This document shows positions 1 through 64,000 of a stretch of 64,000 bases of DNA, piece by piece. Both the position numbers and the translations under genes were made by a program. Source of the DNA: an uncultured Clostridia bacterium (GTDB lineage Bacteria; Bacillota; Clostridia; TANB77; CAG-508); the NCBI GenBank assembly GCA_944392105.1, contig CALXVM010000004.1:1-64000 (forward strand), in the 5' to 3' direction. Below the pieces are notes generated by a model, which worked only from the letters and a program-made list of their open reading frames with translations, had not been told where the DNA came from and did not search any database. Positions within the stretch are counted from its first letter, which is position 1. Each line of letters starts with the position of its first letter.

Positions 1-59
1 TTTTTTAAGTATTTTGATATACAAATTTTAAGAGTATCAATATTTTTCAAAAACTGGCA

Positions 60-3000
60 TTAACAACAACACACATGCGTGTATTGTCCGCCATTTTCTC
101 TAATTCCTGGTAAATATGACTTTATATATCCTGGGTCTATTGAGCCTTTGTTAAATGGAGGGTCTAAAAGTTTTATAATTCCATTTTCTTTATCTACTAA
201 ATGATTTTCTAAACTTTCTAATGCTATATATTTTTTGTCATTATCTCCTGCTTTTGAAATTGTTGCCCAACTTTGTGAAATACTGTCTATTTTGCATTCT
301 TCACACTCTATACTTCCTAAAGCCTCTCCATTATCCATAAATGCTCTTTTATACCATCTTCCATCCCAAGCATTAGTATTTAAAGCTTTTTTTAATTTGT
401 CCGATATTTCTTCATATCTTTTTGCTCTTTCTTCTTCCCCTCTGTCTCTACAAATTGGAAGAATTCTTCTTAGTATTATATACATAAAGAAACCAAGCCA
501 AACACTTTCACCTTTTCCTTTATTTCCTACTTTGTTTAGTCCGTCGTTCCAATCTCCAGAGCCTATTTTAGGAAGTCCATTTTCTCCAAAATTTAATGAA
601 CGTTCTATTGCTCTTATACAATGTCCATATATATCTTCCACTACATCTGATTTTGTATATTTATCATATCTTTCGTCTACTCCTTCTTCTAAAACTTTGC
701 CTTGTAAATATGGAGTTTCTATTTCTAAAATATCTTTATTACCAGTAAAATAAACATAATCTAATACTACATAAGCAAGCCATAATAAATCATCCGAAAA
801 TCTTGTTCTTATGCCTCTTCCAGTGTCTTCATGCCACCAATGTTCTACGTCTCCTTCAATAAATTGATGCTCACTATGTTTAATTATTTGATTTTTCATA
901 ATATCTATATCAAAGTACTTTGTCGCCATAGTATCTTGCAATTGGTCTCTAAAGCCAAATGCTCCTCCTGACTGATAATATCCGCTTCTTGCCCATATTC
1001 TAGAGCATATTGTTTGATACAGCAGCCATCCGTTAAGCATAATGTTCATAGACTCTATTGGTGTTTTTACTTGTACATGATTTAATAAATTATTCCAATA
1101 TTTTTTTACATTCATTAGTTCTGTTCTTACATTATTTAAATTGCTGTATTTGTAAGATGTATCTTGGCACTCTAACATGCTTTCTCCTGCACCCATCATT
1201 AGCACAATTTCTTTCTTAGCTAAAGCTTCTATTTCAACTTTTAATTCTATTGCTATTATACCATCCTGCCATAAGGAATTTTTATTATCTAACTCCACTT
1301 TTCTTAAAGCGTCTGGTGACTGAAGATTGCCTTTTCCAAAAAAGCTCTGCTTACTTCCTGTATATGATAAAATATTTTCACTACTTGAAACCCACATAAT
1401 TTTAGTATTTGTAGGTTTAGAGATATTTTGCATTGTTATCATGTTAAATTTGTTGTTATATTCTATTTTTTGATATCCATTTGATTTTATTTCATCCTCA
1501 TCTAAGACAGGTTTTAAATAATATACAATCTTTACTTCTTTCTTCTTTACTTGTGTATTCTCTAAAGTTAATACTTGTACCTTAACATTTTCATTCATTG
1601 GTACAAAAATATCTACATTTTGCTTTAACCCGTCACTTATATGAGTATATTTTGCATATCCAAAACCATAGGTAATATAGTAAGGAGAGTCATCTGGCAC
1701 AGGGTTTAACCCCATAGACCAAATTTTTCTTGTATCCATATCCTCAAAATATATAACTTCTGACGGTACATCTGTTACCGGGTTATTATTCCATGCAGTA
1801 AGTCTATTTAATCTACTATTTTTAAACCAAGTATATCCTCCCATGCTTTCTGTTATTACACTGCCAAAATTCTTGTTAGTAAGCACATGGCTCCATACAG
1901 TTGGTAGTTTAACATCTTTACTTACTTTAATTTTGTATTCCGTTCCATCCTCTGAAAATCCTCCGTAATCATTGTTGTATTTTAGCTCTTCTGTAATTAG
2001 GTGGTTTGTATAATTCTCCTCGCTTGGTATTACTACTAAATTACTTTCATCTCCTATTTCCTTTACACTTTCTAAATACTCTTCTTCTAAATCTTTTATT
2101 TGTCTTAGTATACTTCCCATTCCTGCATTAATTACTACATTTGCTCTGTATTCTATACTTTCTTTGTCCTTTTTTCCTAATCCATTTAATAAAAATATTC
2201 CTCCTTTAATATTTTGCATAAAGCCTAATCCTTGGTTAAATATAGCATTTTGAACTCCCTCTTTTACGTAATTGTTATAACTATTTTTTTCTTCGTTTAT
2301 AATAACTAAATCTATTTCTATATTCTTAATTCTAAAATAGTCATATGCTTTAATAGTTTCTTTTACAATTTCAATATCATTTACATCTTTAATTTTTACT
2401 AGTAAGATTGGTACATCTCCAGAAATACCATATTTCCATAAATCCTCAACTAATGCATGCTCATTATTTCTTCCTTTGTAAAGAACCGTTTTTAGTGGAT
2501 TTGTAAATACCAAATATCTTAATATTTTCTGGTATAATTCCACATCTTTTCCTTTTATCCCCAAGTAACTATTTTCTGCCTCTACCTTTGCTCTTGCTAA
2601 ATTAAAGCTTCTCTTAATTTTCTCTTCATTTTTAAATTCAACAGCTCTTCCCAAAGCTTCTTCTCTTGTATCTCCAACTGCTATAATTAGGTTAAATTCT
2701 ATACTTTGCTCTGGAAGTATATTTACCATCTTTTTCATTGCAGCTATAGTTTCTGTATTTGTTCCCGTTTTTCTACTAAATGGTGTAGAATTTTCTACTT
2801 CTTTAGGAAGTCCTAAGTTATTTCTTCCTAAAAACTTTTCTTTATCTGTCTCAAATTCTACTTCTCCTATAGTCTCATTTTCTGTATACAAGTTTAAAGC
2901 CAAATAAACTTCTTTTTCTTCTTCTCCTCTGCTATTTCTTTTTATTAACAAAATTTCAGGTTTTTCTAGCCATTCATAACTTAAAAATAAATTATTAAAT

Positions 3001-6000
3001 ACCTTATGTGCATAGTCTTGCTCTCTTCTTGAAAGCATTGGCTCTAATGCACTTGTTATTTCTATTATCTCTTCTGTTAAACCTGTATTTGTTAACTTTA
3101 CTTTTCTTAATTCTACTGGTTCATTAGGCGAAATTGTAGTTTTTAATATAGTTTCTATATTTCCATCCTGTCTTACAATTTTATTACTATCTGGTGCAAA
3201 ATATATTGTGTATTTATCCGGTTTGTTTAAATATGACATATATGATGTCGTCCATATTCTTTTTGACCTTATATTTTTAAAATAGAAAAATATTCCTTGC
3301 TCTACATCGTCTGTTTTTTTGTATCTATTAATTAATATATCTTTGTATTTACTATAGCCATTTCCTTTTTCATCCATAACAATTGCATAATTATTATTTG
3401 AAATTACATTTATTTCTTTTAAATTATTATTTATCTTGCTAATTTCTCTCTGTGTATATGTTTCATAGTCAAAATTCACTACTCTTTCTACTTTTTCTTT
3501 CTTCTCTTTTGTTATAATTAAGCTTTCTGGCATCCTTTCTTGTAATAATATGTCAACAGCTTTCATCTCCAGATTTTCCATAAATCTTTTAGGTAATACA
3601 TTATTATTTATAAAATTATTTATAGATAACAATATAAGTCCTTGATGATGTGCCATATATGTTTTTACATCTGCAAATTCTTCATTTTTTCTAAGTCTTG
3701 TGCTTGTATAATCAATAGACTCATAAAACCCATATTTATTATACATGTTCTTTTTTTGTAGTTCTTTTAAATTGTTAATTACATTAACAGGCTCGTCATA
3801 TAAAGCCATAGCACTCCCATATGGTGCAACTACAATTTCTTCGGATAATCCTCTTTTTAGCCCCAGCCATGGTATTCCAAATGCTTTATATTGATAGTTA
3901 TTATTTAAGTCTTTTAAGTTAAATGCAGCTTCTGAAAATCCCCAAGGAATATTTAAAAGTTTGGCATATTCTTTCTGACTCATTATCATAAACTTGCAAG
4001 ACTCATCTAATAAGCTTCCTGTATACTTTGGTATAACTACATTTGGCATAAGATATTCAAAAGATGTACCAGACCAAGAAAGCAAGCCCTTATAGTTTTT
4101 AAATTTAGTTAAAGTTCTACTTAAATTACTCCAATGTTTTACATCTACATCTTTTTTAGCAATTGCTACTATGCTAGTTTGTCTTGCTTCTGAAGCTAAT
4201 AAATCATAATAAGAATCTGTTAATGTGTTTTCTTCTACATTAAATCCTATTGAAAATAGCATGTTCTCTTTATTATACAATTTAGAAAAATCTGTATCAT
4301 TTATAATATTATTTACTATTGTTTGCATAGCATTTATTTTTTCTTCTATACTTTCTTTATTAATTAGCTTATTTCTATCTTTTAATTCTACATTTTCTTT
4401 TATGATATCTTCTTGTATATTCGTTCCTTGTGTACTATTTCTTTCTGCTACATTATTAGAATCGCCATGTATTTCTAATTTTATTTCTTCTAAAAATTCC
4501 TTTACCACATACAAATAGCCAACAAAATTTCCGCTATCAACAGAAGAAACATATTTTGGTTCTAAAGGTTTTAAATTACTTATGTCATACCAATTATATA
4601 AATGTCCATTCCATTTAGGTAGCTCAGATATAGTATTTAACATCTTCTCTAGTAGCTGTATTGTATTATCAAGGTTTTCAAACTTTAAATCATAGCTTGA
4701 AATTACAGCAAGCAAAGCTAACCCTATATTTGTAGGAGATGTTCTATAAACCAATTTAGGCAACCTATCTTCTTGAAAGTTATCTGGCGGTAAGTAATTA
4801 CTTTTTTCATTTAAGTTTTCTTTAAAGAAATTCCATGTTTTTTGTGCTATATCCAAAATATAATCTTTATCTTTTTTATCTATTTCATTTACTTTTAGTC
4901 CTGTAACAATATCTTTACTTATATACCACATCATTAGTGGAGCTAATAACCACATTACAGCTATAATAACAAGAAAAATATTAATAAAAACATTATGCGT
5001 ATATGGACTAATTCCTAATATTATAAGTGCTAACACTAAATTTGGTCCCATGCTAGCATAATATGACTGTAAGCTAACCTTTTTAGTATTTTCCGCTTCT
5101 TCTGATGTTGTCCATTCTAATAAATTTTTCTTACTTCTATACATTCTGTATAATGTTCTAACAATAGCACATAGACTCATATAAGCTCTATCTGGTAGTA
5201 ATGCTACTGCAAATATTCCTCTTATAATACTTGCTTTAAAGTTTCCTACATTTTTAGAAAAAGTTTTTTGTTTTTTCTCTCCTTCTTTATAAAAAATAAC
5301 TCTATTTACTATATCTATTAATGTAGGCATTATAACAGCAACAATAGCTATTATTAATAGTGTCGCTACATTTACTCTTTTCCAAAGCCATATTGTAATA
5401 TCTAAAAGTATAAGCAATATCGAACTTATTTCCAATACACTTCTAAATAAATTATCTAATATTTTGTATTTAGACAATCTGTTTAATGGATTAACTCTTT
5501 TATCTTTATGCTTGTCTAAAACTTTTCCTTTAAGCCAGCCAATAATCTGCCAATCTCCCCTTATCCATCTGCTTAGCCTAGTTTTAAAAGTCTGATATGT
5601 TGTAGGATAACCATCCATAAGCTCTATATCTGATGCCAATCCACATCTTAAGTAGTTCCCCTCTAGTAAGTCATGGCTTAGTACTGTATTATCTGGTATG
5701 GTATTTTTAAACACTTCATAAAATACGTCTAAGTCATAAATCCCTTTACCTGTAAAAATTCCTTCTTTAAAATTATCTTGATATGTGTCAGATATAGCGT
5801 TGCTATAAGGGTCTGTTCCTCCGTTTCCAGCATATATCTTTGTAAACCACGTTTTATTACTTATTTCTAAATCTATTCCAACTCTTGGCTGGATTAAAGC
5901 ATGACCACCTTCAACTGCTGTGTTATTTTTATTTAAAATAGGTAAATTTAAAATATGTGCCATAGCTCCAACTAACTCTAGCCCAGAATTTAATACTAAA

Positions 6001-7874
6001 TTTGTGTCTGCATCTAATGTAATTATATACTTAATCTTTGGTAACTTTTTCTTACTTCTTGTCTGTTCTATAGTGTTTACTTTAAAATTTCCATTATCTC
6101 CTGTTTTTATAAACTCATTAAATTGATTTAGTATACCTCTCTTTCTTTCCCAGCCTAAGTAGCAAGTTTCACCATCATTCCAAATTCTTTCTCTATATAG
6201 AAAATGGAACTTTGGAAACTTTTCATCTTTATACTTTTCATTTAGTTTTTCTATTTGTTTTAATCCTTCTCTTATAATTTTCTCATCAATTTCCTCTACT
6301 TTTTGACTACTTGGCTTGCAATCTCCAAGTATTGCTAAATATAAGTTTTCACTTTTATTTGCTAAATAGTACACCTCTAGCTTTTTAGCTAGTTCATCTA
6401 CTTTTTGTACATTATTTAAAATAGTTGGAATTACTACAAAAGTAGAATATTCTTCTGGTATGCCATTATTAAAGTCTAATTTTGGTATAATTTTCGGGCT
6501 TACACACTTGCCTAAAATATATTGCACAATTTGTTGTACTATAACTTGTACTGGTATAAACAAAATAATAGCCATAACAATAGAAATTACTATATTATTT
6601 ATTTGTTTTTGTACTTTCCACGCTAAAAATAACGATATTATAATAGATAAAACTATAATTCCATAAATGTATATTTTAGATTTATTTTCATTTGATATTT
6701 CATCTATTCTTTTATTAGTAATTTCTTGTATTAGTTTGCTTTTACCATCACTTATTAAATAGTATCCAATATGTGACTTTTTAAGTTCTAGCTCATTTTT
6801 ATTTTCTTTTTCAAATATTTTAGTCGACAACTGCAGTGCTTTTTGTGCAACATATATTTCAGATATTCCTGTTTTTTTGGCAATTTTCTTTATTGCATTT
6901 CTATAATAAATTCTAGTTTTATAATCCATTTTTGAATATATTTCAGCTGGATCTCTTTTTAAAATTTCTTCTACTCCATTTATTTCTTCAAATATATTTA
7001 CAAAATTCATTCTATTTATAGCTTTTATACTAGTTATACTATTACCAACTGTAACTTTTTTTACCGCAATATCAAAATGCTCTTTTTTTATTACGTCTGA
7101 TATATCTAACCCCATTTTATTTACTTCATCTTCTAGTACTTTCAAAAATGGATACGCTCTTCTACCTAGTCTTTTTAATTTGTATGACATATACTCAATA
7201 AAAGGATATTTCATTTCTTCATATCCTGCAATTTTTACTCTATATTCATGAATATTTTTAAATTTACATTTATCTTTGTCCTTTTCTTCTACAAGCCTTT
7301 CTACTATGTTTTCTACTTTATATTTTTGCATTTGAGACGAATAAATTTTTTCACATACTTCTCTTATTTTTTCTATAAGAGCTATTTGTATAAACGGTCC
7401 TATATTCCATATTTCTTCCATGTTTAGGTTTTTTTTCGACTGATATGCCTTTAATAATTCTGGTAAAACTTTATTATCTATTTTACAATCTGTATATGCT
7501 ACAATTTCCCCTGCGAGCTCATATATTCTTGCAAAACCAGAATATGGTCCTGTTGCAATTCCAGGAAAATTAATATATTTTTTTAGAGTAATGTCTTTTA
7601 CTATAGATTTTACAGCCTCTTCTATTACATAGTAATTATCTAAAATCCACTCTCCGGCAGGATGTATAGGTATTTTTAGTTTTATATGTTCTGTTAATAA
7701 CTCGTATATTTGTGTAATTATTTCAAAATTTTCTTTTAATCTTGGAATTGGATATGTTTCTTTATTAGATTTAGTCTGTATAGCATAATCAGACGCAATT
7801 TTTTCCAGATAATTTTCTAGCTGATTTTTATCTAAAAGTGCACCTTTTATATTTAGTATTTTATAATCTTTCAA
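60..7874 (-). CDS. Cyclic beta-1,2-glucan synthase-like protein (NdvB/ChvB type), C-terminally truncated
   Basis: This giant membrane enzyme should polymerise glucose from UDP-glucose into beta-1,2-glucan and trim or cyclise the chain. Visible order: an N-terminal helical region (about 1-400); two membrane helices (about 403-455); a GT84-type transferase with LDADTNL near 618 and RLSRWIRGDWQ near 768; further membrane helices (about 811-862 and 941-983); a glycoamylase-like region with YYDLLASEAR and MAHHQGL (near 1408); then two GH94-like modules, the second with SGDWNDG near 2441, which contains the family's general-acid Asp. The start is TTG with AAGGAG 10 nt upstream. The protein ends HVCCC directly after the conserved ENGGQYTH segment, whereas relatives continue through the rest of the GH94 barrel and the C-terminal domain. 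It is therefore either a natural truncation or a junction artefact. The RBS lies in a long hairpin (7875-7932). Confidence 0.85.
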   Translation of the reverse strand: MKDYKILNIKGALLDKNQLENYLEKIASDYAIQTKSNKETYPIPRLKENFEIITQIYELLTEHIKLKIPIHPAGEWILDNYYVIEEAVKSIVKDITLKKYINFPGIATGPYSGFARIYELAGEIVAYTDCKIDNKVLPELLKAYQSKKNLNMEEIWNIGPFIQIALIEKIREVCEKIYSSQMQKYKVENIVERLVEEKDKDKCKFKNIHEYRVKIAGYEEMKYPFIEYMSYKLKRLGRRAYPFLKVLEDEVNKMGLDISDVIKKEHFDIAVKKVTVGNSITSIKAINRMNFVNIFEEINGVEEILKRDPAEIYSKMDYKTRIYYRNAIKKIAKKTGISEIYVAQKALQLSTKIFEKENKNELELKKSHIGYYLISDGKSKLIQEITNKRIDEISNENKSKIYIYGIIVLSIIISLFLAWKVQKQINNIVISIVMAIILFIPVQVIVQQIVQYILGKCVSPKIIPKLDFNNGIPEEYSTFVVIPTILNNVQKVDELAKKLEVYYLANKSENLYLAILGDCKPSSQKVEEIDEKIIREGLKQIEKLNEKYKDEKFPKFHFLYRERIWNDGETCYLGWERKRGILNQFNEFIKTGDNGNFKVNTIEQTRSKKKLPKIKYIITLDADTNLVLNSGLELVGAMAHILNLPILNKNNTAVEGGHALIQPRVGIDLEISNKTWFTKIYAGNGGTDPYSNAISDTYQDNFKEGIFTGKGIYDLDVFYEVFKNTIPDNTVLSHDLLEGNYLRCGLASDIELMDGYPTTYQTFKTRLSRWIRGDWQIIGWLKGKVLDKHKDKRVNPLNRLSKYKILDNLFRSVLEISSILLILLDITIWLWKRVNVATLLIIAIVAVIMPTLIDIVNRVIFYKEGEKKQKTFSKNVGNFKASIIRGIFAVALLPDRAYMSLCAIVRTLYRMYRSKKNLLEWTTSEEAENTKKVSLQSYYASMGPNLVLALIILGISPYTHNVFINIFLVIIAVMWLLAPLMMWYISKDIVTGLKVNEIDKKDKDYILDIAQKTWNFFKENLNEKSNYLPPDNFQEDRLPKLVYRTSPTNIGLALLAVISSYDLKFENLDNTIQLLEKMLNTISELPKWNGHLYNWYDISNLKPLEPKYVSSVDSGNFVGYLYVVKEFLEEIKLEIHGDSNNVAERNSTQGTNIQEDIIKENVELKDRNKLINKESIEEKINAMQTIVNNIINDTDFSKLYNKENMLFSIGFNVEENTLTDSYYDLLASEARQTSIVAIAKKDVDVKHWSNLSRTLTKFKNYKGLLSWSGTSFEYLMPNVVIPKYTGSLLDESCKFMIMSQKEYAKLLNIPWGFSEAAFNLKDLNNNYQYKAFGIPWLGLKRGLSEEIVVAPYGSAMALYDEPVNVINNLKELQKKNMYNKYGFYESIDYTSTRLRKNEEFADVKTYMAHHQGLILLSINNFINNNVLPKRFMENLEMKAVDILLQERMPESLIITKEKKEKVERVVNFDYETYTQREISKINNNLKEINVISNNNYAIVMDEKGNGYSKYKDILINRYKKTDDVEQGIFFYFKNIRSKRIWTTSYMSYLNKPDKYTIYFAPDSNKIVRQDGNIETILKTTISPNEPVELRKVKLTNTGLTEEIIEITSALEPMLSRREQDYAHKVFNNLFLSYEWLEKPEILLIKRNSRGEEEKEVYLALNLYTENETIGEVEFETDKEKFLGRNNLGLPKEVENSTPFSRKTGTNTETIAAMKKMVNILPEQSIEFNLIIAVGDTREEALGRAVEFKNEEKIKRSFNLARAKVEAENSYLGIKGKDVELYQKILRYLVFTNPLKTVLYKGRNNEHALVEDLWKYGISGDVPILLVKIKDVNDIEIVKETIKAYDYFRIKNIEIDLVIINEEKNSYNNYVKEGVQNAIFNQGLGFMQNIKGGIFLLNGLGKKDKESIEYRANVVINAGMGSILRQIKDLEEEYLESVKEIGDESNLVVIPSEENYTNHLITEELKYNNDYGGFSEDGTEYKIKVSKDVKLPTVWSHVLTNKNFGSVITESMGGYTWFKNSRLNRLTAWNNNPVTDVPSEVIYFEDMDTRKIWSMGLNPVPDDSPYYITYGFGYAKYTHISDGLKQNVDIFVPMNENVKVQVLTLENTQVKKKEVKIVYYLKPVLDEDEIKSNGYQKIEYNNKFNMITMQNISKPTNTKIMWVSSSENILSYTGSKQSFFGKGNLQSPDALRKVELDNKNSLWQDGIIAIELKVEIEALAKKEIVLMMGAGESMLECQDTSYKYSNLNNVRTELMNVKKYWNNLLNHVQVKTPIESMNIMLNGWLLYQTICSRIWARSGYYQSGGAFGFRDQLQDTMATKYFDIDIMKNQIIKHSEHQFIEGDVEHWWHEDTGRGIRTRFSDDLLWLAYVVLDYVYFTGNKDILEIETPYLQGKVLEEGVDERYDKYTKSDVVEDIYGHCIRAIERSLNFGENGLPKIGSGDWNDGLNKVGNKGKGESVWLGFFMYIILRRILPICRDRGEEERAKRYEEISDKLKKALNTNAWDGRWYKRAFMDNGEALGSIECEECKIDSISQSWATISKAGDNDKKYIALESLENHLVDKENGIIKLLDPPFNKGSIDPGYIKSYLPGIRENGGQYTHVCCC

Positions 7875-7932
7875 AAAAATTCCACTCCTTGTTCTATTTT
7901 TTCAAATAGTTTCTCCAAAGAGTGGAATTTTT
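7875..7932 (-). terminator. Terminator-like hairpin overlapping the RBS of the glucan synthase gene
   Basis: A perfect 13-bp inverted repeat pairs 7875-7887 with 7920-7932. Its 32-nt loop contains a second 6-bp hairpin (7894-7899 with 7904-7909). Read on the minus strand, the 3' arm contains the Shine-Dalgarno of the next gene (GGAGTGG) and runs straight into a T-tract that includes the TTG start. It could terminate the upstream 82-codon gene and also mask the downstream RBS. Confidence 0.65.
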
Positions 7933-7964
7933 ATGCACTTTATAAAAAGTAAATTAATTTTACT

Positions 7965-8213
7965 TTATTTTTCCTGTTCTTCATTGTCTATTCTTTTAAT
8001 ACGCATTTCAGCAGCAAGTCTTGCTATATCTGCCTCAGCTTTTGCTTTTTTTCTATCAAATGCTTCCTCTTTTTTCTTTTTTGCATCCTGTTGTAATTTT
8101 TCTTTAAATTGTCTTCTCTTGTCATCCAAAGAACCTTTAAATTGCTTATCTGCTAAATCCATGTCTTTTGTTTTCATAATTGGCTCAACTCTACGAATTC
8201 TTTCAATTTTCAT
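7965..8213 (-). CDS. Small charged coiled-coil protein of unknown function
   Basis: This 82-residue protein is very rich in Lys, Glu, Asp and Arg. It has no membrane segment and no Cys, and a long predicted helix or coiled coil covers about residues 24-82. I do not recognise a family. The start ATG has an AGAGGTG Shine-Dalgarno about 6 nt upstream. It lies 20 nt downstream of murE on the same strand, so it is probably the distal gene of that transcript, and it is followed by the 7875-7932 hairpin. The good RBS and operon position make it a likely real gene, but nothing in the sequence gives a function. Confidence 0.6.
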   Translation of the reverse strand: MKIERIRRVEPIMKTKDMDLADKQFKGSLDDKRRQFKEKLQQDAKKKKEEAFDRKKAKAEADIARLAAEMRIKRIDNEEQEK

Positions 8214-8233
8214 ACAAACACCTCTATAACTAT

Positions 8234-9784
8234 TTATTTAGAAATTTTCTTTTTAGTAGTTCTAAATTGTATATTATTAATTCTATCATATTCTTTTAAA
8301 GCTTTTTTAGCATATTGCACATCTGTTAAGCACTTAACATATGTAGTCCCTATTTTTTGTCTTGTTTCGTTTCCTTTACCTGTAATTAGTATTACACTAT
8401 CTGGATTTTCCATTATAGCTGTTCTTATAGCCTCTCCTCTGTCCTCAATAATTTTATATTTTCCACCAACTTTTTTTACATATCCGGCTATTTCTTCACA
8501 TATATCAATTGCACTTTCTATTCCAGGGTCTTCTGCTGTTAAATAAGTAATATCTGAGTTTAAACCTGAAAGAACACCTAAGTCTCTTCTTCTTATCATA
8601 GCATGTCCACCTGGGCAACCAAAAACTGTTACTATTTTTCTATCTGGATATTCTTTTATTGTTGATTCATATAATTTTTCAAAACTTAATTTATTATGTG
8701 CATAGTCAACAATTGCTATAATTTTTTTATCTTTATTAGTATACAATTCCATTCTTCCACTTGATCTTGCTACTTTTAAGCCTTCATATATATTTTTATA
8801 TGGAATTTTCATTGCTACAGCAACAGCAATTGCAGCTAATGCATTTTCTATGTTAAATAGTCCTGGCATTGTAAGTAATATTTTATTATTAAAATATGGT
8901 GTTCTTACTTTAAATGATGTATGTAACCCCTTCTTTTCTATGTTATATGCAAATATATCTGCATTTCTTGTTGTTCCAAAAGTAATTATTTTATCTGCAT
9001 TTTTTGCATAATCAAGAACTTTTAGCAAGTTTTCTATATTATCCATATTAAGATTTACACATGCGACTTTAGCTTGTTTAAATATTTTTAATTTAGATTC
9101 AAAATAATCATTAAAATCCGGATGTTCTATATTACTTATATGGTCTTCTGAAATATTTAGAAATACAGCTTCGTCATATGTTATGCCATAGACTCTGTCT
9201 TTTTTTAAAGCTTGGCTACTAACTTCCATTACCAAGTTTTTAAGGTTACTATCTACTGCATTTTTAGCATATTTTTCTATTTCGTATGACTCTTGAGTTG
9301 TAAGTACAGACTCCACATTAGTTTTACCATCATAGTTATTTATTGAAGATAAAATAGCTGTATCTGTTCCATCTACCTCTTTCATATAACTATCTAATAT
9401 GCTTTTTACGTAATAAGCTGTAGTTGACTTTCCTTTTGTTCCTGTTATTCCAATCATATTTAGCTTATCTGTAGGGTTATTAAAATACATTTTCGCTACA
9501 ATAGCTAAAGATTTTTGTATGTCACTTACTAATATGCATGGTATATCTTCACTATATTTTGTCTCTGAAATATAGGCAATTGCACCTTTTACTATAGCAT
9601 CTTTTAAATACTCTTCTTTAAATTTTACCCCTTTACAAACAAATAATGTATCTTTTTCAACATCATTTGAATTATAGCAAACTTTGTTTATAACAGTATC
9701 TCTTATTTTTTCAACATCACTTGTTACTACTAAATCGTCTTTGCTTAATTTTTCAACATATTCATATAATTTAAATTTCTTCAT
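8234..9784 (-). CDS. murE: MurE: UDP-MurNAc-tripeptide ligase, probably L-lysine type
   Basis: This cytoplasmic Mur ligase adds the third amino acid to UDP-MurNAc-L-Ala-D-Glu. At 516 residues it has the usual length. The central ATP-binding loop is GITGTKGKSTTAYY, followed by MEVSSQAL, FLNISEDH, the DYFESKLKIF segment with the lysine that is carbamylated in the family, VDYAHN, and GKGNETRQ near the C terminus. Enzymes that use meso-diaminopimelate carry a DNPR motif in the C-terminal domain. Here that position reads TAEDPG, closer to the DDP-type motifs of lysine-adding MurE. The start ATG has AAAGGA 7 nt upstream. It follows an Asp/Glu racemase and a D-Asp-ligase-like ATP-grasp gene on the same strand, which supports a lysine-containing stem peptide. 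Substrate choice is inferred, not shown. Confidence 0.88.
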   Translation of the reverse strand: MKKFKLYEYVEKLSKDDLVVTSDVEKIRDTVINKVCYNSNDVEKDTLFVCKGVKFKEEYLKDAIVKGAIAYISETKYSEDIPCILVSDIQKSLAIVAKMYFNNPTDKLNMIGITGTKGKSTTAYYVKSILDSYMKEVDGTDTAILSSINNYDGKTNVESVLTTQESYEIEKYAKNAVDSNLKNLVMEVSSQALKKDRVYGITYDEAVFLNISEDHISNIEHPDFNDYFESKLKIFKQAKVACVNLNMDNIENLLKVLDYAKNADKIITFGTTRNADIFAYNIEKKGLHTSFKVRTPYFNNKILLTMPGLFNIENALAAIAVAVAMKIPYKNIYEGLKVARSSGRMELYTNKDKKIIAIVDYAHNKLSFEKLYESTIKEYPDRKIVTVFGCPGGHAMIRRRDLGVLSGLNSDITYLTAEDPGIESAIDICEEIAGYVKKVGGKYKIIEDRGEAIRTAIMENPDSVILITGKGNETRQKIGTTYVKCLTDVQYAKKALKEYDRINNIQFRTTKKKISK

Positions 9785-9925
9785 TTTAACATCCTTTCAA
9801 AGTTTAACACCTTAGTTATATTATTTATACTTTGCCATTTTATTAAAATTTATTCTTATTTTACCAAACAATTTTATCATTTTTATTCTTATCTATTCAT
9901 ACTATTTTATATTTTACTTTTTTTC

Positions 9926-10627
9926 TTATTCTTTGTATTTTTTGTCCACGCTAAGTATAGATGCTTTTACCAAATAATCCATTGGGTCAATAGTTGTTTC
10001 TTTAAATGATTTTTTAAATCCAGATAATTCTGTACATCCAAGTATTACATATTTACATCCGTTTTGCATAAAATAATCCAAAACACTTTTAAATTTATCG
10101 TTGTCAAACACGCCTCTAGCCTTTACATCATCATATATAATACTCATTACTTGTTTTTGTATTTCTTCATTTGGCACAAAATAATTTATTCCATATTTTT
10201 CGCATTCCTTTTGATACATTTTTAGCATTATAGTACCATCTGTTGCCATTATTCCTACTTTTTCATTTTTATTTACTACATCTTTTAAATTTTTCGCAGT
10301 TTCTTCTATCATATTAATAATTGGAATATTAGTTAGACCTTGTATTTTATCTATAATACTATGGCTTGTATTACATGGAATTGCTATACTTGTTACTTTT
10401 GCATATTCTAAAATTTTTATATTCTCATGCATTTGCCTTAATAATTCATCTAATTTATTATTTTTTATTGCATAAGTCCTGTCTATAATTGAAGCATGAT
10501 TTAATATTACCATATCTATATGGTCTTGGTCTTTATTTGCAACTGTATGGTTCATAATTCTAGTATAAAAATCTATAGTTGCTTCTGTGCCCATGCCTCC
10601 AATTATTCCTAATATTTTTTTGTTCAA
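9926..10627 (-). CDS. Aspartate/glutamate racemase family protein (probable aspartate racemase)
   Basis: This 233-residue protein belongs to the cofactor-independent Asp/Glu racemase superfamily, which interconverts L- and D-Asp with two catalytic cysteines. Both are present, in PCNTSH and in LGCTELSG. The N terminus GIIGGMGTEATIDFYTRI is typical of the aspartate racemase branch rather than MurI. The start is TTG with AAGGAAGG 7 nt upstream. It lies between a D-Asp-ligase-like ATP-grasp gene upstream and murE downstream, so its likely role is supplying D-Asp for peptidoglycan. A broader amino-acid racemase activity is possible. Gaps to its neighbours are about 140 and 200 nt, so separate promoters cannot be excluded. 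Confidence 0.85.
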   Translation of the reverse strand: MNKKILGIIGGMGTEATIDFYTRIMNHTVANKDQDHIDMVILNHASIIDRTYAIKNNKLDELLRQMHENIKILEYAKVTSIAIPCNTSHSIIDKIQGLTNIPIINMIEETAKNLKDVVNKNEKVGIMATDGTIMLKMYQKECEKYGINYFVPNEEIQKQVMSIIYDDVKARGVFDNDKFKSVLDYFMQNGCKYVILGCTELSGFKKSFKETTIDPMDYLVKASILSVDKKYKE

Positions 10628-10830
10628 ACAAATACCTTCCTTCTATAATTTATCTTTATTGTTTATCTATATTCTAATTGCTATTCTGTAATTTTAAATT
10701 TTCATTATTTTTCGCAATTTTATAATTGCATAAACTAATTTTGTACTTTCTTATTCTATTCTCTATTACTTAATTAGTCTCTATTTTTTATTTTTTGTGT
10801 TTTATATATATCATTTATTCTACACTATAT

Positions 10831-12042
10831 TTATTTTTTTAAGTATTTTTTATAATTTCCGTATTGTCTTAATTGTCCTTTTACTAATGCTGCCGTTCTT
10901 AATATTTTATTGTCTCCATTATAAAATAATGGATTTACAAATTTACCCTCTTTTTTTAGTTCTTTCATTTGTTTTACATATTTTTCATCAACATATTTAT
11001 ACGCTATTCCTATTGGAATTACTGTCCATAAGTTAATATTATCAGCTATTTTATATTCATGTTCTTTATTGTATATATAATCTTCTACAATATATTTTGC
11101 TAAATTATATCCAGCGCCAGTTACATAGTAATTACTTCTTCCTTGACGTACATTTATTTCAAACACTCTAAAAGTATTGTCTTTTTCACAGTATTTTATA
11201 TCAAAATTGAAAAAACCTGTATAATGTATATCTTCTAAAAAGACTTTTAATTTATTTGCCAAGTCTGGATTATATTCAGTCATTACAACAGCATGATTTC
11301 CTATTCCATGTGGTGTATGTTCCTCAAGCATTGTATGTCCTAAACACATTAACTCAACTTTGCCATTTCTATTAGCATATCCTGTCATAACTCTCATATA
11401 TGTATCATCACCTGGAATAAACTCCTGCATAATTAATGTGTCTGAATATCCAGCATCATATATTTGTTTTATTACTTTGTCTAGCTCTTCTTTGCTTTCT
11501 ATTTTATATACCTTGTGTTGTGTTTCAAATTCATGAGCAAAATAATCCACACTATTAGATGGTTTTAATATCATAGGAAAATCAAAATCTAAAGTATAAT
11601 TTAAGTTCATATCTTTAGAATATATAAATGTTTTTGGATATAAGATTCCATACTTCTCGCACATTTTATAAAATTCTTCTTTTTTTATTAGTCTTTCCAT
11701 AAGTTCTCTATCTATATATGGAATAATATAATTATCTGCTAGTTCATCTCTACATTCAATAATTTGCCTTACATAGTTATCTCCACAACCTAGTAAAATT
11801 ATTTTTTTATCTTTATGCTCATTTGCAAAATCATTAGCGGCTTTTATAAAAACCTCTCTTTGATCCATTTTAGGGTCTGCATAAAAATCTACAATTTTGC
11901 TTCTATAACTTGGTCCTGTAAAAAATTTACCCATTACTCTAGATTTTATGCCATATTCTTCGTGAAATGCCCTAGCCATACTATATGTATTTATATCGCT
12001 TCCAAGTAAAACACTCATAAATTCTTTTTCTACTATTTTCAT
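10831..12042 (-). CDS. ATP-grasp ligase resembling D-aspartate ligase (Asl type)
   Basis: This 403-residue ATP-grasp enzyme resembles, as I recall the family, the enterococcal D-aspartate ligase that couples D-Asp to the side-chain amine of L-Lys in peptidoglycan precursors. Matching features are the N-terminal LLGSDINTYSMARAFHEEYG, the ADNYIIPYIDREL segment, ATP-grasp strands PMILKPSNSVDY and LIMQEFIPGDDTYMRV, and the metal-binding end FEINVRQGRSNYYVTGAGYN. There is no signal peptide, so it is cytoplasmic. I prefer the ATG at 12042 (MKIVEKEF) over the one at 12054 because AGGA lies too close to the latter. The downstream racemase and murE fit a cross-bridge pathway. Another carboxylate-amine ligase activity is the main alternative. 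Confidence 0.8.
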   Translation of the reverse strand: MKIVEKEFMSVLLGSDINTYSMARAFHEEYGIKSRVMGKFFTGPSYRSKIVDFYADPKMDQREVFIKAANDFANEHKDKKIILLGCGDNYVRQIIECRDELADNYIIPYIDRELMERLIKKEEFYKMCEKYGILYPKTFIYSKDMNLNYTLDFDFPMILKPSNSVDYFAHEFETQHKVYKIESKEELDKVIKQIYDAGYSDTLIMQEFIPGDDTYMRVMTGYANRNGKVELMCLGHTMLEEHTPHGIGNHAVVMTEYNPDLANKLKVFLEDIHYTGFFNFDIKYCEKDNTFRVFEINVRQGRSNYYVTGAGYNLAKYIVEDYIYNKEHEYKIADNINLWTVIPIGIAYKYVDEKYVKQMKELKKEGKFVNPLFYNGDNKILRTAALVKGQLRQYGNYKKYLKK

Positions 12043-12182
12043 ATTACAACACATCCTATCTTGGTTATTTTATTTTGATAATTAAGACTAATTTGTTAAA
12101 GCTTATTAAATCGAACTATTATGGCTAAATTATACCATTGCGTTTGTAAAATGTAAATAAAAATAGACATGTTTGTAAATAC

Positions 12183-12233
12183 AAAGTGAACCCAAATTAT
12201 TAAACTTTTTGTATAATAATTTGGGTTCACTTT
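12183..12233. repeat. Perfect 20-bp inverted repeat between divergent genes
   Basis: Positions 12183-12202 are the exact reverse complement of 12214-12233, with an 11-nt loop. It lies between the starts of the ATP-grasp gene (minus) and the RelA/SpoT-like gene (plus). Neither side has a strong T-run, so it is not an obvious terminator. It could be an operator, a leader structure or the remnant of a small palindromic element. Confidence 0.8.
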
Positions 12234-12321
12234 AATTTACTAAATTTTACTAAAAAAAATTTTTGTATAATCTTATTATTATATAATTTAAGAATTTTTG
12301 GCATTTACTACTCCCAATCAC

Positions 12322-12376
12322 GTTTTAGGTTGTCAAAAATCTCCGTCCCCAATGACCACTCTTTGACCTAAAATTG
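12322..12376. repeat. Small palindromic (REP/MITE-like) element
   Basis: The ends ttttaggttgtcaaa (from about 12323) and tttgacctaaaa (to about 12374) form an imperfect inverted repeat around a GC-richer core that contains ccgtccccaatgacca. From memory, similar cores occur in short dispersed palindromic elements of Firmicutes; this was not checked. The right end supplies the -35 box of the next gene's promoter. Confidence 0.45.
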
Positions 12377-12391
12377 AATTCATGTTATAAT
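12363..12391 (+). promoter_or_regulatory. Sigma-A promoter of the RelA/SpoT-like gene
   Basis: TTGACC (12363-12368), a 17-bp spacer and TATAAT (12386-12391) preceded by TGT give an almost ideal extended -10 promoter, 33 nt before the preferred ATG at 12425. Confidence 0.8.
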
Positions 12392-12424
12392 TAATAGTGT
12401 AAAATTTGTTAAAGGATGATTGTT

Positions 12425-13237
12425 ATGAATGAATTTAAGGAAAGTTTAAATCCAGAAAATTATCAGGCTACTCCGCTTTCTGAAAGAGAAGCTAGGAGAA
12501 CTTATGAAAAGTTTGTTATAGACCAAGAAGAGCAGTTTATTTTATTTATAAACTATTTAAACCAATATATTAATCACTTAAGGGATTTAGGAAAGATTAC
12601 TCCTCATCTAGCCTTTTATGCAAGGGTAAAAGCTACTAATAGTGCTTATAAAAATCACAGTGATGGTAAAACTTTAGACGATGTATTTGGAATAGAAATT
12701 TTGGCTACATCTGAGGAAGAATATAAAACATTAATGGAAGAAATTGAATCTCCTACAGAAGGAGATGAAGCATCTAATGGAACTAAGCGTCTTTTAAAAG
12801 TTCACCATACTAAAAACCATGATAAAGATAATGGTTACAAAGCAGAGCATCATACTTGTTCTATAGAACCTGAACTAGTAACAACACTAAATAACTTATT
12901 AGGTAAGTCTAAAGATGATAAAATATCTGAGCAGTTGTTTCCATTAATTGAATTTCAATATAAAACTTTTGAGGTATATTATCAAGGTAATTTTGGTACT
13001 GCAAGCCATGAAAAATATAAAAATACGGAAATTCGACAAATACAGGCTCTTTATGATGCAGGTCTTTTAACAGTTGGTGAGTATATCCCTACAATGTGGG
13101 TATCTAATCCATATAGTGATAATGTAAGGGAGTTAACTTCAAGAGACGTTTTAAAGAAAATGTATCCTTCTTTAAAATTAAAAGATTTAAAAAAGCCACC
13201 TGAAAAACAAGACTCAAATTCAAATATTGAAAGATAA
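12425..13237 (+). CDS. Divergent RelA/SpoT-fold nucleotidyltransferase (small alarmone synthetase-like)
   Basis: This 270-residue cytoplasmic protein has the order of motifs expected in the RelA/SpoT synthetase domain, which normally makes (p)ppGpp: ARVKATNSAYK (RxKxxxSxxK), LDDVFGIEI (metal-binding Asp region), DNGYKAEHH (GYxxxH) and IEFQYKTFEV (ExQxxT). There is no HD hydrolase, TGS or ACT domain. Two usual positions differ: the Arg expected after DxxGI is Glu, and GYRS is GYKA. The enzyme may therefore be altered in activity or substrate. The start at 12425 is chosen because AAAGGA lies 8 nt before it, whereas the upstream ATG at 12416 overlaps that site. It is monocistronic, with a strong promoter at 12363-12391 and a terminator at 13237-13280. 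Confidence 0.7.
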   Translation: MNEFKESLNPENYQATPLSEREARRTYEKFVIDQEEQFILFINYLNQYINHLRDLGKITPHLAFYARVKATNSAYKNHSDGKTLDDVFGIEILATSEEEYKTLMEEIESPTEGDEASNGTKRLLKVHHTKNHDKDNGYKAEHHTCSIEPELVTTLNNLLGKSKDDKISEQLFPLIEFQYKTFEVYYQGNFGTASHEKYKNTEIRQIQALYDAGLLTVGEYIPTMWVSNPYSDNVRELTSRDVLKKMYPSLKLKDLKKPPEKQDSNSNIER

Positions 13238-13280
13238 ATTAAACAAACATCAGAAAAATTCTGGTGTTTGTTTAATTTTT
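13237..13280 (+). terminator. Rho-independent terminator after the RelA/SpoT-like gene
   Basis: A 19-bp stem with one G-U pair (13237-13255 with 13259-13277) and a 3-nt loop begins at the stop codon and ends in a T-run. Confidence 0.85.
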
Positions 13281-13388
13281 AGATTATCACAAATAGTTTA
13301 AAGTTTATACAAACTTTTCGATATACTCTATTTTTTAGATTATCACAAAAATTGTAAAGTTTACACTAACTTTTCGATGTACATCATG
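13275..13388. repeat. Two tandem copies of a 56-bp imperfect repeat, plus a 16-bp palindrome
   Basis: The segment agattatcacaaa...ttttcgat..ac starts at 13281 and again at 13337, a period of 56 bp, with a few mismatches. The second copy runs into the perfect palindrome gtacatcatgatgtac (13379-13394), which contains the stop codon of the cwlD gene. The repeat fills the gap between the convergent genes. Confidence 0.7.
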
Positions 13389-14118
13389 ATGTACTTCTAC
13401 TTTTAAAGTAATCCATTATCCCATTATATATTCCCCAAGCCAATTTATCTTGGTAATTATCTTCTTGTAACATTTTTTCTTCTGCTTCATTAGATAAAAA
13501 TCCACATTCTACTATACTAATTGGAATTTCTACATGTTGCATAATATATATATTATCTAATTTCATAGCAACTCTTTTATTTTCTTTTTGAATTGCATCA
13601 TTTAAATTTTCTTGCAAGCTTTCTGCTAAAACTTTACTTTTCTCGTTTTGATTATAAAAACATTGCCATCCCCAATATTGGTTCTGTGGAATTTTATTTA
13701 AATGTATCGAAACAAATATGTCTGCACTTGCTTCATTTCCAATTTTTACTCTATTATTAATGTCAGAAACCTTCTTTTCTCTTAATGTTGTTGCATCTAA
13801 GTCATATATTGCATTTTCATCAGATCGTGTAAGTATTACTGTAGCACCACTTTGTTCTAACAAATTCTGCAATTTTAATGCTATTTTTAAATTTATTTGG
13901 GCTTCTGTTACTCCATTACTGCTTTCTGCACCTTCATCTGGAGTTCCATGCCCAGCATCTATAACTATTACTCTATTTGTTACAGGCAATGCAACTGTTT
14001 GTGTTGTAATTTCTTGTGCTTTTATATTATAACTCGCAATTTTAAATGAAAATGCAAATAGTGAAATAAATATCATACAAAATATAACTATAATTCTTTT
14101 TTGATTAAAAATAAGCAT
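13384..14118 (-). CDS. cwlD: N-acetylmuramoyl-L-alanine amidase, CwlD type
   Basis: This 244-residue Amidase_3 zinc hydrolase cleaves the bond between MurNAc and L-Ala. A membrane segment at about 7-28 is a signal peptide or anchor. The catalytic domain shows IDAGHG (first Zn His), the Zn-binding Glu in VTEAQIN, SIHLN (second His) and the catalytic Glu in IVECGFLSN. Length, single domain and lack of a wall-binding module match CwlD, which is needed to make muramic-delta-lactam in spore cortex; a vegetative amidase is the alternative. The start ATG has AAAGGAG upstream, but both lie in a 22-bp hairpin (14107-14156), so translation from upstream transcripts may be blocked. It follows the GGDEF gene by 63 nt. 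Confidence 0.82.
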   Translation of the reverse strand: MLIFNQKRIIVIFCMIFISLFAFSFKIASYNIKAQEITTQTVALPVTNRVIVIDAGHGTPDEGAESSNGVTEAQINLKIALKLQNLLEQSGATVILTRSDENAIYDLDATTLREKKVSDINNRVKIGNEASADIFVSIHLNKIPQNQYWGWQCFYNQNEKSKVLAESLQENLNDAIQKENKRVAMKLDNIYIMQHVEIPISIVECGFLSNEAEEKMLQEDNYQDKLAWGIYNGIMDYFKSRSTS

Positions 14119-14156
14119 ACACTATACTCCTTTAGTATATGTGTATGCTTATTTTT
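14107..14156 (-). promoter_or_regulatory. Long hairpin enclosing the RBS and start codon of cwlD
   Basis: Positions 14107-14122 pair perfectly with 14141-14156, and 14123-14128 pair with 14134-14139, giving 22 bp with a 1-nt bulge and a 5-nt loop. On the minus strand the Shine-Dalgarno AAAGGAG sits in the apical loop and inner stem. The ATG (14118-14116) is in the 3' arm, which ends in TTTTT. It can act as terminator of the GGDEF gene and as a translation block for cwlD on read-through RNA. Confidence 0.7.
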
Positions 14157-14181
14157 AATTTTATATTCTTCGCCTTTTACT

Positions 14182-15108
14182 TTATTTTTTTCTTCTATCT
14201 ATTACATAAGTGCTACCAAATGTAGTTTTAGCTAAGTGTTTAACTTGTGCTGCAACCTCTCCTATCTCTAAAGTGTTTTTAAATCTGCCTTTATCTACTA
14301 CAACTACTCCTATTGAAATAGATGTAATTGGGAATTGCTCTATAACACCCTTTCTATTTGGAACTTCTATATATCCCTTATCTAAATCTGTTCTCGTAAA
14401 AAATCTTTTTACTCCTTCATCAAATTCTATAACAATATTTTGACATATTTTTTCGCAATTCACTCCTGATATCATTGCTACAAAGTCGTCTCCACCAATA
14501 TGTCCTACAAAGCAGTCTTCACAATCATTAGAGTTAATATTGTTCATAATAGTTTTAGCTGTGAATTTTATAATTTCGTCTCCATTTAAGAAACCATAAA
14601 CATCATTATAGGCTTTAAAATTATCTAAGTCCAAATATATAACACAAAAATCTTCTTTATTTAAAAGCCTTCTTTTTATTTCCGTTTGAATTTGTATATT
14701 TCCAGGAAGTCCTGTAAGTGGGCTAATACCTCTATTTGTATATAAAAGTCTTATTGCATTTACTATAGTATAATACATATATTCTTCGTCTATTGGTGCT
14801 TTTATATAATGCTCTACTCCTGCTTTTAATATCTTTACTCTATGGTCTTTATCATGATTTGAAGATATAACAATTATTGGAGTTATAATGTTATTTTCAT
14901 CTCCTCTAATGCTGTCACATATCTTTATAGTGTCTTCATCAACACCATCTTCATTTATTATTATTAGAGAAGGAATATCTCTAAGTACTCCTTCAATTTC
15001 ATTTGTCTTTGCCTTGTGTATTTTATATTCTTTTTCTTTTTGAAAAAGTTTTGTTATGCATTTGTATATCTCATCGCCATTATCTATTAAATAAATATTG
15101 CACGCCAT
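14182..15108 (-). CDS. Receiver-like plus GGDEF protein (diguanylate cyclase)
   Basis: This 308-residue cytoplasmic protein has an N-terminal receiver-like domain (about 1-120) and a GGDEF domain (about 135-308) that would condense two GTP into cyclic-di-GMP. The active-site loop is IGGDDFVAM, an allowed GG(D/E)(D/E)F variant; SPLTGLPGN and CVIYLDLDNFKAYND are intact. There is no RxxD inhibitory site just before the loop. The receiver appears degenerate: the usual phospho-accepting Asp is Asn (IIINEDG) and one of the acidic pair is replaced (IDNGDE), so control by phosphorylation is unlikely. The start at 15108 is preferred to 15132 because AAGGAGAG lies directly before it. It is 30 nt downstream of the Ig-like gene, so probably co-transcribed. 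Confidence 0.82.
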   Translation of the reverse strand: MACNIYLIDNGDEIYKCITKLFQKEKEYKIHKAKTNEIEGVLRDIPSLIIINEDGVDEDTIKICDSIRGDENNIITPIIVISSNHDKDHRVKILKAGVEHYIKAPIDEEYMYYTIVNAIRLLYTNRGISPLTGLPGNIQIQTEIKRRLLNKEDFCVIYLDLDNFKAYNDVYGFLNGDEIIKFTAKTIMNNINSNDCEDCFVGHIGGDDFVAMISGVNCEKICQNIVIEFDEGVKRFFTRTDLDKGYIEVPNRKGVIEQFPITSISIGVVVVDKGRFKNTLEIGEVAAQVKHLAKTTFGSTYVIDRRKK

Positions 15109-15138
15109 ATTTCTCTCCTTATTTATTTTCATTATTTA

Positions 15139-16086
15139 TTAATGTTGTAATTGTGTAGAAGCTGAACCTTTTAATCCGTTTACATTAGTTACCTCTATGC
15201 TTAAAACATTGTTTCCACTTTGTAATTCTAATGGTACATATATTTCATTTTTGTTTACATTTGGATTTTGGTCTATATCTCTAGATGAATAAACCTTTCC
15301 GTTTAAGTTAACAATTACATCTTTTAGTCCGTATTTATCGCTTATTTTTAAAGTAATTGTATTTCCTTCTTGAGAAACAATTTCTATTGTTGGTTTAGAT
15401 GATACTATAATTTGCTTTTCATATGTTGTTACATTATCTGTTGTATCTCTAGCAACAACTGTTAAAGTATTTTGCCCCTCTGGTAATGTAATATCTTGTG
15501 TTATTTCTTTTTGTCCTTCTTCCGTAGCTTGAACAGTAACTTCCTGTTCGTCATTTATTTTATATGTCATTTCTGTTATAGCTGTTTCGTCTGATGCAAC
15601 TATACTAATATTTGCTGTTCCTTCTTCTGTCTGTGTAACTTCAATATTAGGCTTTGTAATATCTACTCCTTCTAAATTGTATTCTTTTATAAATTGATAT
15701 TCTCTATTTTTCATATCTATAACAGTTATATTTAAAACATTATTTCCATCTGGAAGCAATATTTCTTCTTCTACATATGTTGTACCCTCTGGTATGCTAT
15801 TTTCTTCTCCATCATTCCATCTATAATTAACTTTAGAAATTTCTGTATTATGCTCTATTTTTAAAATTACTGTATCTCCATCTCTTGTAAGCGTAAGATT
15901 TGGTATGTTTTCTGGCTTAGACTCGTCTATTTCTTTATATAAAGCATATGAGCCCTCTCCTGCTAAAACTATACCAAATAGCATAATAAATACTGCAAAA
16001 AATCTAACTATTCCTTTTATCTCTATAGGACCTCTTGAGGTCTTTTTATTTTTTTTCTTTTTTTCAGTTACTAAAATTTGATTCAT
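15139..16086 (-). CDS. Membrane-anchored protein with Ig-like domains, function unknown
   Basis: This 315-residue protein has a basic cytoplasmic N terminus (about 1-27), one membrane helix (about 28-48) and an outside part made of about three Ig-like beta domains. Their recurring LPDGNNVL, LPEGQNTL and LQSGNNVL signatures are typical of bacterial Ig-like repeats in extracellular proteins. No catalytic motif is visible. It is the first gene of a probable operon with the GGDEF protein and perhaps cwlD. Its job may be binding to the wall or a partner, but that is inference from fold only. The 5' side carries a partial copy of the dispersed repeat found at 21384-21419. Confidence 0.6.
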   Translation of the reverse strand: MNQILVTEKKKKNKKTSRGPIEIKGIVRFFAVFIMLFGIVLAGEGSYALYKEIDESKPENIPNLTLTRDGDTVILKIEHNTEISKVNYRWNDGEENSIPEGTTYVEEEILLPDGNNVLNITVIDMKNREYQFIKEYNLEGVDITKPNIEVTQTEEGTANISIVASDETAITEMTYKINDEQEVTVQATEEGQKEITQDITLPEGQNTLTVVARDTTDNVTTYEKQIIVSSKPTIEIVSQEGNTITLKISDKYGLKDVIVNLNGKVYSSRDIDQNPNVNKNEIYVPLELQSGNNVLSIEVTNVNGLKGSASTQLQH

Positions 16087-16163
16087 TTGTTACCTCCGTA
16101 AGAACATAAACTTACAATTGAATTATAACATATGAGTTTTTTAAAAACAATATAAAAATATAG

Positions 16164-16199
16164 TTTTTATTTTGATAATAAGTAGTTGCGAGCAGCAAG
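16164..16199 (+). repeat. Dispersed 36-bp repeat, copy 1
   Basis: This is identical over 36 bp to 21384-21419, in the same orientation (core ataagtagttgcgagcagca). Here it stands without the rest of the element, upstream of the Ig-like gene. Confidence 0.85.
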
Positions 16200-16233
16200 A
16201 TACAAAAAACCAATACCCCTAAGGACTTATTAT

Positions 16234-16284
16234 ACGGAAATAAAAAATAGGTTTTAAGCATTTTCCCACTTAAAACCTATTTTT
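16234..16284 (-). terminator. Terminator of the 1311-residue adhesin gene
   Basis: A perfect 16-bp stem (16243-16258 with 16269-16284) is followed on the minus strand by TTTTATTT, 32 nt after the stop codon. Confidence 0.8.
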
Positions 16285-16315
16285 ATTATTTATTAACTAC
16301 GAAGATTTATTAGTA

Positions 16316-19300
16316 TTAGATAACAAATTTCTTAATTAAGATAATACCACTTGATAATATTGCTAAAACTCCTGCTGCTAATCCTATATAACCGTATACA
16401 TCTGCTGCACCTGTTGTTATAGATATAATTACTGGTGCATCATCTTGATCATCTTCACCATCTTTTTGGTTATCTGGTGTTGAGTCTATATCGTCTCCGT
16501 CGTCTTCACTTATCTCTGCTACGTTTGTCATTAGTCCTAGATGTTCTTCACCATTTATCCATGTTAATACTATTTCTACTTCTGCACTTTCACCTGGTTG
16601 TAACAATGTATCTTTTAATTGATCTGTTACTACTTTTCCGTCTACTTCTTTCCACTCTGGATTATCAGCTTGTATAAATTTTAATCCTTCTGGAATGTAA
16701 TCAGATATTTCTCCAACATGTCCGGCAATTTCACCTTCGTTTGTTACTCTAATTTTAAATCTAAATTTAACTGTTGTTTTATCCATTCTGCTTCCACGAA
16801 TTTCTACTTTTGCTGGTGGTTCTGGATCCATTTCTGCTGTATTTCCAGTTTGTGTTACTGTAGTTTTTCCATCATATGTTACTATAGCTTCTGTTACCCA
16901 TTTTCTTAATGCTAAGTCATAGTATTTTACTTTTATTTTTTCTATGTCTTGGTCATCTTCGCCTTCATTCCATTCATCTGGCTCTGAGTCTTCGTCATCT
17001 ACTGGATTTCCTTCTTCATCGCTGTCCTCTGAAATTTGTGCGTGGTTTATTATTATTCTGTCTGATGTATTTGGCTCTGTTACTTCAAAAGCTACTTCTA
17101 TATCATGGTAATCAGGCTGTGTCATAGTCTCTGGATTAAATGCTTGTAATAAGTTTACTCTTCCTGTTTCTTCCTCTTGAGCTTTAGATAAGTAATCTGT
17201 CTCTATGTAGTCTGCTTCTTCTGGGTTTTCTGTTACTTCTCCGTCTTCTGTATACATTACCCATCTATGGTCAATGTTTGTTTGATGTTCTGGTAAAAAT
17301 AGCAATCCATCTGGTATATCATCTTTTACAAGCTCTGCATATCCTGCCATATTGCCTTCATTAAATATTCTTATAGTATATGTTACTACATCTCCTGTTT
17401 TTACATCTACAGGTTCTTTAGTATGCTCATATACATACTTACCATCTTCCGTAATTGTAAATACTGGTACTCTGTTGTCTATTTGAGTTTCATTTACTCC
17501 TGTAATAAATTTTCTTAATGCTAAGTCAAATTTTGGAACAGCTTCGTCTATTATTAATTTTTCGAAGTCATCGTCATCTTCTTGTCCTGGGATATATTCA
17601 TCTCCTGAATTTATCTCGTCATCTTTATATCCAGGTAAGTCTTCATCTGATGGCAATTCTACATTGTCCTCATCTGAATCTCTGTCTTCTACTGGTTCAT
17701 TGTTTTCATCAGCATCTTCTGTTATGTCTGCTATGTTAGTAATTTTTTGTGTAATATCTATGTCCTTTTTAACTTTACATCTTACTTGTACATCTATATA
17801 ATCTAGCTCTGTTCCATTAAATGCTTTTAATAAAACTTTGTCTTCATCTGTAGTTCTTGTAGCGTAAATCTCGTCTCTAGTTGCTGAATATTCTGTATCT
17901 GGTGATGTTATATCTGTCGTTATTGTTCTTCCATCTTCTGATACTTTCCATCCATATCTTAAGTTTAATTCATCATTTACTAAGAATTCTAATTGAGGTG
18001 GTAAATGGTCTGTAATTTCTTTTACATATCCATCTTTCTCTCCCTCGTTATATACTCTTATTGTATATGTTACTATATCTTCTCTATCTACAGAAACTGG
18101 TGTTTTTGGATGATTATATATAGCTGTTGTACCACTTTCTTGAACTAAAGGAGTAACATCTACATCTGGTTCTCTTGTGTAGCTACCATCTATATCTCTT
18201 AGTTCTTCGTCATTAACTGCTGTAATAAATTTTCTCAATGCTAAGTCAAATGTTGGTTCTTCTGGTGTAGGTGGTTCTTCTTCTAATATAATTTTTTCGA
18301 AGTCGTCGTCATCTTCTTGTCCTTTATAATGATAGTTTGAATCTGATAAATCTTCTTGATTTGAAGTATTTCCTCTATAATTTGGTAAATCATCATCTGA
18401 AGGTAAATGTAAATTTTGTTTATATGAATCTCTATCTGTTGTACTATCACCATTTGCATCTGAGAAAGCTGTAATTTCTGCTATATTTGTTATTACTCCT
18501 CTAAATCCAGTATCTATAACTTTACATCTTACTTGTACCTCTATATAGTCTAATTCTGTGCCGTTAAATGCTTTTAATAATGTTTTATTAGCTCTAGAAC
18601 CATATAATTCTTCTTGTTCTTCTGTATGCTCTGTATCTGGTGATGTTATATCTGTTTTTAGTGCTCTACCATTGTTAACTACTTCCCATCCATATTTTTG
18701 GTTTAATTCATCATCAGGTAAATATTCTAATTGTGCTGGCAAATAGTCTGTAATTTCTCTTACATATCCATCTCTTTCGCCTTCATTATATACTCTTATT
18801 GTATATGTTACTATATCTCCTATTTCTACTAATATTGGCGCTTTATTATGTCTATAAGAAGCTGTTGTATCCGAGTCATTTACTAAAGGAGTAACATCTA
18901 CATTTGGTTCTCTTATATAATTTCCGTTTGTAGCAATTTCTTTATCATTAACTTTTATTATAAACTTTCTAAGTGATAAGTCAAAGTTTTTACCTTCTGT
19001 AGGTTCATAATAAACAGTTATACTATCTTCAAAGTCATTTTCTCCTTTTTCTAATACAGCTACTGGTTGCTCACTTTCTTCGCTTCCTCCAACTGTCCAA
19101 TATTCTATTTCTGTTCCGTAATAAGTACCTTCTACTGTTAAAACTATCTCTCCTAATTCTGTTGTATCAGGTATAGAAAGGTAAAATTCTTGTCCTACTA
19201 TCTCTTCAATTGTTTCATATACTAAAAGTGAGTTACCATTAGCATCACCTACTAAATTATAGTTTGTTAGTGCGTTTCCATTATTAGTAACTTTTAAATC

Positions 19301-20251
19301 TAAAGTATAATCTAATTCTGATTCCTTTTCTAATCTAAATGGTCCTACAATATAATTTGAGCCAGATATAGAAACTTTTGCAGCTGTATCTTGGAATGTT
19401 ATACTTTGTGAATTTGAATGCACATCATAACTATCTGCTTGTCTTTCAGATTCATCTACAAAATAGTTATATAGTTTAGTAATTTCTGAATTTAAGCTAC
19501 TACCAAATTGTCTAGCAGCATATACATCTCCTAATCTTTCCAAAATAGAAGAATCTTCTGTAAAATCTTTATATGTTAAATTTCCAGCTTCTGCTCTATG
19601 TATTTCTAAGTTATTGCTATCTGAATAATCTCCTACTACATTCCATACTGCCATTTGTTGAACTACACCTATAATGTCGTCAATTTCTTCATCTGTAAAA
19701 TCTATTTCATATATTTGAGCTCCTGAACCAGCGACATAGTTTGTTCCAGCTTCTGCTAGTATAGAATCTCTAATTCCTGCATTTTGTATTAATAACTTTC
19801 TCTGCTCATGAGCTTCTGCTTCTTCACTTGAATTTTTTGGAGCAACATAAGCATGGTCAAAAATCCATACCAATCTTTTATAATCATGTTCTGTAAGATC
19901 TGGTAAGGCTTTTTGAAGTTCATTTAACATGTCAGAAGACTTAAAGTCAAAATATTTATTATAATTAACTCTTTCTGGCGTTCCTGAACCAAAGTCAGAA
20001 CCTAAACCTACACCTCTATGCAAACAAAATATAGTTTGTCCTTCATTCTTTGGTGTATTTGATGTAGCTGTAGATTCATATACTCTCCAAATTGTTTTTC
20101 CATCAGCTCTGTACGAGTAATTGTCTTTATAAATGGATCTCGCATTAAACCATTTATCTCCATTAGCTGCATTACTTACATTAAATAGTCCTGCTAGTAT
20201 AACTATTGCTAATGTTGACAATATTAAAGTTAGTACTTTTTTTAGTTTCAT
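16316..20251 (-). CDS. Thioester-domain surface adhesin with DUF11-like repeats
   Basis: This 1311-residue secreted surface protein has a signal peptide at about 1-28. Residues 70-210 look like a thioester domain: Cys76 in TIFCLHRG and Gln199 in QQMAVW match the Cys and QxA(I/V)W pair that forms an internal thioester able to bond covalently to host ligands. Three similar modules follow, each starting FDLALRKFI or FDLSLRKFI and containing DVVTYTIR(I/V)(Y/F)NEG, then a fourth, diverged one (YDLALRKWV), separated by acidic DDDDFEK linkers. They resemble DUF11/isopeptide-type stalk domains. The C terminus is SITTG, a hydrophobic helix, then IKKFVI; there is no LPXTG. It has its own promoter (20287-20315) and terminator. 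The function as adhesin is inferred from architecture. Confidence 0.75.
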   Translation of the reverse strand: MKLKKVLTLILSTLAIVILAGLFNVSNAANGDKWFNARSIYKDNYSYRADGKTIWRVYESTATSNTPKNEGQTIFCLHRGVGLGSDFGSGTPERVNYNKYFDFKSSDMLNELQKALPDLTEHDYKRLVWIFDHAYVAPKNSSEEAEAHEQRKLLIQNAGIRDSILAEAGTNYVAGSGAQIYEIDFTDEEIDDIIGVVQQMAVWNVVGDYSDSNNLEIHRAEAGNLTYKDFTEDSSILERLGDVYAARQFGSSLNSEITKLYNYFVDESERQADSYDVHSNSQSITFQDTAAKVSISGSNYIVGPFRLEKESELDYTLDLKVTNNGNALTNYNLVGDANGNSLLVYETIEEIVGQEFYLSIPDTTELGEIVLTVEGTYYGTEIEYWTVGGSEESEQPVAVLEKGENDFEDSITVYYEPTEGKNFDLSLRKFIIKVNDKEIATNGNYIREPNVDVTPLVNDSDTTASYRHNKAPILVEIGDIVTYTIRVYNEGERDGYVREITDYLPAQLEYLPDDELNQKYGWEVVNNGRALKTDITSPDTEHTEEQEELYGSRANKTLLKAFNGTELDYIEVQVRCKVIDTGFRGVITNIAEITAFSDANGDSTTDRDSYKQNLHLPSDDDLPNYRGNTSNQEDLSDSNYHYKGQEDDDDFEKIILEEEPPTPEEPTFDLALRKFITAVNDEELRDIDGSYTREPDVDVTPLVQESGTTAIYNHPKTPVSVDREDIVTYTIRVYNEGEKDGYVKEITDHLPPQLEFLVNDELNLRYGWKVSEDGRTITTDITSPDTEYSATRDEIYATRTTDEDKVLLKAFNGTELDYIDVQVRCKVKKDIDITQKITNIADITEDADENNEPVEDRDSDEDNVELPSDEDLPGYKDDEINSGDEYIPGQEDDDDFEKLIIDEAVPKFDLALRKFITGVNETQIDNRVPVFTITEDGKYVYEHTKEPVDVKTGDVVTYTIRIFNEGNMAGYAELVKDDIPDGLLFLPEHQTNIDHRWVMYTEDGEVTENPEEADYIETDYLSKAQEEETGRVNLLQAFNPETMTQPDYHDIEVAFEVTEPNTSDRIIINHAQISEDSDEEGNPVDDEDSEPDEWNEGEDDQDIEKIKVKYYDLALRKWVTEAIVTYDGKTTVTQTGNTAEMDPEPPAKVEIRGSRMDKTTVKFRFKIRVTNEGEIAGHVGEISDYIPEGLKFIQADNPEWKEVDGKVVTDQLKDTLLQPGESAEVEIVLTWINGEEHLGLMTNVAEISEDDGDDIDSTPDNQKDGEDDQDDAPVIISITTGAADVYGYIGLAAGVLAILSSGIILIKKFVI

Positions 20252-20286
20252 ATTTTCTCACCCTTTTAACCTATTACATTATTTAT

Positions 20287-20315
20287 ATTTTACTTTCTTC
20301 TAAAAAATAAGTCAA
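20287..20315 (-). promoter_or_regulatory. Sigma-A promoter of the adhesin gene
   Basis: On the minus strand TTGACT (20315-20310), a 17-bp spacer and TAAAAT (20292-20287) lie 36 nt before the start codon. The rest of the 20252-20572 gap holds the 20464-20507 hairpin and AT-rich sequence with no further gene. Confidence 0.7.
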
Positions 20316-20463
20316 TAACAGTATTTGCTAAGTTTTCCTATTATTACAAAAACCCTTTTTATGCTATTACGGAAATAGTTATCAGCGTTTTTTATTAATA
20401 ATATTAAACTTATATTACAATTATATTACATTTTCATTACAAAATCAATAGAACTGTAAATAT

Positions 20464-20507
20464 AAAGAAGTTAGTAACTAATTTCTTACTTAATTACTAA
20501 CTTCTTT
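20464..20507 (-). terminator. Probable terminator of the HdeD-like gene
   Basis: A perfect 14-bp stem (20464-20477 with 20494-20507) with a 16-nt loop lies 65 nt after the stop codon. The T-rich tail on the minus strand is modest. Confidence 0.6.
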
Positions 20508-20572
20508 TAATAATTTTATTTATTTTAGAATCTATGTTTCTTTATTAATTTGAAAATAATTAATATTTTTTA

Positions 20573-21124
20573 TTATTTACCTTCTTTTAAATGATATAGA
20601 ATTGTGCATGCATCAATTATATTTAATATTTCTACTATTAATAATGCTAAACCAACTAATGTTGTAACAGCCATAGAAGCTTCAAATGGATTAAATATAA
20701 TAATAAATCCTAATAATATTCCTATTATTGCAACTATAACCATTAATCCCCAACTAGTGTTTGGAACAGACTTAATGTTAAGCGCCATTTGGAAAGTAAT
20801 TAAACTTTTTAATATAATCCATATAGCAAAAATAATAGGTAAAAATTCAATTAAAGCATCTGCACAAACTGTTATAACAGCTCCAGCAAAAACTTCTATT
20901 AAGCCTTCAATAAGCTCAAAGCTCATTAACTTTTGTGTTGGATCTATTTTAAAATAATTAATAATGTGTATAACACCATCAATCATAATTATAAGCCCAA
21001 ACAAAATTGTAATTAGTGATAATGATTCTGCTGGTTTAAATATTAAAAATAATGCTACTATTAACATTAAAGCTGAGGCTAAAATTGATACTTTTTCATA
21101 TTTTCTTGTGTAATTTACTAACAT
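20573..21124 (-). CDS. HdeD/DUF308 family membrane protein
   Basis: This 183-residue integral membrane protein has about six hydrophobic helices in repeated short pairs, as in the DUF308 (HdeD-like) family. The repeated pattern is helix, Phe/Asn-Pro turn, helix: LIFKPAESLSLITILFG near 30 and IIIFNPFEASMAVTTLVG near 140. HdeD in enterobacteria is linked to acid resistance, but Firmicute members have no settled role. The RBS AAAGGAGAG precedes the ATG. It is probably transcribed alone: a hairpin terminator follows, and the large 21283-21446 hairpin element separates it from the sensor kinase gene upstream. Confidence 0.75.
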   Translation of the reverse strand: MLVNYTRKYEKVSILASALMLIVALFLIFKPAESLSLITILFGLIIMIDGVIHIINYFKIDPTQKLMSFELIEGLIEVFAGAVITVCADALIEFLPIIFAIWIILKSLITFQMALNIKSVPNTSWGLMVIVAIIGILLGFIIIFNPFEASMAVTTLVGLALLIVEILNIIDACTILYHLKEGK

Positions 21125-21282
21125 TTTTTTCTCTCCTTTCTTTTAAAAAAGTTTTGTTCATTAATAGCTTTTGTATTCTTTTAATTTATATCATTTTTTA
21201 TAAAAAAATGCAATATTAATTTGTGTGTTTCATTAATATATTTTGATATATTTTGTAACATAAATATTTTTTTAATTTTACT

Positions 21283-21446
21283 AACGAAAAAATAGGTAAT
21301 TCTGTAGTGACGCGCAGCGACCAAACGTAGCGTAAGCGAAGTGCGATTCGAGCAACTTTCTTTCTATCAAAATAAAAATGTATTTTTTATTTTGATAATA
21401 AGTAGTTGCGAGCAGCAAGTCACAAAGAATTACCTATTTTTTCGTT
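21283..21446. repeat. Nested hairpin element with a 36-bp dispersed repeat (copy 2)
   Basis: A perfect 21-bp outer stem pairs 21283-21303 with 21426-21446. Its 122-nt interior contains a second perfect 14-bp hairpin (21365-21378 with 21384-21397) and GC-richer flanks (gtgacgcgcagcgacc, gttgcgagcagcaagtcac). The outer stem carries the T-run of a terminator for the histidine kinase gene that ends at 21468. Positions 21384-21419 are repeated exactly at 16164-16199. The gap 21125-21467 contains no other feature I can see. Confidence 0.75.
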
Positions 21447-21467
21447 AATTTTATAAACAAATTTTTA

Positions 21468-23495
21468 TTAATTCATCATATCAAATTCAATAATTACTTT
21501 AAACAAATCCCCATCTAAATAAATATTAAATGTTCCACCTTGTAATGTTGTAAGGCTTGTTGCAATTGAAAGTCCTAGACCGCTTCCTTCTGTATTTCTT
21601 GCACTATCGCCTCTTACAAAACGTTGCATAAGTTCGTCTGTTGATATGTTTAATTTTTCTTTAGATATGTTTTTCATTTGTATTGTTATTCTATTATTAT
21701 TTGGTATTACATCAATATATACTCTTGTATTTTCCATCGCATATTTTGAAATATTTGAGTACATATTTTCTAAAACTCTATACATATATCTACTGTCTGC
21801 ATTTATATAAACACTTTTTTCTGGTAAAGACATTACTTCTTCTAATTTTCTGGCTTTAAATTTATCTTCAAATTCTCCAGAAATTTGTTTTAATAACTCA
21901 TTTACATTTAGCTTTTCCATATTTAGTTTTATATTTCCAGATGATGCTTTAGACGCTTCTACTAAGTCTTCTGTAAGCCTCTTTAGTCTTTGTGATTTAT
22001 TGTCTAGTATGCTTAAATATTCCCTTGCTTGTTCATTAGGCATTTCTTCTTTTTTTAATAAATCAACATAGTTTATTATTGAGGTAAGAGGTGTTTTAAT
22101 ATCATGTGATACATTTGTTATTAATTCTGTTTTTAATCTTTCACTTTTTAGCTTTTCTTGTATTGCATTAGAAAGTCCTCCTGCAATGTCATTTACCTCT
22201 ACAGCCATATTATGCAAAGAACCTTTATATCTATTTTCATCTAAATGTAATTCAGTATTTCCCATATAAATTTGATTTATTGCATTTTTTATTTCAGAAT
22301 ATCTAATTAACCATTGATGTATTTTTATAAATCCATATATCCATGTGGCAATAAGTATAACAATACCTATAAATTCTCTTCTTAGACTAAAGCCTATAAT
22401 GTTTAATACTCCAAAGCCAACAACTACTAATATTAATTTAACAGTCATATTAGAGTTTCTTACCATAGAAGTTATTAGACTTTTTATCCATCTTAATATT
22501 CTATATGTTATAGTGTTTCTAAATAATGTTTTTGATTTTATTCTCTTTATAATAGTTTCTAAGAAAAACACAAAAGATATATATACAATAACCGCTCCAA
22601 TAGCCACTCCCGTAAGAATTACTGTTAGATTTTCGGAAGTAAGTGCTGCTAAAAATCCACAACCTATCATTGATAAAATAAATAGTAAAATTAAAGCTAC
22701 TATTAATGGCGTTTTGTCGAAAGAATTAAGCTTTACTTCTCCTTTTTCATTTCTTAGGCCTATTAAAAAACAATTTAATATAATTATTGATAATACCATT
22801 ATTATGCTTATAGGTAATAAATATAATGCAGGTTTATATAGTATTTTTGCCATATCAAATATTATTTTGTTTGTTCTATATTGGTCATAGTATGGGACAT
22901 CTTCTTCTAGGCTAGTATATACACTAAAATCTCCTGCTTCGCTTATTCTTTTATATATGCTTTTATATCTAACTTCTTCTAATTTTAATTTTTCAATAGA
23001 AGTGTTTATATTTCCTTGCTCATAATTCCAATATATAGTATTGTCTGCCAATCTTTGTTGTATTTCTTCTACAGAATCTGTTAGCATTGTGTGTTCTACG
23101 TTTGTATATGCAACAGAATTTTTGTTATCTATTATTAAGTATTTGAAATTCTTATATTCATACGATGTTAAGTAATTAATTCTTCCAGTTTTATTTCCTA
23201 TTTGCACATCGTCTTGATAGTCGTCATACATGCCATATCTGTTACTTTCATAATATGTTTCTCCATCTGTACTTTCCACTAATAAAGCATTTGAGTTCAT
23301 TGAAAAGTTATTTATTATTGATGAACTATACATATACATAAAGTTTTCTGTTGCAAAAAAACTATCCATTTCTTGAACTTGTTGGTTTTCGCTTCTATAA
23401 TATAAGCTTAGTGCTGAAAAAACAGCTATTACAACAAAAATAGGAATTAAAATATAACCTAATATTTTTATTACTTCTTTTGTTTTATTGCTCAT
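21468..23495 (-). CDS. Multi-pass sensor histidine kinase
   Basis: This 675-residue membrane kinase has one helix near 11-28, an outside sensor region to about 215, then five or six further membrane helices (about 220-395). The cytoplasmic part has the phosphorylated His in NVSHDIKTPLTSIINYVDLL, a diverged N-box NMYSNISKYA and the G-box GSGLGLSIA. The ATG at 23495 is chosen over an upstream GTG because AGGTGGTG forms its Shine-Dalgarno. It starts 18 nt after the stop of the response regulator, so the pair is co-transcribed and should phosphorylate its partner. The signal is unknown; the many-helix input resembles kinases that sense the membrane or envelope. The large hairpin at 21283-21446 follows. 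Confidence 0.88.
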   Translation of the reverse strand: MSNKTKEVIKILGYILIPIFVVIAVFSALSLYYRSENQQVQEMDSFFATENFMYMYSSSIINNFSMNSNALLVESTDGETYYESNRYGMYDDYQDDVQIGNKTGRINYLTSYEYKNFKYLIIDNKNSVAYTNVEHTMLTDSVEEIQQRLADNTIYWNYEQGNINTSIEKLKLEEVRYKSIYKRISEAGDFSVYTSLEEDVPYYDQYRTNKIIFDMAKILYKPALYLLPISIIMVLSIIILNCFLIGLRNEKGEVKLNSFDKTPLIVALILLFILSMIGCGFLAALTSENLTVILTGVAIGAVIVYISFVFFLETIIKRIKSKTLFRNTITYRILRWIKSLITSMVRNSNMTVKLILVVVGFGVLNIIGFSLRREFIGIVILIATWIYGFIKIHQWLIRYSEIKNAINQIYMGNTELHLDENRYKGSLHNMAVEVNDIAGGLSNAIQEKLKSERLKTELITNVSHDIKTPLTSIINYVDLLKKEEMPNEQAREYLSILDNKSQRLKRLTEDLVEASKASSGNIKLNMEKLNVNELLKQISGEFEDKFKARKLEEVMSLPEKSVYINADSRYMYRVLENMYSNISKYAMENTRVYIDVIPNNNRITIQMKNISKEKLNISTDELMQRFVRGDSARNTEGSGLGLSIATSLTTLQGGTFNIYLDGDLFKVIIEFDMMN

Positions 23496-23513
23496 ACTAC
23501 TCACCACCTATCT

Positions 23514-24224
23514 CTATGCATCTAAGTTTTCTATTTTATATCCTATACCCCATATAACTTTTAAATATCTTGGCTCTCTAGGGTTTATTTCTATTTTTTC
23601 TCTTATGTGTCTAATATGTACAGCTATAATATTTTCTGCTCCGTATGCTTCATCTTCCCAAACATTTTCGTATATTTGCTCTATTGAATATACTTTTCCT
23701 TTATTTTGAGTTAAAAATTTTAGAATATTATATTCTGTAGGAGTAAGCTTTACTTCTTTACCTCCTACTGTTACTTGTTTTGTATTGTCATCTATAATTA
23801 AATCTCCAGATTTATACATGTTATCATTGCTATTCATTTTTTCTGCAATAGACCCTAAGCTTGTGTATCTTCTAATCTGCGAATTAACCCTAGCTATTAA
23901 TTCTAGTGGATTAAATGGTTTTGTAATATAATCATCTGCACCATTATTTAAACCTGATATTTTGTCATAATCTTCTGACTTTGCTGATAGCATTATTATT
24001 GGTATAGCTTTATCTTTTCTTATTAAGTTCGCTACACTAATTCCATCTAATTCTGGCATCATTATATCTAATATAATAAGATGAATATTATCGTTTTCCT
24101 TAACTATTTTTAAAGCTTCTCTTCCATTATAAGCCTTTAAAACATTATACCCTTCCCTTGTTAAATAAATTTCTATAGCTTCAACTATTTCCTTATCATC
24201 ATCGCAAACTAATATATTGTACAT
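23514..24224 (-). CDS. OmpR/PhoB-family response regulator
   Basis: This 236-residue DNA-binding regulator has an N-terminal receiver with the acidic pair CDDD, phospho-acceptor Asp in LIILDIMMPELDG, the conserved switch Ser in MLSAKS and the Lys in ITKPFNPLE. A C-terminal winged helix follows (about 135-230; TPTEYNILKFL, VWEDEAYGAENIIAVHIRHIREKI). It is the first gene of the two-component operon and the likely effector of the kinase next to it. A sigma-A-like promoter lies at 24261-24289. Target genes cannot be told from the sequence. Confidence 0.93.
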   Translation of the reverse strand: MYNILVCDDDKEIVEAIEIYLTREGYNVLKAYNGREALKIVKENDNIHLIILDIMMPELDGISVANLIRKDKAIPIIMLSAKSEDYDKISGLNNGADDYITKPFNPLELIARVNSQIRRYTSLGSIAEKMNSNDNMYKSGDLIIDDNTKQVTVGGKEVKLTPTEYNILKFLTQNKGKVYSIEQIYENVWEDEAYGAENIIAVHIRHIREKIEINPREPRYLKVIWGIGYKIENLDA

Positions 24225-24568
24225 AAAAATCCCCTTCTTTACTTTTTATAAGTATTTTAAATAGTACTAAAATTGTTATATATAATCAAAATAAATATAG
24301 ATTAAAGTTTGTTAATTTGTTAGTTAGTTAATTATTAATTAATCTAAAATTAAGCAAATAAAAATTATACAATTATATAATTTTTATTATATAATTTTGT
24401 CTCTTTAATTAATTTTTCAATAATACTATAGCATAATTTTATTAAGAAATTTATCAGTCTTTATTAATTTTTTATTAATAATTTCTTCTTATATATTTAC
24501 TTATATTTATTCTTTACGTTTTTTTGCTTTCTTTTTTATAAATTACTTTTATTTACATTACTCTGTTC
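24225..24568. other. Gene-free gap with the two-component operon promoter
   Basis: This 344-nt AT-rich gap contains the promoter at 24261-24289 and, near 24359-24405, short A/T-only inverted repeats that could form a weak terminator for the upstream transporter gene. I see no open frame with an RBS. Confidence 0.5.
24261..24289 (-). promoter_or_regulatory. Promoter of the two-component operon
   Basis: Minus strand TTGATT (24289-24284), 17-bp spacer, TACTAT (24266-24261), 36 nt upstream of the response regulator ATG. Confidence 0.6.
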
Positions 24569-25804
24569 TTAATTTTTTTCTTTCTTTTCTATATCAATAC
24601 TATTTTTCTCTAATAGTTCCACATGTTCTTCTTTGCTTTGTTCTTCTGTTTTGTTCTGCCTTTTTTTGCAATTTTCTCTGTTTTTATATTCTATAAATTC
24701 AGTAACCAGCAATTTTATAACCGCCATAATAGGTACAGCTAAGAACATTCCAAGTACTCCAAAATATGCTCCTCCAACAGTTACTGCAAATATAACTAGT
24801 AGTGGGCTCATTTTTAGCGAGCTTCCTACAATTTTTGGATTAATTACATTAGCATCTATTTGTTGAAGTACAATTACAACTATCGCCATAACTATTGCTT
24901 TTCCAAATCCTCCTGTAAAAATCGTTACTATTACTGCTACTATAACAGCAATTATTGCACCAAAGTACGGAATTAAATTAAATAGTCCTATCATAAAACC
25001 TAACAATACTGCATATCTTACACCTATTATAGACATAGCTATAGATGTTAAAACCCCAACTATTATAGCATCTAAAAACTGTGTAGCTAAAAATCTAAAA
25101 AATATTTCGTTTGATCTATTAAAATATGTTCCTAATTTTAAATATGTATCTTTTTTAAATATTGCTCTACATAGTCTTTTTAAGAAATTTAATATCTGTT
25201 TTCTTTCAACTAATATGTATATAGATACAACAAATGTTACAAATGCATTAAATACTCCACTTACTATATTTACTGCACCTTTTAAATAACTTATTATACT
25301 TTCTAAGCTAGTAAATCTTTCTAAGTCTATATTTTGTATTTTTTCTATTGCATTTGTTACAATTTCACTTTTAAAAAACGACTCTGCTGGAAGTTGGTCT
25401 ATTGCTTGTAATGCTTGGTTATAATAGTTTTGAATATTATTTACAAACTCTATTGCACTATCTATAACAGCTGGAATTACAAATGTGAGTGCTATAATAA
25501 TTATTAAAAGTGCTATAATATATACTGTAGCAACAGAAAGAGCTCTTGCATGTTTATGTATAAAATTCTTCTTTTTAGTCTTTTTATATAAATTTTCTAT
25601 TCCCCTACAAGGCATATATAACAAATATGCTATTAATAAGCCAACTAAAAATGGTGCTAAAACAGAAAACAATGTTCCTATCCATTCACCAATTTGTGTA
25701 AAATTATCTAATAATTTATAAACTAAAATTAGTAGTAACCCTACTATAAAAATAGCTATCCAATTTTTCCAGTTTTCATTTTTCTTTTCTTTATTTTTAT
25801 TCAT
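24569..25804 (-). CDS. AI-2E (PerM/TqsA) family transporter
   Basis: This 411-residue membrane protein has about eight helices in the AI-2E family pattern: a helix pair at the N terminus with LAPFLVGLLIAYLLYMP, a middle soluble stretch (about 120-200), and C-terminal helices with GFMIGLFNLIPYFGAI and ADANVINPKIVGSS-like sequence (here IDANVINPKIVGSSLKMSPLLVI). Members export autoinducer-2 or act as sodium/proton antiporters, so the substrate is unknown. Both ends are charged; the last 40 residues are Lys/Glu-rich. The ATG at 25804 is preferred because AAGGA abuts the one at 25816. It is 29 nt downstream of exoA and probably co-transcribed. Confidence 0.88.
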   Translation of the reverse strand: MNKNKEKKNENWKNWIAIFIVGLLLILVYKLLDNFTQIGEWIGTLFSVLAPFLVGLLIAYLLYMPCRGIENLYKKTKKKNFIHKHARALSVATVYIIALLIIIIALTFVIPAVIDSAIEFVNNIQNYYNQALQAIDQLPAESFFKSEIVTNAIEKIQNIDLERFTSLESIISYLKGAVNIVSGVFNAFVTFVVSIYILVERKQILNFLKRLCRAIFKKDTYLKLGTYFNRSNEIFFRFLATQFLDAIIVGVLTSIAMSIIGVRYAVLLGFMIGLFNLIPYFGAIIAVIVAVIVTIFTGGFGKAIVMAIVVIVLQQIDANVINPKIVGSSLKMSPLLVIFAVTVGGAYFGVLGMFLAVPIMAVIKLLVTEFIEYKNRENCKKRQNKTEEQSKEEHVELLEKNSIDIEKKEKN

Positions 25805-25833
25805 AGTAAAATCCATTCCTTTCTTGCTTCACT

Positions 25834-26610
25834 CTACAAGGCACACATAGTTAGGTCTAGCTCTATTGGGCAATGGTCACTGCCATAAACTTCCGAATGA
25901 ATTTTACTTTCTTTAATCTTTTCTTCTATTGATTTAGAAACAATAAAATAATCTATTCTCCAACCTACGTTTTTTTCTCTCGCATGGAACATATAAGACC
26001 ACCAAGTATATGCATCTTCTTTATTTGGATATAAATATCTAAAAGTATCTACAAAACCTGCATTTAATAATTCTGTCATTTTGTTTCTTTCTTCTATTGT
26101 AAAACCTGCGTTTCTAGTGTTTGTTTTTGGATTTTTTAAGTCTATTTCTTCATGAGCTACATTTAAGTCGCCACAATATATTACAGGCTTTTTCTTGTCT
26201 AATTCAGATAAATATTTTCTTATTTCATCTTCCCATACTTGCCTGTAGTCTAATCTTTCTAACTCTCTTTTAGAATTTGGTGTATAACAATCCACTAAAT
26301 AAAAGTTGTCAAATTCTAATGTTATTATTCTACCTTCTTTGTCATGTTCTTCAATACCTATTCCATATGTTACATTTATAGGCTTTTTCTTTGTAAAAAC
26401 TGCTGTGCCAGAATATCCTTTTTTTAAAGCACTATTCCAATATGCATAATATCCTTCAAATATATTGTTTATTTCATCTGTAAGTTGATCTTCTTGCATT
26501 TTTGTTTCTTGTATAGAAAATATATCTGCATCTATATTTTTAAAAAATTCTTCAAATCCTTTTGTAATTACTGACCTTAATCCATTTACATTCCATGATA
26601 TTAATTTCAT
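25834..26610 (-). CDS. exoA: Exodeoxyribonuclease III (AP endonuclease)
   Basis: This 258-residue DNA repair nuclease cuts at abasic sites and removes 3' blocking groups in base excision repair. All family motifs are seen: ISWNVNGLRS, SIQETKM (metal-binding Glu), VDCYTPNS, the catalytic GDLNVAHEEIDL, YTWWSYMFHAREKNVGWRIDYF and the C-terminal GSDHCPIEL with the catalytic His. Length and motifs fit the Bacillus ExoA branch. A GAGGG Shine-Dalgarno precedes the ATG. It heads a probable two-gene transcript with the AI-2E family gene. About 260 nt of gene-free AT-rich DNA separate it from the hydrolase gene upstream. Confidence 0.95.
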   Translation of the reverse strand: MKLISWNVNGLRSVITKGFEEFFKNIDADIFSIQETKMQEDQLTDEINNIFEGYYAYWNSALKKGYSGTAVFTKKKPINVTYGIGIEEHDKEGRIITLEFDNFYLVDCYTPNSKRELERLDYRQVWEDEIRKYLSELDKKKPVIYCGDLNVAHEEIDLKNPKTNTRNAGFTIEERNKMTELLNAGFVDTFRYLYPNKEDAYTWWSYMFHAREKNVGWRIDYFIVSKSIEEKIKESKIHSEVYGSDHCPIELDLTMCAL

Positions 26611-26830
26611 ATTTTTCCCTCACATTATAATATTTACAATCAATTTTATAAGTTTAATTTACATTAAAAAATAACTATATAAGAATTTGTATTAGATATT
26701 TATGTTTAATTTACATTAAATAAATGATTGTATAAGAAAATTTAATGTTTAAATAATTTAATATATTAATATTTAAGTAAAGTTATTACATATATTACAT
26801 TATACATCTAGTACTATCTTTATAAATATA

Positions 26831-26862
26831 TAAAACAAAAAAGCGACCTAATGGCCGCCTTT
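26831..26862 (-). terminator. Terminator of the G5/SleB hydrolase gene
   Basis: A 10-bp stem with two G-U pairs (26853-26862 with 26839-26848) around TAAT is followed by a T-run on the minus strand, 7 nt after the stop codon. Confidence 0.88.
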
Positions 26863-26868
26863 ATTATA

Positions 26869-27873
26869 TTATTTTGTAGCAAAGTACCAGTTACCACCTA
26901 TATTAACACTTCCTGAAGTTTGATATCCTCTAAAGCTTAAATAGTTGTGGTTTCTTTTACCGTTTAAAGCATCTAATACTGCTTGTTTTACATAGCTTGG
27001 ATAATTTCCGTTTAATCTTTTTTTCCAATGGCTATCTATTGAATAACAGAATTGGTTTGGCGCCATATATTGACTTAATGGGTCTGAACCATATTTTTTC
27101 CATCTACTACTTTCTGCTCTGTTTGCAGCACATGTTATAACTGCTAATGCTCCATTATAACTTGAACCACACTCTTGTGCAGTAATAGCACATAATAAGT
27201 CTAATTCTGAAGATGAATATGACCATTTTCCACCACTATATCTTACAGAAGCACTTCTTGAAACTGTTTGTTTTTGTCTTACTTCTATAATTTTATCTAC
27301 TGGTTCTTTTATAACTTTTTCTGATAATTTTATCTTTTCTATTTCTTTGTCATTTTGATATTTAATTTTATAAGTTATTTCTTTAAGTCCGTCTTTACCT
27401 TGTTGTACTACTTTATCTTGTTTTTGTTTAGAACCTGATGAAACATCTTTTTTAACTGTTTCAAATGGTATTTTTACTTGTTCTGTTACTATTTTTTCTA
27501 CTATATTATCATAAGATGCTAAAACTTCTTCTGCTGTAATGTTTTGTGAGTTTTCTACTTCTTCTGCCTCTTCTACAACTTCTTCTGTTTCTTTTGTAAT
27601 TCTTATTGTTTTGTTATCTGTTAGTTCTGAATTTTTATCTGGTACTGTCTTTTCATCTTCTAATAATATAATATGATTTTCATCTAATATTTCTGATACT
27701 TTTGTTTTAGTAGTTAATACATTCATTTCATAACCACTAGCAAGTATAATTTTAACATTAGTTGGTTGTACATTTCCTGCAAGTACTGTTGCACTTGTTA
27801 CAAAAAGTATAAATACTAAACTAATTATTAAAACTTTTTTCAGAGATATCGATGCTTTATCGTTATTTTTCAT
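26869..27873 (-). CDS. Secreted G5 domain and SleB-type cell-wall hydrolase
   Basis: This 334-residue exported protein has a signal or anchor helix at about 12-34, then one DUF348-like domain (about 40-95, KIILASGYEMNVLTTKTKV), an acidic stretch, a G5 domain (about 140-215), and a C-terminal SleB-like hydrolase domain (about 228-334) with LLCAITAQECG, VITCAANR and PNQFCY. SleB enzymes are lytic transglycosylases active on cortex peptidoglycan during spore germination; similar domains also serve in vegetative cells. DUF348 plus G5 is the layout of YabE/Rpf-like proteins, here joined to SleB instead of a 3D domain. The start at 27873 is chosen because AAAGGAGG precedes it; the upstream ATG at 27903 lies before that site. 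Confidence 0.85.
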   Translation of the reverse strand: MKNNDKASISLKKVLIISLVFILFVTSATVLAGNVQPTNVKIILASGYEMNVLTTKTKVSEILDENHIILLEDEKTVPDKNSELTDNKTIRITKETEEVVEEAEEVENSQNITAEEVLASYDNIVEKIVTEQVKIPFETVKKDVSSGSKQKQDKVVQQGKDGLKEITYKIKYQNDKEIEKIKLSEKVIKEPVDKIIEVRQKQTVSRSASVRYSGGKWSYSSSELDLLCAITAQECGSSYNGALAVITCAANRAESSRWKKYGSDPLSQYMAPNQFCYSIDSHWKKRLNGNYPSYVKQAVLDALNGKRNHNYLSFRGYQTSGSVNIGGNWYFATK

Positions 27874-28221
27874 AGAAAATTTTTCCTCCTTTAAAAGCAA
27901 CATGTTTATTATAGCATTTATTTATTTATTTGTCAAATTTTATACTATCTTCCAACTCTTTACTCCTACAAGCATCTTGCTTTCTTGCCTATTTGCCTAA
28001 ACTTTAAAAACCCCTATATTAATAATATATGAGGCTTGTACTTAAAATATTACTACTTTTTATATTTTATTTGTATAACCTCTCTTATAAATTATTTAAT
28101 AAGAAACCGTTTTTTTGCCTATTTTACAGATATAAACTTACACAACAATTTCACATTTTTTACTTGTAAACTTCATATTTATGTGCTATTATTAAATTAA
28201 ATTTTATTAGGAGGATAAAAT
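27874..28221. other. Gene-free divergent intergenic region
   Basis: This 348-nt gap separates the minus-strand hydrolase from lemA. The lemA promoter lies at its right end. The rest is AT-rich, with a short inverted repeat near 28015-28042 and no coding frame with an RBS. Confidence 0.4.
28164..28192 (+). promoter_or_regulatory. Promoter of lemA-htpX
   Basis: TTGTAA (28164-28169), 17-bp spacer, TATTAT (28187-28192) with an upstream TG, followed by AGGAGG 8 nt before the lemA ATG. Confidence 0.65.
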
Positions 28222-28776
28222 ATGATAGCACTTTGGATTATATTAGGCATTGTCGTTGTTGTAGTTATAGCTGTTATTGCAATTTACAATAGCTTGGTAA
28301 CTTTAAGACAAAGAGTTAGAAATGCTTGGAGCCAAATTGATGTACAATTGCAAAGAAGATTTGACTTAATTCCAAACTTAGTTGAAACAGTAAAAGGTTA
28401 TATGGAACATGAAAAAGAAGTTTTAACTAAAGTTACAGATTTAAGAAGTTCTTGGGCACAAGCTCAAACAGTCGCTGAAAAAGCTAGTTTAGACAATCAA
28501 CTTTCTGAAACTTTAAAAAGTATTATGGCAATTTCAGAAAACTATCCCAACTTAAAAGCAAACCAAAACTTCTCTGAGTTACAAGCAGAATTAACAGCTA
28601 CAGAAAATAAAATTGCTTATTCTAGACAATTTTATAACGATAGTGTAACTAGATTAAACACAAAATTAGAAACATTCCCATCAAACATTATAGCATCTAT
28701 GTTCCACTTTAAAGCAGAAGATTTATTCGTTGTTGATAACGAAGAAGCTAAAAAGAACGTAAAAGTAGATTTCTAA
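28222..28776 (+). CDS. lemA: LemA family membrane protein
   Basis: This 184-residue protein has one N-terminal helix (about 3-22) and a helical outer domain. It shows the LemA signatures [36 protein letters not shown] and the C-terminal [21 protein letters not shown]. The biochemical role of LemA is not settled. It is very often encoded beside a membrane protease of the M48/HtpX type, as here, 64 nt upstream of htpX. AGGAGG lies 6 nt before the ATG. A shared role in membrane protein quality control is inferred from the pairing. Confidence 0.93.
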
Positions 28777-28840
28777 AACGTAATGCACAAAGTATAATCT
28801 TCTTTGTGCATTAATTTTATTATAAGAGGATTGATTAATT

Positions 28841-29737
28841 ATGTATGAAGATATAACTAAAAATAAAATTAAAACAGGTGTAATAATTGGTATTTTTATT
28901 GTTGTAATAACTTTAATTATTTACTATATCTGTATGGCTTTTGACTTAGGTGCTTTTTCTATTGTAATTGCTTTAGTATTTTCAATTGCTTCTGCTTGGG
29001 GCTCTTACTATTATAGCGACAGAATAGTTTTATCTGTTAATAAAGCAAGACCTGCCACAGAGGAAGAAGATGCTAAGCTAATAGACATATTAGATGGACT
29101 TATGGTTTCATCTGGTATGCAATATAGACCAAAACTTTATGTTGTAGATGACCCACAACCAAATGCATTTGCAACAGGTAGAAACCCACAAAATGCCGTA
29201 ATATGTGTAACTACAGGGCTTTTAGATAAACTAGATTACTACGAGCTTGAAGGTGTTGTAGCACATGAACTTTCACATATAAAAAATTATGATATTCGTT
29301 TATCTGCAGTTGTAACTGTAATGGTAGGATTTATAGTAATGCTTGCAGATTTTGTATCTAGAATGTTATTCTGGGGTGGTGGAAGGTCAAACGATAATGA
29401 CAGCAAAGGTGGTAACCTAATTTTAATGATTATTGGATTAGTTTGTTTAATTTTAGCACCAATCTTTGGAGAACTTATGAAATTAGCACTTTCAAGAAGA
29501 AGAGAATATTTAGCAGATGCCTCTGCTGTAGAGCTTACACGTAACCCAGACGGCTTAATCTCAGCACTAGAAAAAATTTCTTCTGCCCCTGAGCAATTAA
29601 AAACTGCTAATAAAGCAACAGCCAATATGTATATAGTAAATCCATTTAGGTCAAATAAAAAGAAAAAACAAAGCAGTCTTTGGTCAACACACCCTTCTAC
29701 AGAAGATAGAATAGAAGCTATTAGAAATTTGAAATAA
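28841..29737 (+). CDS. htpX: HtpX-like M48 zinc metalloprotease
   Basis: This 298-residue membrane protease degrades misfolded membrane proteins. Helices lie at about 13-34 and 37-56, and again at about 150-168 and 188-210. The zinc site is HELSH in VVAHELSHIKNYD (about 138-142), with the third ligand Glu in RRREYLADASA near 222. The preceding RPKLYVVDDPQPNAFATGR and the terminal STHPSTEDRI are typical. It is the second gene of the lemA transcript and is followed directly by a strong terminator. Confidence 0.95.
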   Translation: MYEDITKNKIKTGVIIGIFIVVITLIIYYICMAFDLGAFSIVIALVFSIASAWGSYYYSDRIVLSVNKARPATEEEDAKLIDILDGLMVSSGMQYRPKLYVVDDPQPNAFATGRNPQNAVICVTTGLLDKLDYYELEGVVAHELSHIKNYDIRLSAVVTVMVGFIVMLADFVSRMLFWGGGRSNDNDSKGGNLILMIIGLVCLILAPIFGELMKLALSRRREYLADASAVELTRNPDGLISALEKISSAPEQLKTANKATANMYIVNPFRSNKKKKQSSLWSTHPSTEDRIEAIRNLK

Positions 29738-29761
29738 TAAAAATTAAATATATTTAATAAA

Positions 29762-29791
29762 GAGGTGCCAAAAAAATTGGCACCTCCTTTT
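29762..29791 (+). terminator. Terminator of lemA-htpX
   Basis: A 10-bp stem (29762-29771 with 29777-29786) with a 5-nt A loop is followed by CTTTT, 25 nt after the htpX stop. Confidence 0.9.
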
Positions 29792-29878
29792 CATGAGTAG
29801 TCATGTTAGCAATTAAATTGTTAGTTATCCATATACATGACAGTGGATTTCCATAGATGTACATAAATTTGTCAAATA

Positions 29879-29907
29879 TTGACATTATTTTTATACTATG
29901 CTAATAT
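29879..29907 (+). promoter_or_regulatory. Sigma-A promoter of the anchored 219-residue protein
   Basis: Consensus TTGACA (29879-29884), 17-bp spacer ending in TGC, TAATAT (29902-29907), 26 nt before the preferred ATG. Confidence 0.75.
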
Positions 29908-29933
29908 AGATTTATAGAAAGTGGGAAATGCAA

Positions 29934-30593
29934 ATGAAAGCGAAAAAAATTTTGTTAATTATCATATGTATTTTAATTATTATTATTGCAATATGGGCTA
30001 TTAGAGAATTTATCGTATGTCATGATTTTGGTTTGAATAAAAGCAATCCTATGTCAAAAGAAGAAGTACTTAATTTATTAAAAAAGGGTAGTGAATATCC
30101 AAATTATTATTGTACATATACTGATGATTCTAATTTTAAGTATGAAATATATGTAAAAGATAATACATATTCTTTTAATTTAGACGGTGAATTGAAGATG
30201 TGGGAAAATTACAATACTAATGAATCAATAATGATTTTTAAAACCAAAGACAATTCTATTGCCGGTATAAGCAATAATGCTCATAAAGAAGAATATTCAC
30301 AAATACATTTAAGTTATACTCCTATAACTACAGATGAATACAAATATTTAGGAGAAAAAGAACAAGATGGAAGACAAGTTATTTATATAGAAACAAATGA
30401 TAATGGATTTATTGAAAAGTATGTAATCGACAAAGAAACTGGTCTTATAGTAAATAAAATAAACTATTATAAAAGATTTTTAATATTTACTGTAAAAAGT
30501 GAGTCAAAAAGAGATATTAAATTAGATGTAGTTACCGACGAAAATGTTGCTAGACCAGATTTAAGTAGTTATACTGTTGTAGAAAGTGAATAA
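29934..30593 (+). CDS. Membrane-anchored extracytoplasmic protein, LolA-like fold possible
   Basis: This 219-residue protein starts with a basic N terminus and one hydrophobic helix (about 5-26). The rest is outside and rich in beta-strand patterns: YEIYVKDNTYSFN, KTKDNSIAGI, GRQVIYIETNDNG, KYVIDKETGLIVNKINYY. The last segment, with an ester-like FxxxExGxxxK beta-hairpin style, recalls outer-membrane-lipoprotein-sorting (LolA-like) or DUF-type lipid-binding folds in Firmicutes, but I cannot name the family. No lipobox is visible. The ATG at 29934 is preferred over 29928 because of the GTGGGA spacing. It is monocistronic, with a consensus promoter and a terminator. Confidence 0.55.
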   Translation: MKAKKILLIIICILIIIIAIWAIREFIVCHDFGLNKSNPMSKEEVLNLLKKGSEYPNYYCTYTDDSNFKYEIYVKDNTYSFNLDGELKMWENYNTNESIMIFKTKDNSIAGISNNAHKEEYSQIHLSYTPITTDEYKYLGEKEQDGRQVIYIETNDNGFIEKYVIDKETGLIVNKINYYKRFLIFTVKSESKRDIKLDVVTDENVARPDLSSYTVVESE

Positions 30594-30600
30594 ATTATAA

Positions 30601-30650
30601 AAAAATAGGGAATGAACATTATAAAATTCATTCTCTATTTTTATTTTATA
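30601..30650 (+). terminator. Terminator after the anchored protein gene
   Basis: A 16-bp stem with one G-U pair (30601-30616 with 30627-30642) is followed by a T-rich tail, 7 nt after the stop codon. Confidence 0.85.
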
Positions 30651-30739
30651 TATAACTTTTTAAAATATTAACTTCTGAAAGTATAATAATATTGTTTTTA
30701 GACATATCCAACATTATAGTTCTAATTTATATAGCCAAA

Positions 30740-31522
30740 TTAATCAATATTATATAATTTTTTTGCGTTTTGAAAAGTTGTTTTTTGTACTTCTTCTACT
30801 GAAATATTTTTTACGTTTGCTATTTTTTCTGCAATATAAACTAAGTTTCTCGAATCATTGCGTTTTCCTCTATTAGGTTCTGGAGATAAATATGGGCTAT
30901 CTGTCTCAATAAGTATTCTATCATTTGGAATCATTTCTATAATTTCATTTGCATTTTTAGAATTTTTAAAAGTCACAGGTCCTGCTAATGATATATAAAA
31001 GCCTAGTTCCAATGCTTGTTTTACTAGTTCTCTATTTAATGGGCAACAATGAAATACTCCAGGTTTAACAGTTTTTATTACATTTCTTAAAATGTTTAAT
31101 GTGTCATCAACCGCTTCTCTAGTATGTATTACAATTGGTAAATTCATCTCATTTGCAATTTTTATTTGTTCTACAAATGCGTATTTTTGAAGCTCTTTGT
31201 TTTCTTTATTCCAATAATAATCTAAGCCAATTTCTCCTATAGCAACTACCTTTTTACTGCTCTTTGCTAATTTTGTTACTTCTTTTAATTGTAAATCTAT
31301 TTCTTCTTTATTCTCTGGAATATCATTTGGAGAAACTCCACATGTTGCATAAATAAAGCTATATTTTTCTGCTAAATCTATAGCTTGCATAGAACTTTCC
31401 ACGCTATAACCTGCATTTACAATTTTAGTTACACCAGAATTATATACCTTATTTATAACGTCTTCTCTATCTTCGTCAAATTTTTCGTCATTATAATGTG
31501 CATGTTGCTCAAAAAAACTCAT
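30740..31522 (-). CDS. tatD: TatD family metal-dependent hydrolase/DNase
   Basis: This 260-residue TIM-barrel hydrolase keeps all metal ligands: HAH in FEQHAHYND, Glu in AIGEIGLDYYW, His in VIHTREA, His in GVFHCCPL, and Asp in ETDSPYLSP. TatD proteins are 3'-5' exonucleases on DNA with roles in repair. Small differences from the common form are FEQ instead of xDT/S before HAH and HCCP instead of HCFSG. The ATG at 31522 is used because AAGAGG lies 8 nt upstream and the protein then begins like its relatives; the extra 14 upstream codons have no RBS. It is 73 nt downstream of acpS. Confidence 0.92.
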   Translation of the reverse strand: MSFFEQHAHYNDEKFDEDREDVINKVYNSGVTKIVNAGYSVESSMQAIDLAEKYSFIYATCGVSPNDIPENKEEIDLQLKEVTKLAKSSKKVVAIGEIGLDYYWNKENKELQKYAFVEQIKIANEMNLPIVIHTREAVDDTLNILRNVIKTVKPGVFHCCPLNRELVKQALELGFYISLAGPVTFKNSKNANEIIEMIPNDRILIETDSPYLSPEPNRGKRNDSRNLVYIAEKIANVKNISVEEVQKTTFQNAKKLYNID

Positions 31523-31595
31523 TTTAAAAACCTCTTTTCCACATTTCCGTAATATTATAGGCATTTATTTCCACAATTTATTCATTTATTAACAA

Positions 31596-31994
31596 TTATA
31601 AATCTATTATCATAGTAAAGTTTGCTATAGCATATTCTTTAATATGAGAAAGGCTTAAGTCCATACTTATTACTTTTACTCGTGTTTCAACATTTAAAAA
31701 ATCTAATGTTCCACTAAATTTTACAAAAGGTTTTCCACTCTTGCCGTTTTCTATAACTATATTTTTCCATATATCTTCTTTACTATAATCTATCAAGCCA
31801 GATATTGCTTTAAACACAGCCTCTTTAGCCGCAAACCTTGCTGCATAATGTTGATATTTCATCTTTCCTGTATCTTGGCAATGCTCTATTTCTGGCTCTG
31901 CAAAAACTTTGTTTAAAAACAATTCTCCATGTTTTTCTATTGCCTCTTGTATTCTATTAACTTCTATTATATCTATCCCTGTTTTGATTTCCAT
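31596..31994 (-). CDS. acpS: Holo-[acyl-carrier-protein] synthase AcpS
   Basis: This 132-residue enzyme transfers 4'-phosphopantetheine from CoA to the serine of acyl carrier protein. The two family motifs are present: GIDIIEVNRIQ with the Mg-binding Asp, and AARFAAKEAVFKAI with the second acidic ligand, followed by SLSHIKEYAIA. Length fits the usual 120-130. An AGAGGG Shine-Dalgarno precedes the ATG. It is the middle gene of a probable run with the tail-anchored unknown upstream and tatD downstream. Confidence 0.95.
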   Translation of the reverse strand: MEIKTGIDIIEVNRIQEAIEKHGELFLNKVFAEPEIEHCQDTGKMKYQHYAARFAAKEAVFKAISGLIDYSKEDIWKNIVIENGKSGKPFVKFSGTLDFLNVETRVKVISMDLSLSHIKEYAIANFTMIIDL

Positions 31995-32025
31995 ATATCC
32001 CTCTTTGTTAACGTTAAATACTATT

Positions 32026-32063
32026 TATGCACTTTTTAAGCTATAAACTTAAAAAAGTGCATA
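32026..32063. repeat. Hairpin overlapping the 3' end of the tail-anchored protein gene
   Basis: tatgcactttttaag (32026-32040) pairs with 32048-32063 apart from one bulged base, overlapping the stop codon region at 32049. There is no T-run beyond the stem on the minus strand, so terminator function is doubtful. Confidence 0.4.
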
Positions 32064-33272
32064 TAAAATAATTAACATTATTACTATTAAAATTAGTATT
32101 ATTATATTTTGTTTTATTTTAGTTTTTTCTATGTTGCTACTCTTATATAACATATCATATTTATTTTTTATTTTATTAAATAGCCTATCTGTTCCTAGTT
32201 TTTCATTCCAGTTTTTTTCTAAGCAACTTGCTGTCTCGTCGTTTGTTGCTTCCTCTATCCAAAAGTTTTTTGTAAAGCTTAAAAACTCTTGTTGACAGTC
32301 TTTATTATCCAACTCATAATTTACCTTTGCTAAATAAAATTTTTTATACAAGCATAATATATACAAATATAATTGCTCATTTTCAAATCTAAAAGGCAGT
32401 TTTGTATAGTTATCTACTGCAATGTCTGATGTAAGTAAAGCTGTTCCTATATTAGAAAATCCATATTTTATGTATTTTGAATTAGGTAATTTATTAAAAT
32501 ACTCTTCCATTGTTATATCATTTAATTCTTTATGTGCGGGAAGTACCTTAAAAAATTTAAAAAATAGCTTTTCTATAGTCTTTATGTCTGCATTTTCGTT
32601 CCAATCTTCCTGCGAAATACAAGCATATGAATATGTTATAAATCTTTCTTGGTCAATATTTAAGTCTGTTGCTAATTTAGTATTTCCTGTTATATCTTTA
32701 ATAAATTTTGTTATATCTTTTGCATCTTTAAAATTACTAGTTTGTATTTTTATATTCTCAAATTCTTTTAATCCATTTGCCTTAGAAGTTATGTCTCTAA
32801 ATTTATAATTAAAGTTCATTACATCCAAAAATTTGTTATTTTCTCCATCTATAATTGTTTTAAATAGCAGAAAACATATTCCTGTATTAAAACAAATTAA
32901 CTCTACTTTAGTAATATCAAAATATATTCCATCTTCGTTTTGTACTTTTCCTTGTACATTTTGTTTTATATTATAATCAAACATTGTACAAGGATATTTA
33001 CTTATAATATTTGCTTTTAGCTCATTGTCTAAGCCTTCTAGTTCCCTCATTTGTTGCTTAGTATAATTAAAGCTCCAAAACATAAACTTTCTTATGTTTG
33101 GTAAAAAGTTTTGGTATATGGACATATCTTTTGCTATGTCAAACTTTTTCATTGTACAGTTTTTATCTTTAAGAAGTCTTAGCAAATATTTATTATAGTC
33201 TTTTTCTTCTACAACATATGGATATATAAAGTATGTATATTGATACCTCGTCTTTAGTTCCAAAGCTTTCAC
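32049..33272 (-). CDS. Tail-anchored protein of unknown function
   Basis: This 407-residue protein has a soluble N-terminal part of about 380 residues and a single very hydrophobic C-terminal helix (about 386-405) ending in LYALF, so it is probably a cytoplasmic domain held to the membrane by its tail. No signal peptide and no motif I recognise. The domain is rich in aromatic, Lys and Asn residues and has blocks such as FLPNIRKFMFWSFNYTKQQ and YSYACISQEDWNENADIKT. The GTG start at 33272 has AAGGAA only 2 nt away; a TTG three codons in is an alternative. It lies 54 nt upstream of acpS on the same strand. Confidence 0.65.
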   Translation of the reverse strand: MKALELKTRYQYTYFIYPYVVEEKDYNKYLLRLLKDKNCTMKKFDIAKDMSIYQNFLPNIRKFMFWSFNYTKQQMRELEGLDNELKANIISKYPCTMFDYNIKQNVQGKVQNEDGIYFDITKVELICFNTGICFLLFKTIIDGENNKFLDVMNFNYKFRDITSKANGLKEFENIKIQTSNFKDAKDITKFIKDITGNTKLATDLNIDQERFITYSYACISQEDWNENADIKTIEKLFFKFFKVLPAHKELNDITMEEYFNKLPNSKYIKYGFSNIGTALLTSDIAVDNYTKLPFRFENEQLYLYILCLYKKFYLAKVNYELDNKDCQQEFLSFTKNFWIEEATNDETASCLEKNWNEKLGTDRLFNKIKNKYDMLYKSSNIEKTKIKQNIIILILIVIMLIILYALF

Positions 33273-33488
33273 TTTCCTTGTATATATTTAGGTTTTTATA
33301 TCTGGGCTAATACCTATAAACCTTTATTTTTAATACCTTTTTATTTATTAATTTATCATTGTATTTTAAAAGGTAATCTTATATTAATAATGTATTTAAC
33401 GCGTTTTAGTTTTCATAATATTGTTACGGTATACTTTTTGTATGTTTTTTAATACTTAAATTAATACTATAAACTCTAACTATTTATA

Positions 33489-35003
33489 CTATTTTGTATA
33501 ATAGTTTAAGTTTAAATCTTCTCCTAAGTGCCATTCATCTATAAACTCTATTAATGAATTATTTTCCATAGCATATTGTGGCTCAACTACTACTCTTCCT
33601 TGTGAATCAATTGCTCCCCATTTTCCATCTTTCTTTACACTTGAATAGCCAAATCTGTTTTGTTCTGTAGCATCATCATAAATATAATCTACTATAACTA
33701 TTCCGTCCTTATTTACAAAACCATATTTGTCCCCTTGCTTACTTAAGAACAATGTATTACTTTTTAATAGTTCCACATTTGTTTTCTCTTCAAATCTAAA
33801 GTTATAGTATTTATATTCTCCATCTACTCTAACTTTCATGTAACCGTTTTCGTCGTTTATTTCTGATATAATTCCGCTTAATTTTACTTCGAAATTTCTA
33901 TCTATTAAGTCATTATCGGCACTACTATTTGTGCTTCCATCAAAAAATCCCTCTGTTTGTCTATATATTAAACTATCATATTTAAAATCTACTTTTGTAG
34001 TTCCATCTACATTTATTATTCCATATTTATTATCTTTTTTAGCAATGTAATTATTTTCGTAAGTATATGACATATCATCATAGTCAAAACCTATTATTTC
34101 TTCTCCTTCTGTTGATAACACACCATATTTTCCATCTTTTACAGCAATTACATTTTCTCCATTTATTGATGTAACATCATCAAATTTATCTGTTAAAAAT
34201 AAGTTTCCGTCTCTATCTGCTACTGACCATTTTCCGTTTTCTCTTACCACATATTTGTTGTCTCCGTATATTTGCTTAATATCTTGATAAGTATTTTCGA
34301 AAATAGCTGTCTTATCTGGTTTTACTAATCCATACCTGTCATTTTCATCTATTAAAATATATCCATCTTCTGCTTTATCTGTTAGAGGTTTTATATCTTT
34401 GTAATTATTTTCTGCAATAACAGCTCCAATATTATCTACTAAACCTTTCTTTCCGTCTTTTTCTGTTACAAATGTATTTTCTATACCTCTTAATGCTGTT
34501 ATAGAGTCATACTCACAATTTGCTAAAACTTTTCCGTCAAAGTCTATTAAACCATATTTTCCGTCTTTTGTCACTATTAAAACATCATCTTCATACCATA
34601 AGTTATTATTTACATCGTAATTTTCTATTGCTCTAACACCATCATATTCTGTAAATAGTTGATCTTCTTTTTCGTTTATAGCTTTTGTTTTATATTCATT
34701 TGTGTTGTAATTTACATCATAAGTACATATAAATACTGCCTCTTTTGAGTTTGGAACAATAATTGCCTCATCATATGAAGGTTTTACAATTTCTTTACCT
34801 TTTGAATCAATTACTCCCCATTTTCCTTCTGTGTATACGGCAAAATATTCTGTTGCAACAACTTTACTTTCTACTTTGTTGCCTCCTAATAATTTTGCTA
34901 TAGAAATAACAACTATAATCACTAAAGCTAATGCTATCAGCACTGCAACAACTTTTTTTATATTTAATTTGCCTTCTCCACTATATCGTCTACCTCTACT
35001 CAT
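33489..35003 (-). CDS. Membrane-anchored WG-repeat protein
   Basis: This 504-residue protein has a short basic N terminus, one membrane helix (about 17-38) and an outside region made of about nine WG repeats. Examples are GKWGVIDSKGKEIV, GKYGLIDFDGKVL, GKYGVLSTEGEEII and GKWGAIDSQGRVV; each is a beta-rich unit of roughly 40-50 residues. WG-repeat proteins are thought to be binding scaffolds; no enzyme motif is present. AGGAGG lies 6 nt before the ATG. It lies 120 nt downstream of spoIIE, from which it is separated by a strong terminator, so it probably has its own promoter. Confidence 0.85.
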   Translation of the reverse strand: MSRGRRYSGEGKLNIKKVVAVLIALALVIIVVISIAKLLGGNKVESKVVATEYFAVYTEGKWGVIDSKGKEIVKPSYDEAIIVPNSKEAVFICTYDVNYNTNEYKTKAINEKEDQLFTEYDGVRAIENYDVNNNLWYEDDVLIVTKDGKYGLIDFDGKVLANCEYDSITALRGIENTFVTEKDGKKGLVDNIGAVIAENNYKDIKPLTDKAEDGYILIDENDRYGLVKPDKTAIFENTYQDIKQIYGDNKYVVRENGKWSVADRDGNLFLTDKFDDVTSINGENVIAVKDGKYGVLSTEGEEIIGFDYDDMSYTYENNYIAKKDNKYGIINVDGTTKVDFKYDSLIYRQTEGFFDGSTNSSADNDLIDRNFEVKLSGIISEINDENGYMKVRVDGEYKYYNFRFEEKTNVELLKSNTLFLSKQGDKYGFVNKDGIVIVDYIYDDATEQNRFGYSSVKKDGKWGAIDSQGRVVVEPQYAMENNSLIEFIDEWHLGEDLNLNYYTK

Positions 35004-35018
35004 TTTATTCCTCCTATA

Positions 35019-35059
35019 TAAAACAAAATATAGTATAGCTTTTTACAGCTATACTATAT
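35019..35059 (-). terminator. Terminator of spoIIE
   Basis: A perfect 13-bp stem (35047-35059 with 35028-35040), 6-nt loop, then TTTTGTTTT on the minus strand, 65 nt after the spoIIE stop. Confidence 0.88.
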
Positions 35060-35123
35060 CATATTTTGGTGGGTAATTACAAGGTGTTGGCATTTATTTG
35101 CTAAGATTTTATATAGTATTTTA

Positions 35124-37616
35124 TTATCTTATCTTCTTGCTTATCTTTGCTACAATAACTGTCATATCGTCTTTTTGTGTTCCATAATCATTATCTATCG
35201 CTTCTTTTAACAATATATCTGCTATTTTTTGAGCATCATCTGTTTGCATATCTTCTAGTAAATATTTTACCCATACTTCCTTATTTATGTATTCATCATT
35301 AGACTCTATAACACCATCACTGCACATTACTATAATGTCGCCATCTTGCAAGTCACAGTCATATACCTCTAAGTCAACATTTTCTACTGCTCCTGCTGGA
35401 AGTGTATTTGCTTTTAATAATTGTACTTCTTTATTTCTTTTTAGGTATGTAGGGCATGCCCCATTTTTCACAAATTCCATAACTCCGCTATACAAGTCCA
35501 ATATCTCTACATCTAAAGTTGCATACATATCATCTTTTTGTGTTGTCTCCAAAATAGAATTAATAAGTTTTAAAGACACTGTTTTGTCAAATCCTGCTGT
35601 TAATAGTCTTTCCAAAGTTTTTATTGCAACTTTACTACTCTTCATAGCCTCTGGACCTGAGCCCATTCCGTCACTTATTGCTAATAAATATTTTCCATCT
35701 TCAAGCTTAGTTTCTAAATTTGTATCTCCAGACACTGGCGAACCTGCCTTAGTAGTCTTCGAAATTCCTATCTGCATACTAAATTTATCTTGAGACATAT
35801 ATGTAAACTTACATTGTTCTTTATTTTCACGCAATCCACACTCTTGATGTTGTATTATAAATTTATCTTTTAAAATTCTTTCTAATATAGTCTTAATTCG
35901 CTTTATATTACACTTTTTACCTTCTAAATCATCGCATAGGTTATGATATATATCTACAATATAACGACCGTTTTTAAGGCATTTTATGTTTAAATTTTGT
36001 ATGCCGAAACTCTTTTCTTTAAAAGCTCTCATTAATTCTTGTTTTTCATCTACAAACTCTTCTTTGTTTTCCTCTTTTATTTCGTCTGCTAAGTTTGATA
36101 TTGCCTTTGACACATCTTCTAACTGATTAGAAATATTTTCCTTATCTTTTTCTATTTTCTTTTTCCATACAAAATTTACTCTGCTTAATCTATATGAAGA
36201 ATTTATTGCATTTATCATTTTAGAAACATCCGCTTCTACAGCTTTATTCTTTTCATGAAATCCTACTATGTAATTATTATGAGCCTCAAAAATATTAACC
36301 AACTTTTTCTCATCTATAACATCATTCTTTAACAACTCTTCAAATATCTCGTGTAAAATATTGTTGCTATTATTGTATATATCATCAAATAAAATATTTT
36401 CTTCCAAAGTTACCAAATGATTTTTTAGCTCTTCTATAAAGATATTCTCATTTGAAAGCTCTTGTTTCTTTAGTTTTTTATCTTCTTTATCTGTAGCCTT
36501 ATATCCTTTTGCTAAATCTGCTATTGTTTCTGACATACTATTTAGCTTTAATATGGTAGAATCCTGTGCATCTCCTAAACTTCTTCCAGTTGATTCTGGT
36601 AACAGCTTAGTTTTGCCATATAAATCCTCTATATTAATTTTTAGCTTTTTAGGAATTGCTAGCAATCCCAAGCAAGCAATTAAAATTTCTTGTATAGTTA
36701 TTATTGGAACTGTATTTCCATTAGCTACATATGTAAGAATAACATTACCTGCTATAAAGCCAACAACTACACCAATTCTTCCAAACTTATTTAATATTCC
36801 TGCAACTAAGCCTGAAATTGCATATGCTGCAATCATCATAGGCTCTGTTCCACTAATAATTCCTAAAACCACACCTATTGTAATACCACCTGTAGCACCT
36901 ACTAACATTCCATTTTTCCAACCAAGTACTAGCACTATTAAAATGCTTAAAATATTTCTTATACTAAATCCAAATATGCTTAAATCTCCAAAAGCACATA
37001 CAGCAATTGACAAAAGTAAGCTTGTCCCTATAACTTCTTCTATTGTAAAAGCCTTTTTATTTCTAAATTCTTTTATCATAATTATTGAATTCGCGAATAT
37101 CTTATAAAATATAAATGTAACAACAGCCACCATAATCGCAAGCAATAAATCATATAAAAGAAAACTTCTAAAAAACATTGGCACTATTTGAACTATTAAA
37201 ACACTAGCAAATAAGTGTACCCCTAGTCTTTTTTCTTCGTTTGTATCTTCTATTACATTATGTCTAATAAATAAGCTGCTTGCAAAAAATACTAGCGAAG
37301 TTAATACATAAGTAAGAAGTACATTTGTTCCAAATTTTATAAAAGTTCCTATTAATGTTAATATATAAATTATTCCAACTGGATTTCCATTACTAAGCAT
37401 TGCAGCTATAAAAGCTATTGCAAATGGGCTAAGCCCTAACATAATATTATGTGATGAGAACCCCACCATTGATATCATAAAAGCTATAATGTAAATTGCT
37501 ATATTATTTATAGATAAAAGGCTTTTTAACATTGTTTTTATTCTGTCTTTTCTATTATAAAAAGCTTCATTAAAGTCTTGTCTATTATTAATGTCCCTTT
37601 CTACATTCTGAAACAT
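35124..37616 (-). CDS. spoIIE: Stage II sporulation protein E (SpoIIE)
   Basis: This 830-residue membrane phosphatase dephosphorylates SpoIIAA to activate sigma-F in the forespore and also localises to the asymmetric septum. The N-terminal third has about ten hydrophobic helices (about 45-325), the middle is a helical regulatory region (about 380-580), and the C-terminal PP2C-type domain has ISDGMGSGPEA near 650, NGACPTYLKR, CSDGVIES and QKDDMTVIVAKI, with the metal-binding aspartates. The ATG at 37616 is used because AGGGGTG precedes it. A TGTCGAT site at 37687-37693 differs by one base from the Spo0A box. This gene is strong evidence that the organism sporulates. Confidence 0.95.
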   Translation of the reverse strand: MFQNVERDINNRQDFNEAFYNRKDRIKTMLKSLLSINNIAIYIIAFMISMVGFSSHNIMLGLSPFAIAFIAAMLSNGNPVGIIYILTLIGTFIKFGTNVLLTYVLTSLVFFASSLFIRHNVIEDTNEEKRLGVHLFASVLIVQIVPMFFRSFLLYDLLLAIMVAVVTFIFYKIFANSIIMIKEFRNKKAFTIEEVIGTSLLLSIAVCAFGDLSIFGFSIRNILSILIVLVLGWKNGMLVGATGGITIGVVLGIISGTEPMMIAAYAISGLVAGILNKFGRIGVVVGFIAGNVILTYVANGNTVPIITIQEILIACLGLLAIPKKLKINIEDLYGKTKLLPESTGRSLGDAQDSTILKLNSMSETIADLAKGYKATDKEDKKLKKQELSNENIFIEELKNHLVTLEENILFDDIYNNSNNILHEIFEELLKNDVIDEKKLVNIFEAHNNYIVGFHEKNKAVEADVSKMINAINSSYRLSRVNFVWKKKIEKDKENISNQLEDVSKAISNLADEIKEENKEEFVDEKQELMRAFKEKSFGIQNLNIKCLKNGRYIVDIYHNLCDDLEGKKCNIKRIKTILERILKDKFIIQHQECGLRENKEQCKFTYMSQDKFSMQIGISKTTKAGSPVSGDTNLETKLEDGKYLLAISDGMGSGPEAMKSSKVAIKTLERLLTAGFDKTVSLKLINSILETTQKDDMYATLDVEILDLYSGVMEFVKNGACPTYLKRNKEVQLLKANTLPAGAVENVDLEVYDCDLQDGDIIVMCSDGVIESNDEYINKEVWVKYLLEDMQTDDAQKIADILLKEAIDNDYGTQKDDMTVIVAKISKKIR

Positions 37617-37963
37617 ATTGGTCACCCCTACTTTTTCAAATATTGTTCATCGCTTGTATATTTTAATATATCTTTAGTGTAATTTCTGTCGATTTTGCCA
37701 CATAATTTAAAAAAGTTTTTTACATTTTGTGTACAATTTCTTTGTTATTGTTCAGAACCTAACATTTTATTGTCATAATTTTATAACAAAATGACTAAAA
37801 TTACAATATTGGAACGAAAAAAGAGCGAAAAAATAAGGTAGTTAAAATAAAAATTTACTTTTAAACAAAAATATATACGAATTAAAAAAACATAAAATAG
37901 TCCATACTTTCGTATGAACTATTTTTATTTATTATAAAATTCAAGTTACTTTTTTATTAGTTT
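37617..37963. other. Intergenic region upstream of spoIIE with candidate Spo0A box
   Basis: This 347-nt gap holds TGTCGAT (37687-37693), one mismatch from TGTCGAA, about 71 nt upstream of the spoIIE ATG, and the terminator at 37885-37925. No coding frame is supported. The Spo0A site is suggested only by the match and by the known control of spoIIE. Confidence 0.35.
37885..37925 (-). terminator. Terminator of the surface-protein operon
   Basis: A 14-bp stem with one G-U pair (37912-37925 with 37894-37907), TTTC/GAAA loop, then a T-run (plus strand aaaaaaa at 37884-37890) on the minus strand, 38 nt after the stop codon. Confidence 0.85.
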
Positions 37964-40900
37964 TTATTCTTTCTTGCCTATAACTTTCTTTTTGATTAAT
38001 ATAATTCCGACTACTAAGATTGTAGCTGCTGCAAGAGCTATAATTATATAAACATATGTTGCACTACCAAATGGTGGTAATATCATTACTCTCTCTGCTT
38101 TAGCTGCGTCTACTTCTGATGGAATTTGTGTTGGGTCTTGGTTACCAGCTACTGAGTATGCCATTCTTCTACCAACGCTGTTTGTTGTCTTAACAATTTC
38201 TGCAATATTATCATATGTTAAGTCGTCCGTGTCATTTTGTGCTGTTATTAATTGTGATAATACTAACTTAGTGCTAATTGTTGTTTGGTCATCTGTTGTG
38301 CCTTCAGATACTGGTATTAAATCTTTCTTTAATGTCTCAGTTTGAACTATGCTGTTGTATTGATTTACTTCCCTTCCGCCTACATTTTTCTTAATTATTC
38401 CTGCAACATTGCTGTTTACTAACTTGTTATTAATTAATTCATCTGTAGAAATAATTGACCAAACATTTTGATTATCATCTGCTCTAAATTGTAAGTTATT
38501 ATTTACGTAGTCTACTACTTGGTCTGCACTTGTTGTTACAATATCACCTGACCTATTACCTCTATAGTAGAAGTCTTTTCCATCAAAGTCTAACTCACCT
38601 ATATTTGTTACTGTAAGAGTATATTCTATTCTTATAGTAGCACCATGCATTAACTCTTCATCCATATTTATTTGAATTAATCCATTATAACCATTTCCTG
38701 AAGCATGTGATGTAAATTTATCTGTAATAAGTTCTTTTCTGTACTCATAGTATTCTGTGCCATGTCCACCTACATCGTCTTTGTATCTTTCTCCGTCTTT
38801 TTTCTTAGTATAATCAGTTTCATAAATTGTATCTCCTTGTTCTGTACGTTTGCTAATTATATTATAAGCTTTTCCACTTACCCAAGATAGATATGGTCCT
38901 TGTGTTGTACTGTCTACTATAATTTGTCCATTTGCAAGTGTTAATCTAACGTTTGTAACTTTTTTGTTTAATTCAAGTTGTGCTTTTGGTCTTTCAACTA
39001 ATCCAAAATCTACATTGTTTAATACATATTCTGTATTAATGTCGTTTCCATTTAAGTATAAGTTATCGCTGTTACTGTTGTAATTATTATTTCCACTATC
39101 TGCCTCACCATCTGTATTTGCACTTGAGTTAGAATTTTGTCTGTTATATTCAACTTCTGCTACAATTGCACCAGTTTCAGCTTTCATTTCTGTGTTTGGA
39201 TTTGGTGTTGTATGTTGAGATAAAGTATAAGCTAGTTCATTAGTTACACCATTGCCATTGTTATTACTATAATCATTTATTTGTTTTCTTCTTGACCAAA
39301 TGTCTTTTGCATCTGAGTAATTGGTTTTATCTTGGTCTGCCTTAGCTATATTGTATCCATATAGTCCAGTTTCATTTTGATTTTCTACATCTGTATAGCC
39401 GTCATATTTACCATCTTTGTTTGTGTCTATATATGCATCTGTTTTTCCACTTTGGTCTATTCCTACTTGATATGTGGTAGATTTGAAATCTTGACCATTG
39501 TATGTTGCATTATGTTCATTACCGTAATTAAATCTTACAATATAGTCGCCTGGTATAAATCCTGTAAATTCATAATTTCCTTTTCCTGCTGTACTTTCAT
39601 TTGCATTTGTCCAATTTCCACCTTCGAAAATTTGAACTACACCATCTTTTAGTCTATAGCTTCCATCTGCTTCTTTGATTGGGTTACCGTTTTCATCTAA
39701 TTCTAATTCATAAAGTTCTACCCATATATCATTTACAGTATTCTCTCCATCTTGTCTTATACCATCGCCTATAGTTGCTCCATTTACGGTTTTATTTCTT
39801 TGGTCTTCCCAAACCACACCGTTTATTTTTCTTACTGCTTCATCATCTACATATATGTGTAAAGCTTTTGCTCTATCTGTATCATCTTCAAAGTTGCTTT
39901 CATATCTTTCCTCTTCTAGGTCATCTGCCTGTAAGTTACCTGGTTTAGAGTCTATGTCTATTAATCCTGCTTCATCATTTGAGCCTACAGTACCATAGTT
40001 TGGTAATACTGTGTTGTCTTTGTAGTAAGTCATGTAACCATTAATTTCTGCAAAATTCATCTTGTCTTCATCATCTTGATCTTTACTTTCATTAATTATT
40101 ACTTTTCCGCTTCCATCTGTCTTTATTTGGAACGTTAAGTAAATGTATGCTGTTTCACCAGCTGATAACTTCTTACCTTCTAATCCTTTTACATATATAG
40201 CATCATAATTAGAACTTACACCATTGTTTCCATCTGTTATAGTTCTTGTTGTTATATCACTTTCTGTATCTTGTCCGTATCTTGATGTATCAGATGAGTT
40301 TATCTCTTTTGCATTAGTAATTTTATTTTCTCCTTCAGTAGCTTTAGCTCCCTTTTCTATATTGTCCATCATGTTATAGTATTCTTCGGAGCTTATATAA
40401 TTAGCATCTGAATCATCTGCTGCATTTTTCTCACTACCTGAACTTGTTATGCCATCTTCATATGTTACCCATGATAAATCTTCTTTATATTCAAAGTCTT
40501 CGTCATAGTAATCTACTACTTCCATTATTTGTCCCAGAACAGTTTGTGATTGATTCTTAACTGAAATTTTATAAGTAATATATACATCTAGTGGAGCACC
40601 TGTTCTATTAGGTTGTGTTACATATTCATAGTCTGATCTATATATTGCTCTATTATGTACAGGCTCATAGTAAGCTTCATAGTCTGCCATTCTTAAGTGA
40701 ATATCCCAACGGTCTCTTGCTGTATCATTAAATAACTTATTTAATGCTTCTTTAAATCCTGCCTCATCAAATACTCCATTTTTTGTATATTCTTCTTTTA
40801 ACTTTGATACCTCAGATGGTGTAATTACACCGTGTCCATAACTATCATAATCATATACTTCTGTTTTTCCATTAATCTTAACTGTTGCTTTATAAATATC

Positions 40901-43855
40901 TTTCTCTAAAGCTAAGTCAGCTTCTTGTCTTCTCCATAAACCTTGGTTTATATAAAGTTGTCCTGGATATACGTTCTTATATGTAATATTCTTATATTGG
41001 TTTTGAGGAATTTTTATAGCATCTGGATCTGATTCTGTTGTTTGGACTTCTACTATGTTTCCTCCAACTGATTCATATTTTATATATTCATATTCTCCAG
41101 TACCACCTGTTACTTGTGTATGATCCTCATATGTAGAAGCATCTTCATCAAATGTTCCATTTGAATAACTATTTTCTGGATACTTATTTCCATCTGCTAC
41201 ATATGTTGTAAATTCATTATATACTGGATATAAATCATAACTTGAATTATTATTTATATCATTTAGTGTATATGAATTTATCTTACAGTCTTCAATAAAT
41301 TGTAACATTCTCCAAGCTAAATCATTATTTATACCCATTTCTCCAACAACATCTTGATATATATCATTTTTTAAATCTTCAGGATATTTATGATTTGCAT
41401 CTATATATTCTTTAATTTTTTTACTTATTAATCCTTCTTCTATCTTTTCATCTGTATTTACAGTTACAACTCCATCATCATTAACAGTTATACTTCTATC
41501 TACTATTTTACCTTCATTATCTATTGTTAAATAACTATCAATTAATCTTGTACCTGTTTGTTTATATGTTCCATCCTTTTGTAATTCAAATCCTAATAAT
41601 TCATATGTTGAGAAGGTTTCGTTATAATCTCCAACTACTCCTAATGAATTTGTAGAAGGATAATTCTTTGGGTATGATCCTATCTCTTTAAATCTCTTAG
41701 TTAAAGCATCTCTTTCTGATTTTTTTTCTAATCCTTTAGAAGTTTCTCTCCATCTCTGCCACATATCTTCCGAATTTGAAGGGGATGCATATGCACCATC
41801 CTTAACCATTTCTTCTACACTTCCATATGAATATCCCCCATTGCCTGTTTTGGTCAAATATTCTGTTGGCATATATGTCTCACCATTGTATGTAAACTGT
41901 ACTATATATTTTCTATTTCTTGTAACACCTCTAAATTCATAATATCCATAATCATCTGTTATTGTTGGATTTATTCTTCTCTTATAATCATTATCATAAG
42001 CTGTTTTATCTCCATTGAAAGCTTCATCTATAATTTCTTGTTCTGTCATGTCTGGAAATTCGTCTTCTAATGTTTTAAGTTTTGCTAATTTTAAGTTTCC
42101 GTTTTCATCTTTTGCAATTTCGCCATTCTCATCTGCTTCATATAGTGTTACTTGTATATTTGGCATTATATGCTCATTATCATCTTTTATACCATTTGCT
42201 ACTTCATCTTTAGTTTGTGGCGAATCTTCATATACAAATCCTCCGACTTTCATTGTTGTAGGCCCTGTTGTTTTAAATGGAATTTCATATTCTTCTTTAA
42301 TTATCTCTCTATAATAGTCTACATATGTCAACCCTTGACGGTGTTCTGTTTTAATATACAATGTAAAATAGCAACCCCAGTGGTCATACCAACAATAGCA
42401 ACCATATTTATTACTTCCACAACAATGTTCATGAGGATTATATAAATGATTATGTGGGTTATCGTCTACTACGTATGATACACCGTCTCTTATACATGCT
42501 AAGAAGTGAATGTTTAAATAACTATATTCAACATGTAATTTTAATGATGCTGGTAATTCTCCTTCATAATCTATTTCTACATAGAATTCCTCATTTGGTG
42601 CTGGATAGTTCCTCCATTGGTTGTAGCACCAGAAGTCAGTCATATTTGGGTTTTTCCTTCCATCTATGGATTGATAATCCCAAAATTTTGGAGCATCATA
42701 GCTACTACCTGGTGTTTTACCTTCTCTAGGAGGTTCTCCTTGAAATGGTAAAAGCTCATCTACATTTGGTCTTATAAATGCTGCTATATCTATTCTTTCA
42801 CCACTATCGGTTAATAGGTACATATCTGAAATACCACTCATTGCATATTGACTAATTGGATATGAACCTGCCCATTGTCCACTTGTTACTTTACTACTTC
42901 CAAGTTCTGATTTCCATCCATAAACATAATTTAGTTTGAATGGTCCTATCTTATGTAATTGTTTTTCATAATCTGAGTCTACCTTAATATTATCTTGCAT
43001 TTCTTTTAGTTCGTCATCATTCCATGCTACTGTCATTTTTCCAGCTTCTTTTGAATGTGTTGTTCCATATGTTGGCTCTGTATAACTTGTTGCATCTATA
43101 TCTTCTTTCATCTTTTGGTATACTTCTGCTTGTTTTAATATTGCTTCACCTTCCGCTACATACTGTTGTAATACTGTTCTATTTTGTAACGGTATTTTTG
43201 ATAAATTTGATTTCCAAATAGCATATTGTTTACCACCAGACCAAGCATCAGGATCCATCATTGCCATACCTTGTCCTGCAATTTTTGCTGGATAGAATGA
43301 TACTATATACGCTATATCATATGTGTTTCCAACATTTTTTCCATGTACAGTAGTGCTAGTTTCTGTTATATGATTTCCTTGGCAATAGTAATATGGGTTA
43401 CTAAACTTTGGTTGTCCTGCATATTTGCCACTAGAGAATTTAGCATCTCCCCAGTCAGCACATTGTCCACAGTCTCTTTCGCAAACTTGTCCATCATAAG
43501 CTTCTACTTGTGTTCTATTTAAACCTGAGATTTTAATTGCCACCCCTGGCTCAACGCAGTATATTTCTTGTTCTTTACCTTGATCTGAAACTGGTCTCCA
43601 TACACCTTGTCCCATTGAAGGTTCTTCTACAACATATATATCTCCTGCATCATCAATGCTATGATCTTCCACTGCATCTCCTGTTGTGCTACCAGTAGTT
43701 TCGGAAGGGTCAATTAATTCAGTGCTATCTGCTTGTATATCATGAGATGCAACTTCTGTTGGTGTTTCTAATTGTGAAGTTAATATTATACTCATAGCTA
43801 TTGATGTAGCAATTACTATTATAGTTACAAGTATATATTTTAATAATCGTTTCAT
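37964..43855 (-). CDS. Giant thioester-domain surface protein with SdrD-B-like domains
   Basis: This 1963-residue secreted protein has an N-terminal helix (about 5-27). Residues about 85-220 fit a thioester domain: Cys100 in EIYCVEPG and Gln210 in KQYAIW. Next comes a beta-rich region with an unusual Cys/His-rich segment (about 465-500, HNHLYNPHEHCC ... YGCYCWYDHWGC). Two SdrD-B-like (Cna-B related) units follow: one near 541 (GFVYEDSP ... GYYEFRGV) and one near 1345 (VVWEDQRN ... GNYEFTGFIPGDY). DUF11-like stretches and a C-terminal helix with IKKKVIGKKE complete it. There is no LPXTG; ILPPFG precedes the helix. It is the second gene of an operon, 18 nt after the 1690-residue gene, with AAGGAGG before the ATG. 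Likely a host- or matrix-binding adhesin. Confidence 0.75.
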   Translation of the reverse strand: MKRLLKYILVTIIVIATSIAMSIILTSQLETPTEVASHDIQADSTELIDPSETTGSTTGDAVEDHSIDDAGDIYVVEEPSMGQGVWRPVSDQGKEQEIYCVEPGVAIKISGLNRTQVEAYDGQVCERDCGQCADWGDAKFSSGKYAGQPKFSNPYYYCQGNHITETSTTVHGKNVGNTYDIAYIVSFYPAKIAGQGMAMMDPDAWSGGKQYAIWKSNLSKIPLQNRTVLQQYVAEGEAILKQAEVYQKMKEDIDATSYTEPTYGTTHSKEAGKMTVAWNDDELKEMQDNIKVDSDYEKQLHKIGPFKLNYVYGWKSELGSSKVTSGQWAGSYPISQYAMSGISDMYLLTDSGERIDIAAFIRPNVDELLPFQGEPPREGKTPGSSYDAPKFWDYQSIDGRKNPNMTDFWCYNQWRNYPAPNEEFYVEIDYEGELPASLKLHVEYSYLNIHFLACIRDGVSYVVDDNPHNHLYNPHEHCCGSNKYGCYCWYDHWGCYFTLYIKTEHRQGLTYVDYYREIIKEEYEIPFKTTGPTTMKVGGFVYEDSPQTKDEVANGIKDDNEHIMPNIQVTLYEADENGEIAKDENGNLKLAKLKTLEDEFPDMTEQEIIDEAFNGDKTAYDNDYKRRINPTITDDYGYYEFRGVTRNRKYIVQFTYNGETYMPTEYLTKTGNGGYSYGSVEEMVKDGAYASPSNSEDMWQRWRETSKGLEKKSERDALTKRFKEIGSYPKNYPSTNSLGVVGDYNETFSTYELLGFELQKDGTYKQTGTRLIDSYLTIDNEGKIVDRSITVNDDGVVTVNTDEKIEEGLISKKIKEYIDANHKYPEDLKNDIYQDVVGEMGINNDLAWRMLQFIEDCKINSYTLNDINNNSSYDLYPVYNEFTTYVADGNKYPENSYSNGTFDEDASTYEDHTQVTGGTGEYEYIKYESVGGNIVEVQTTESDPDAIKIPQNQYKNITYKNVYPGQLYINQGLWRRQEADLALEKDIYKATVKINGKTEVYDYDSYGHGVITPSEVSKLKEEYTKNGVFDEAGFKEALNKLFNDTARDRWDIHLRMADYEAYYEPVHNRAIYRSDYEYVTQPNRTGAPLDVYITYKISVKNQSQTVLGQIMEVVDYYDEDFEYKEDLSWVTYEDGITSSGSEKNAADDSDANYISSEEYYNMMDNIEKGAKATEGENKITNAKEINSSDTSRYGQDTESDITTRTITDGNNGVSSNYDAIYVKGLEGKKLSAGETAYIYLTFQIKTDGSGKVIINESKDQDDEDKMNFAEINGYMTYYKDNTVLPNYGTVGSNDEAGLIDIDSKPGNLQADDLEEERYESNFEDDTDRAKALHIYVDDEAVRKINGVVWEDQRNKTVNGATIGDGIRQDGENTVNDIWVELYELELDENGNPIKEADGSYRLKDGVVQIFEGGNWTNANESTAGKGNYEFTGFIPGDYIVRFNYGNEHNATYNGQDFKSTTYQVGIDQSGKTDAYIDTNKDGKYDGYTDVENQNETGLYGYNIAKADQDKTNYSDAKDIWSRRKQINDYSNNNGNGVTNELAYTLSQHTTPNPNTEMKAETGAIVAEVEYNRQNSNSSANTDGEADSGNNNYNSNSDNLYLNGNDINTEYVLNNVDFGLVERPKAQLELNKKVTNVRLTLANGQIIVDSTTQGPYLSWVSGKAYNIISKRTEQGDTIYETDYTKKKDGERYKDDVGGHGTEYYEYRKELITDKFTSHASGNGYNGLIQINMDEELMHGATIRIEYTLTVTNIGELDFDGKDFYYRGNRSGDIVTTSADQVVDYVNNNLQFRADDNQNVWSIISTDELINNKLVNSNVAGIIKKNVGGREVNQYNSIVQTETLKKDLIPVSEGTTDDQTTISTKLVLSQLITAQNDTDDLTYDNIAEIVKTTNSVGRRMAYSVAGNQDPTQIPSEVDAAKAERVMILPPFGSATYVYIIIALAAATILVVGIILIKKKVIGKKE

Positions 43856-43873
43856 TTTTTTCCTCCTTTCTTC

Positions 43874-46800
43874 CTATTTTTTATTTAAAACTTTCTTTTT
43901 AATTATAATAATTCCTGCTACTACTAGTCCTAATGCAACAATAATTATTATTGAATATCCTATTATCTTACCAGTAACTACTGATAATACAATGTCTGCT
44001 TGTCCAAAGTCGTCTTCTGACTCTAGTTTGTTAGCAGGTTCAGAGTCTATGTCTGGCATTCCTGCTTCATTTGTTGCTTCATAAATTTCTGCTGTATTGC
44101 TCATTATGCTTCCTAAACTGTCTTTTGTTAATTTCTTTGTTAATACTAATGTAACTTCTTTGCTTTCTCCTGGGTTTATTTTTTGATTTGCCAATGCTGA
44201 AGAATATATGGTGTCTCCATTATTAGATACATACCAATCTGTATTAACTTCTGAACTAAATGTTACATCATCTGGTAAGTAATCTACTATTTTATTTACA
44301 TATCCAGGTATAGCACCCTCATTTGTTACTACTATTTTGTATTCTACTACTATGTTACTCTTATCTGCATTTTGTCTTAAAATTTCTACTTTAGTAAATG
44401 TTTCGTTATTATAGTCTGTTTGGCTTGTTCCTATAGTTGGTGTTGTTAATGTTATTTTACTAATGTATTTGTCTAATTTTAAGTCAAATTTTTCTTCTCC
44501 ATATAATCCTATGTCTATGTTTCTTACATTCTTATCTGTTACTCTTATTGTATCTGACATACCTACGTTAGTTCTAGTACCATCTAGTACAACTTCCATG
44601 TTAACTGCATCTGAGTTAACTGATGAAGCTACTCCATCTTTTTGGTATGTCGTTATTGTATATCTAGAATTGTCGTATACGAATACTACTAAGTATTCAT
44701 TTGGAACTATTCCACTAAATTCATATCTTCCGTCATCTCCTGTAGTAGAAATTTTACTTTCTCCTGTCTTAGAGTCTGTAACAACTTGGTTATTATCTTT
44801 ATATAGAAGCATTACTTTCATATTAGAAATTGTTGCTTCATCGTCTTGTCTTTCTCCATCTTTGTTGCTATCTACCCATGCTATTCCAGATACTTTGTAT
44901 CCGTTATTCTCTGTATCTATTTGCTCTTCTGCTGTTGGATTATATTCAAGATAATGTGTTACTTCATTTACTGGGAATTCGCTTACACCATCTGCATAAG
45001 CTGTAGCTCTATTTACTAGTGCTTTGCCGTCATCTTCTGGGCTGGCTAGTTTTCCTGCTACATATATACATACCTCTGCTGTCTCCCCTTGGAATATTTC
45101 TGAAACTTCTACTGTTACTTTTCCATCTTTATATTCAACTTTTGTTGCAACACTCATGTTTTCTCCACTGCCATTATAATTTATAATTTCTGCTGTTGCA
45201 GTACTAAAATATACTTCTGGTGGTAATGTATCTACTATTGTAGCATGATATAAGTTAGTTTCCCCACTAGCTGTTATTTTAAATACATATCTAAAAGATT
45301 CTCTTTCTTTTACATATTGTTCTGTAGGTTTTACTTGTTCTACAGTCATTTCAACTTGTCCAAAATGTATTATTCTTTCATTAGAATATAGTGTTAATCC
45401 TAAGTCGCTATCTAAACTAACTTTTGTAGAAATCTCTGCTGGTGAATTTGCTCCTAAAGAATAACTTACTTTTACATCGAATTTTGCATTTGACTCTAGA
45501 TTTCCTAAATTAATTACTACTTTATCTGTTTGAATATTTATACCATCTGTCTTTTCTGTATTGTTTATTGTTACTTTTACATCTCCCATTGTTGCATCAG
45601 TTGGTATTGGAACTGTTAATACAGAATTTGTTACAGTTTCCATTGTTTTATTATGGAATTGTATGTCATATGTTACTTGTTCTCCATTTAAGTATGTTCT
45701 TGCTTCTTGTGTACTAACTCCGTTGAAAAATTCAAATATTCCTATATCTTCTACTTTTAAGTCATATTCATTTGACTTTATTTCGCCATCTATGTTGTCT
45801 GCTGCAACTTTAACTACTAAATTAATAATTTTTTCTGTTTGTTCTGGAGCATCTTCCTCTGGAGTATCTGTATGTCCATTTGCTTGAATTTCAAATGATG
45901 CTTCTTTAGTTTCTCCAGGTTTAATTGTTCCTAATTCTATTGACTGTGTTGTAGCATCTGTTAAATCCATTATGTTTACACCTTCTTGGTAACTAACAAA
46001 TGTTGCTTGATTTGGTAAATCTATATTTAACTTAGCATTTGTTGCTTCTAGATCTCCTGTATTTTTTACTTGTACATAATATCTTACATATTGTCCATTA
46101 AATACTCTGCCATCTTCTCCTGCTGTTGAAGAAATGCTTATTTCTAATTCTGGTCCTTGTCCAGTTGTTAAATTTAATATAGGAGCTTGCTTTTCTTCTG
46201 CCATAGTTGCCTCTGTTGCTTCATTTGTATAGTATATTTTGTACATTGTTGCTGCACTATGATTATATCCTATGTTATCTGGTAGTTCTATTTCGTAATT
46301 GAACTCTACTGTTCCAGATGCTTCTATTTTATCTTGTAATACTATTAAATAAGATTTTACTTTGCTTAAGTCTTGTACATCTTTTGTCCAACCATTTGAA
46401 GCATCGTTTAAGTCTTTATTTGCATCAGCTTTTTCTGAATAATATACTTCTATTTTAGAAGTGTCCATTCCTAAAACTGAGATTGCTTTTGTTACATTAA
46501 ATGTTGTAGTATTTCCTAAGTCATCGCTAGAGTCTATCTTTTTGTTTCCTTGTGAAGGAAATCTTCCTAATACAGATACACCACTTATTGGATTAGTGTA
46601 GTTATTTGTTATTGTTCCTTTAACTGTTGCTGTTCTTTTGTCTGCGAATGGAGATATTTCTACCTCTTTAGTTTCGTCTGTAATTGATATTATTTCTGAT
46701 TGTCCTTCTTTATAATTGCTTATTCCTGCTGATGTCATAACTCCTGTTGGAACTACATAATTTATATCTGCTTTTACAACACCTTTTACATCTTGTGCAT

Positions 46801-48946
46801 TTGATGTTTGAGCAGCTCTTACTACTGTATTAACTCCATTGTTTTGTTCTGCATTTTCTGATGAAATGTTGCTTGTTTCATATAAGTTTGTATTTTCATT
46901 TGTATAATACATAACTATTTGCTCATTTTTTCTTGGTGTTAATTTATCTAATGTAATGTCTGCACTAATTACTATTGTTGCACCTTTTATTTCTGAGTTT
47001 TCTGTATTATATTTAGTTTGAGTTCCTTCAAACTCTATTCTTATTACTTTCTTTCCGTCTCTTTCAATTAGTTCTGCTTTCTTATATTTTAATTCGTCTT
47101 CAAATAATAACTTACTACTTTTAATATCTATTGTTTCTATATATTCTGGTAGTTCTATTTCTACTGTTGGATTTTTGTATAATGCATTATATACATTTGA
47201 AGTATCAAGTAATGCTCTTATTTCAACGTTCTCATTTTTTACTAATGTAGATAAGTCTGTTTTGTTAATTGACAATGTTGCTTTTGCTACTGGCTCTTCC
47301 ATTCTAATTTTGCTATTTGCTTTTACTTCCTCTGTAGTAGTTTTTAACGTAACTTCACTTGATAAGTTTTGTATTGTTTGCATTTGTGCTTTTGAGTAAT
47401 CTATTTTTCCTTTTACAGCTTTTTCTATTTCTATTTCTATTTTTCCTTCAAGTACTGGTTTAGATGTTTTTATAATTACTTGATTTACATCTTCTTTAGA
47501 AATATCTAATATGTATTTTCCTGAGCTATCTTTTTCTGTATCTTTATTTATTTCTCCAATTTTAGTATTGTCTGTTTTAAATATTTCTATTTTTCCATCT
47601 TCGCCTAGCATTTTCTTAAATATGCTTTCAGCAATTTTTATATTTTTATTATATGTATAGTTTGTTCCTCCAACTGTTGTATTTAAACTTCTCTCTTCGT
47701 TTATTTCAAATTTATCTAAAGATTGATTTAATTCTAATTCATTTTCAATATCTGCATAAGCAATGTCTATTATATATTTTTCACTGTATGTAGTTTCGTT
47801 TTGTCCGTCTTTTTTATCGTAATTTGCATATATATAACCCTTGCTCATTTTTTCGTCTGTAGACATTGAAACTGTATTAATGCTTCCTATTTTGCCTTTT
47901 AAAGTATAGTCATATGAAAAATCTTTGTTTATATTAGCCTCTGTATTATTATATAAACTCATATTTACATTTAGTTTTAAAGTTCCTTTTATTTCGTTGT
48001 TTAAAACATAGTCATATATTTCTTTGCCTTTATAAATAAAATTAACTAATATTTCGTCTGTAGCATTTTTCTTCCAGCTAATATTGTTTTGCTCATTTGG
48101 GTTATTTGCCAATTTTATTTCAACTTTTCCATTTTCTTGGTCATATGTGTAATTATCTTGGTTAAAGTCTATTCCGTCTTCTTTTCCATTTGTTGCTTTT
48201 GTATTATTAACTGTAACTTTAACTTCTTCTGGCTTTGTCTCGTTTATTACTGGAACTTCTACTGTAGTAGTTTGTTCTTTTACTGGCATAGCATTTTCTT
48301 TTAATTTGTTAGAAATTAATGCTTGAAATATTACTCCATATTCTTCTCCTACATTATATGGAATATATTTTGTTAATTGAGTGGCATTTTCAACTTCTGC
48401 TGTTCCATTCCATTCTACTTGTGCTTTTATTGTTTTTGTTACAGCTTTTTCATTTCCGTTTATATCTATATAGTTTGCTGTTAAAACAACATCAGTAACT
48501 TTAGAGAAATTGTCAGCCTTTACAGTTTCTTCATTTAACATTGTAATTGGAACCTCTATAGTTACTTCTTCACCTTTATTTATTGAATTTAAAGTTATTG
48601 TATCTTTATTATCATTAACTTTTTGCACATATTCTGATTGAAGTTTGTCACTATTTATTTTAAAGTTTGAATTTGAAAAGTTAACTACAATATCTTTTAA
48701 ATAACCTTCGTCTTTAACTTTAAGATTTAAATATATTTTTCCTTCCTCTGTAGCGTTAAATTCTTTTCCGTGCATTCCGCCTTCAAAGTAGCTATTAAAT
48801 TCTACTTTAGAGTTGTTTGTTTTTACATCTTGTTTTTCCAATTCTCCACCATAAGCAATAACTTCCCCGCCAAGTACTAATAAGTTTGATAAAACTAGTA
48901 TTGCAGTTATTATTGCTGATGTTGCTTTTGTTACAATTTTTCCCAT
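43874..48946 (-). CDS. Giant surface protein with DUF11-like repeats and one SdrD-B-like domain
   Basis: This 1690-residue secreted protein has a signal peptide at about 1-31 (cleavage near VIAYGG). Most of it is tandem beta-sandwich modules typical of DUF11/adhesin stalks, for example YVRYYVQVKNTGDLEATNA and YVKERESFRYVFKITASGE. Near 1345-1440 lies one SdrD-B-like domain (SGIAWVDSNKDGERQDDEA ... GRYEFSGIVPNEY). The last module (FDLKLDKYISKI) resembles the repeats of the 1311-residue adhesin. The C terminus is SVVTG, a hydrophobic helix and IKKKVLNKK. No thioester motif is present. It is the first gene of the operon, with an exact promoter (48979-49007) and AGGAGG before the ATG. A structural or fibre-forming partner of the next gene is a reasonable guess. 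Confidence 0.72.
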   Translation of the reverse strand: MGKIVTKATSAIITAILVLSNLLVLGGEVIAYGGELEKQDVKTNNSKVEFNSYFEGGMHGKEFNATEEGKIYLNLKVKDEGYLKDIVVNFSNSNFKINSDKLQSEYVQKVNDNKDTITLNSINKGEEVTIEVPITMLNEETVKADNFSKVTDVVLTANYIDINGNEKAVTKTIKAQVEWNGTAEVENATQLTKYIPYNVGEEYGVIFQALISNKLKENAMPVKEQTTTVEVPVINETKPEEVKVTVNNTKATNGKEDGIDFNQDNYTYDQENGKVEIKLANNPNEQNNISWKKNATDEILVNFIYKGKEIYDYVLNNEIKGTLKLNVNMSLYNNTEANINKDFSYDYTLKGKIGSINTVSMSTDEKMSKGYIYANYDKKDGQNETTYSEKYIIDIAYADIENELELNQSLDKFEINEERSLNTTVGGTNYTYNKNIKIAESIFKKMLGEDGKIEIFKTDNTKIGEINKDTEKDSSGKYILDISKEDVNQVIIKTSKPVLEGKIEIEIEKAVKGKIDYSKAQMQTIQNLSSEVTLKTTTEEVKANSKIRMEEPVAKATLSINKTDLSTLVKNENVEIRALLDTSNVYNALYKNPTVEIELPEYIETIDIKSSKLLFEDELKYKKAELIERDGKKVIRIEFEGTQTKYNTENSEIKGATIVISADITLDKLTPRKNEQIVMYYTNENTNLYETSNISSENAEQNNGVNTVVRAAQTSNAQDVKGVVKADINYVVPTGVMTSAGISNYKEGQSEIISITDETKEVEISPFADKRTATVKGTITNNYTNPISGVSVLGRFPSQGNKKIDSSDDLGNTTTFNVTKAISVLGMDTSKIEVYYSEKADANKDLNDASNGWTKDVQDLSKVKSYLIVLQDKIEASGTVEFNYEIELPDNIGYNHSAATMYKIYYTNEATEATMAEEKQAPILNLTTGQGPELEISISSTAGEDGRVFNGQYVRYYVQVKNTGDLEATNAKLNIDLPNQATFVSYQEGVNIMDLTDATTQSIELGTIKPGETKEASFEIQANGHTDTPEEDAPEQTEKIINLVVKVAADNIDGEIKSNEYDLKVEDIGIFEFFNGVSTQEARTYLNGEQVTYDIQFHNKTMETVTNSVLTVPIPTDATMGDVKVTINNTEKTDGINIQTDKVVINLGNLESNAKFDVKVSYSLGANSPAEISTKVSLDSDLGLTLYSNERIIHFGQVEMTVEQVKPTEQYVKERESFRYVFKITASGETNLYHATIVDTLPPEVYFSTATAEIINYNGSGENMSVATKVEYKDGKVTVEVSEIFQGETAEVCIYVAGKLASPEDDGKALVNRATAYADGVSEFPVNEVTHYLEYNPTAEEQIDTENNGYKVSGIAWVDSNKDGERQDDEATISNMKVMLLYKDNNQVVTDSKTGESKISTTGDDGRYEFSGIVPNEYLVVFVYDNSRYTITTYQKDGVASSVNSDAVNMEVVLDGTRTNVGMSDTIRVTDKNVRNIDIGLYGEEKFDLKLDKYISKITLTTPTIGTSQTDYNNETFTKVEILRQNADKSNIVVEYKIVVTNEGAIPGYVNKIVDYLPDDVTFSSEVNTDWYVSNNGDTIYSSALANQKINPGESKEVTLVLTKKLTKDSLGSIMSNTAEIYEATNEAGMPDIDSEPANKLESEDDFGQADIVLSVVTGKIIGYSIIIIVALGLVVAGIIIIKKKVLNKK

Positions 48947-48978
48947 AGTGACCTCCTAAACATAATATCTCATACTTT

Positions 48979-49007
48979 ATTATAACCCATTTTCGCCTTA
49001 ATTTCAA
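48979..49007 (-). promoter_or_regulatory. Sigma-A promoter of the giant surface-protein operon
   Basis: Minus strand TTGAAA (49007-49002), 17-bp spacer, TATAAT (48984-48979), 32 nt upstream of the start codon. The remaining gap to 49309 holds only the tlpA-like gene's terminator and AT-rich sequence. Confidence 0.8.
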
Positions 49008-49194
49008 TGGTTTTAGCATGATTTTGAAATGTTTTTTTGCATATTTTACCTATTTTTATAATTATATAACATTTTAACATTTTTACTTCATATTTCAATA
49101 TCTAATAGTTCTTCATTTTTTACATTATAAATATTCGTTTACGGAAGGTCACTTTAGCTTTTTTATTAAGTTTTTATTACATTTTTATTACTAT

Positions 49195-49246
49195 ATTACA
49201 AAAAAGATTAATAATTTAATTTTTTAATCAAACTATTAATCTTTTT
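49195..49246 (-). terminator. Terminator of the TlpA-like gene
   Basis: A perfect 13-bp stem (49234-49246 with 49201-49213) with a 20-nt loop, followed by a T-run on the minus strand, about 63 nt after the stop codon. Confidence 0.7.
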
Positions 49247-49309
49247 ATTTCTATTTATAAAATCTTTTATTGTTTAAAATATTATAATTATATGTTTATT
49301 GTATAGTTT

Positions 49310-49948
49310 TTAATATTGTTCTAACTTGCTAATAATCTCATCTTTTGATAGTTTTCCCGACTCTTCTTTGCTTCCAAGTTTTTCTTTAACATTTCCATAT
49401 TCATCTATAAATATAGTACTTGGATATCTTTCTATTCCATAAATATCAAAGCATTTTTTTCCTTCATCAATTAATACTGGAACTTCGATGTTATTTGTCT
49501 TTATGTAATCTGCAATTTCCTCTTGATATGTATCATATTCTGAATTTTCTCCTAATGTTGGGCTAACTATTGTTAAAAATACAGCATCATTGTATTCCTT
49601 ATTTAGTTCATCTATTACAGGAATTTCTTCTTTACATGGAGGACACCATACTGCCCAGTAAAGTATAACAACTTTTTTCCCTCTGTAATCTGCTAAACTA
49701 ACTTTATTTCCATTTTGGTCTATTAAAGTAAAATCTGTTTCTTTTACTTCATAATTAACCTGTGATTGATTATTATTTTCTGTTGCATTTTCTTCTGCAT
49801 TAAAGTTTGTATTATTTTGTTCTTCTAACTCTGAAGAATTATTTTTTAAATTAATTATATTTAATTCATCCATTATCAAAAAACATAAAAATAGTAATAA
49901 TATTAATACAATAAAAACTATTAAAAACTTTACGAATTTCCTTTTCAT
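49310..49948 (-). CDS. Membrane-anchored TlpA/ResA-type thioredoxin
   Basis: This 212-residue thiol-disulfide oxidoreductase faces outside, held by one N-terminal helix (about 7-26). An Asn/Glu-rich linker (about 35-65) leads to a thioredoxin fold with the redox site WCPPC (about 108-112) in WAVWCPPCKEEIPVI, and the cis-Pro in RYPSTIFID. The AhpC/TSA-like start FTLIDQNGNKVSLADYRGKK is typical of ResA/TlpA. Roles in this family include cytochrome maturation, spore cortex synthesis and repair of secreted disulfides. With cysteine-rich surface proteins encoded just downstream, a role in their folding is possible but unproven. Transcribed alone, with its own terminator. Confidence 0.9.
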   Translation of the reverse strand: MKRKFVKFLIVFIVLILLLFLCFLIMDELNIINLKNNSSELEEQNNTNFNAEENATENNNQSQVNYEVKETDFTLIDQNGNKVSLADYRGKKVVILYWAVWCPPCKEEIPVIDELNKEYNDAVFLTIVSPTLGENSEYDTYQEEIADYIKTNNIEVPVLIDEGKKCFDIYGIERYPSTIFIDEYGNVKEKLGSKEESGKLSKDEIISKLEQY

Positions 49949-50284
49949 ATATTTCCCTTCTTATCTATTTAATTTACATAATTATTATTTTGTTAATCTT
50001 AAAATTTATTTTTGCAATTGATTAACAATAGTTGTAATAGACTTTTTTATCTATTTTTATATGATTGTATTATTTCTAAATTTTTATTAATATGTTACTT
50101 GATGTAAGTATATATTTTCTACTTCAAAGCTAATATGCTTAAATTATAATTCAATTAATTTTTGTAGTCAAGATGCACATTTTCCTTTTAAATATATTTC
50201 AACTTTCTTTTTGAATATGCACATTTTTCTTTTTCCAGAATATACTATTATAGTTTTAAATATATATTATTTAGGGGTGATATA
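49949..50284. other. Gene-free divergent intergenic region
   Basis: This 336-nt AT-rich gap between the thioredoxin and a plus-strand small-gene set contains a short imperfect direct repeat (tgcacatttt at 50174 and 50218, period 44). I see no convincing promoter and no frame with an RBS. Confidence 0.35.
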
Positions 50285-50443
50285 ATGGATAACATGGACA
50301 TGGCAAAATTGATGAGTATGCTATCTAAAATGGATAAAAAGGACTTAGAGCAAGGACTTTCTAAGGTTGCTCAAGTTTTAAATTCTCCTGAAAAAGATAA
50401 AATTATTAGTGAAATTAATAAAAACATGAAGACTGATAAATAA
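50285..50443 (+). CDS. 52-residue small protein of unknown function
   Basis: The frame starts ATG at 50285 with AGGGGTG about 6 nt upstream and encodes MDNMDMAKLMSMLSKMDKKD... ending NKNMKTDK. It is Met-, Lys- and Asp-rich, with no membrane segment and probably two short helices. The clear Shine-Dalgarno and its place 70 nt before two further small genes support it as real. I do not know its family for certain; similar small helical proteins accompany the next two genes in other Clostridia as far as I recall. Confidence 0.6.
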   Translation: MDNMDMAKLMSMLSKMDKKDLEQGLSKVAQVLNSPEKDKIISEINKNMKTDK

Positions 50444-50513
50444 ACATGAAATATGTTTTAAAAATAGTAGTTTTATCTTTATAAAATTATAATTAGGAAA
50501 GGATTGCATTTAT

Positions 50514-51083
50514 ATGAATGAAGATATGTCTAATTTAATTAATAAATTTAGTTCCATGTTAAAGAATAACGAAATACCTTCTGAACTTTCTAATGCCGTA
50601 AAAGGTCTTTCTAATAAGTCTAACAATAACGACGTATCTTCTAATTCAGAAAATTTAAGTACTTTTGGAAATTCAAATAATATAGATTTTAGTAATATTA
50701 ATATAGATGCTATAAAGAAACTATTTGAACAGAGTAATAATAATACCTCGAATAATACCAATGGCAACTCAAATACTGCTAATAATAGTTCAAATAAAAA
50801 TAATGTAAACGCCAGTACTTTTGCCGAAGAAAATACTACCTCTTCTATTGATGATAATTCCTCTTTTAATTTTGATATAAATACTATGTTAAAAATGAAA
50901 TCAATAATTGATGCTATGAATAACCAAAAAAATGATCCTAGGGCTAATCTTTTAAAGTCTTTAAAACCATACTTAAAAGAAAGTAGAAAAGAAAAAGTAG
51001 ACCAATACATTAAAATTTTTAGCATGGAAAAAGTTTTTGAACAATTTAATCCTCTTGGTGGTGATAAAAAACATGATGTATAA
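50514..51083 (+). CDS. Asn/Ser-rich linker protein with conserved helical C terminus, unknown function
   Basis: This 189-residue soluble protein has a short N-terminal helix (about 1-30), a low-complexity Asn/Ser-rich middle (about 34-115), and a conserved-looking C-terminal helical region (about 122-180) with MKSIIDAMNNQKNDPRANLL and SLKPYLKESRKEKVDQYIKI. The latter pattern (LLxSLKPYLxxxRxEKVD) recurs, from memory, in small clostridial proteins without known function. AGGAAAGG lies upstream of the ATG. Its stop overlaps the start of the next gene (51073-51083), so the two are translationally coupled. Confidence 0.65.
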   Translation: MNEDMSNLINKFSSMLKNNEIPSELSNAVKGLSNKSNNNDVSSNSENLSTFGNSNNIDFSNINIDAIKKLFEQSNNNTSNNTNGNSNTANNSSNKNNVNASTFAEENTTSSIDDNSSFNFDINTMLKMKSIIDAMNNQKNDPRANLLKSLKPYLKESRKEKVDQYIKIFSMEKVFEQFNPLGGDKKHDV

Positions 51084-51576
51084 TTACCCGTTTTTCTCGT
51101 TTCCTAATTTTAGAAATTATAGACCACACAATATTACGCCTAATAATCAGATGCAACATTTTAATTATGAACAAATAAATAAGCAAAAGCATCTCAATAC
51201 ATTAGCAGAGTTACCAAGAGAAAATACAAAATACAATAAAAGACACACCAAAAAAGAGGATAAAATTGCCGTCAAAGCAAGCTTTAACGACAACAATAGC
51301 AATAACAATAATAAAAACAATAATACTACTAATAATACTAATAAAAATAACTATAACAACAGCAAAAATTATAACAAAGCAAAAACTATAGAAAATGCAG
51401 GAATTACTAAAAACGCAAGAACTACTCGAAATGAAACTGATGTGCTTTTTGAAATATTTGGTATAAAGCTTTATTTTGACGATATTTTACTTATTTCACT
51501 TATATTTTTCTTATATAGTGAGGGCGTCAAAGATGATTATTTATTTATTTCTCTAATTTTATTACTACTAAGTTAG
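51073..51576 (+). CDS. Asn-rich protein with C-terminal membrane helix, unknown function
   Basis: This 167-residue protein starts with an aromatic segment (MMYNYPFFSFPNFRNYRP), continues through an Asn/Lys-rich low-complexity stretch (about 70-110) and ends in a conserved-looking unit FEIFGIKLYFDDILLISLIF followed by a second hydrophobic block ending LILLLLS (about 128-167). The end is probably a hairpin or single span in the membrane. The start at 51073 overlaps the stop of the upstream gene and has GGTGGTG 9 nt before it; starts upstream in this frame lie inside the neighbour. The three genes 50285-51576 form one transcript, ended by the hairpin at 51611-51723. Confidence 0.62.
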   Translation: MMYNYPFFSFPNFRNYRPHNITPNNQMQHFNYEQINKQKHLNTLAELPRENTKYNKRHTKKEDKIAVKASFNDNNSNNNNKNNNTTNNTNKNNYNNSKNYNKAKTIENAGITKNARTTRNETDVLFEIFGIKLYFDDILLISLIFFLYSEGVKDDYLFISLILLLLS

Positions 51577-51610
51577 GCTAAATATAGCATTTAAATTAGC
51601 GTCTAAAAAT

Positions 51611-51723
51611 AAAGCAAAAAATATAGTACTTTCTAGTGAGACAAGGTCTTAAAATTTGTGAATACAAATTTTAAGTAGCCGTGCGTCCGTAGTCGAACAA
51701 GAAAGTACTATATTTTTTGCTTT
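51611..51723. repeat. Nested hairpin element between convergent genes (bidirectional terminator-like)
   Basis: A perfect 24-bp outer stem pairs 51611-51634 with 51700-51723. Inside it a perfect 12-bp hairpin pairs 51648-51659 with 51664-51675, flanked by agtgagacaagg and gtagccgtgcgtccgtagtcg. The outer arms carry A6/T6 runs, so it could end transcripts from both sides: the small-gene set and the mre operon. Confidence 0.75.
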
Positions 51724-51764
51724 ACTTTTACTATTTTTATATCTATGTTTTTTGATATTATTTT

Positions 51765-52388
51765 TTATTCAACTATAATCTCGTCTTTATCATTTACATA
51801 TGCTGATGTTTTTATATCAGTATTATATTCGTCTAATGTATTTATTGCCATTTCTTTTACTATATTGGCTATTCTAAGCTGTGGTGCTTCTATTGATGCT
51901 GCAGCAATTATAGCTTCTTTATTTCCCTTTGCTCCTGCATGTGCTAGCCCTCTTAAAATTCCGACTACAACTACATTTTCTCCTGCTACAACTTCTGCTC
52001 CTGCATTTACATCTCCTAAAATGACTAGACTTCCTTCAAATTCCACTCTTTGTCCAGATCTTAAAGAGCCTCTATGAAATTTAGTTTCTGATGTAGCAAT
52101 GTCCTTATTAAATGTCTTTTTTATTCCATGTAATCCTAATATTTTTGGACTGTCAAAGTCAATTTTAGTGTCTATTATTGATTTTGTAAGATTTTGTATT
52201 TCTTCCATTTCTTTGTTTTTTAAAACTTTTCCTGAAATAAGTAAAGGAGTATTGTCATCTTTGTATAGTTTCTTAAAGTCTTTTAACTTCTTTTTTAAGT
52301 CTACTAATATTTCTTCTTGTGTTGCATCTTCTGCTATTTTTACTATAACTTTGCCTTGTCTTGTGTTAATACTAATACAACTTTCCAT
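51765..52388 (-). CDS. minC: Septum site-determining protein MinC
   Basis: This 207-residue inhibitor of FtsZ assembly keeps division away from the poles. The N-terminal domain (about 1-95) is the FtsZ-acting part. The C-terminal right-handed beta-helix (about 105-207) shows FHRGSLRSGQRVEFEGSLVI, GDVNAGAEVVAGENVVVVG and GLAHAGAKGN, the MinD-binding dimer part. The ATG at 52388 is used because GAAAGG precedes it. It is the last gene of the mre-PBP2 operon, 15 nt after the PBP2 stop. In many Firmicutes minD follows at once; here the operon ends at a hairpin, so minD must be elsewhere or absent. Confidence 0.93.
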   Translation of the reverse strand: MESCISINTRQGKVIVKIAEDATQEEILVDLKKKLKDFKKLYKDDNTPLLISGKVLKNKEMEEIQNLTKSIIDTKIDFDSPKILGLHGIKKTFNKDIATSETKFHRGSLRSGQRVEFEGSLVILGDVNAGAEVVAGENVVVVGILRGLAHAGAKGNKEAIIAAASIEAPQLRIANIVKEMAINTLDEYNTDIKTSAYVNDKDEIIVE

Positions 52389-52403
52389 TAATATCAAACC
52401 TTT

Positions 52404-54482
52404 CTATCTTTGAACTTGTGTACTTGGAATTGCCGTCATGTCTTCTGTGACTTCGTTTGCATTCATTCCAAAATATTCTGCCATAATATCTCTTGCTGTT
52501 TCTGCTGTAAATCCCCCTGAGCCTGCATTTTCTATTAATACAACAACTGCTATTTCTGGATCGTCAAATGGTGCAAATCCAACAAACCATCCATGTACTA
52601 CGCTGTCGTCTCCAGTTTCTGCTGAACCTGTTTTTCCTGCTACTTCTATATCGAAGTTTGCAAATGTTGAATATGCTGTTCCTCCAGATTCTGTAACACC
52701 TTTCATACCTTTAAGTATTGCATCTATGTTTTCTTCTTTTAGGTCTAAATTTTCTGGCTTTTCTGGTGTGTATCCTAGTCTTTCATTTACATAGCTTTCT
52801 AACTCTTCTTTGCTTACTTCTGTTCCGTCTGGTCTTATTATGCTTTTTATTAAAGTAACATCTACACTATCTCCACCGTTTGCTAAAGTACTAATATATT
52901 TCGCCATTTGGATTGGTGTAAAGCCATTATCACCTTGTCCTATAGCTGCCGAAAGTGTATACCCTGGTGTCCATACCTCTCCACGTTCTTCTACTATTTC
53001 TGGTCTAGCTATAGTACCTGTGGATTCTCCTAAGAGTTCTATTCCTGTTTTTGAGCCTAGTCCATAATATTTAGCATATTTTACTATATTTTCTATTCCT
53101 GTTCTATAACCTGTTTCGTAAAAGAAGTAGTTACATGATTTTTGTATTGCTTGTGTTACATTTAGATATCCATGTCCTCTACGATATGTTGACCAATACC
53201 AACAAACTGGGTTACCGAATTTAGGATACACTCCTGTGTCATTTATTCTTGTTTTAGTTGTAATGGCCCCAGATTCTAAACCAGCTGTGGCAGTTACCAT
53301 TTTATATGTTGAACCTGGAGAATATACTCCGCTAATTGCTCTATTTACTAAATTGTCTCCCTCTTTATACGAGTCATATTGTTCTTGGCTTATTCCATCT
53401 ACAAATAATTGAGGGTCATAGTCCGGATAACTTACCATTGCTAATACTTCTCCTGTTTTTACGTTCATTACAACAACAGCACCAGCATCTGCAGGGCTTG
53501 TCTCGTAAAAACCTCCATTAGCAATTTTTTCTATGTTTTTCTTTAATGCCTCTTCTGCTACCTTTTGTAAGTTTGCATCTATTGTAAGTACTACATCTGA
53601 GCCGGCAACCGCTTCTTCTGACACATATTCTTCTGTTACTGTTCCGTCAACTGCCATATCTATTTGTTTTACGCCATCAGTGCCTTTTAAGTAATCCTCA
53701 AAAATATACTCTATTCCGGTTTTTCCGATTATATCATTTAAATCATATTTATCTTCTTGTCCTTTTAGTTCTTCTTCTGTTATTGGTCCAACTTGTCCTA
53801 AAATATGTGAAGCTAAATTACCAGATGTATATTTTACCTTTGATCCAGTAGCTATTGTCATTCCTGGAAGGTCATTACTTTGTTCCCTTATTTGTACTGC
53901 ACTTTCTCTACTTATGTCTTTTGCTATTTCTACTGGTTTTATATTGCTATAACCTGTTCTTGTTATTTCATATCTTACTGCCATTATTTTTATAGCTTCT
54001 TCATCATTATTTGAGATATTATATTTTTGCTTTAAAAAATCAAAAGCTTCTTTTGCTGTAGCATTTTCTGGTATTTCTAAACCTGTTTTCCATTCTTTTA
54101 AGCTTTCTTCTGATAATGTATATCTTACTGGATTTACTGCAATTGGTAAATTATCTATGTATTCATCTTTATTTGCTTTTAGTATATTTATTGTCTTTAA
54201 TATGGTATTATTTAAAACATCGTCTTCTATTTTTGTTTTGTATAGTTCTAATGAAAATGATGTTTCTGAAGTAACTAATTTATTACCTGTACTGTCTAGA
54301 ATATTTCCCCTTGCTGCTTTTAATGTAGATTCTCTTGTAAGCCTTGTATTAGAAGTCTCTCTATACTCCTGCCCATGTACTATTTGAAGATTGAAAAGTT
54401 GAAGTATTAATACTATTCCTACTGCATATACAAGTATTGTCACTATATTATATCTAATTTTGCTATTATCTTTTTTACCCAA
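52404..54482 (-). CDS. mrdA: Penicillin-binding protein 2, class B transpeptidase
   Basis: This 692-residue protein cross-links peptidoglycan during elongation, working with RodA and the MreBCD complex. One membrane helix (about 12-31), a PBP dimer domain (about 55-290) starting ARGNILDSTGNKL, then the transpeptidase domain with the active-site motifs SPGSTYK (SxxK), KSCNYFFYETG (SxN) and AGKTGSAET (KTG). GWFVGFAPFDDPEIAV is also typical. The start is TTG with GAAGGTG upstream. It lies between mreD and minC in the usual order. SpoVD-like function is less likely because there is no PASTA domain and the context is mre. Confidence 0.93.
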   Translation of the reverse strand: MGKKDNSKIRYNIVTILVYAVGIVLILQLFNLQIVHGQEYRETSNTRLTRESTLKAARGNILDSTGNKLVTSETSFSLELYKTKIEDDVLNNTILKTINILKANKDEYIDNLPIAVNPVRYTLSEESLKEWKTGLEIPENATAKEAFDFLKQKYNISNNDEEAIKIMAVRYEITRTGYSNIKPVEIAKDISRESAVQIREQSNDLPGMTIATGSKVKYTSGNLASHILGQVGPITEEELKGQEDKYDLNDIIGKTGIEYIFEDYLKGTDGVKQIDMAVDGTVTEEYVSEEAVAGSDVVLTIDANLQKVAEEALKKNIEKIANGGFYETSPADAGAVVVMNVKTGEVLAMVSYPDYDPQLFVDGISQEQYDSYKEGDNLVNRAISGVYSPGSTYKMVTATAGLESGAITTKTRINDTGVYPKFGNPVCWYWSTYRRGHGYLNVTQAIQKSCNYFFYETGYRTGIENIVKYAKYYGLGSKTGIELLGESTGTIARPEIVEERGEVWTPGYTLSAAIGQGDNGFTPIQMAKYISTLANGGDSVDVTLIKSIIRPDGTEVSKEELESYVNERLGYTPEKPENLDLKEENIDAILKGMKGVTESGGTAYSTFANFDIEVAGKTGSAETGDDSVVHGWFVGFAPFDDPEIAVVVLIENAGSGGFTAETARDIMAEYFGMNANEVTEDMTAIPSTQVQR

Positions 54483-54644
54483 CTTTTCACCTTCTTTCTT
54501 ATTTTTATTTACTATAATATGTTTATGTAATCCTTATCTAATATATTATATTTTTATTTACATTATTAGTATGTAATTAAAGTTTAGCTAAAACAAATTG
54601 TTCTCTTACTTTTATTTTTTATTATTACAATGTTTACTTCCTTC

Positions 54645-55178
54645 TTAAAAATATCTTGTCATTACTGTTTTTGATTTGAATACATTTTCTATAGCATAGC
54701 CTAATTTATGTATTAGTGGATATATTATTATAATTAATAATGAATTATATAATATTTCTATTAACAAGATTTTAACAAATGACAATAACTCTATTTGTAT
54801 TCCATCTTTTATTATTGTAAATGCATATTCTCCTGCTTCATATATAATGGTTGATATTATAACCATCAAAATAATTGTTAGCTTACTATCTTTAGAAAAA
54901 TTTTTATCGCAATATTCTGCTATTAACCCTATTGCTCCTAACAATATTCCTGAAATTCCTATAGATTTTCCAATAAGCAAATCTATTAATATTCCAAAAA
55001 TTAGTCCTAATATAAGTCCTATTTTCTTGCCTGCAAATAGCCCTACAAACAGTATAAGTATTACAAATAAATTAGGCATTATGCCAAATATATTAAACCA
55101 AGTAAAAAAATTTGCTTGTAAAAAATATATTATAAAAAAAGCTAATGTTATTAATGCAATTATTCCTGCTTTTTTCAT
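54645..55178 (-). CDS. mreD: Rod shape-determining protein MreD
   Basis: This 177-residue integral membrane protein has about five to six helices and almost no soluble part. Its position, 14 nt after mreC and before the PBP2 gene, together with the pattern FNIFGIMPNLFVILILFVGLF and GLIFGILIDLLIG, identifies it as MreD, the membrane partner of MreC in the elongasome. AAGGAG lies 5 nt before the ATG. About 160 nt of AT-rich DNA separate it from the PBP2 gene. Confidence 0.92.
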   Translation of the reverse strand: MKKAGIIALITLAFFIIYFLQANFFTWFNIFGIMPNLFVILILFVGLFAGKKIGLILGLIFGILIDLLIGKSIGISGILLGAIGLIAEYCDKNFSKDSKLTIILMVIISTIIYEAGEYAFTIIKDGIQIELLSFVKILLIEILYNSLLIIIIYPLIHKLGYAIENVFKSKTVMTRYF

Positions 55179-55192
55179 TTTCGCTCCTTTCT

Positions 55193-56011
55193 TTATTTGT
55201 TTGTAATTACTAGCACTGTCTCTAGTTTTGAAAAGTCAACAGCTGGCTCTATCATAGCATATCTATCTGTAATATTTTTAGTATTTACTATTTGTGATAT
55301 TGTCCCTATGTGAATTCCCTTTGGATATATTCCTCCCAATCCAGATGTTTCTACATTGTCTCCTTGCACTAGTGTTGCATCTGTTGGAATATATGTTGCT
55401 TTTAACATTGAGTTATTGTCTAATGTTCCACTTACTATTATTGAGTCTCTTGTTGTACTAATTGTACTACTTACAGAGCTTGCAGTATCTATAATTGTCT
55501 GCACTTTTGCCGTTGTGTCTGTTACTGAAAGTATATGTCCAACAAGCCCTTGGTCTGATATTACTGTCATGTTTGCTTCTATTTCATCATTTTTTCCTAC
55601 ATTTATTACTATTGTATCTGAATAATTACTTATGTCACGATTTATTACATATGCAGGAACTGTACTATATTCTTTGTATTTATCTTTTAAATTAACGTAT
55701 TCTTTTAAAGTTTCGTTTTCTGCTTTTAATATCTCATATTCTCTCAATGATTGCTCTAATTCACTATTTTTCTTTTTTAAGTCTTCATTCTCTGCTTTTA
55801 AGTTGTCTACATCTGAAAAAAAGCTATCATTTCCTGTTATTTTATTTTTTAAATATGTAAGCCCATTTTGAATAGGCATAACTAAATAACTAAATACGTT
55901 TTCTGCGGAAGATAATTTTTGTGTATCCATATTTGACAATACAACTAATAAAATTAATACTATTATTGTTATTATAATACCTATTAATCCTGTTTTTTTC
56001 TTTTTATACAT
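55193..56011 (-). CDS. mreC: Rod shape-determining protein MreC
   Basis: This 272-residue protein has one membrane helix (about 7-27), a coiled coil (about 68-105, NLKAENEDLKKKNSELEQSL) and a beta-rich outer domain with INVGKNDEIEANMTVISDQG, LVGHI and GGIYPKGIHIG. MreC links the MreB filament inside to the wall synthases outside. AAAGGAG precedes the ATG. It follows mreB by 176 nt and is tightly coupled to mreD. Confidence 0.95.
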   Translation of the reverse strand: MYKKKKTGLIGIIITIIVLILLVVLSNMDTQKLSSAENVFSYLVMPIQNGLTYLKNKITGNDSFFSDVDNLKAENEDLKKKNSELEQSLREYEILKAENETLKEYVNLKDKYKEYSTVPAYVINRDISNYSDTIVINVGKNDEIEANMTVISDQGLVGHILSVTDTTAKVQTIIDTASSVSSTISTTRDSIIVSGTLDNNSMLKATYIPTDATLVQGDNVETSGLGGIYPKGIHIGTISQIVNTKNITDRYAMIEPAVDFSKLETVLVITNK

Positions 56012-56187
56012 TTGCTAATCTCCTTTTTATATTAAGATACACTTTAATTAAATACTCCTCTATTAGTATATTTGCTTTTCTTAATGTTATTTCTCATATT
56101 TTTTAATAAATACGCTTGATTATTATCTTCTATTCTTTTTGACTACTTAATATTATATTAGCTGTTTTTAGTACTAATTTGTATTTT

Positions 56188-57216
56188 TTATCTTCTTCTA
56201 GTACTAGTTAATACTGTTTTTAGGTCTTGTAAATTTTCTAATGTTTTTGCAGTTCCTCTTACAACACAGTCTAAAGGTTCTTCTGCCACATATACAGGTA
56301 TTTCTGTTTTCATTGATATTAATTTGTCTATATCTTTTATTAATGCTCCTCCACCTGCAAGAACAATTCCTTTTCCCATAATATCTGAAGCAAGCTCTGG
56401 TGGTGTTTTTTCTAAAGTCATTCTAACTATATCTACCATTTTTCCTATTGACTCTGACATTGCTTGTCCTACTTGATTTGAGGTTATATTAATAGTTTTT
56501 GGAAGTCCAGTTCCTAAGTCTCTACCTCTTACCTGCATATCTTGCTCTGCTGTTGGTGGAATTGCACAACCTAAATTAAGTTTTATCTGCTCTGCTGTTG
56601 AAGAGCCTATTGCTAAGTTTTCTTCTCTTTTTATATAATTTATGATGTCTTGATCTAGCTCGTCTCCTGCTACTCTTAGGGAGTTACTAACAACAATACC
56701 GCCAAGTGATACCACCGCTACTTCGGTAGTTCCCCCTCCTATATCTACTATTAAATTTCCACTTGGTTCTGCTATTTCTATATTTGCTCCAATAGCTGCT
56801 GCCATTGGTTCTTCTATTAAAAATACTTCTCTTGCACCTGCTTGTATAAGAGCTTCTTCTACTGCTCTTTCTTCTACTTCTGTTATACCAGATGGAACAC
56901 CAACAACAATTCTTGGTCTTCCTACATTATACTTTCTACTAACTCTTCTTAAAATTTCTTTAAGCATTAGTTGAGTTGCAGTAAAGTCAGCAATAACTCC
57001 ATCTTTTAAAGGTCTAATAGCTTTTATTTGTTCTGGTGTTTTGCCAAGCATTTCTTTTGCTTCTTGTCCAATTGCTAATAAACTATTTGTTTTTAAGTCT
57101 ATAGCCACAACTGATGGCTCTTTTAAAACTATTCCTTTATCTTTTATTGTTACTAATACATTTGCAGTTCCTAAATCTATACCAATATCTTTTGATCCTA
57201 ATTGAAATAAATTCAT
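56188..57216 (-). CDS. mreB: Rod shape-determining protein MreB
   Basis: This 342-residue bacterial actin guides wall synthesis along the cell side. Actin-fold motifs are DIGIDLGTANVLV (phosphate 1), VGVPSGITEVEERAV, LIEEPMAAAIGAN, LIVDIGGGTTEVAVVSLGG (phosphate 2) and GIVLAGGGALI (adenosine). The ATG at 57216 lies one base after the radC stop (57218), and relatives begin here; an upstream frame to 57264 only overlaps radC. AAAGGA is 13 nt away, so translation may depend on coupling to radC. First mre gene of the operon. Confidence 0.95.
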   Translation of the reverse strand: MNLFQLGSKDIGIDLGTANVLVTIKDKGIVLKEPSVVAIDLKTNSLLAIGQEAKEMLGKTPEQIKAIRPLKDGVIADFTATQLMLKEILRRVSRKYNVGRPRIVVGVPSGITEVEERAVEEALIQAGAREVFLIEEPMAAAIGANIEIAEPSGNLIVDIGGGTTEVAVVSLGGIVVSNSLRVAGDELDQDIINYIKREENLAIGSSTAEQIKLNLGCAIPPTAEQDMQVRGRDLGTGLPKTINITSNQVGQAMSESIGKMVDIVRMTLEKTPPELASDIMGKGIVLAGGGALIKDIDKLISMKTEIPVYVAEEPLDCVVRGTAKTLENLQDLKTVLTSTRRR

Positions 57217-57217
57217 A

Positions 57218-57916
57218 TTAATTTTCAAGTCCTTTCCTATAAAAAATACTTTCATAACTATCATGTCCTATAACTATGTGGTCGAGTAACTCTACCCCAA
57301 GCAATTTGCTTGCTTCTATTAGTCTGTCTGTAAACGCCATATCTGCCTTACTTGGCAATGGGTCGCCACTTGGATGGTTATGTACTAAAATAATTTTAGG
57401 TGCTTCCATTTTTATTACTTCTGCTAAAATATCTTTTGGTGTAACAATGGCTAAATTTGAACTTCCGTAAGAAACATCTAAAATTTTTATTATTATGTTT
57501 TTTGAATTTAAAATTAATACTTTTACTAGCTCTCTTTTTTCGTTTTTTAATTCATCTATTAACAAATTTGCTACATCTTGTGGACATGTTATTTTTATTT
57601 TATTATTGGTAATTGGTCTTGACATCCTCTTGGTTAGTTCTGATACTGCTTTTAACTGTATAGCTTTTATTTTTCCGATTCCTTTTATTTTAGTTAATTC
57701 GTTTATTGAAATATCTTGTAAGAATTTTAAATTATTTTTTCTATCTTCATTTAAATTAAGAATTTTTTGAGCAATAGTTACTGAACTTTCTTCTTTAGTT
57801 CCAGTTTTTATTATTATTGCTAATAATTCTGCATTAGATAGCGAATTTGCACCATACATTTCTAGTTTTTCGTATGGTCTTTCAGATATTGGGAGTTCTT
57901 TCATTTTTATTGACAT
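57218..57916 (-). CDS. radC: RadC family JAB-domain protein
   Basis: This 232-residue protein has an N-terminal helix-hairpin-helix region (LTKIKGIGKIKAIQLKAV) and a JAB/MPN metalloprotease-like domain with the zinc motif HNHPSGDPLPSKADMAFTD. Despite the name, a role in DNA repair is doubtful for the family. It is commonly found just upstream of mreB in Firmicutes, as here with a one-base gap. AAAGGA lies 8 nt before the ATG. Confidence 0.93.
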   Translation of the reverse strand: MSIKMKELPISERPYEKLEMYGANSLSNAELLAIIIKTGTKEESSVTIAQKILNLNEDRKNNLKFLQDISINELTKIKGIGKIKAIQLKAVSELTKRMSRPITNNKIKITCPQDVANLLIDELKNEKRELVKVLILNSKNIIIKILDVSYGSSNLAIVTPKDILAEVIKMEAPKIILVHNHPSGDPLPSKADMAFTDRLIEASKLLGVELLDHIVIGHDSYESIFYRKGLEN

Positions 57917-57994
57917 ATTATCAATCCTTTCTTTAATAAATAGCCCCCAATAGTATTTGATTAAATTTAATTTTTATACTTAATACATAATTAG

Positions 57995-58249
57995 TTAGCG
58001 CATAAATCTATATAAGAATATTGCTATTACTATTCCTAATATACTTGCAATGTTAATTTTAAACATTAATCCAAAAGTTATATTTATTACTTGCAAATCT
58101 AAATTTACTGGTGTTGAAAGTCCAAATTCTTGTCCATAAGATAACCATGATAACCAGTCTACACTAGCTGCGAGCTCTCCAATTAGTCCTCCTATTACAA
58201 TCCCACATAATATAAATAAAATTAATATCCAAGCATTTTTCCCTTTCAC
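57995..58249 (-). CDS. DUF4321-like small membrane protein
   Basis: This 84-residue protein has two membrane helices (about 7-27 and 60-82) joined by a loop with LSYGQEFGLSTPVNLDLQVI. Size, the two helices and this loop, and its place just before radC-mreB, fit DUF4321, a family seen near radC in Clostridia. Function unknown. The start is GTG; GAAAGGA is 12 nt upstream, somewhat far. It probably opens the mre transcript. Confidence 0.72.
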   Translation of the reverse strand: MKGKNAWILILFILCGIVIGGLIGELAASVDWLSWLSYGQEFGLSTPVNLDLQVINITFGLMFKINIASILGIVIAIFLYRFMR

Positions 58250-58465
58250 TTTTTTCTTCGTTCCTTTCTACATAAATATTTTCTTATGTTTTTTACGCTA
58301 ATATTATATATGCATTTTTATATTTTTTCAATATTAATTGGTAAAAATTAATAAAACTATTTATTTTTAATTTTTCATATGATATATTATTATTTATTCT
58401 AAATTTTATGATTACATAACCAAGTTATCTTTAATATAATATATTAGTATAACTAATTTCCAAAT

Positions 58466-58492
58466 TTTTATCATTTATATTTTATGATAAAA
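58466..58492. promoter_or_regulatory. Interrupted palindrome in the mecA promoter
   Basis: The 9-bp arms 58466-58474 and 58484-58492 are exact reverse complements, separated by 9 bp. They lie between and over the -35 and -10 region, a position expected for a dimeric repressor site. Confidence 0.45.
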
Positions 58493-58502
58493 GTAGTATA
58501 AT
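58474..58502 (+). promoter_or_regulatory. Promoter of mecA
   Basis: TATAAT (58497-58502) is clear; the -35 TTTATA (58474-58479), 17 bp away, is weak. GGAGG follows 8 nt before the ATG. Confidence 0.5.
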
Positions 58503-58521
58503 TTAGTTGGAGGCATACATA

Positions 58522-59151
58522 ATGAAATTTGAAAAGATTAATGATGATAAGATAAGAATTACTTTAACTTCAAAAGATTTACAAGATAAAAGTATTGATT
58601 TTCATACTTTTATGGCAAACCCAATTGAGTCTCAGGAATTATTTTTAGATATGTTAGACGAAGCAGAAGAAAAAGTAGGCTTTGATGTTAAGGATTACAA
58701 TTTAAGAATTGAAGCTGTTGTAATGGGTGATGAAAGTTTTATATTAACAATTACTCGTGTTACTGCTCCTAAAGTTGCTACTCCTAAGATAAAAAAGAAG
58801 TTTACTGCCAAAAGAAAAAATACAGATATAAACAGTTCGCATGCAATTTATTGTTTTAATACTTTTGATGATTATTGCAATTTTCTAGAGGCTATAAATT
58901 CTTGTTCTAGTTCTATACATAGCATTGCTAAAAATGCAGTTTTATATAAATATAGGAGTTGTTATTATTTAGTATTATCTAATATTAATCTTAATAATCC
59001 TAATAAGCTAACTTTTTACTCATATATTACAGAGTTTGCTAGATATACTAATAATTCAAATTTATTTGCATGCAAATTAAAAGAAGTTGGAAATGTAGTT
59101 ATAAGAAATAATGCTTTAAAATTTACTTTCGGAAATATAGCTAAAAAATAA
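58522..59151 (+). CDS. mecA: Adaptor protein MecA
   Basis: This 209-residue adaptor delivers substrates to the ClpCP protease; in Bacillus it targets the competence factor ComK. The N-terminal substrate-binding part (about 1-80) has KFEKINDDKIRITLTSKDL and LFLDMLDEAEEKVGFD, and the C-terminal ClpC-binding domain (about 108-205) has YCFNTFDDYCNFLEAI and YLVLSN. The linker is basic (KIKKKFTAKRK). The ATG at 58522 is chosen because GGAGG lies 8 nt upstream. It is monocistronic, with its own promoter and terminator. Confidence 0.9.
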   Translation: MKFEKINDDKIRITLTSKDLQDKSIDFHTFMANPIESQELFLDMLDEAEEKVGFDVKDYNLRIEAVVMGDESFILTITRVTAPKVATPKIKKKFTAKRKNTDINSSHAIYCFNTFDDYCNFLEAINSCSSSIHSIAKNAVLYKYRSCYYLVLSNINLNNPNKLTFYSYITEFARYTNNSNLFACKLKEVGNVVIRNNALKFTFGNIAKK

Positions 59152-59179
59152 AAATTATACTGGCAATATTAATAAGCTA

Positions 59180-59229
59180 AAAAATATCGGAAATTTGTAT
59201 AAAATTTATACAGGTTTTCCGATATTTTT
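59180..59229 (+). terminator. Terminator of mecA
   Basis: A perfect 14-bp stem (59180-59193 with 59216-59229), with further pairing inside the loop, ending in TTTTT, 29 nt after the stop codon. Confidence 0.85.
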
Positions 59230-59328
59230 GATATTTTTCTTTAATATTATTTTATTTATTCATAGCATTAATGATATTATAAAATCAATATAAAATTGGA
59301 TTCTATAATATACAAATTAATATAAAAG

Positions 59329-59370
59329 AACTGTATAAACTTTTTAATTATAGTTTATACAGTTTTTTTA
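59329..59370. terminator. Terminator hairpin next to the M23 peptidase gene
   Basis: A perfect 13-bp stem (59329-59341 with 59352-59364) lies 9 nt beyond the stop of the minus-strand peptidase. T-runs follow on both strands, longer on the plus strand, so it is probably bidirectional. Confidence 0.8.
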
Positions 59371-59372
59371 TT

Positions 59373-60362
59373 TTAGTATACATAATTTTGTGGATTATAT
59401 AATACTCCATTTTTTCTTACCTCAAAATGTAAGTGATTTCCTGTAGAATTTCCTGTTGAGCCTACTTTTGCTATAACTTGTCCAGCTGATACTTTTTGTC
59501 CTACACTTACTAATAATTTACTGCAATGTCCATAAAGTGTTTCTGTACCATTTCCGTGTGAAATTTTTATGCAGTATCCATATGTACCATTCCAGCCTGA
59601 TAATGTAACTGTTCCTGCTGCAGCTGCTTTTATAGATGTTCCGTAAGGTGCTGCTATATCCATTCCTCTATGAGGTGAACTTCTTATACTTTCTCTACTA
59701 CCAAACCTTGAAGTTATTACTCCACCTGTAAGAGGTTTTTGTAAAGTTACTCCAATATTAACATATGCTGCTGAACCTCCTGATGGAACAGCTGAAACAG
59801 CTCTTGATGCAACATAGGTTACTTTTGGAACTACTTTTTCATATAATTTTGATACGCAAGTATCTACATCTGTAAACTCTTTTTTAGTTTTATCGTATTT
59901 TTCTAATATTCCAATATCTTCTTTGTTAGCACTATTTTTGTCTTTTAATGTTTCAACTATTTCTTCTGCCTCTTTAAATGTAGATACATAATATTTTTCT
60001 TCTTTATTGTCTGTAATAGCATAAAATCTGTAATATTCCGTACCATTGCTTGTTACTTTTTCATAAATTTCATCGTCATTTGTTTGAATATCTTTCTTTA
60101 ACAAGCATAATTTGTATTGAGGCATGCTGTCAATTTGTGCAAAAACAACATCATCTCCATTACCGCTTTCAACATATTTGTTTATTCTTTCTTGTAGCTG
60201 GCTTTTATCTGAAGTATATCCTATTAGTTCACCATTTAAACTAACCTCATATGTTGGTTTGTAGAAGATTGTAATTGCTGCTGTTATTAAGATGATTGAT
60301 GCTATAATTAATACAATTAACTTAATTGAAGATCTTAAAAACATAGCAAAACGTTTTATCAT
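59373..60362 (-). CDS. Membrane-anchored M23 family peptidase (LytM-like)
   Basis: This 329-residue protein has an N-terminal helix (about 12-33), an outside stem of about 160 residues, and an M23 endopeptidase domain (about 215-329) that cuts peptide cross-links of peptidoglycan. Zinc and catalytic residues are visible: the His and Asp of HRGMD and HLHFEV, plus GNGTETLYGHCS. ITSRFGSRESI is the typical domain start. The ATG at 60362 is used because AGGAG precedes it; the GTG at 60374 is too close. It could act in spore engulfment or wall turnover. No wall-binding repeat is present. Confidence 0.88.
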   Translation of the reverse strand: MIKRFAMFLRSSIKLIVLIIASIILITAAITIFYKPTYEVSLNGELIGYTSDKSQLQERINKYVESGNGDDVVFAQIDSMPQYKLCLLKKDIQTNDDEIYEKVTSNGTEYYRFYAITDNKEEKYYVSTFKEAEEIVETLKDKNSANKEDIGILEKYDKTKKEFTDVDTCVSKLYEKVVPKVTYVASRAVSAVPSGGSAAYVNIGVTLQKPLTGGVITSRFGSRESIRSSPHRGMDIAAPYGTSIKAAAAGTVTLSGWNGTYGYCIKISHGNGTETLYGHCSKLLVSVGQKVSAGQVIAKVGSTGNSTGNHLHFEVRKNGVLYNPQNYVY

Positions 60363-60426
60363 ATTTTCAAGCACTCCTATCTATTTTATTGTATTAAGTA
60401 TTTTATATGATTATATTTTTTTATGC

Positions 60427-60467
60427 AAAATGAAAAGAAACTAAAATAAGCGATTTATTTTAGTTTC
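60427..60467 (-). terminator. Probable terminator of the right-edge surface protein gene
   Basis: A perfect 13-bp stem (60455-60467 with 60437-60449) and 5-nt loop, followed by CTTTTCATTTT on the minus strand. It lies about 185 nt after the stop codon, so it may also mark a longer 3' end. The gap 60363-60650 has no gene. Confidence 0.6.
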
Positions 60468-60650
60468 CTAGTAGTTATCTCTGTTTTTCTCTTGTTTATT
60501 CCATTTTTCTTTAGTTTTCTTTCTTTGCACTCATAATACAGTACTTTTGAAATATATTTTTATTTTTTAGATTAAATATAAGCCTAATTATAACCAATTT
60601 AGTTAAAAATATAATTTTAATTTATATAAGCATATTCGCCATTATATATT

Positions 60651-63600
60651 TTATAAAATATATTTCTTAATTAAAGATATTCCAGCTACCACAATTAACA
60701 TTCCTCCTAGTATTGCTCCTATGTACATTGCTATTGTCTCTCCTGTTATTACTGATACTATTAACTCTGATTTTCCATAGTTGTTTGTTCCTTCTATCTC
60801 TTCTTTTCCTTCTGTTATTTTTACTTCGTCTAGGTCTTTTGTTGATAATATATATGCTTCATTTGTTATATCTGCCATTCCTTCTTCATCTAATTCATAT
60901 GTTAATTTTAGTTTTACTGTTTTCTCTTCTTCTGGTCTTAAGTACTCTTCAAAATTATCATATACTATATGTCCATTTTCTCCTACACTCCATCCTTCGT
61001 TTCCTTCTTTACTAAAGTTTACTCCGGTTGGTAATATATCTACTATTTGGTCTATCTCTGTGTTGTAATCTCCGACATTTTTTACTTTTATTTCATATAT
61101 TATATCTAATTTTGTATTTCCTATATTCTTACTTGGTAGCTCTAATTTTACTATGTTTCCTGGCTCTTGATATATATCATATTTTTTTACCGTATTTGTT
61201 GTTTTATCTGTTGTCATTATTTGTGTTATTCTTTTTTCTATTTGTAAGTCTGTATACGTATATTGCATTTCTACTCTGTTTTTGCTATTTGCTTCATCTT
61301 CTTTGCTATATTCTACCACGTCTCCCCTTTTGTCTTGTTGTTCTACTGTTATCTGTAATAGTAGCCTATGGTGTGTTTTATCGTCTTTTGTTACTCTTAA
61401 TACCAACTGTAGCTTTTGCACTCCTGTGTTTATTTCTGTGTCTTCTGGTTCTTCTTCTACATCTTCGGCAGGCTTATCTTCTGTTTGGTCTTCCATTTCT
61501 TCTCCTGTGTTTTCTTCTGACTCTTCTCCTGCGTTTTCTGCACCGTCTGTGTTTGTATTTTCATCTAAGCCTTCTCCCGTGCCTTCTTCTGTTTCTTCTT
61601 TTGATGTTCCTTCTATAGAATTTTCTATAACATCGTTTATAATAGCATCCTCGCTTCCAGACTCTGTATTATTTCCATCGCCAGAGCTTCCTGAGTTCTC
61701 TTGGTAATCAGTATCGATAGTATCTTTTGAACTGTCTACATCTTCGCCATTTTCACTGTTGTCATCATTATTTTCTCCACTGTTTTGTTCATTTCCTTGT
61801 TCATAATCATACTTTTTAGGATACAACTCATTATTTATATCTGTCTCATACGAATATTTATTAGACCTAACAATATTTCCTTTTATTTTCCAGCCATTAG
61901 CTTTGTTTATTTCGTTATCTTCGACATACTCCATTCCATCTGCTATTGTGCTTATTACCTCTTTTGCATAGCCACTTCCTTCTCCGTTGTTTCTTATTCT
62001 TATTTCTATTGTTACTAAGTCTCCATATTGCATATTTGCTGGTTGCTCATCTGCTCTTACTGTTTGCTCATTTACCTTTATTACCCTACTTTCTATTCCT
62101 ATCATTGGTGGGTCTGGTTTTGTTATCTCAAATGTTACTTTATTACTTTCTACCTCTGTGTAGTTTCCATCTGTCTCTGCATATCCTACTACATCATATT
62201 CTCCTATATCATATGGTCTTTCTACTTCTTCATCTGTTCCTGCTTTGTAGTATTTATATGTTACATCTGATGTTGTATTTTTATCTACTATGTATGGTTC
62301 TATTAACTCTCTATCATATTTTTTACTGTCACATCCTATTTCTAACTGTCCTGTCTCTTTTGATATTGTTACCATTATTTCTCCATATTCTGGTTGAGTA
62401 AATGTGTAGTTTGGTACATCTTTCCCACTTAAAGTTATATCCTCTATTGCTACTCTCCATGTTCCTGTGTTTGGACTTTCTGCTTCTCCTGTTTCTGGTA
62501 TTGTCGCTACTACATCGTCTCCTTCTACTAAGTTGTCAAATTCTCCTCCTATTATTTCTACTGTTGTCTCTTTGTTGTATATTCTATTCTTTCCTGCTAA
62601 GTTTATTACTCTTAGTGGTCTTGATGTTATCTCTACTGTTATATCACCATACTTTGGATGTGTTAGTATATAGTTTGGTGCATCTTCTCCTAGTAATTGT
62701 ATCTCTTCTATTGAAACTTTCCAGGTTCCTACATTTCTACTTTCTGCCTCTCCTGTTAGCGGTAACTCAAAATATAGGTTATCTCCTTCACATACGTCTA
62801 TTAGTCTTCCTCCGCTTATTACTACTGTTGTGTTTCCATTGTATACTTTATTTGTTGCTATTATATCTTCTATTGTAATTATTTTTGGTGTGATTGTGTA
62901 TTTTCCCCATACTCCTGTTTTATATTCGTTTCCTTCGTATACTACTTTTAACTCATAGTCATATTCTTTTACGTTTTCTGGGTTCTCTTTTATTCCATCA
63001 TAGTATTCTACTATTTCTGCTCCTTTTGGGTTATCATATTTTACTCCTTGCTTTTCTGAATTATATACATCTTTTTCGTTTGTTACTTTTAGTCCTTTAT
63101 ATGATTCGCATATTGGGCAACTATCATATATTGAGCTATATATTGGATGTTCTAATCCTGCATCACATTCATAATAGATATTTGTTATCTCAAATTCTGT
63201 TGAATAAGTATTTCCTGCCTTGTCTATTGCTTCTAAGGTGTGCTTTCCATTTTTATAAAATGTATGGTTTCCATTAAATATTACCTCTCCATCCATTTTA
63301 AATGTTGCTACTCCTGATGGCACGTCATTTGCTTCTAAATCCAATGTTAGTTCGTCTATTACTATTGTCTGTAAATCTCCCAAAACTTGTATTGTTGGAT
63401 TTGTTCTATCTATTAAATATGGACCTGTTACATTATCTGCTGTCACATTTCCTACATTATCTTCTGCTATGATGTGTAAATACTTTTCTGTCTCTGTGTT
63501 TATGGTTATTGTATCATTTGCTTTAGTAATATTTTCACTCCACGTTGTTGGTGGATCTTTACTATCTGTTATTGCATATCTATATTGTTTAAATCCCGCT

Positions 63601-64000
63601 CCTCCATCTGTGAAATTCACTTGTACTTGAGTTTCTTGTGTCCAATCACAGTTTTGCGGATTTGCATTTATACTTGGTGCAGTTCTATCTATATAATATG
63701 GTCCAAATATGTTATCTGACGTTATATTTCCTACATTATCTTCTGCTATTATATGTAGATACTTTTCTGCTTCTGTATTTATTGTTATTGTTCCATTTAC
63801 ACTTGCTATATTACTGCTCCAGCTACTTGGAGTATCTTTACTATCTGTTATTGCATATTTATAATATTTAACTCCACTTTGACTGTCTGTAATGTTAACT
63901 TTAACTTGAGTTTCCTTTGCCCAGTTACTTGTTTGGGGATCTACAACTATGTTTGGCGTTGTCCTATCTATATTGCTTATGTTTACTATATAATTCCTGC
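60651..64000 (-). CDS. Giant surface protein, 3' part (5' end beyond the window)
   Basis: The frame stays open to the right edge, so the start is outside; a GTG near 63620 is not a real start. About 1116 codons are seen. From the edge inward: three tandem 93-residue Ig-like units (IDRT at 279-nt intervals, with YKYAITDSKD, EKYLHIIAEDNVGN); a short CxxC segment (DSCPICES); two YDG/MBG-like domains (KVYNGNTTVVISGG and RIYNKETTVEIIGG, each ending APNY/VPNY); a DUF11-like module interrupted by a long Glu/Asp/Gly/Asn-rich acidic linker (about 61430-61800); a last DUF11-like module; then SVITG, a hydrophobic helix and IKKYIL. No LPXTG. An extracellular, membrane- or wall-attached adhesin is likely. 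Confidence 0.75.
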   Translation of the reverse strand, partial: RNYIVNISNIDRTTPNIVVDPQTSNWAKETQVKVNITDSQSGVKYYKYAITDSKDTPSSWSSNIASVNGTITINTEAEKYLHIIAEDNVGNITSDNIFGPYYIDRTAPSINANPQNCDWTQETQVQVNFTDGGAGFKQYRYAITDSKDPPTTWSENITKANDTITINTETEKYLHIIAEDNVGNVTADNVTGPYLIDRTNPTIQVLGDLQTIVIDELTLDLEANDVPSGVATFKMDGEVIFNGNHTFYKNGKHTLEAIDKAGNTYSTEFEITNIYYECDAGLEHPIYSSIYDSCPICESYKGLKVTNEKDVYNSEKQGVKYDNPKGAEIVEYYDGIKENPENVKEYDYELKVVYEGNEYKTGVWGKYTITPKIITIEDIIATNKVYNGNTTVVISGGRLIDVCEGDNLYFELPLTGEAESRNVGTWKVSIEEIQLLGEDAPNYILTHPKYGDITVEITSRPLRVINLAGKNRIYNKETTVEIIGGEFDNLVEGDDVVATIPETGEAESPNTGTWRVAIEDITLSGKDVPNYTFTQPEYGEIMVTISKETGQLEIGCDSKKYDRELIEPYIVDKNTTSDVTYKYYKAGTDEEVERPYDIGEYDVVGYAETDGNYTEVESNKVTFEITKPDPPMIGIESRVIKVNEQTVRADEQPANMQYGDLVTIEIRIRNNGEGSGYAKEVISTIADGMEYVEDNEINKANGWKIKGNIVRSNKYSYETDINNELYPKKYDYEQGNEQNSGENNDDNSENGEDVDSSKDTIDTDYQENSGSSGDGNNTESGSEDAIINDVIENSIEGTSKEETEEGTGEGLDENTNTDGAENAGEESEENTGEEMEDQTEDKPAEDVEEEPEDTEINTGVQKLQLVLRVTKDDKTHHRLLLQITVEQQDKRGDVVEYSKEDEANSKNRVEMQYTYTDLQIEKRITQIMTTDKTTNTVKKYDIYQEPGNIVKLELPSKNIGNTKLDIIYEIKVKNVGDYNTEIDQIVDILPTGVNFSKEGNEGWSVGENGHIVYDNFEEYLRPEEEKTVKLKLTYELDEEGMADITNEAYILSTKDLDEVKITEGKEEIEGTNNYGKSELIVSVITGETIAMYIGAILGGMLIVVAGISLIKKYIL
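63405..64000. repeat. Tandem 279-bp coding repeats
   Basis: The IDRT-encoding site recurs at 63405, 63684 and 63963, a period of exactly 279 bp (93 codons). The units between are very similar at DNA level, for example in the stretch encoding EKYLHIIAEDNVGN. The array continues past the right edge. Confidence 0.85.

Follow-up and report, generated by a model that had tools for sequence, protein, structure and literature searches.

What is the nested hairpin at 51611-51723 of the window, by which we mean the whole 64-kb stretch analysed here of a 1.5-Mb genome in 31 contigs (G000)? An initial annotation had offered two answers, a small element that targets terminator loops or a structured RNA. 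Our findings bear out the first in part: the hairpin is one copy of a short non-coding repeat family, F1, of gut Clostridia. The element is real, multi-copy, structured and probably mobile, a palindrome of a broadly familiar type with an unusual split between a shared, flipping core and matched, largely site-particular arms. On the forward strand, a perfect 24-bp inverted repeat (left arm 51611-51634, right arm 51700-51723) encloses a 65-nt loop, and both this geometry and the perfect 12-bp inner hairpin described earlier are confirmed by the sequence and by the inverted-repeat listing. Pairing extends outward to 51604 and 51730 with one mismatch, and the repeat 51604-51730 has the top score of the 12 listed in the window. 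Comparison of copies identifies the loop (51635-51699) as the F1 core, the GC-richer portion that other copies have in common. The segments flanking the inner hairpin, formerly read as single-stranded, are mostly paired: GTGAGAC (51636-51642) prolongs the outer helix by pairing with GTCGAAC (51692-51698) around two central G.A mismatches, and TGC-GTCC-GTA forms a small side hairpin (51682-51691). The inner terminal hairpin itself (51648-51675; arms 51648-51659 and 51664-51675) is AT-rich, with 12 perfect base pairs and a GAAT loop. Folded as RNA, positions 51590-51745 reach -51.5 kcal/mol versus -22.6 ± 3.2 kcal/mol in shuffled sequence (z = -8.9), a value equalled in none of 200 shuffles. The neighbours are convergent, minC on the reverse strand (51765-52397; Pfam MinC_C) and, on the other side, a forward-strand open reading frame lacking a Pfam match (51037-51576). 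Rfam gave no match in the 64-kb window at gathering scores, and a simple terminator scan, which admits loops of 3-8 only, flagged neither this hairpin nor the one at 21283-21446.

The latter, also on the forward strand, had been singled out for its like layout in a different sequence; the likeness is real, and the element (model match 21295-21434) belongs to a separate sequence family, F2. Both families are dispersed. A search of G000 with the F1 element returned ten full or nearly full copies, itself counted, and one partial copy, while an F1 covariance model (R2, from the 12 sequences of alignment A2) found at least 12 matches with 12 candidates scored. For F2 the same genome holds nine good copies or model matches, plus fragments. 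The F2 model (R1) was built from the 39 sequences of alignment A1, chosen from 46 cores by omitting near-identical orthologs. Across the bacterial family it has matches in 115 of 292 genomes, spread over 21 of 39 genera, and R2 matches 14 of 292, in seven of 39 genera; because 11 or 12 candidates were scored per genome, copy numbers of both families are lower bounds. Two of the weakest R2 matches displayed (L372 and L373) are unlike F1. Nine loci carrying F1 or F2 had no Rfam match at E values up to 0.1. A pattern scan of named genomes yielded 101 stretches, and among the 80 listed those from outside Clostridia resemble, by eye, single chance matches; plasmid and phage collections gave no match, and none of seven stretches with exact pattern matches in viral contigs fits either model. 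In being shorter than about 200 bp, non-coding and dispersed, the element resembles a MITE. Altered forms were also seen: a truncated F2 copy at 16148-16209 of the window retains just the core's right part, and a plain 16-bp hairpin follows directly downstream (16243-16284); F2 left-core motifs stand in tandem, some 149-150 bp apart, at L324:1798-2116 and L297:7577-7747; and a hairpin at L126:12483-12550 keeps its 21-bp arms intact around a 26-nt loop that resembles a deleted F2 core.

Both F1 and F2 form a single long helix whose core is branched and richer in GC, and the pairing within that core is maintained among copies. In F2, 92.8% of the pairs in the specified 27-pair structure are standard across the 39 sequences, and 16 pairs have changed on both sides; one of them is C-G in 24 sequences and T-A in the remaining 15 of the 39, with intermediates absent. 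Its covariation score is 0.418 versus 0.135 for shuffled alignments, with none of 500 shuffles reaching it, and F1 scores 0.257 versus 0.112 (again 0/500, 12 sequences); since shuffling ignores relatedness, these counts are not probabilities. In F1 the pairs of the core helix covary, and three pairs of the inner terminal hairpin change on both sides together. The pairs of the side hairpin are kept with no both-side changes, one of them permitting G.U (6/12). Invariant mismatches lie within the helix and suggest that it is a shape that is recognised.

The outer arms of F2 match within a copy, whereas those of different copies are mostly unrelated. Over 39 F2 copies, left arms compared with their own reverse-complemented right arms score a mean of 18.5, versus 7.5 between copies and 7.0 after shuffling, and 6.3% of between-copy comparisons reach 12. 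When 214 within-genome pairs (42 copies) were compared, the arms were at chance level in all 14 pairs whose cores were at least 93% identical (93-99%); L023 and L025, for instance, have cores 99.1% identical. Thus, either the core moves without its arms, or the cores were made alike afterwards. Some F2 copies in the closely related congeners G024, G025 and G027 do share arms, as a subfamily. In F1 (10 of 11 copies parsed) the self score is 18.6, that between copies 9.5 and that of shuffled arms 6.2, the inner part being partly common to copies and the outer part variable; a shared inner stretch is what one would see were the element to carry part of the arm along. By eye, ATATAGTAATTTTG and similar inner motifs recur in the arms of several copies of both families. 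The conserved terminal inverted repeats of a MITE were not found, F2 outer arms being mostly unrelated between copies and F1 copies sharing the inner arm only. Among 995 aligned pairs, F2 arm mismatches comprise nine G.T and six A.C, with no wobble excess; the sets used for arm pairing, arm mismatches and tandem-site orientation left out near-identical orthologs. Elsewhere in the genome, short matches to F1 arms showed no hairpin at the five loci displayed (L015, L017-L020). A short-loop hairpin with arms like those of the window's F1 copy does lie at an unrelated site in G019 (L083:1475-1525), between a dGTPase-like gene and dnaG (names by eye).

Sites without the element exist in relatives, as had been anticipated, and seven could be read. 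Six of these core-less sites lack both arms and the seventh keeps one, so that at six of seven the arms come and go with the core. The short-loop hairpin with the same arms, predicted by the initial annotation as the empty state, was found at none of the seven. The idea of an element that targets terminator loops is partly upheld: what the copies have in common is indeed the core and not the arms, but no empty terminator of the predicted form was seen. Nor was a clean target duplication or junction seen at the aligned empty sites. At the window's own site, no hairpin separates the two genes in G002, and copies of G000 on contigs C11 and C10 have no counterpart there; at the C10 site G002 has a plain terminator-like hairpin with different arms, which G000 carries as well, beside the element. 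Two further F1 sites of this genome pair were left out, their alignment being too poor. L107 of G025 is absent with its arms from G024 and G027, L120 of G024 is absent from G025, L067 of G025 is absent from G024, and at L079 of G025 the left arm alone is kept by G027. Flank identity makes G025 and G027 the closer pair at two compared loci (L054/L076/L113 and L053/L069/L105), and L107 therefore looks like a gain in G025, with independent losses possible. At the minC 3' site, G011, G001, G018 and G019 (L133, L138, L146, L150) seemingly carry other long-loop hairpin elements, by eye unlike F1 and F2. The initial annotation had named a freely diverging loop, with neither copies nor empty sites, as the outcome that would speak against its proposal; copies and empty sites both exist, and the loop is conserved and structured.

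Where the site is occupied in more than one species, the core is often inverted. The comparison covered 13 F2 loci, each occupied in two or more of G024, G025 and G027. At seven, the arms are the same but one genome has the core turned round between them (L062/L063; L053-L105/L069; L108-L109/L077; L111/L112; L117/L118; L123/L130; L219-L129/L218), and at six the orientation agrees. This count merges three analyses by locus, by hand, with the distant G000 copy L022 excluded; an automated script had missed the inversion at L117/L118 and left L076/L113, which aligns in the same orientation, unmatched. F1 offered one locus for a comparison of G000 with G002 (L009/L082), and its core is likewise inverted. 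A plain hairpin adjoining an F2 copy (16-bp arms resembling those of the family, 10-nt loop) has also flipped. Six unrelated hairpins taken as a control kept their orientation, a set too small to separate passive from family-specific flipping, and another control row scored as inverted proved to be the inner hairpin of an F2 core. The flipping may be passive or may need an enzyme, such as the dedicated recombinase of a site-specific inverton.

Overall, the F1/F2 element is probably mobile. We give an even chance to its being a short, non-coding, palindromic repeat, MITE-like or REP-like, whose structured core is the spreading unit between inverted arms largely owned by the site. On this model, the spreading core would comprise the mismatch-bearing helix, the side hairpin and the AT-rich terminal hairpin, and the arms would form a bidirectional, terminator-like hairpin directly behind genes, with a putative role in termination. 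The core may have spread through the genome by a trans-acting enzyme, or may have been kept alike by gene conversion; between the arms it turns over and flips, the core would itself move actively, and some process would have to create the arms and keep them matched. The closest competitor, which we regard as a distinct though less than even prospect, treats the whole unit as the element: the arms would be its own terminal inverted repeats, drifting in each copy and matched by recombination, flipping or fold-back repair, with core identity due to gene conversion. The loss of both arms at six core-less sites is in its favour, as are the recurrent inner arm motifs of both families and the above-chance similarity of F1 arms, and arm mismatches free of wobble bias are what upkeep at the DNA level would give. 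However, the arms look stable between sister species and are nevertheless unrelated between copies whose cores are 99% identical; drift alone cannot explain both, and gene conversion of the cores must therefore be added.

The position of the copies relative to genes bears on whether a transcript is involved. None of 57 copies lies inside an open reading frame; 17 are convergent, 37 tandem and three divergent (in partly overlapping sets, two of 79 and one of 27 copies fall inside a mechanically called frame). At 33 tandem sites the copy lies a median of 32 nt from the upstream gene's 3' end and 110 nt from the 5' end downstream, and the core, in model direction, opposes transcription in 28 of the 33 (F2 23/27, F1 5/6). 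The same bias is seen in partly overlapping sets, at 34 of 45 loci found by pattern, where the G000 row is nearly empty as the pattern missed most G000 copies, in 13 of 16, and, weaker, at eight of 12 family-wide loci; the sites used for context and orientation are not fully independent, some orthologs remaining, and p-values for the orientation are for that reason given no weight. Either selection acting on the transcript or insertion coupled to the direction of replication would fit this bias. The bias also leaves room for the earlier suggestion of a structured RNA, here understood as a selected RNA module of a 3' UTR or terminator, as do the covariation in both families, the 3' position and the G.U permitted at the F1 side hairpin. 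We nonetheless consider such a module improbable: the cores invert frequently at orthologous sites and are variably present, the arms have no G.U excess (which is where the F2 mismatches tell against the suggestion), Rfam has no match, the bias is weaker in the family-wide loci, and the direction of genes may just track that of replication.

As for the mobilising enzyme, it is very unlikely that an IS200-like (Y1), RAYT-type transposase moves F1 and F2 as REP-type elements. A GTAG-like tetranucleotide adjoins the core, and Y1_Tnp proteins occur in 21 of 30 members of the genus, with two in G000; yet G024 and G025 have no Y1_Tnp match despite their many F2 copies, and a hand tally of the congeners common to the two search listings puts Y1 in 11 of 16 F2-positive versus five of six F2-negative genomes. 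Moreover, no nested hairpin like F1 or F2 was listed in the 5-kb regions that surround the two Y1 genes of G000. The Y1 gene of G027 does have an F2 copy some 2 kb away, which we take as chance. Beside one of the G000 Y1_Tnp genes there is a 30-bp perfect hairpin with a 7-nt loop (L168:2256-2322), possibly the REP family of that transposase, and a similar GGGACAGGTC-type sequence adjoins some F1 copies. An IS200-type transposase seems not to be required. A search for long F2 versions with an internal gene gave nothing convincing, its right-end pattern being too strict and flagging many ordinary copies, and no autonomous partner or form of F1 or F2 was found. Finally, it is hardly credible that the assembly of palindromes from short reads produced the inversions: although the compared genomes are many-contig drafts and most arms measure about 17-23 bp, the orientation is biased at 3' ends and a flipped 10-nt loop between 16-bp arms fits within one short read.

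F1 and F2 have their nearest known kinds in YPAL/RU-2, SPRITE, Correia and REP elements, each compared here through the parts of the published descriptions that we consulted. YPAL/RU-2 of Yersinia, about 168 bp long, is intergenic, has internal inverted repeats and shows empty and filled sites (PMC2229807), all of which, compared by description only, recall F1 and F2. Its insertion targets span or abut dyad symmetry (PMC2229807); F2 arms are particular to the copy, yet none of the seven core-less sites keeps paired arms. In contrast to F1 and F2, YPAL/RU-2 is not AT-rich, has a continuous reading frame and makes target duplications of 3-26 bp, none of which were seen here, and loop flipping is absent from the portion of the description consulted (PMC2229807), whereas F1 and F2 cores flip. 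SPRITE of Streptococcus pneumoniae, an AT-rich, terminator-like repeat with an 18-bp duplex, similarly lies near gene 3' ends (PMC3049150); unlike F1 and F2 it is followed by a T-rich tract, the consulted text mentions no nested GC-rich core, and its range is given as pneumococcus and S. mitis, with great rarity in other streptococci (PMC3049150). Correia elements of Neisseria are also small and reported to invert (PMC10969869), but they are said to have 24-bp terminal repeats, 5'TA ends and duplications (PMC2229807) and are located upstream of genes. GTAG-type REPs share with F1 and F2 their intergenic palindromes, mostly unidirectional or convergent positions and the GTAG tag, but are described as 20-40 bp long with stems of 5-13 bp and an association with RAYT (PMC3733652), while F1 and F2 exceed 100 bp and no RAYT link was found. 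Accordingly, a tag beside a 20-40 bp palindrome, as in REPs and REPINs, is not what F2 presents, its tag being degenerate and the element longer than 100 bp, and linkage to a RAYT (Y1_Tnp) was not observed. Small inversions in the chloroplast trnH-psbA spacer provide a parallel for the flipping, in that a loop there flips between inverted repeats 18 bp or more in length; as far as the description consulted goes, they concern one plastid spacer and no dispersed repeat family (PMC2903610). No published description of F1 or F2 was found in the literature searched, whose coverage is thin for subscription journals.

F2, which fits no Rfam family, extends through 115 of 292 genomes of the bacterial family. 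Small palindromic repeats are common in bacteria; to our knowledge, how such repeats move and how their arms are matched are mostly unexplained. In F1 and F2 the core and the arms act independently, with F2 cores up to 99% identical set in unrelated, well-matched arms and the core flipping between species. This independence makes two questions testable, namely whether an enzyme recognises the hairpin by its shape, and what keeps the inverted arms identical. More tentatively, and at odds we place clearly below even, F1 and F2 may represent a superfamily of mobile hairpin cassettes across this bacterial family in Clostridia, in which a donor passes on the core only, the long matched arms come from the new site or are constructed there, and the core then flips between them. 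If true, insertion would be guided by hairpin shape rather than by sequence, or would write its own inverted repeat.
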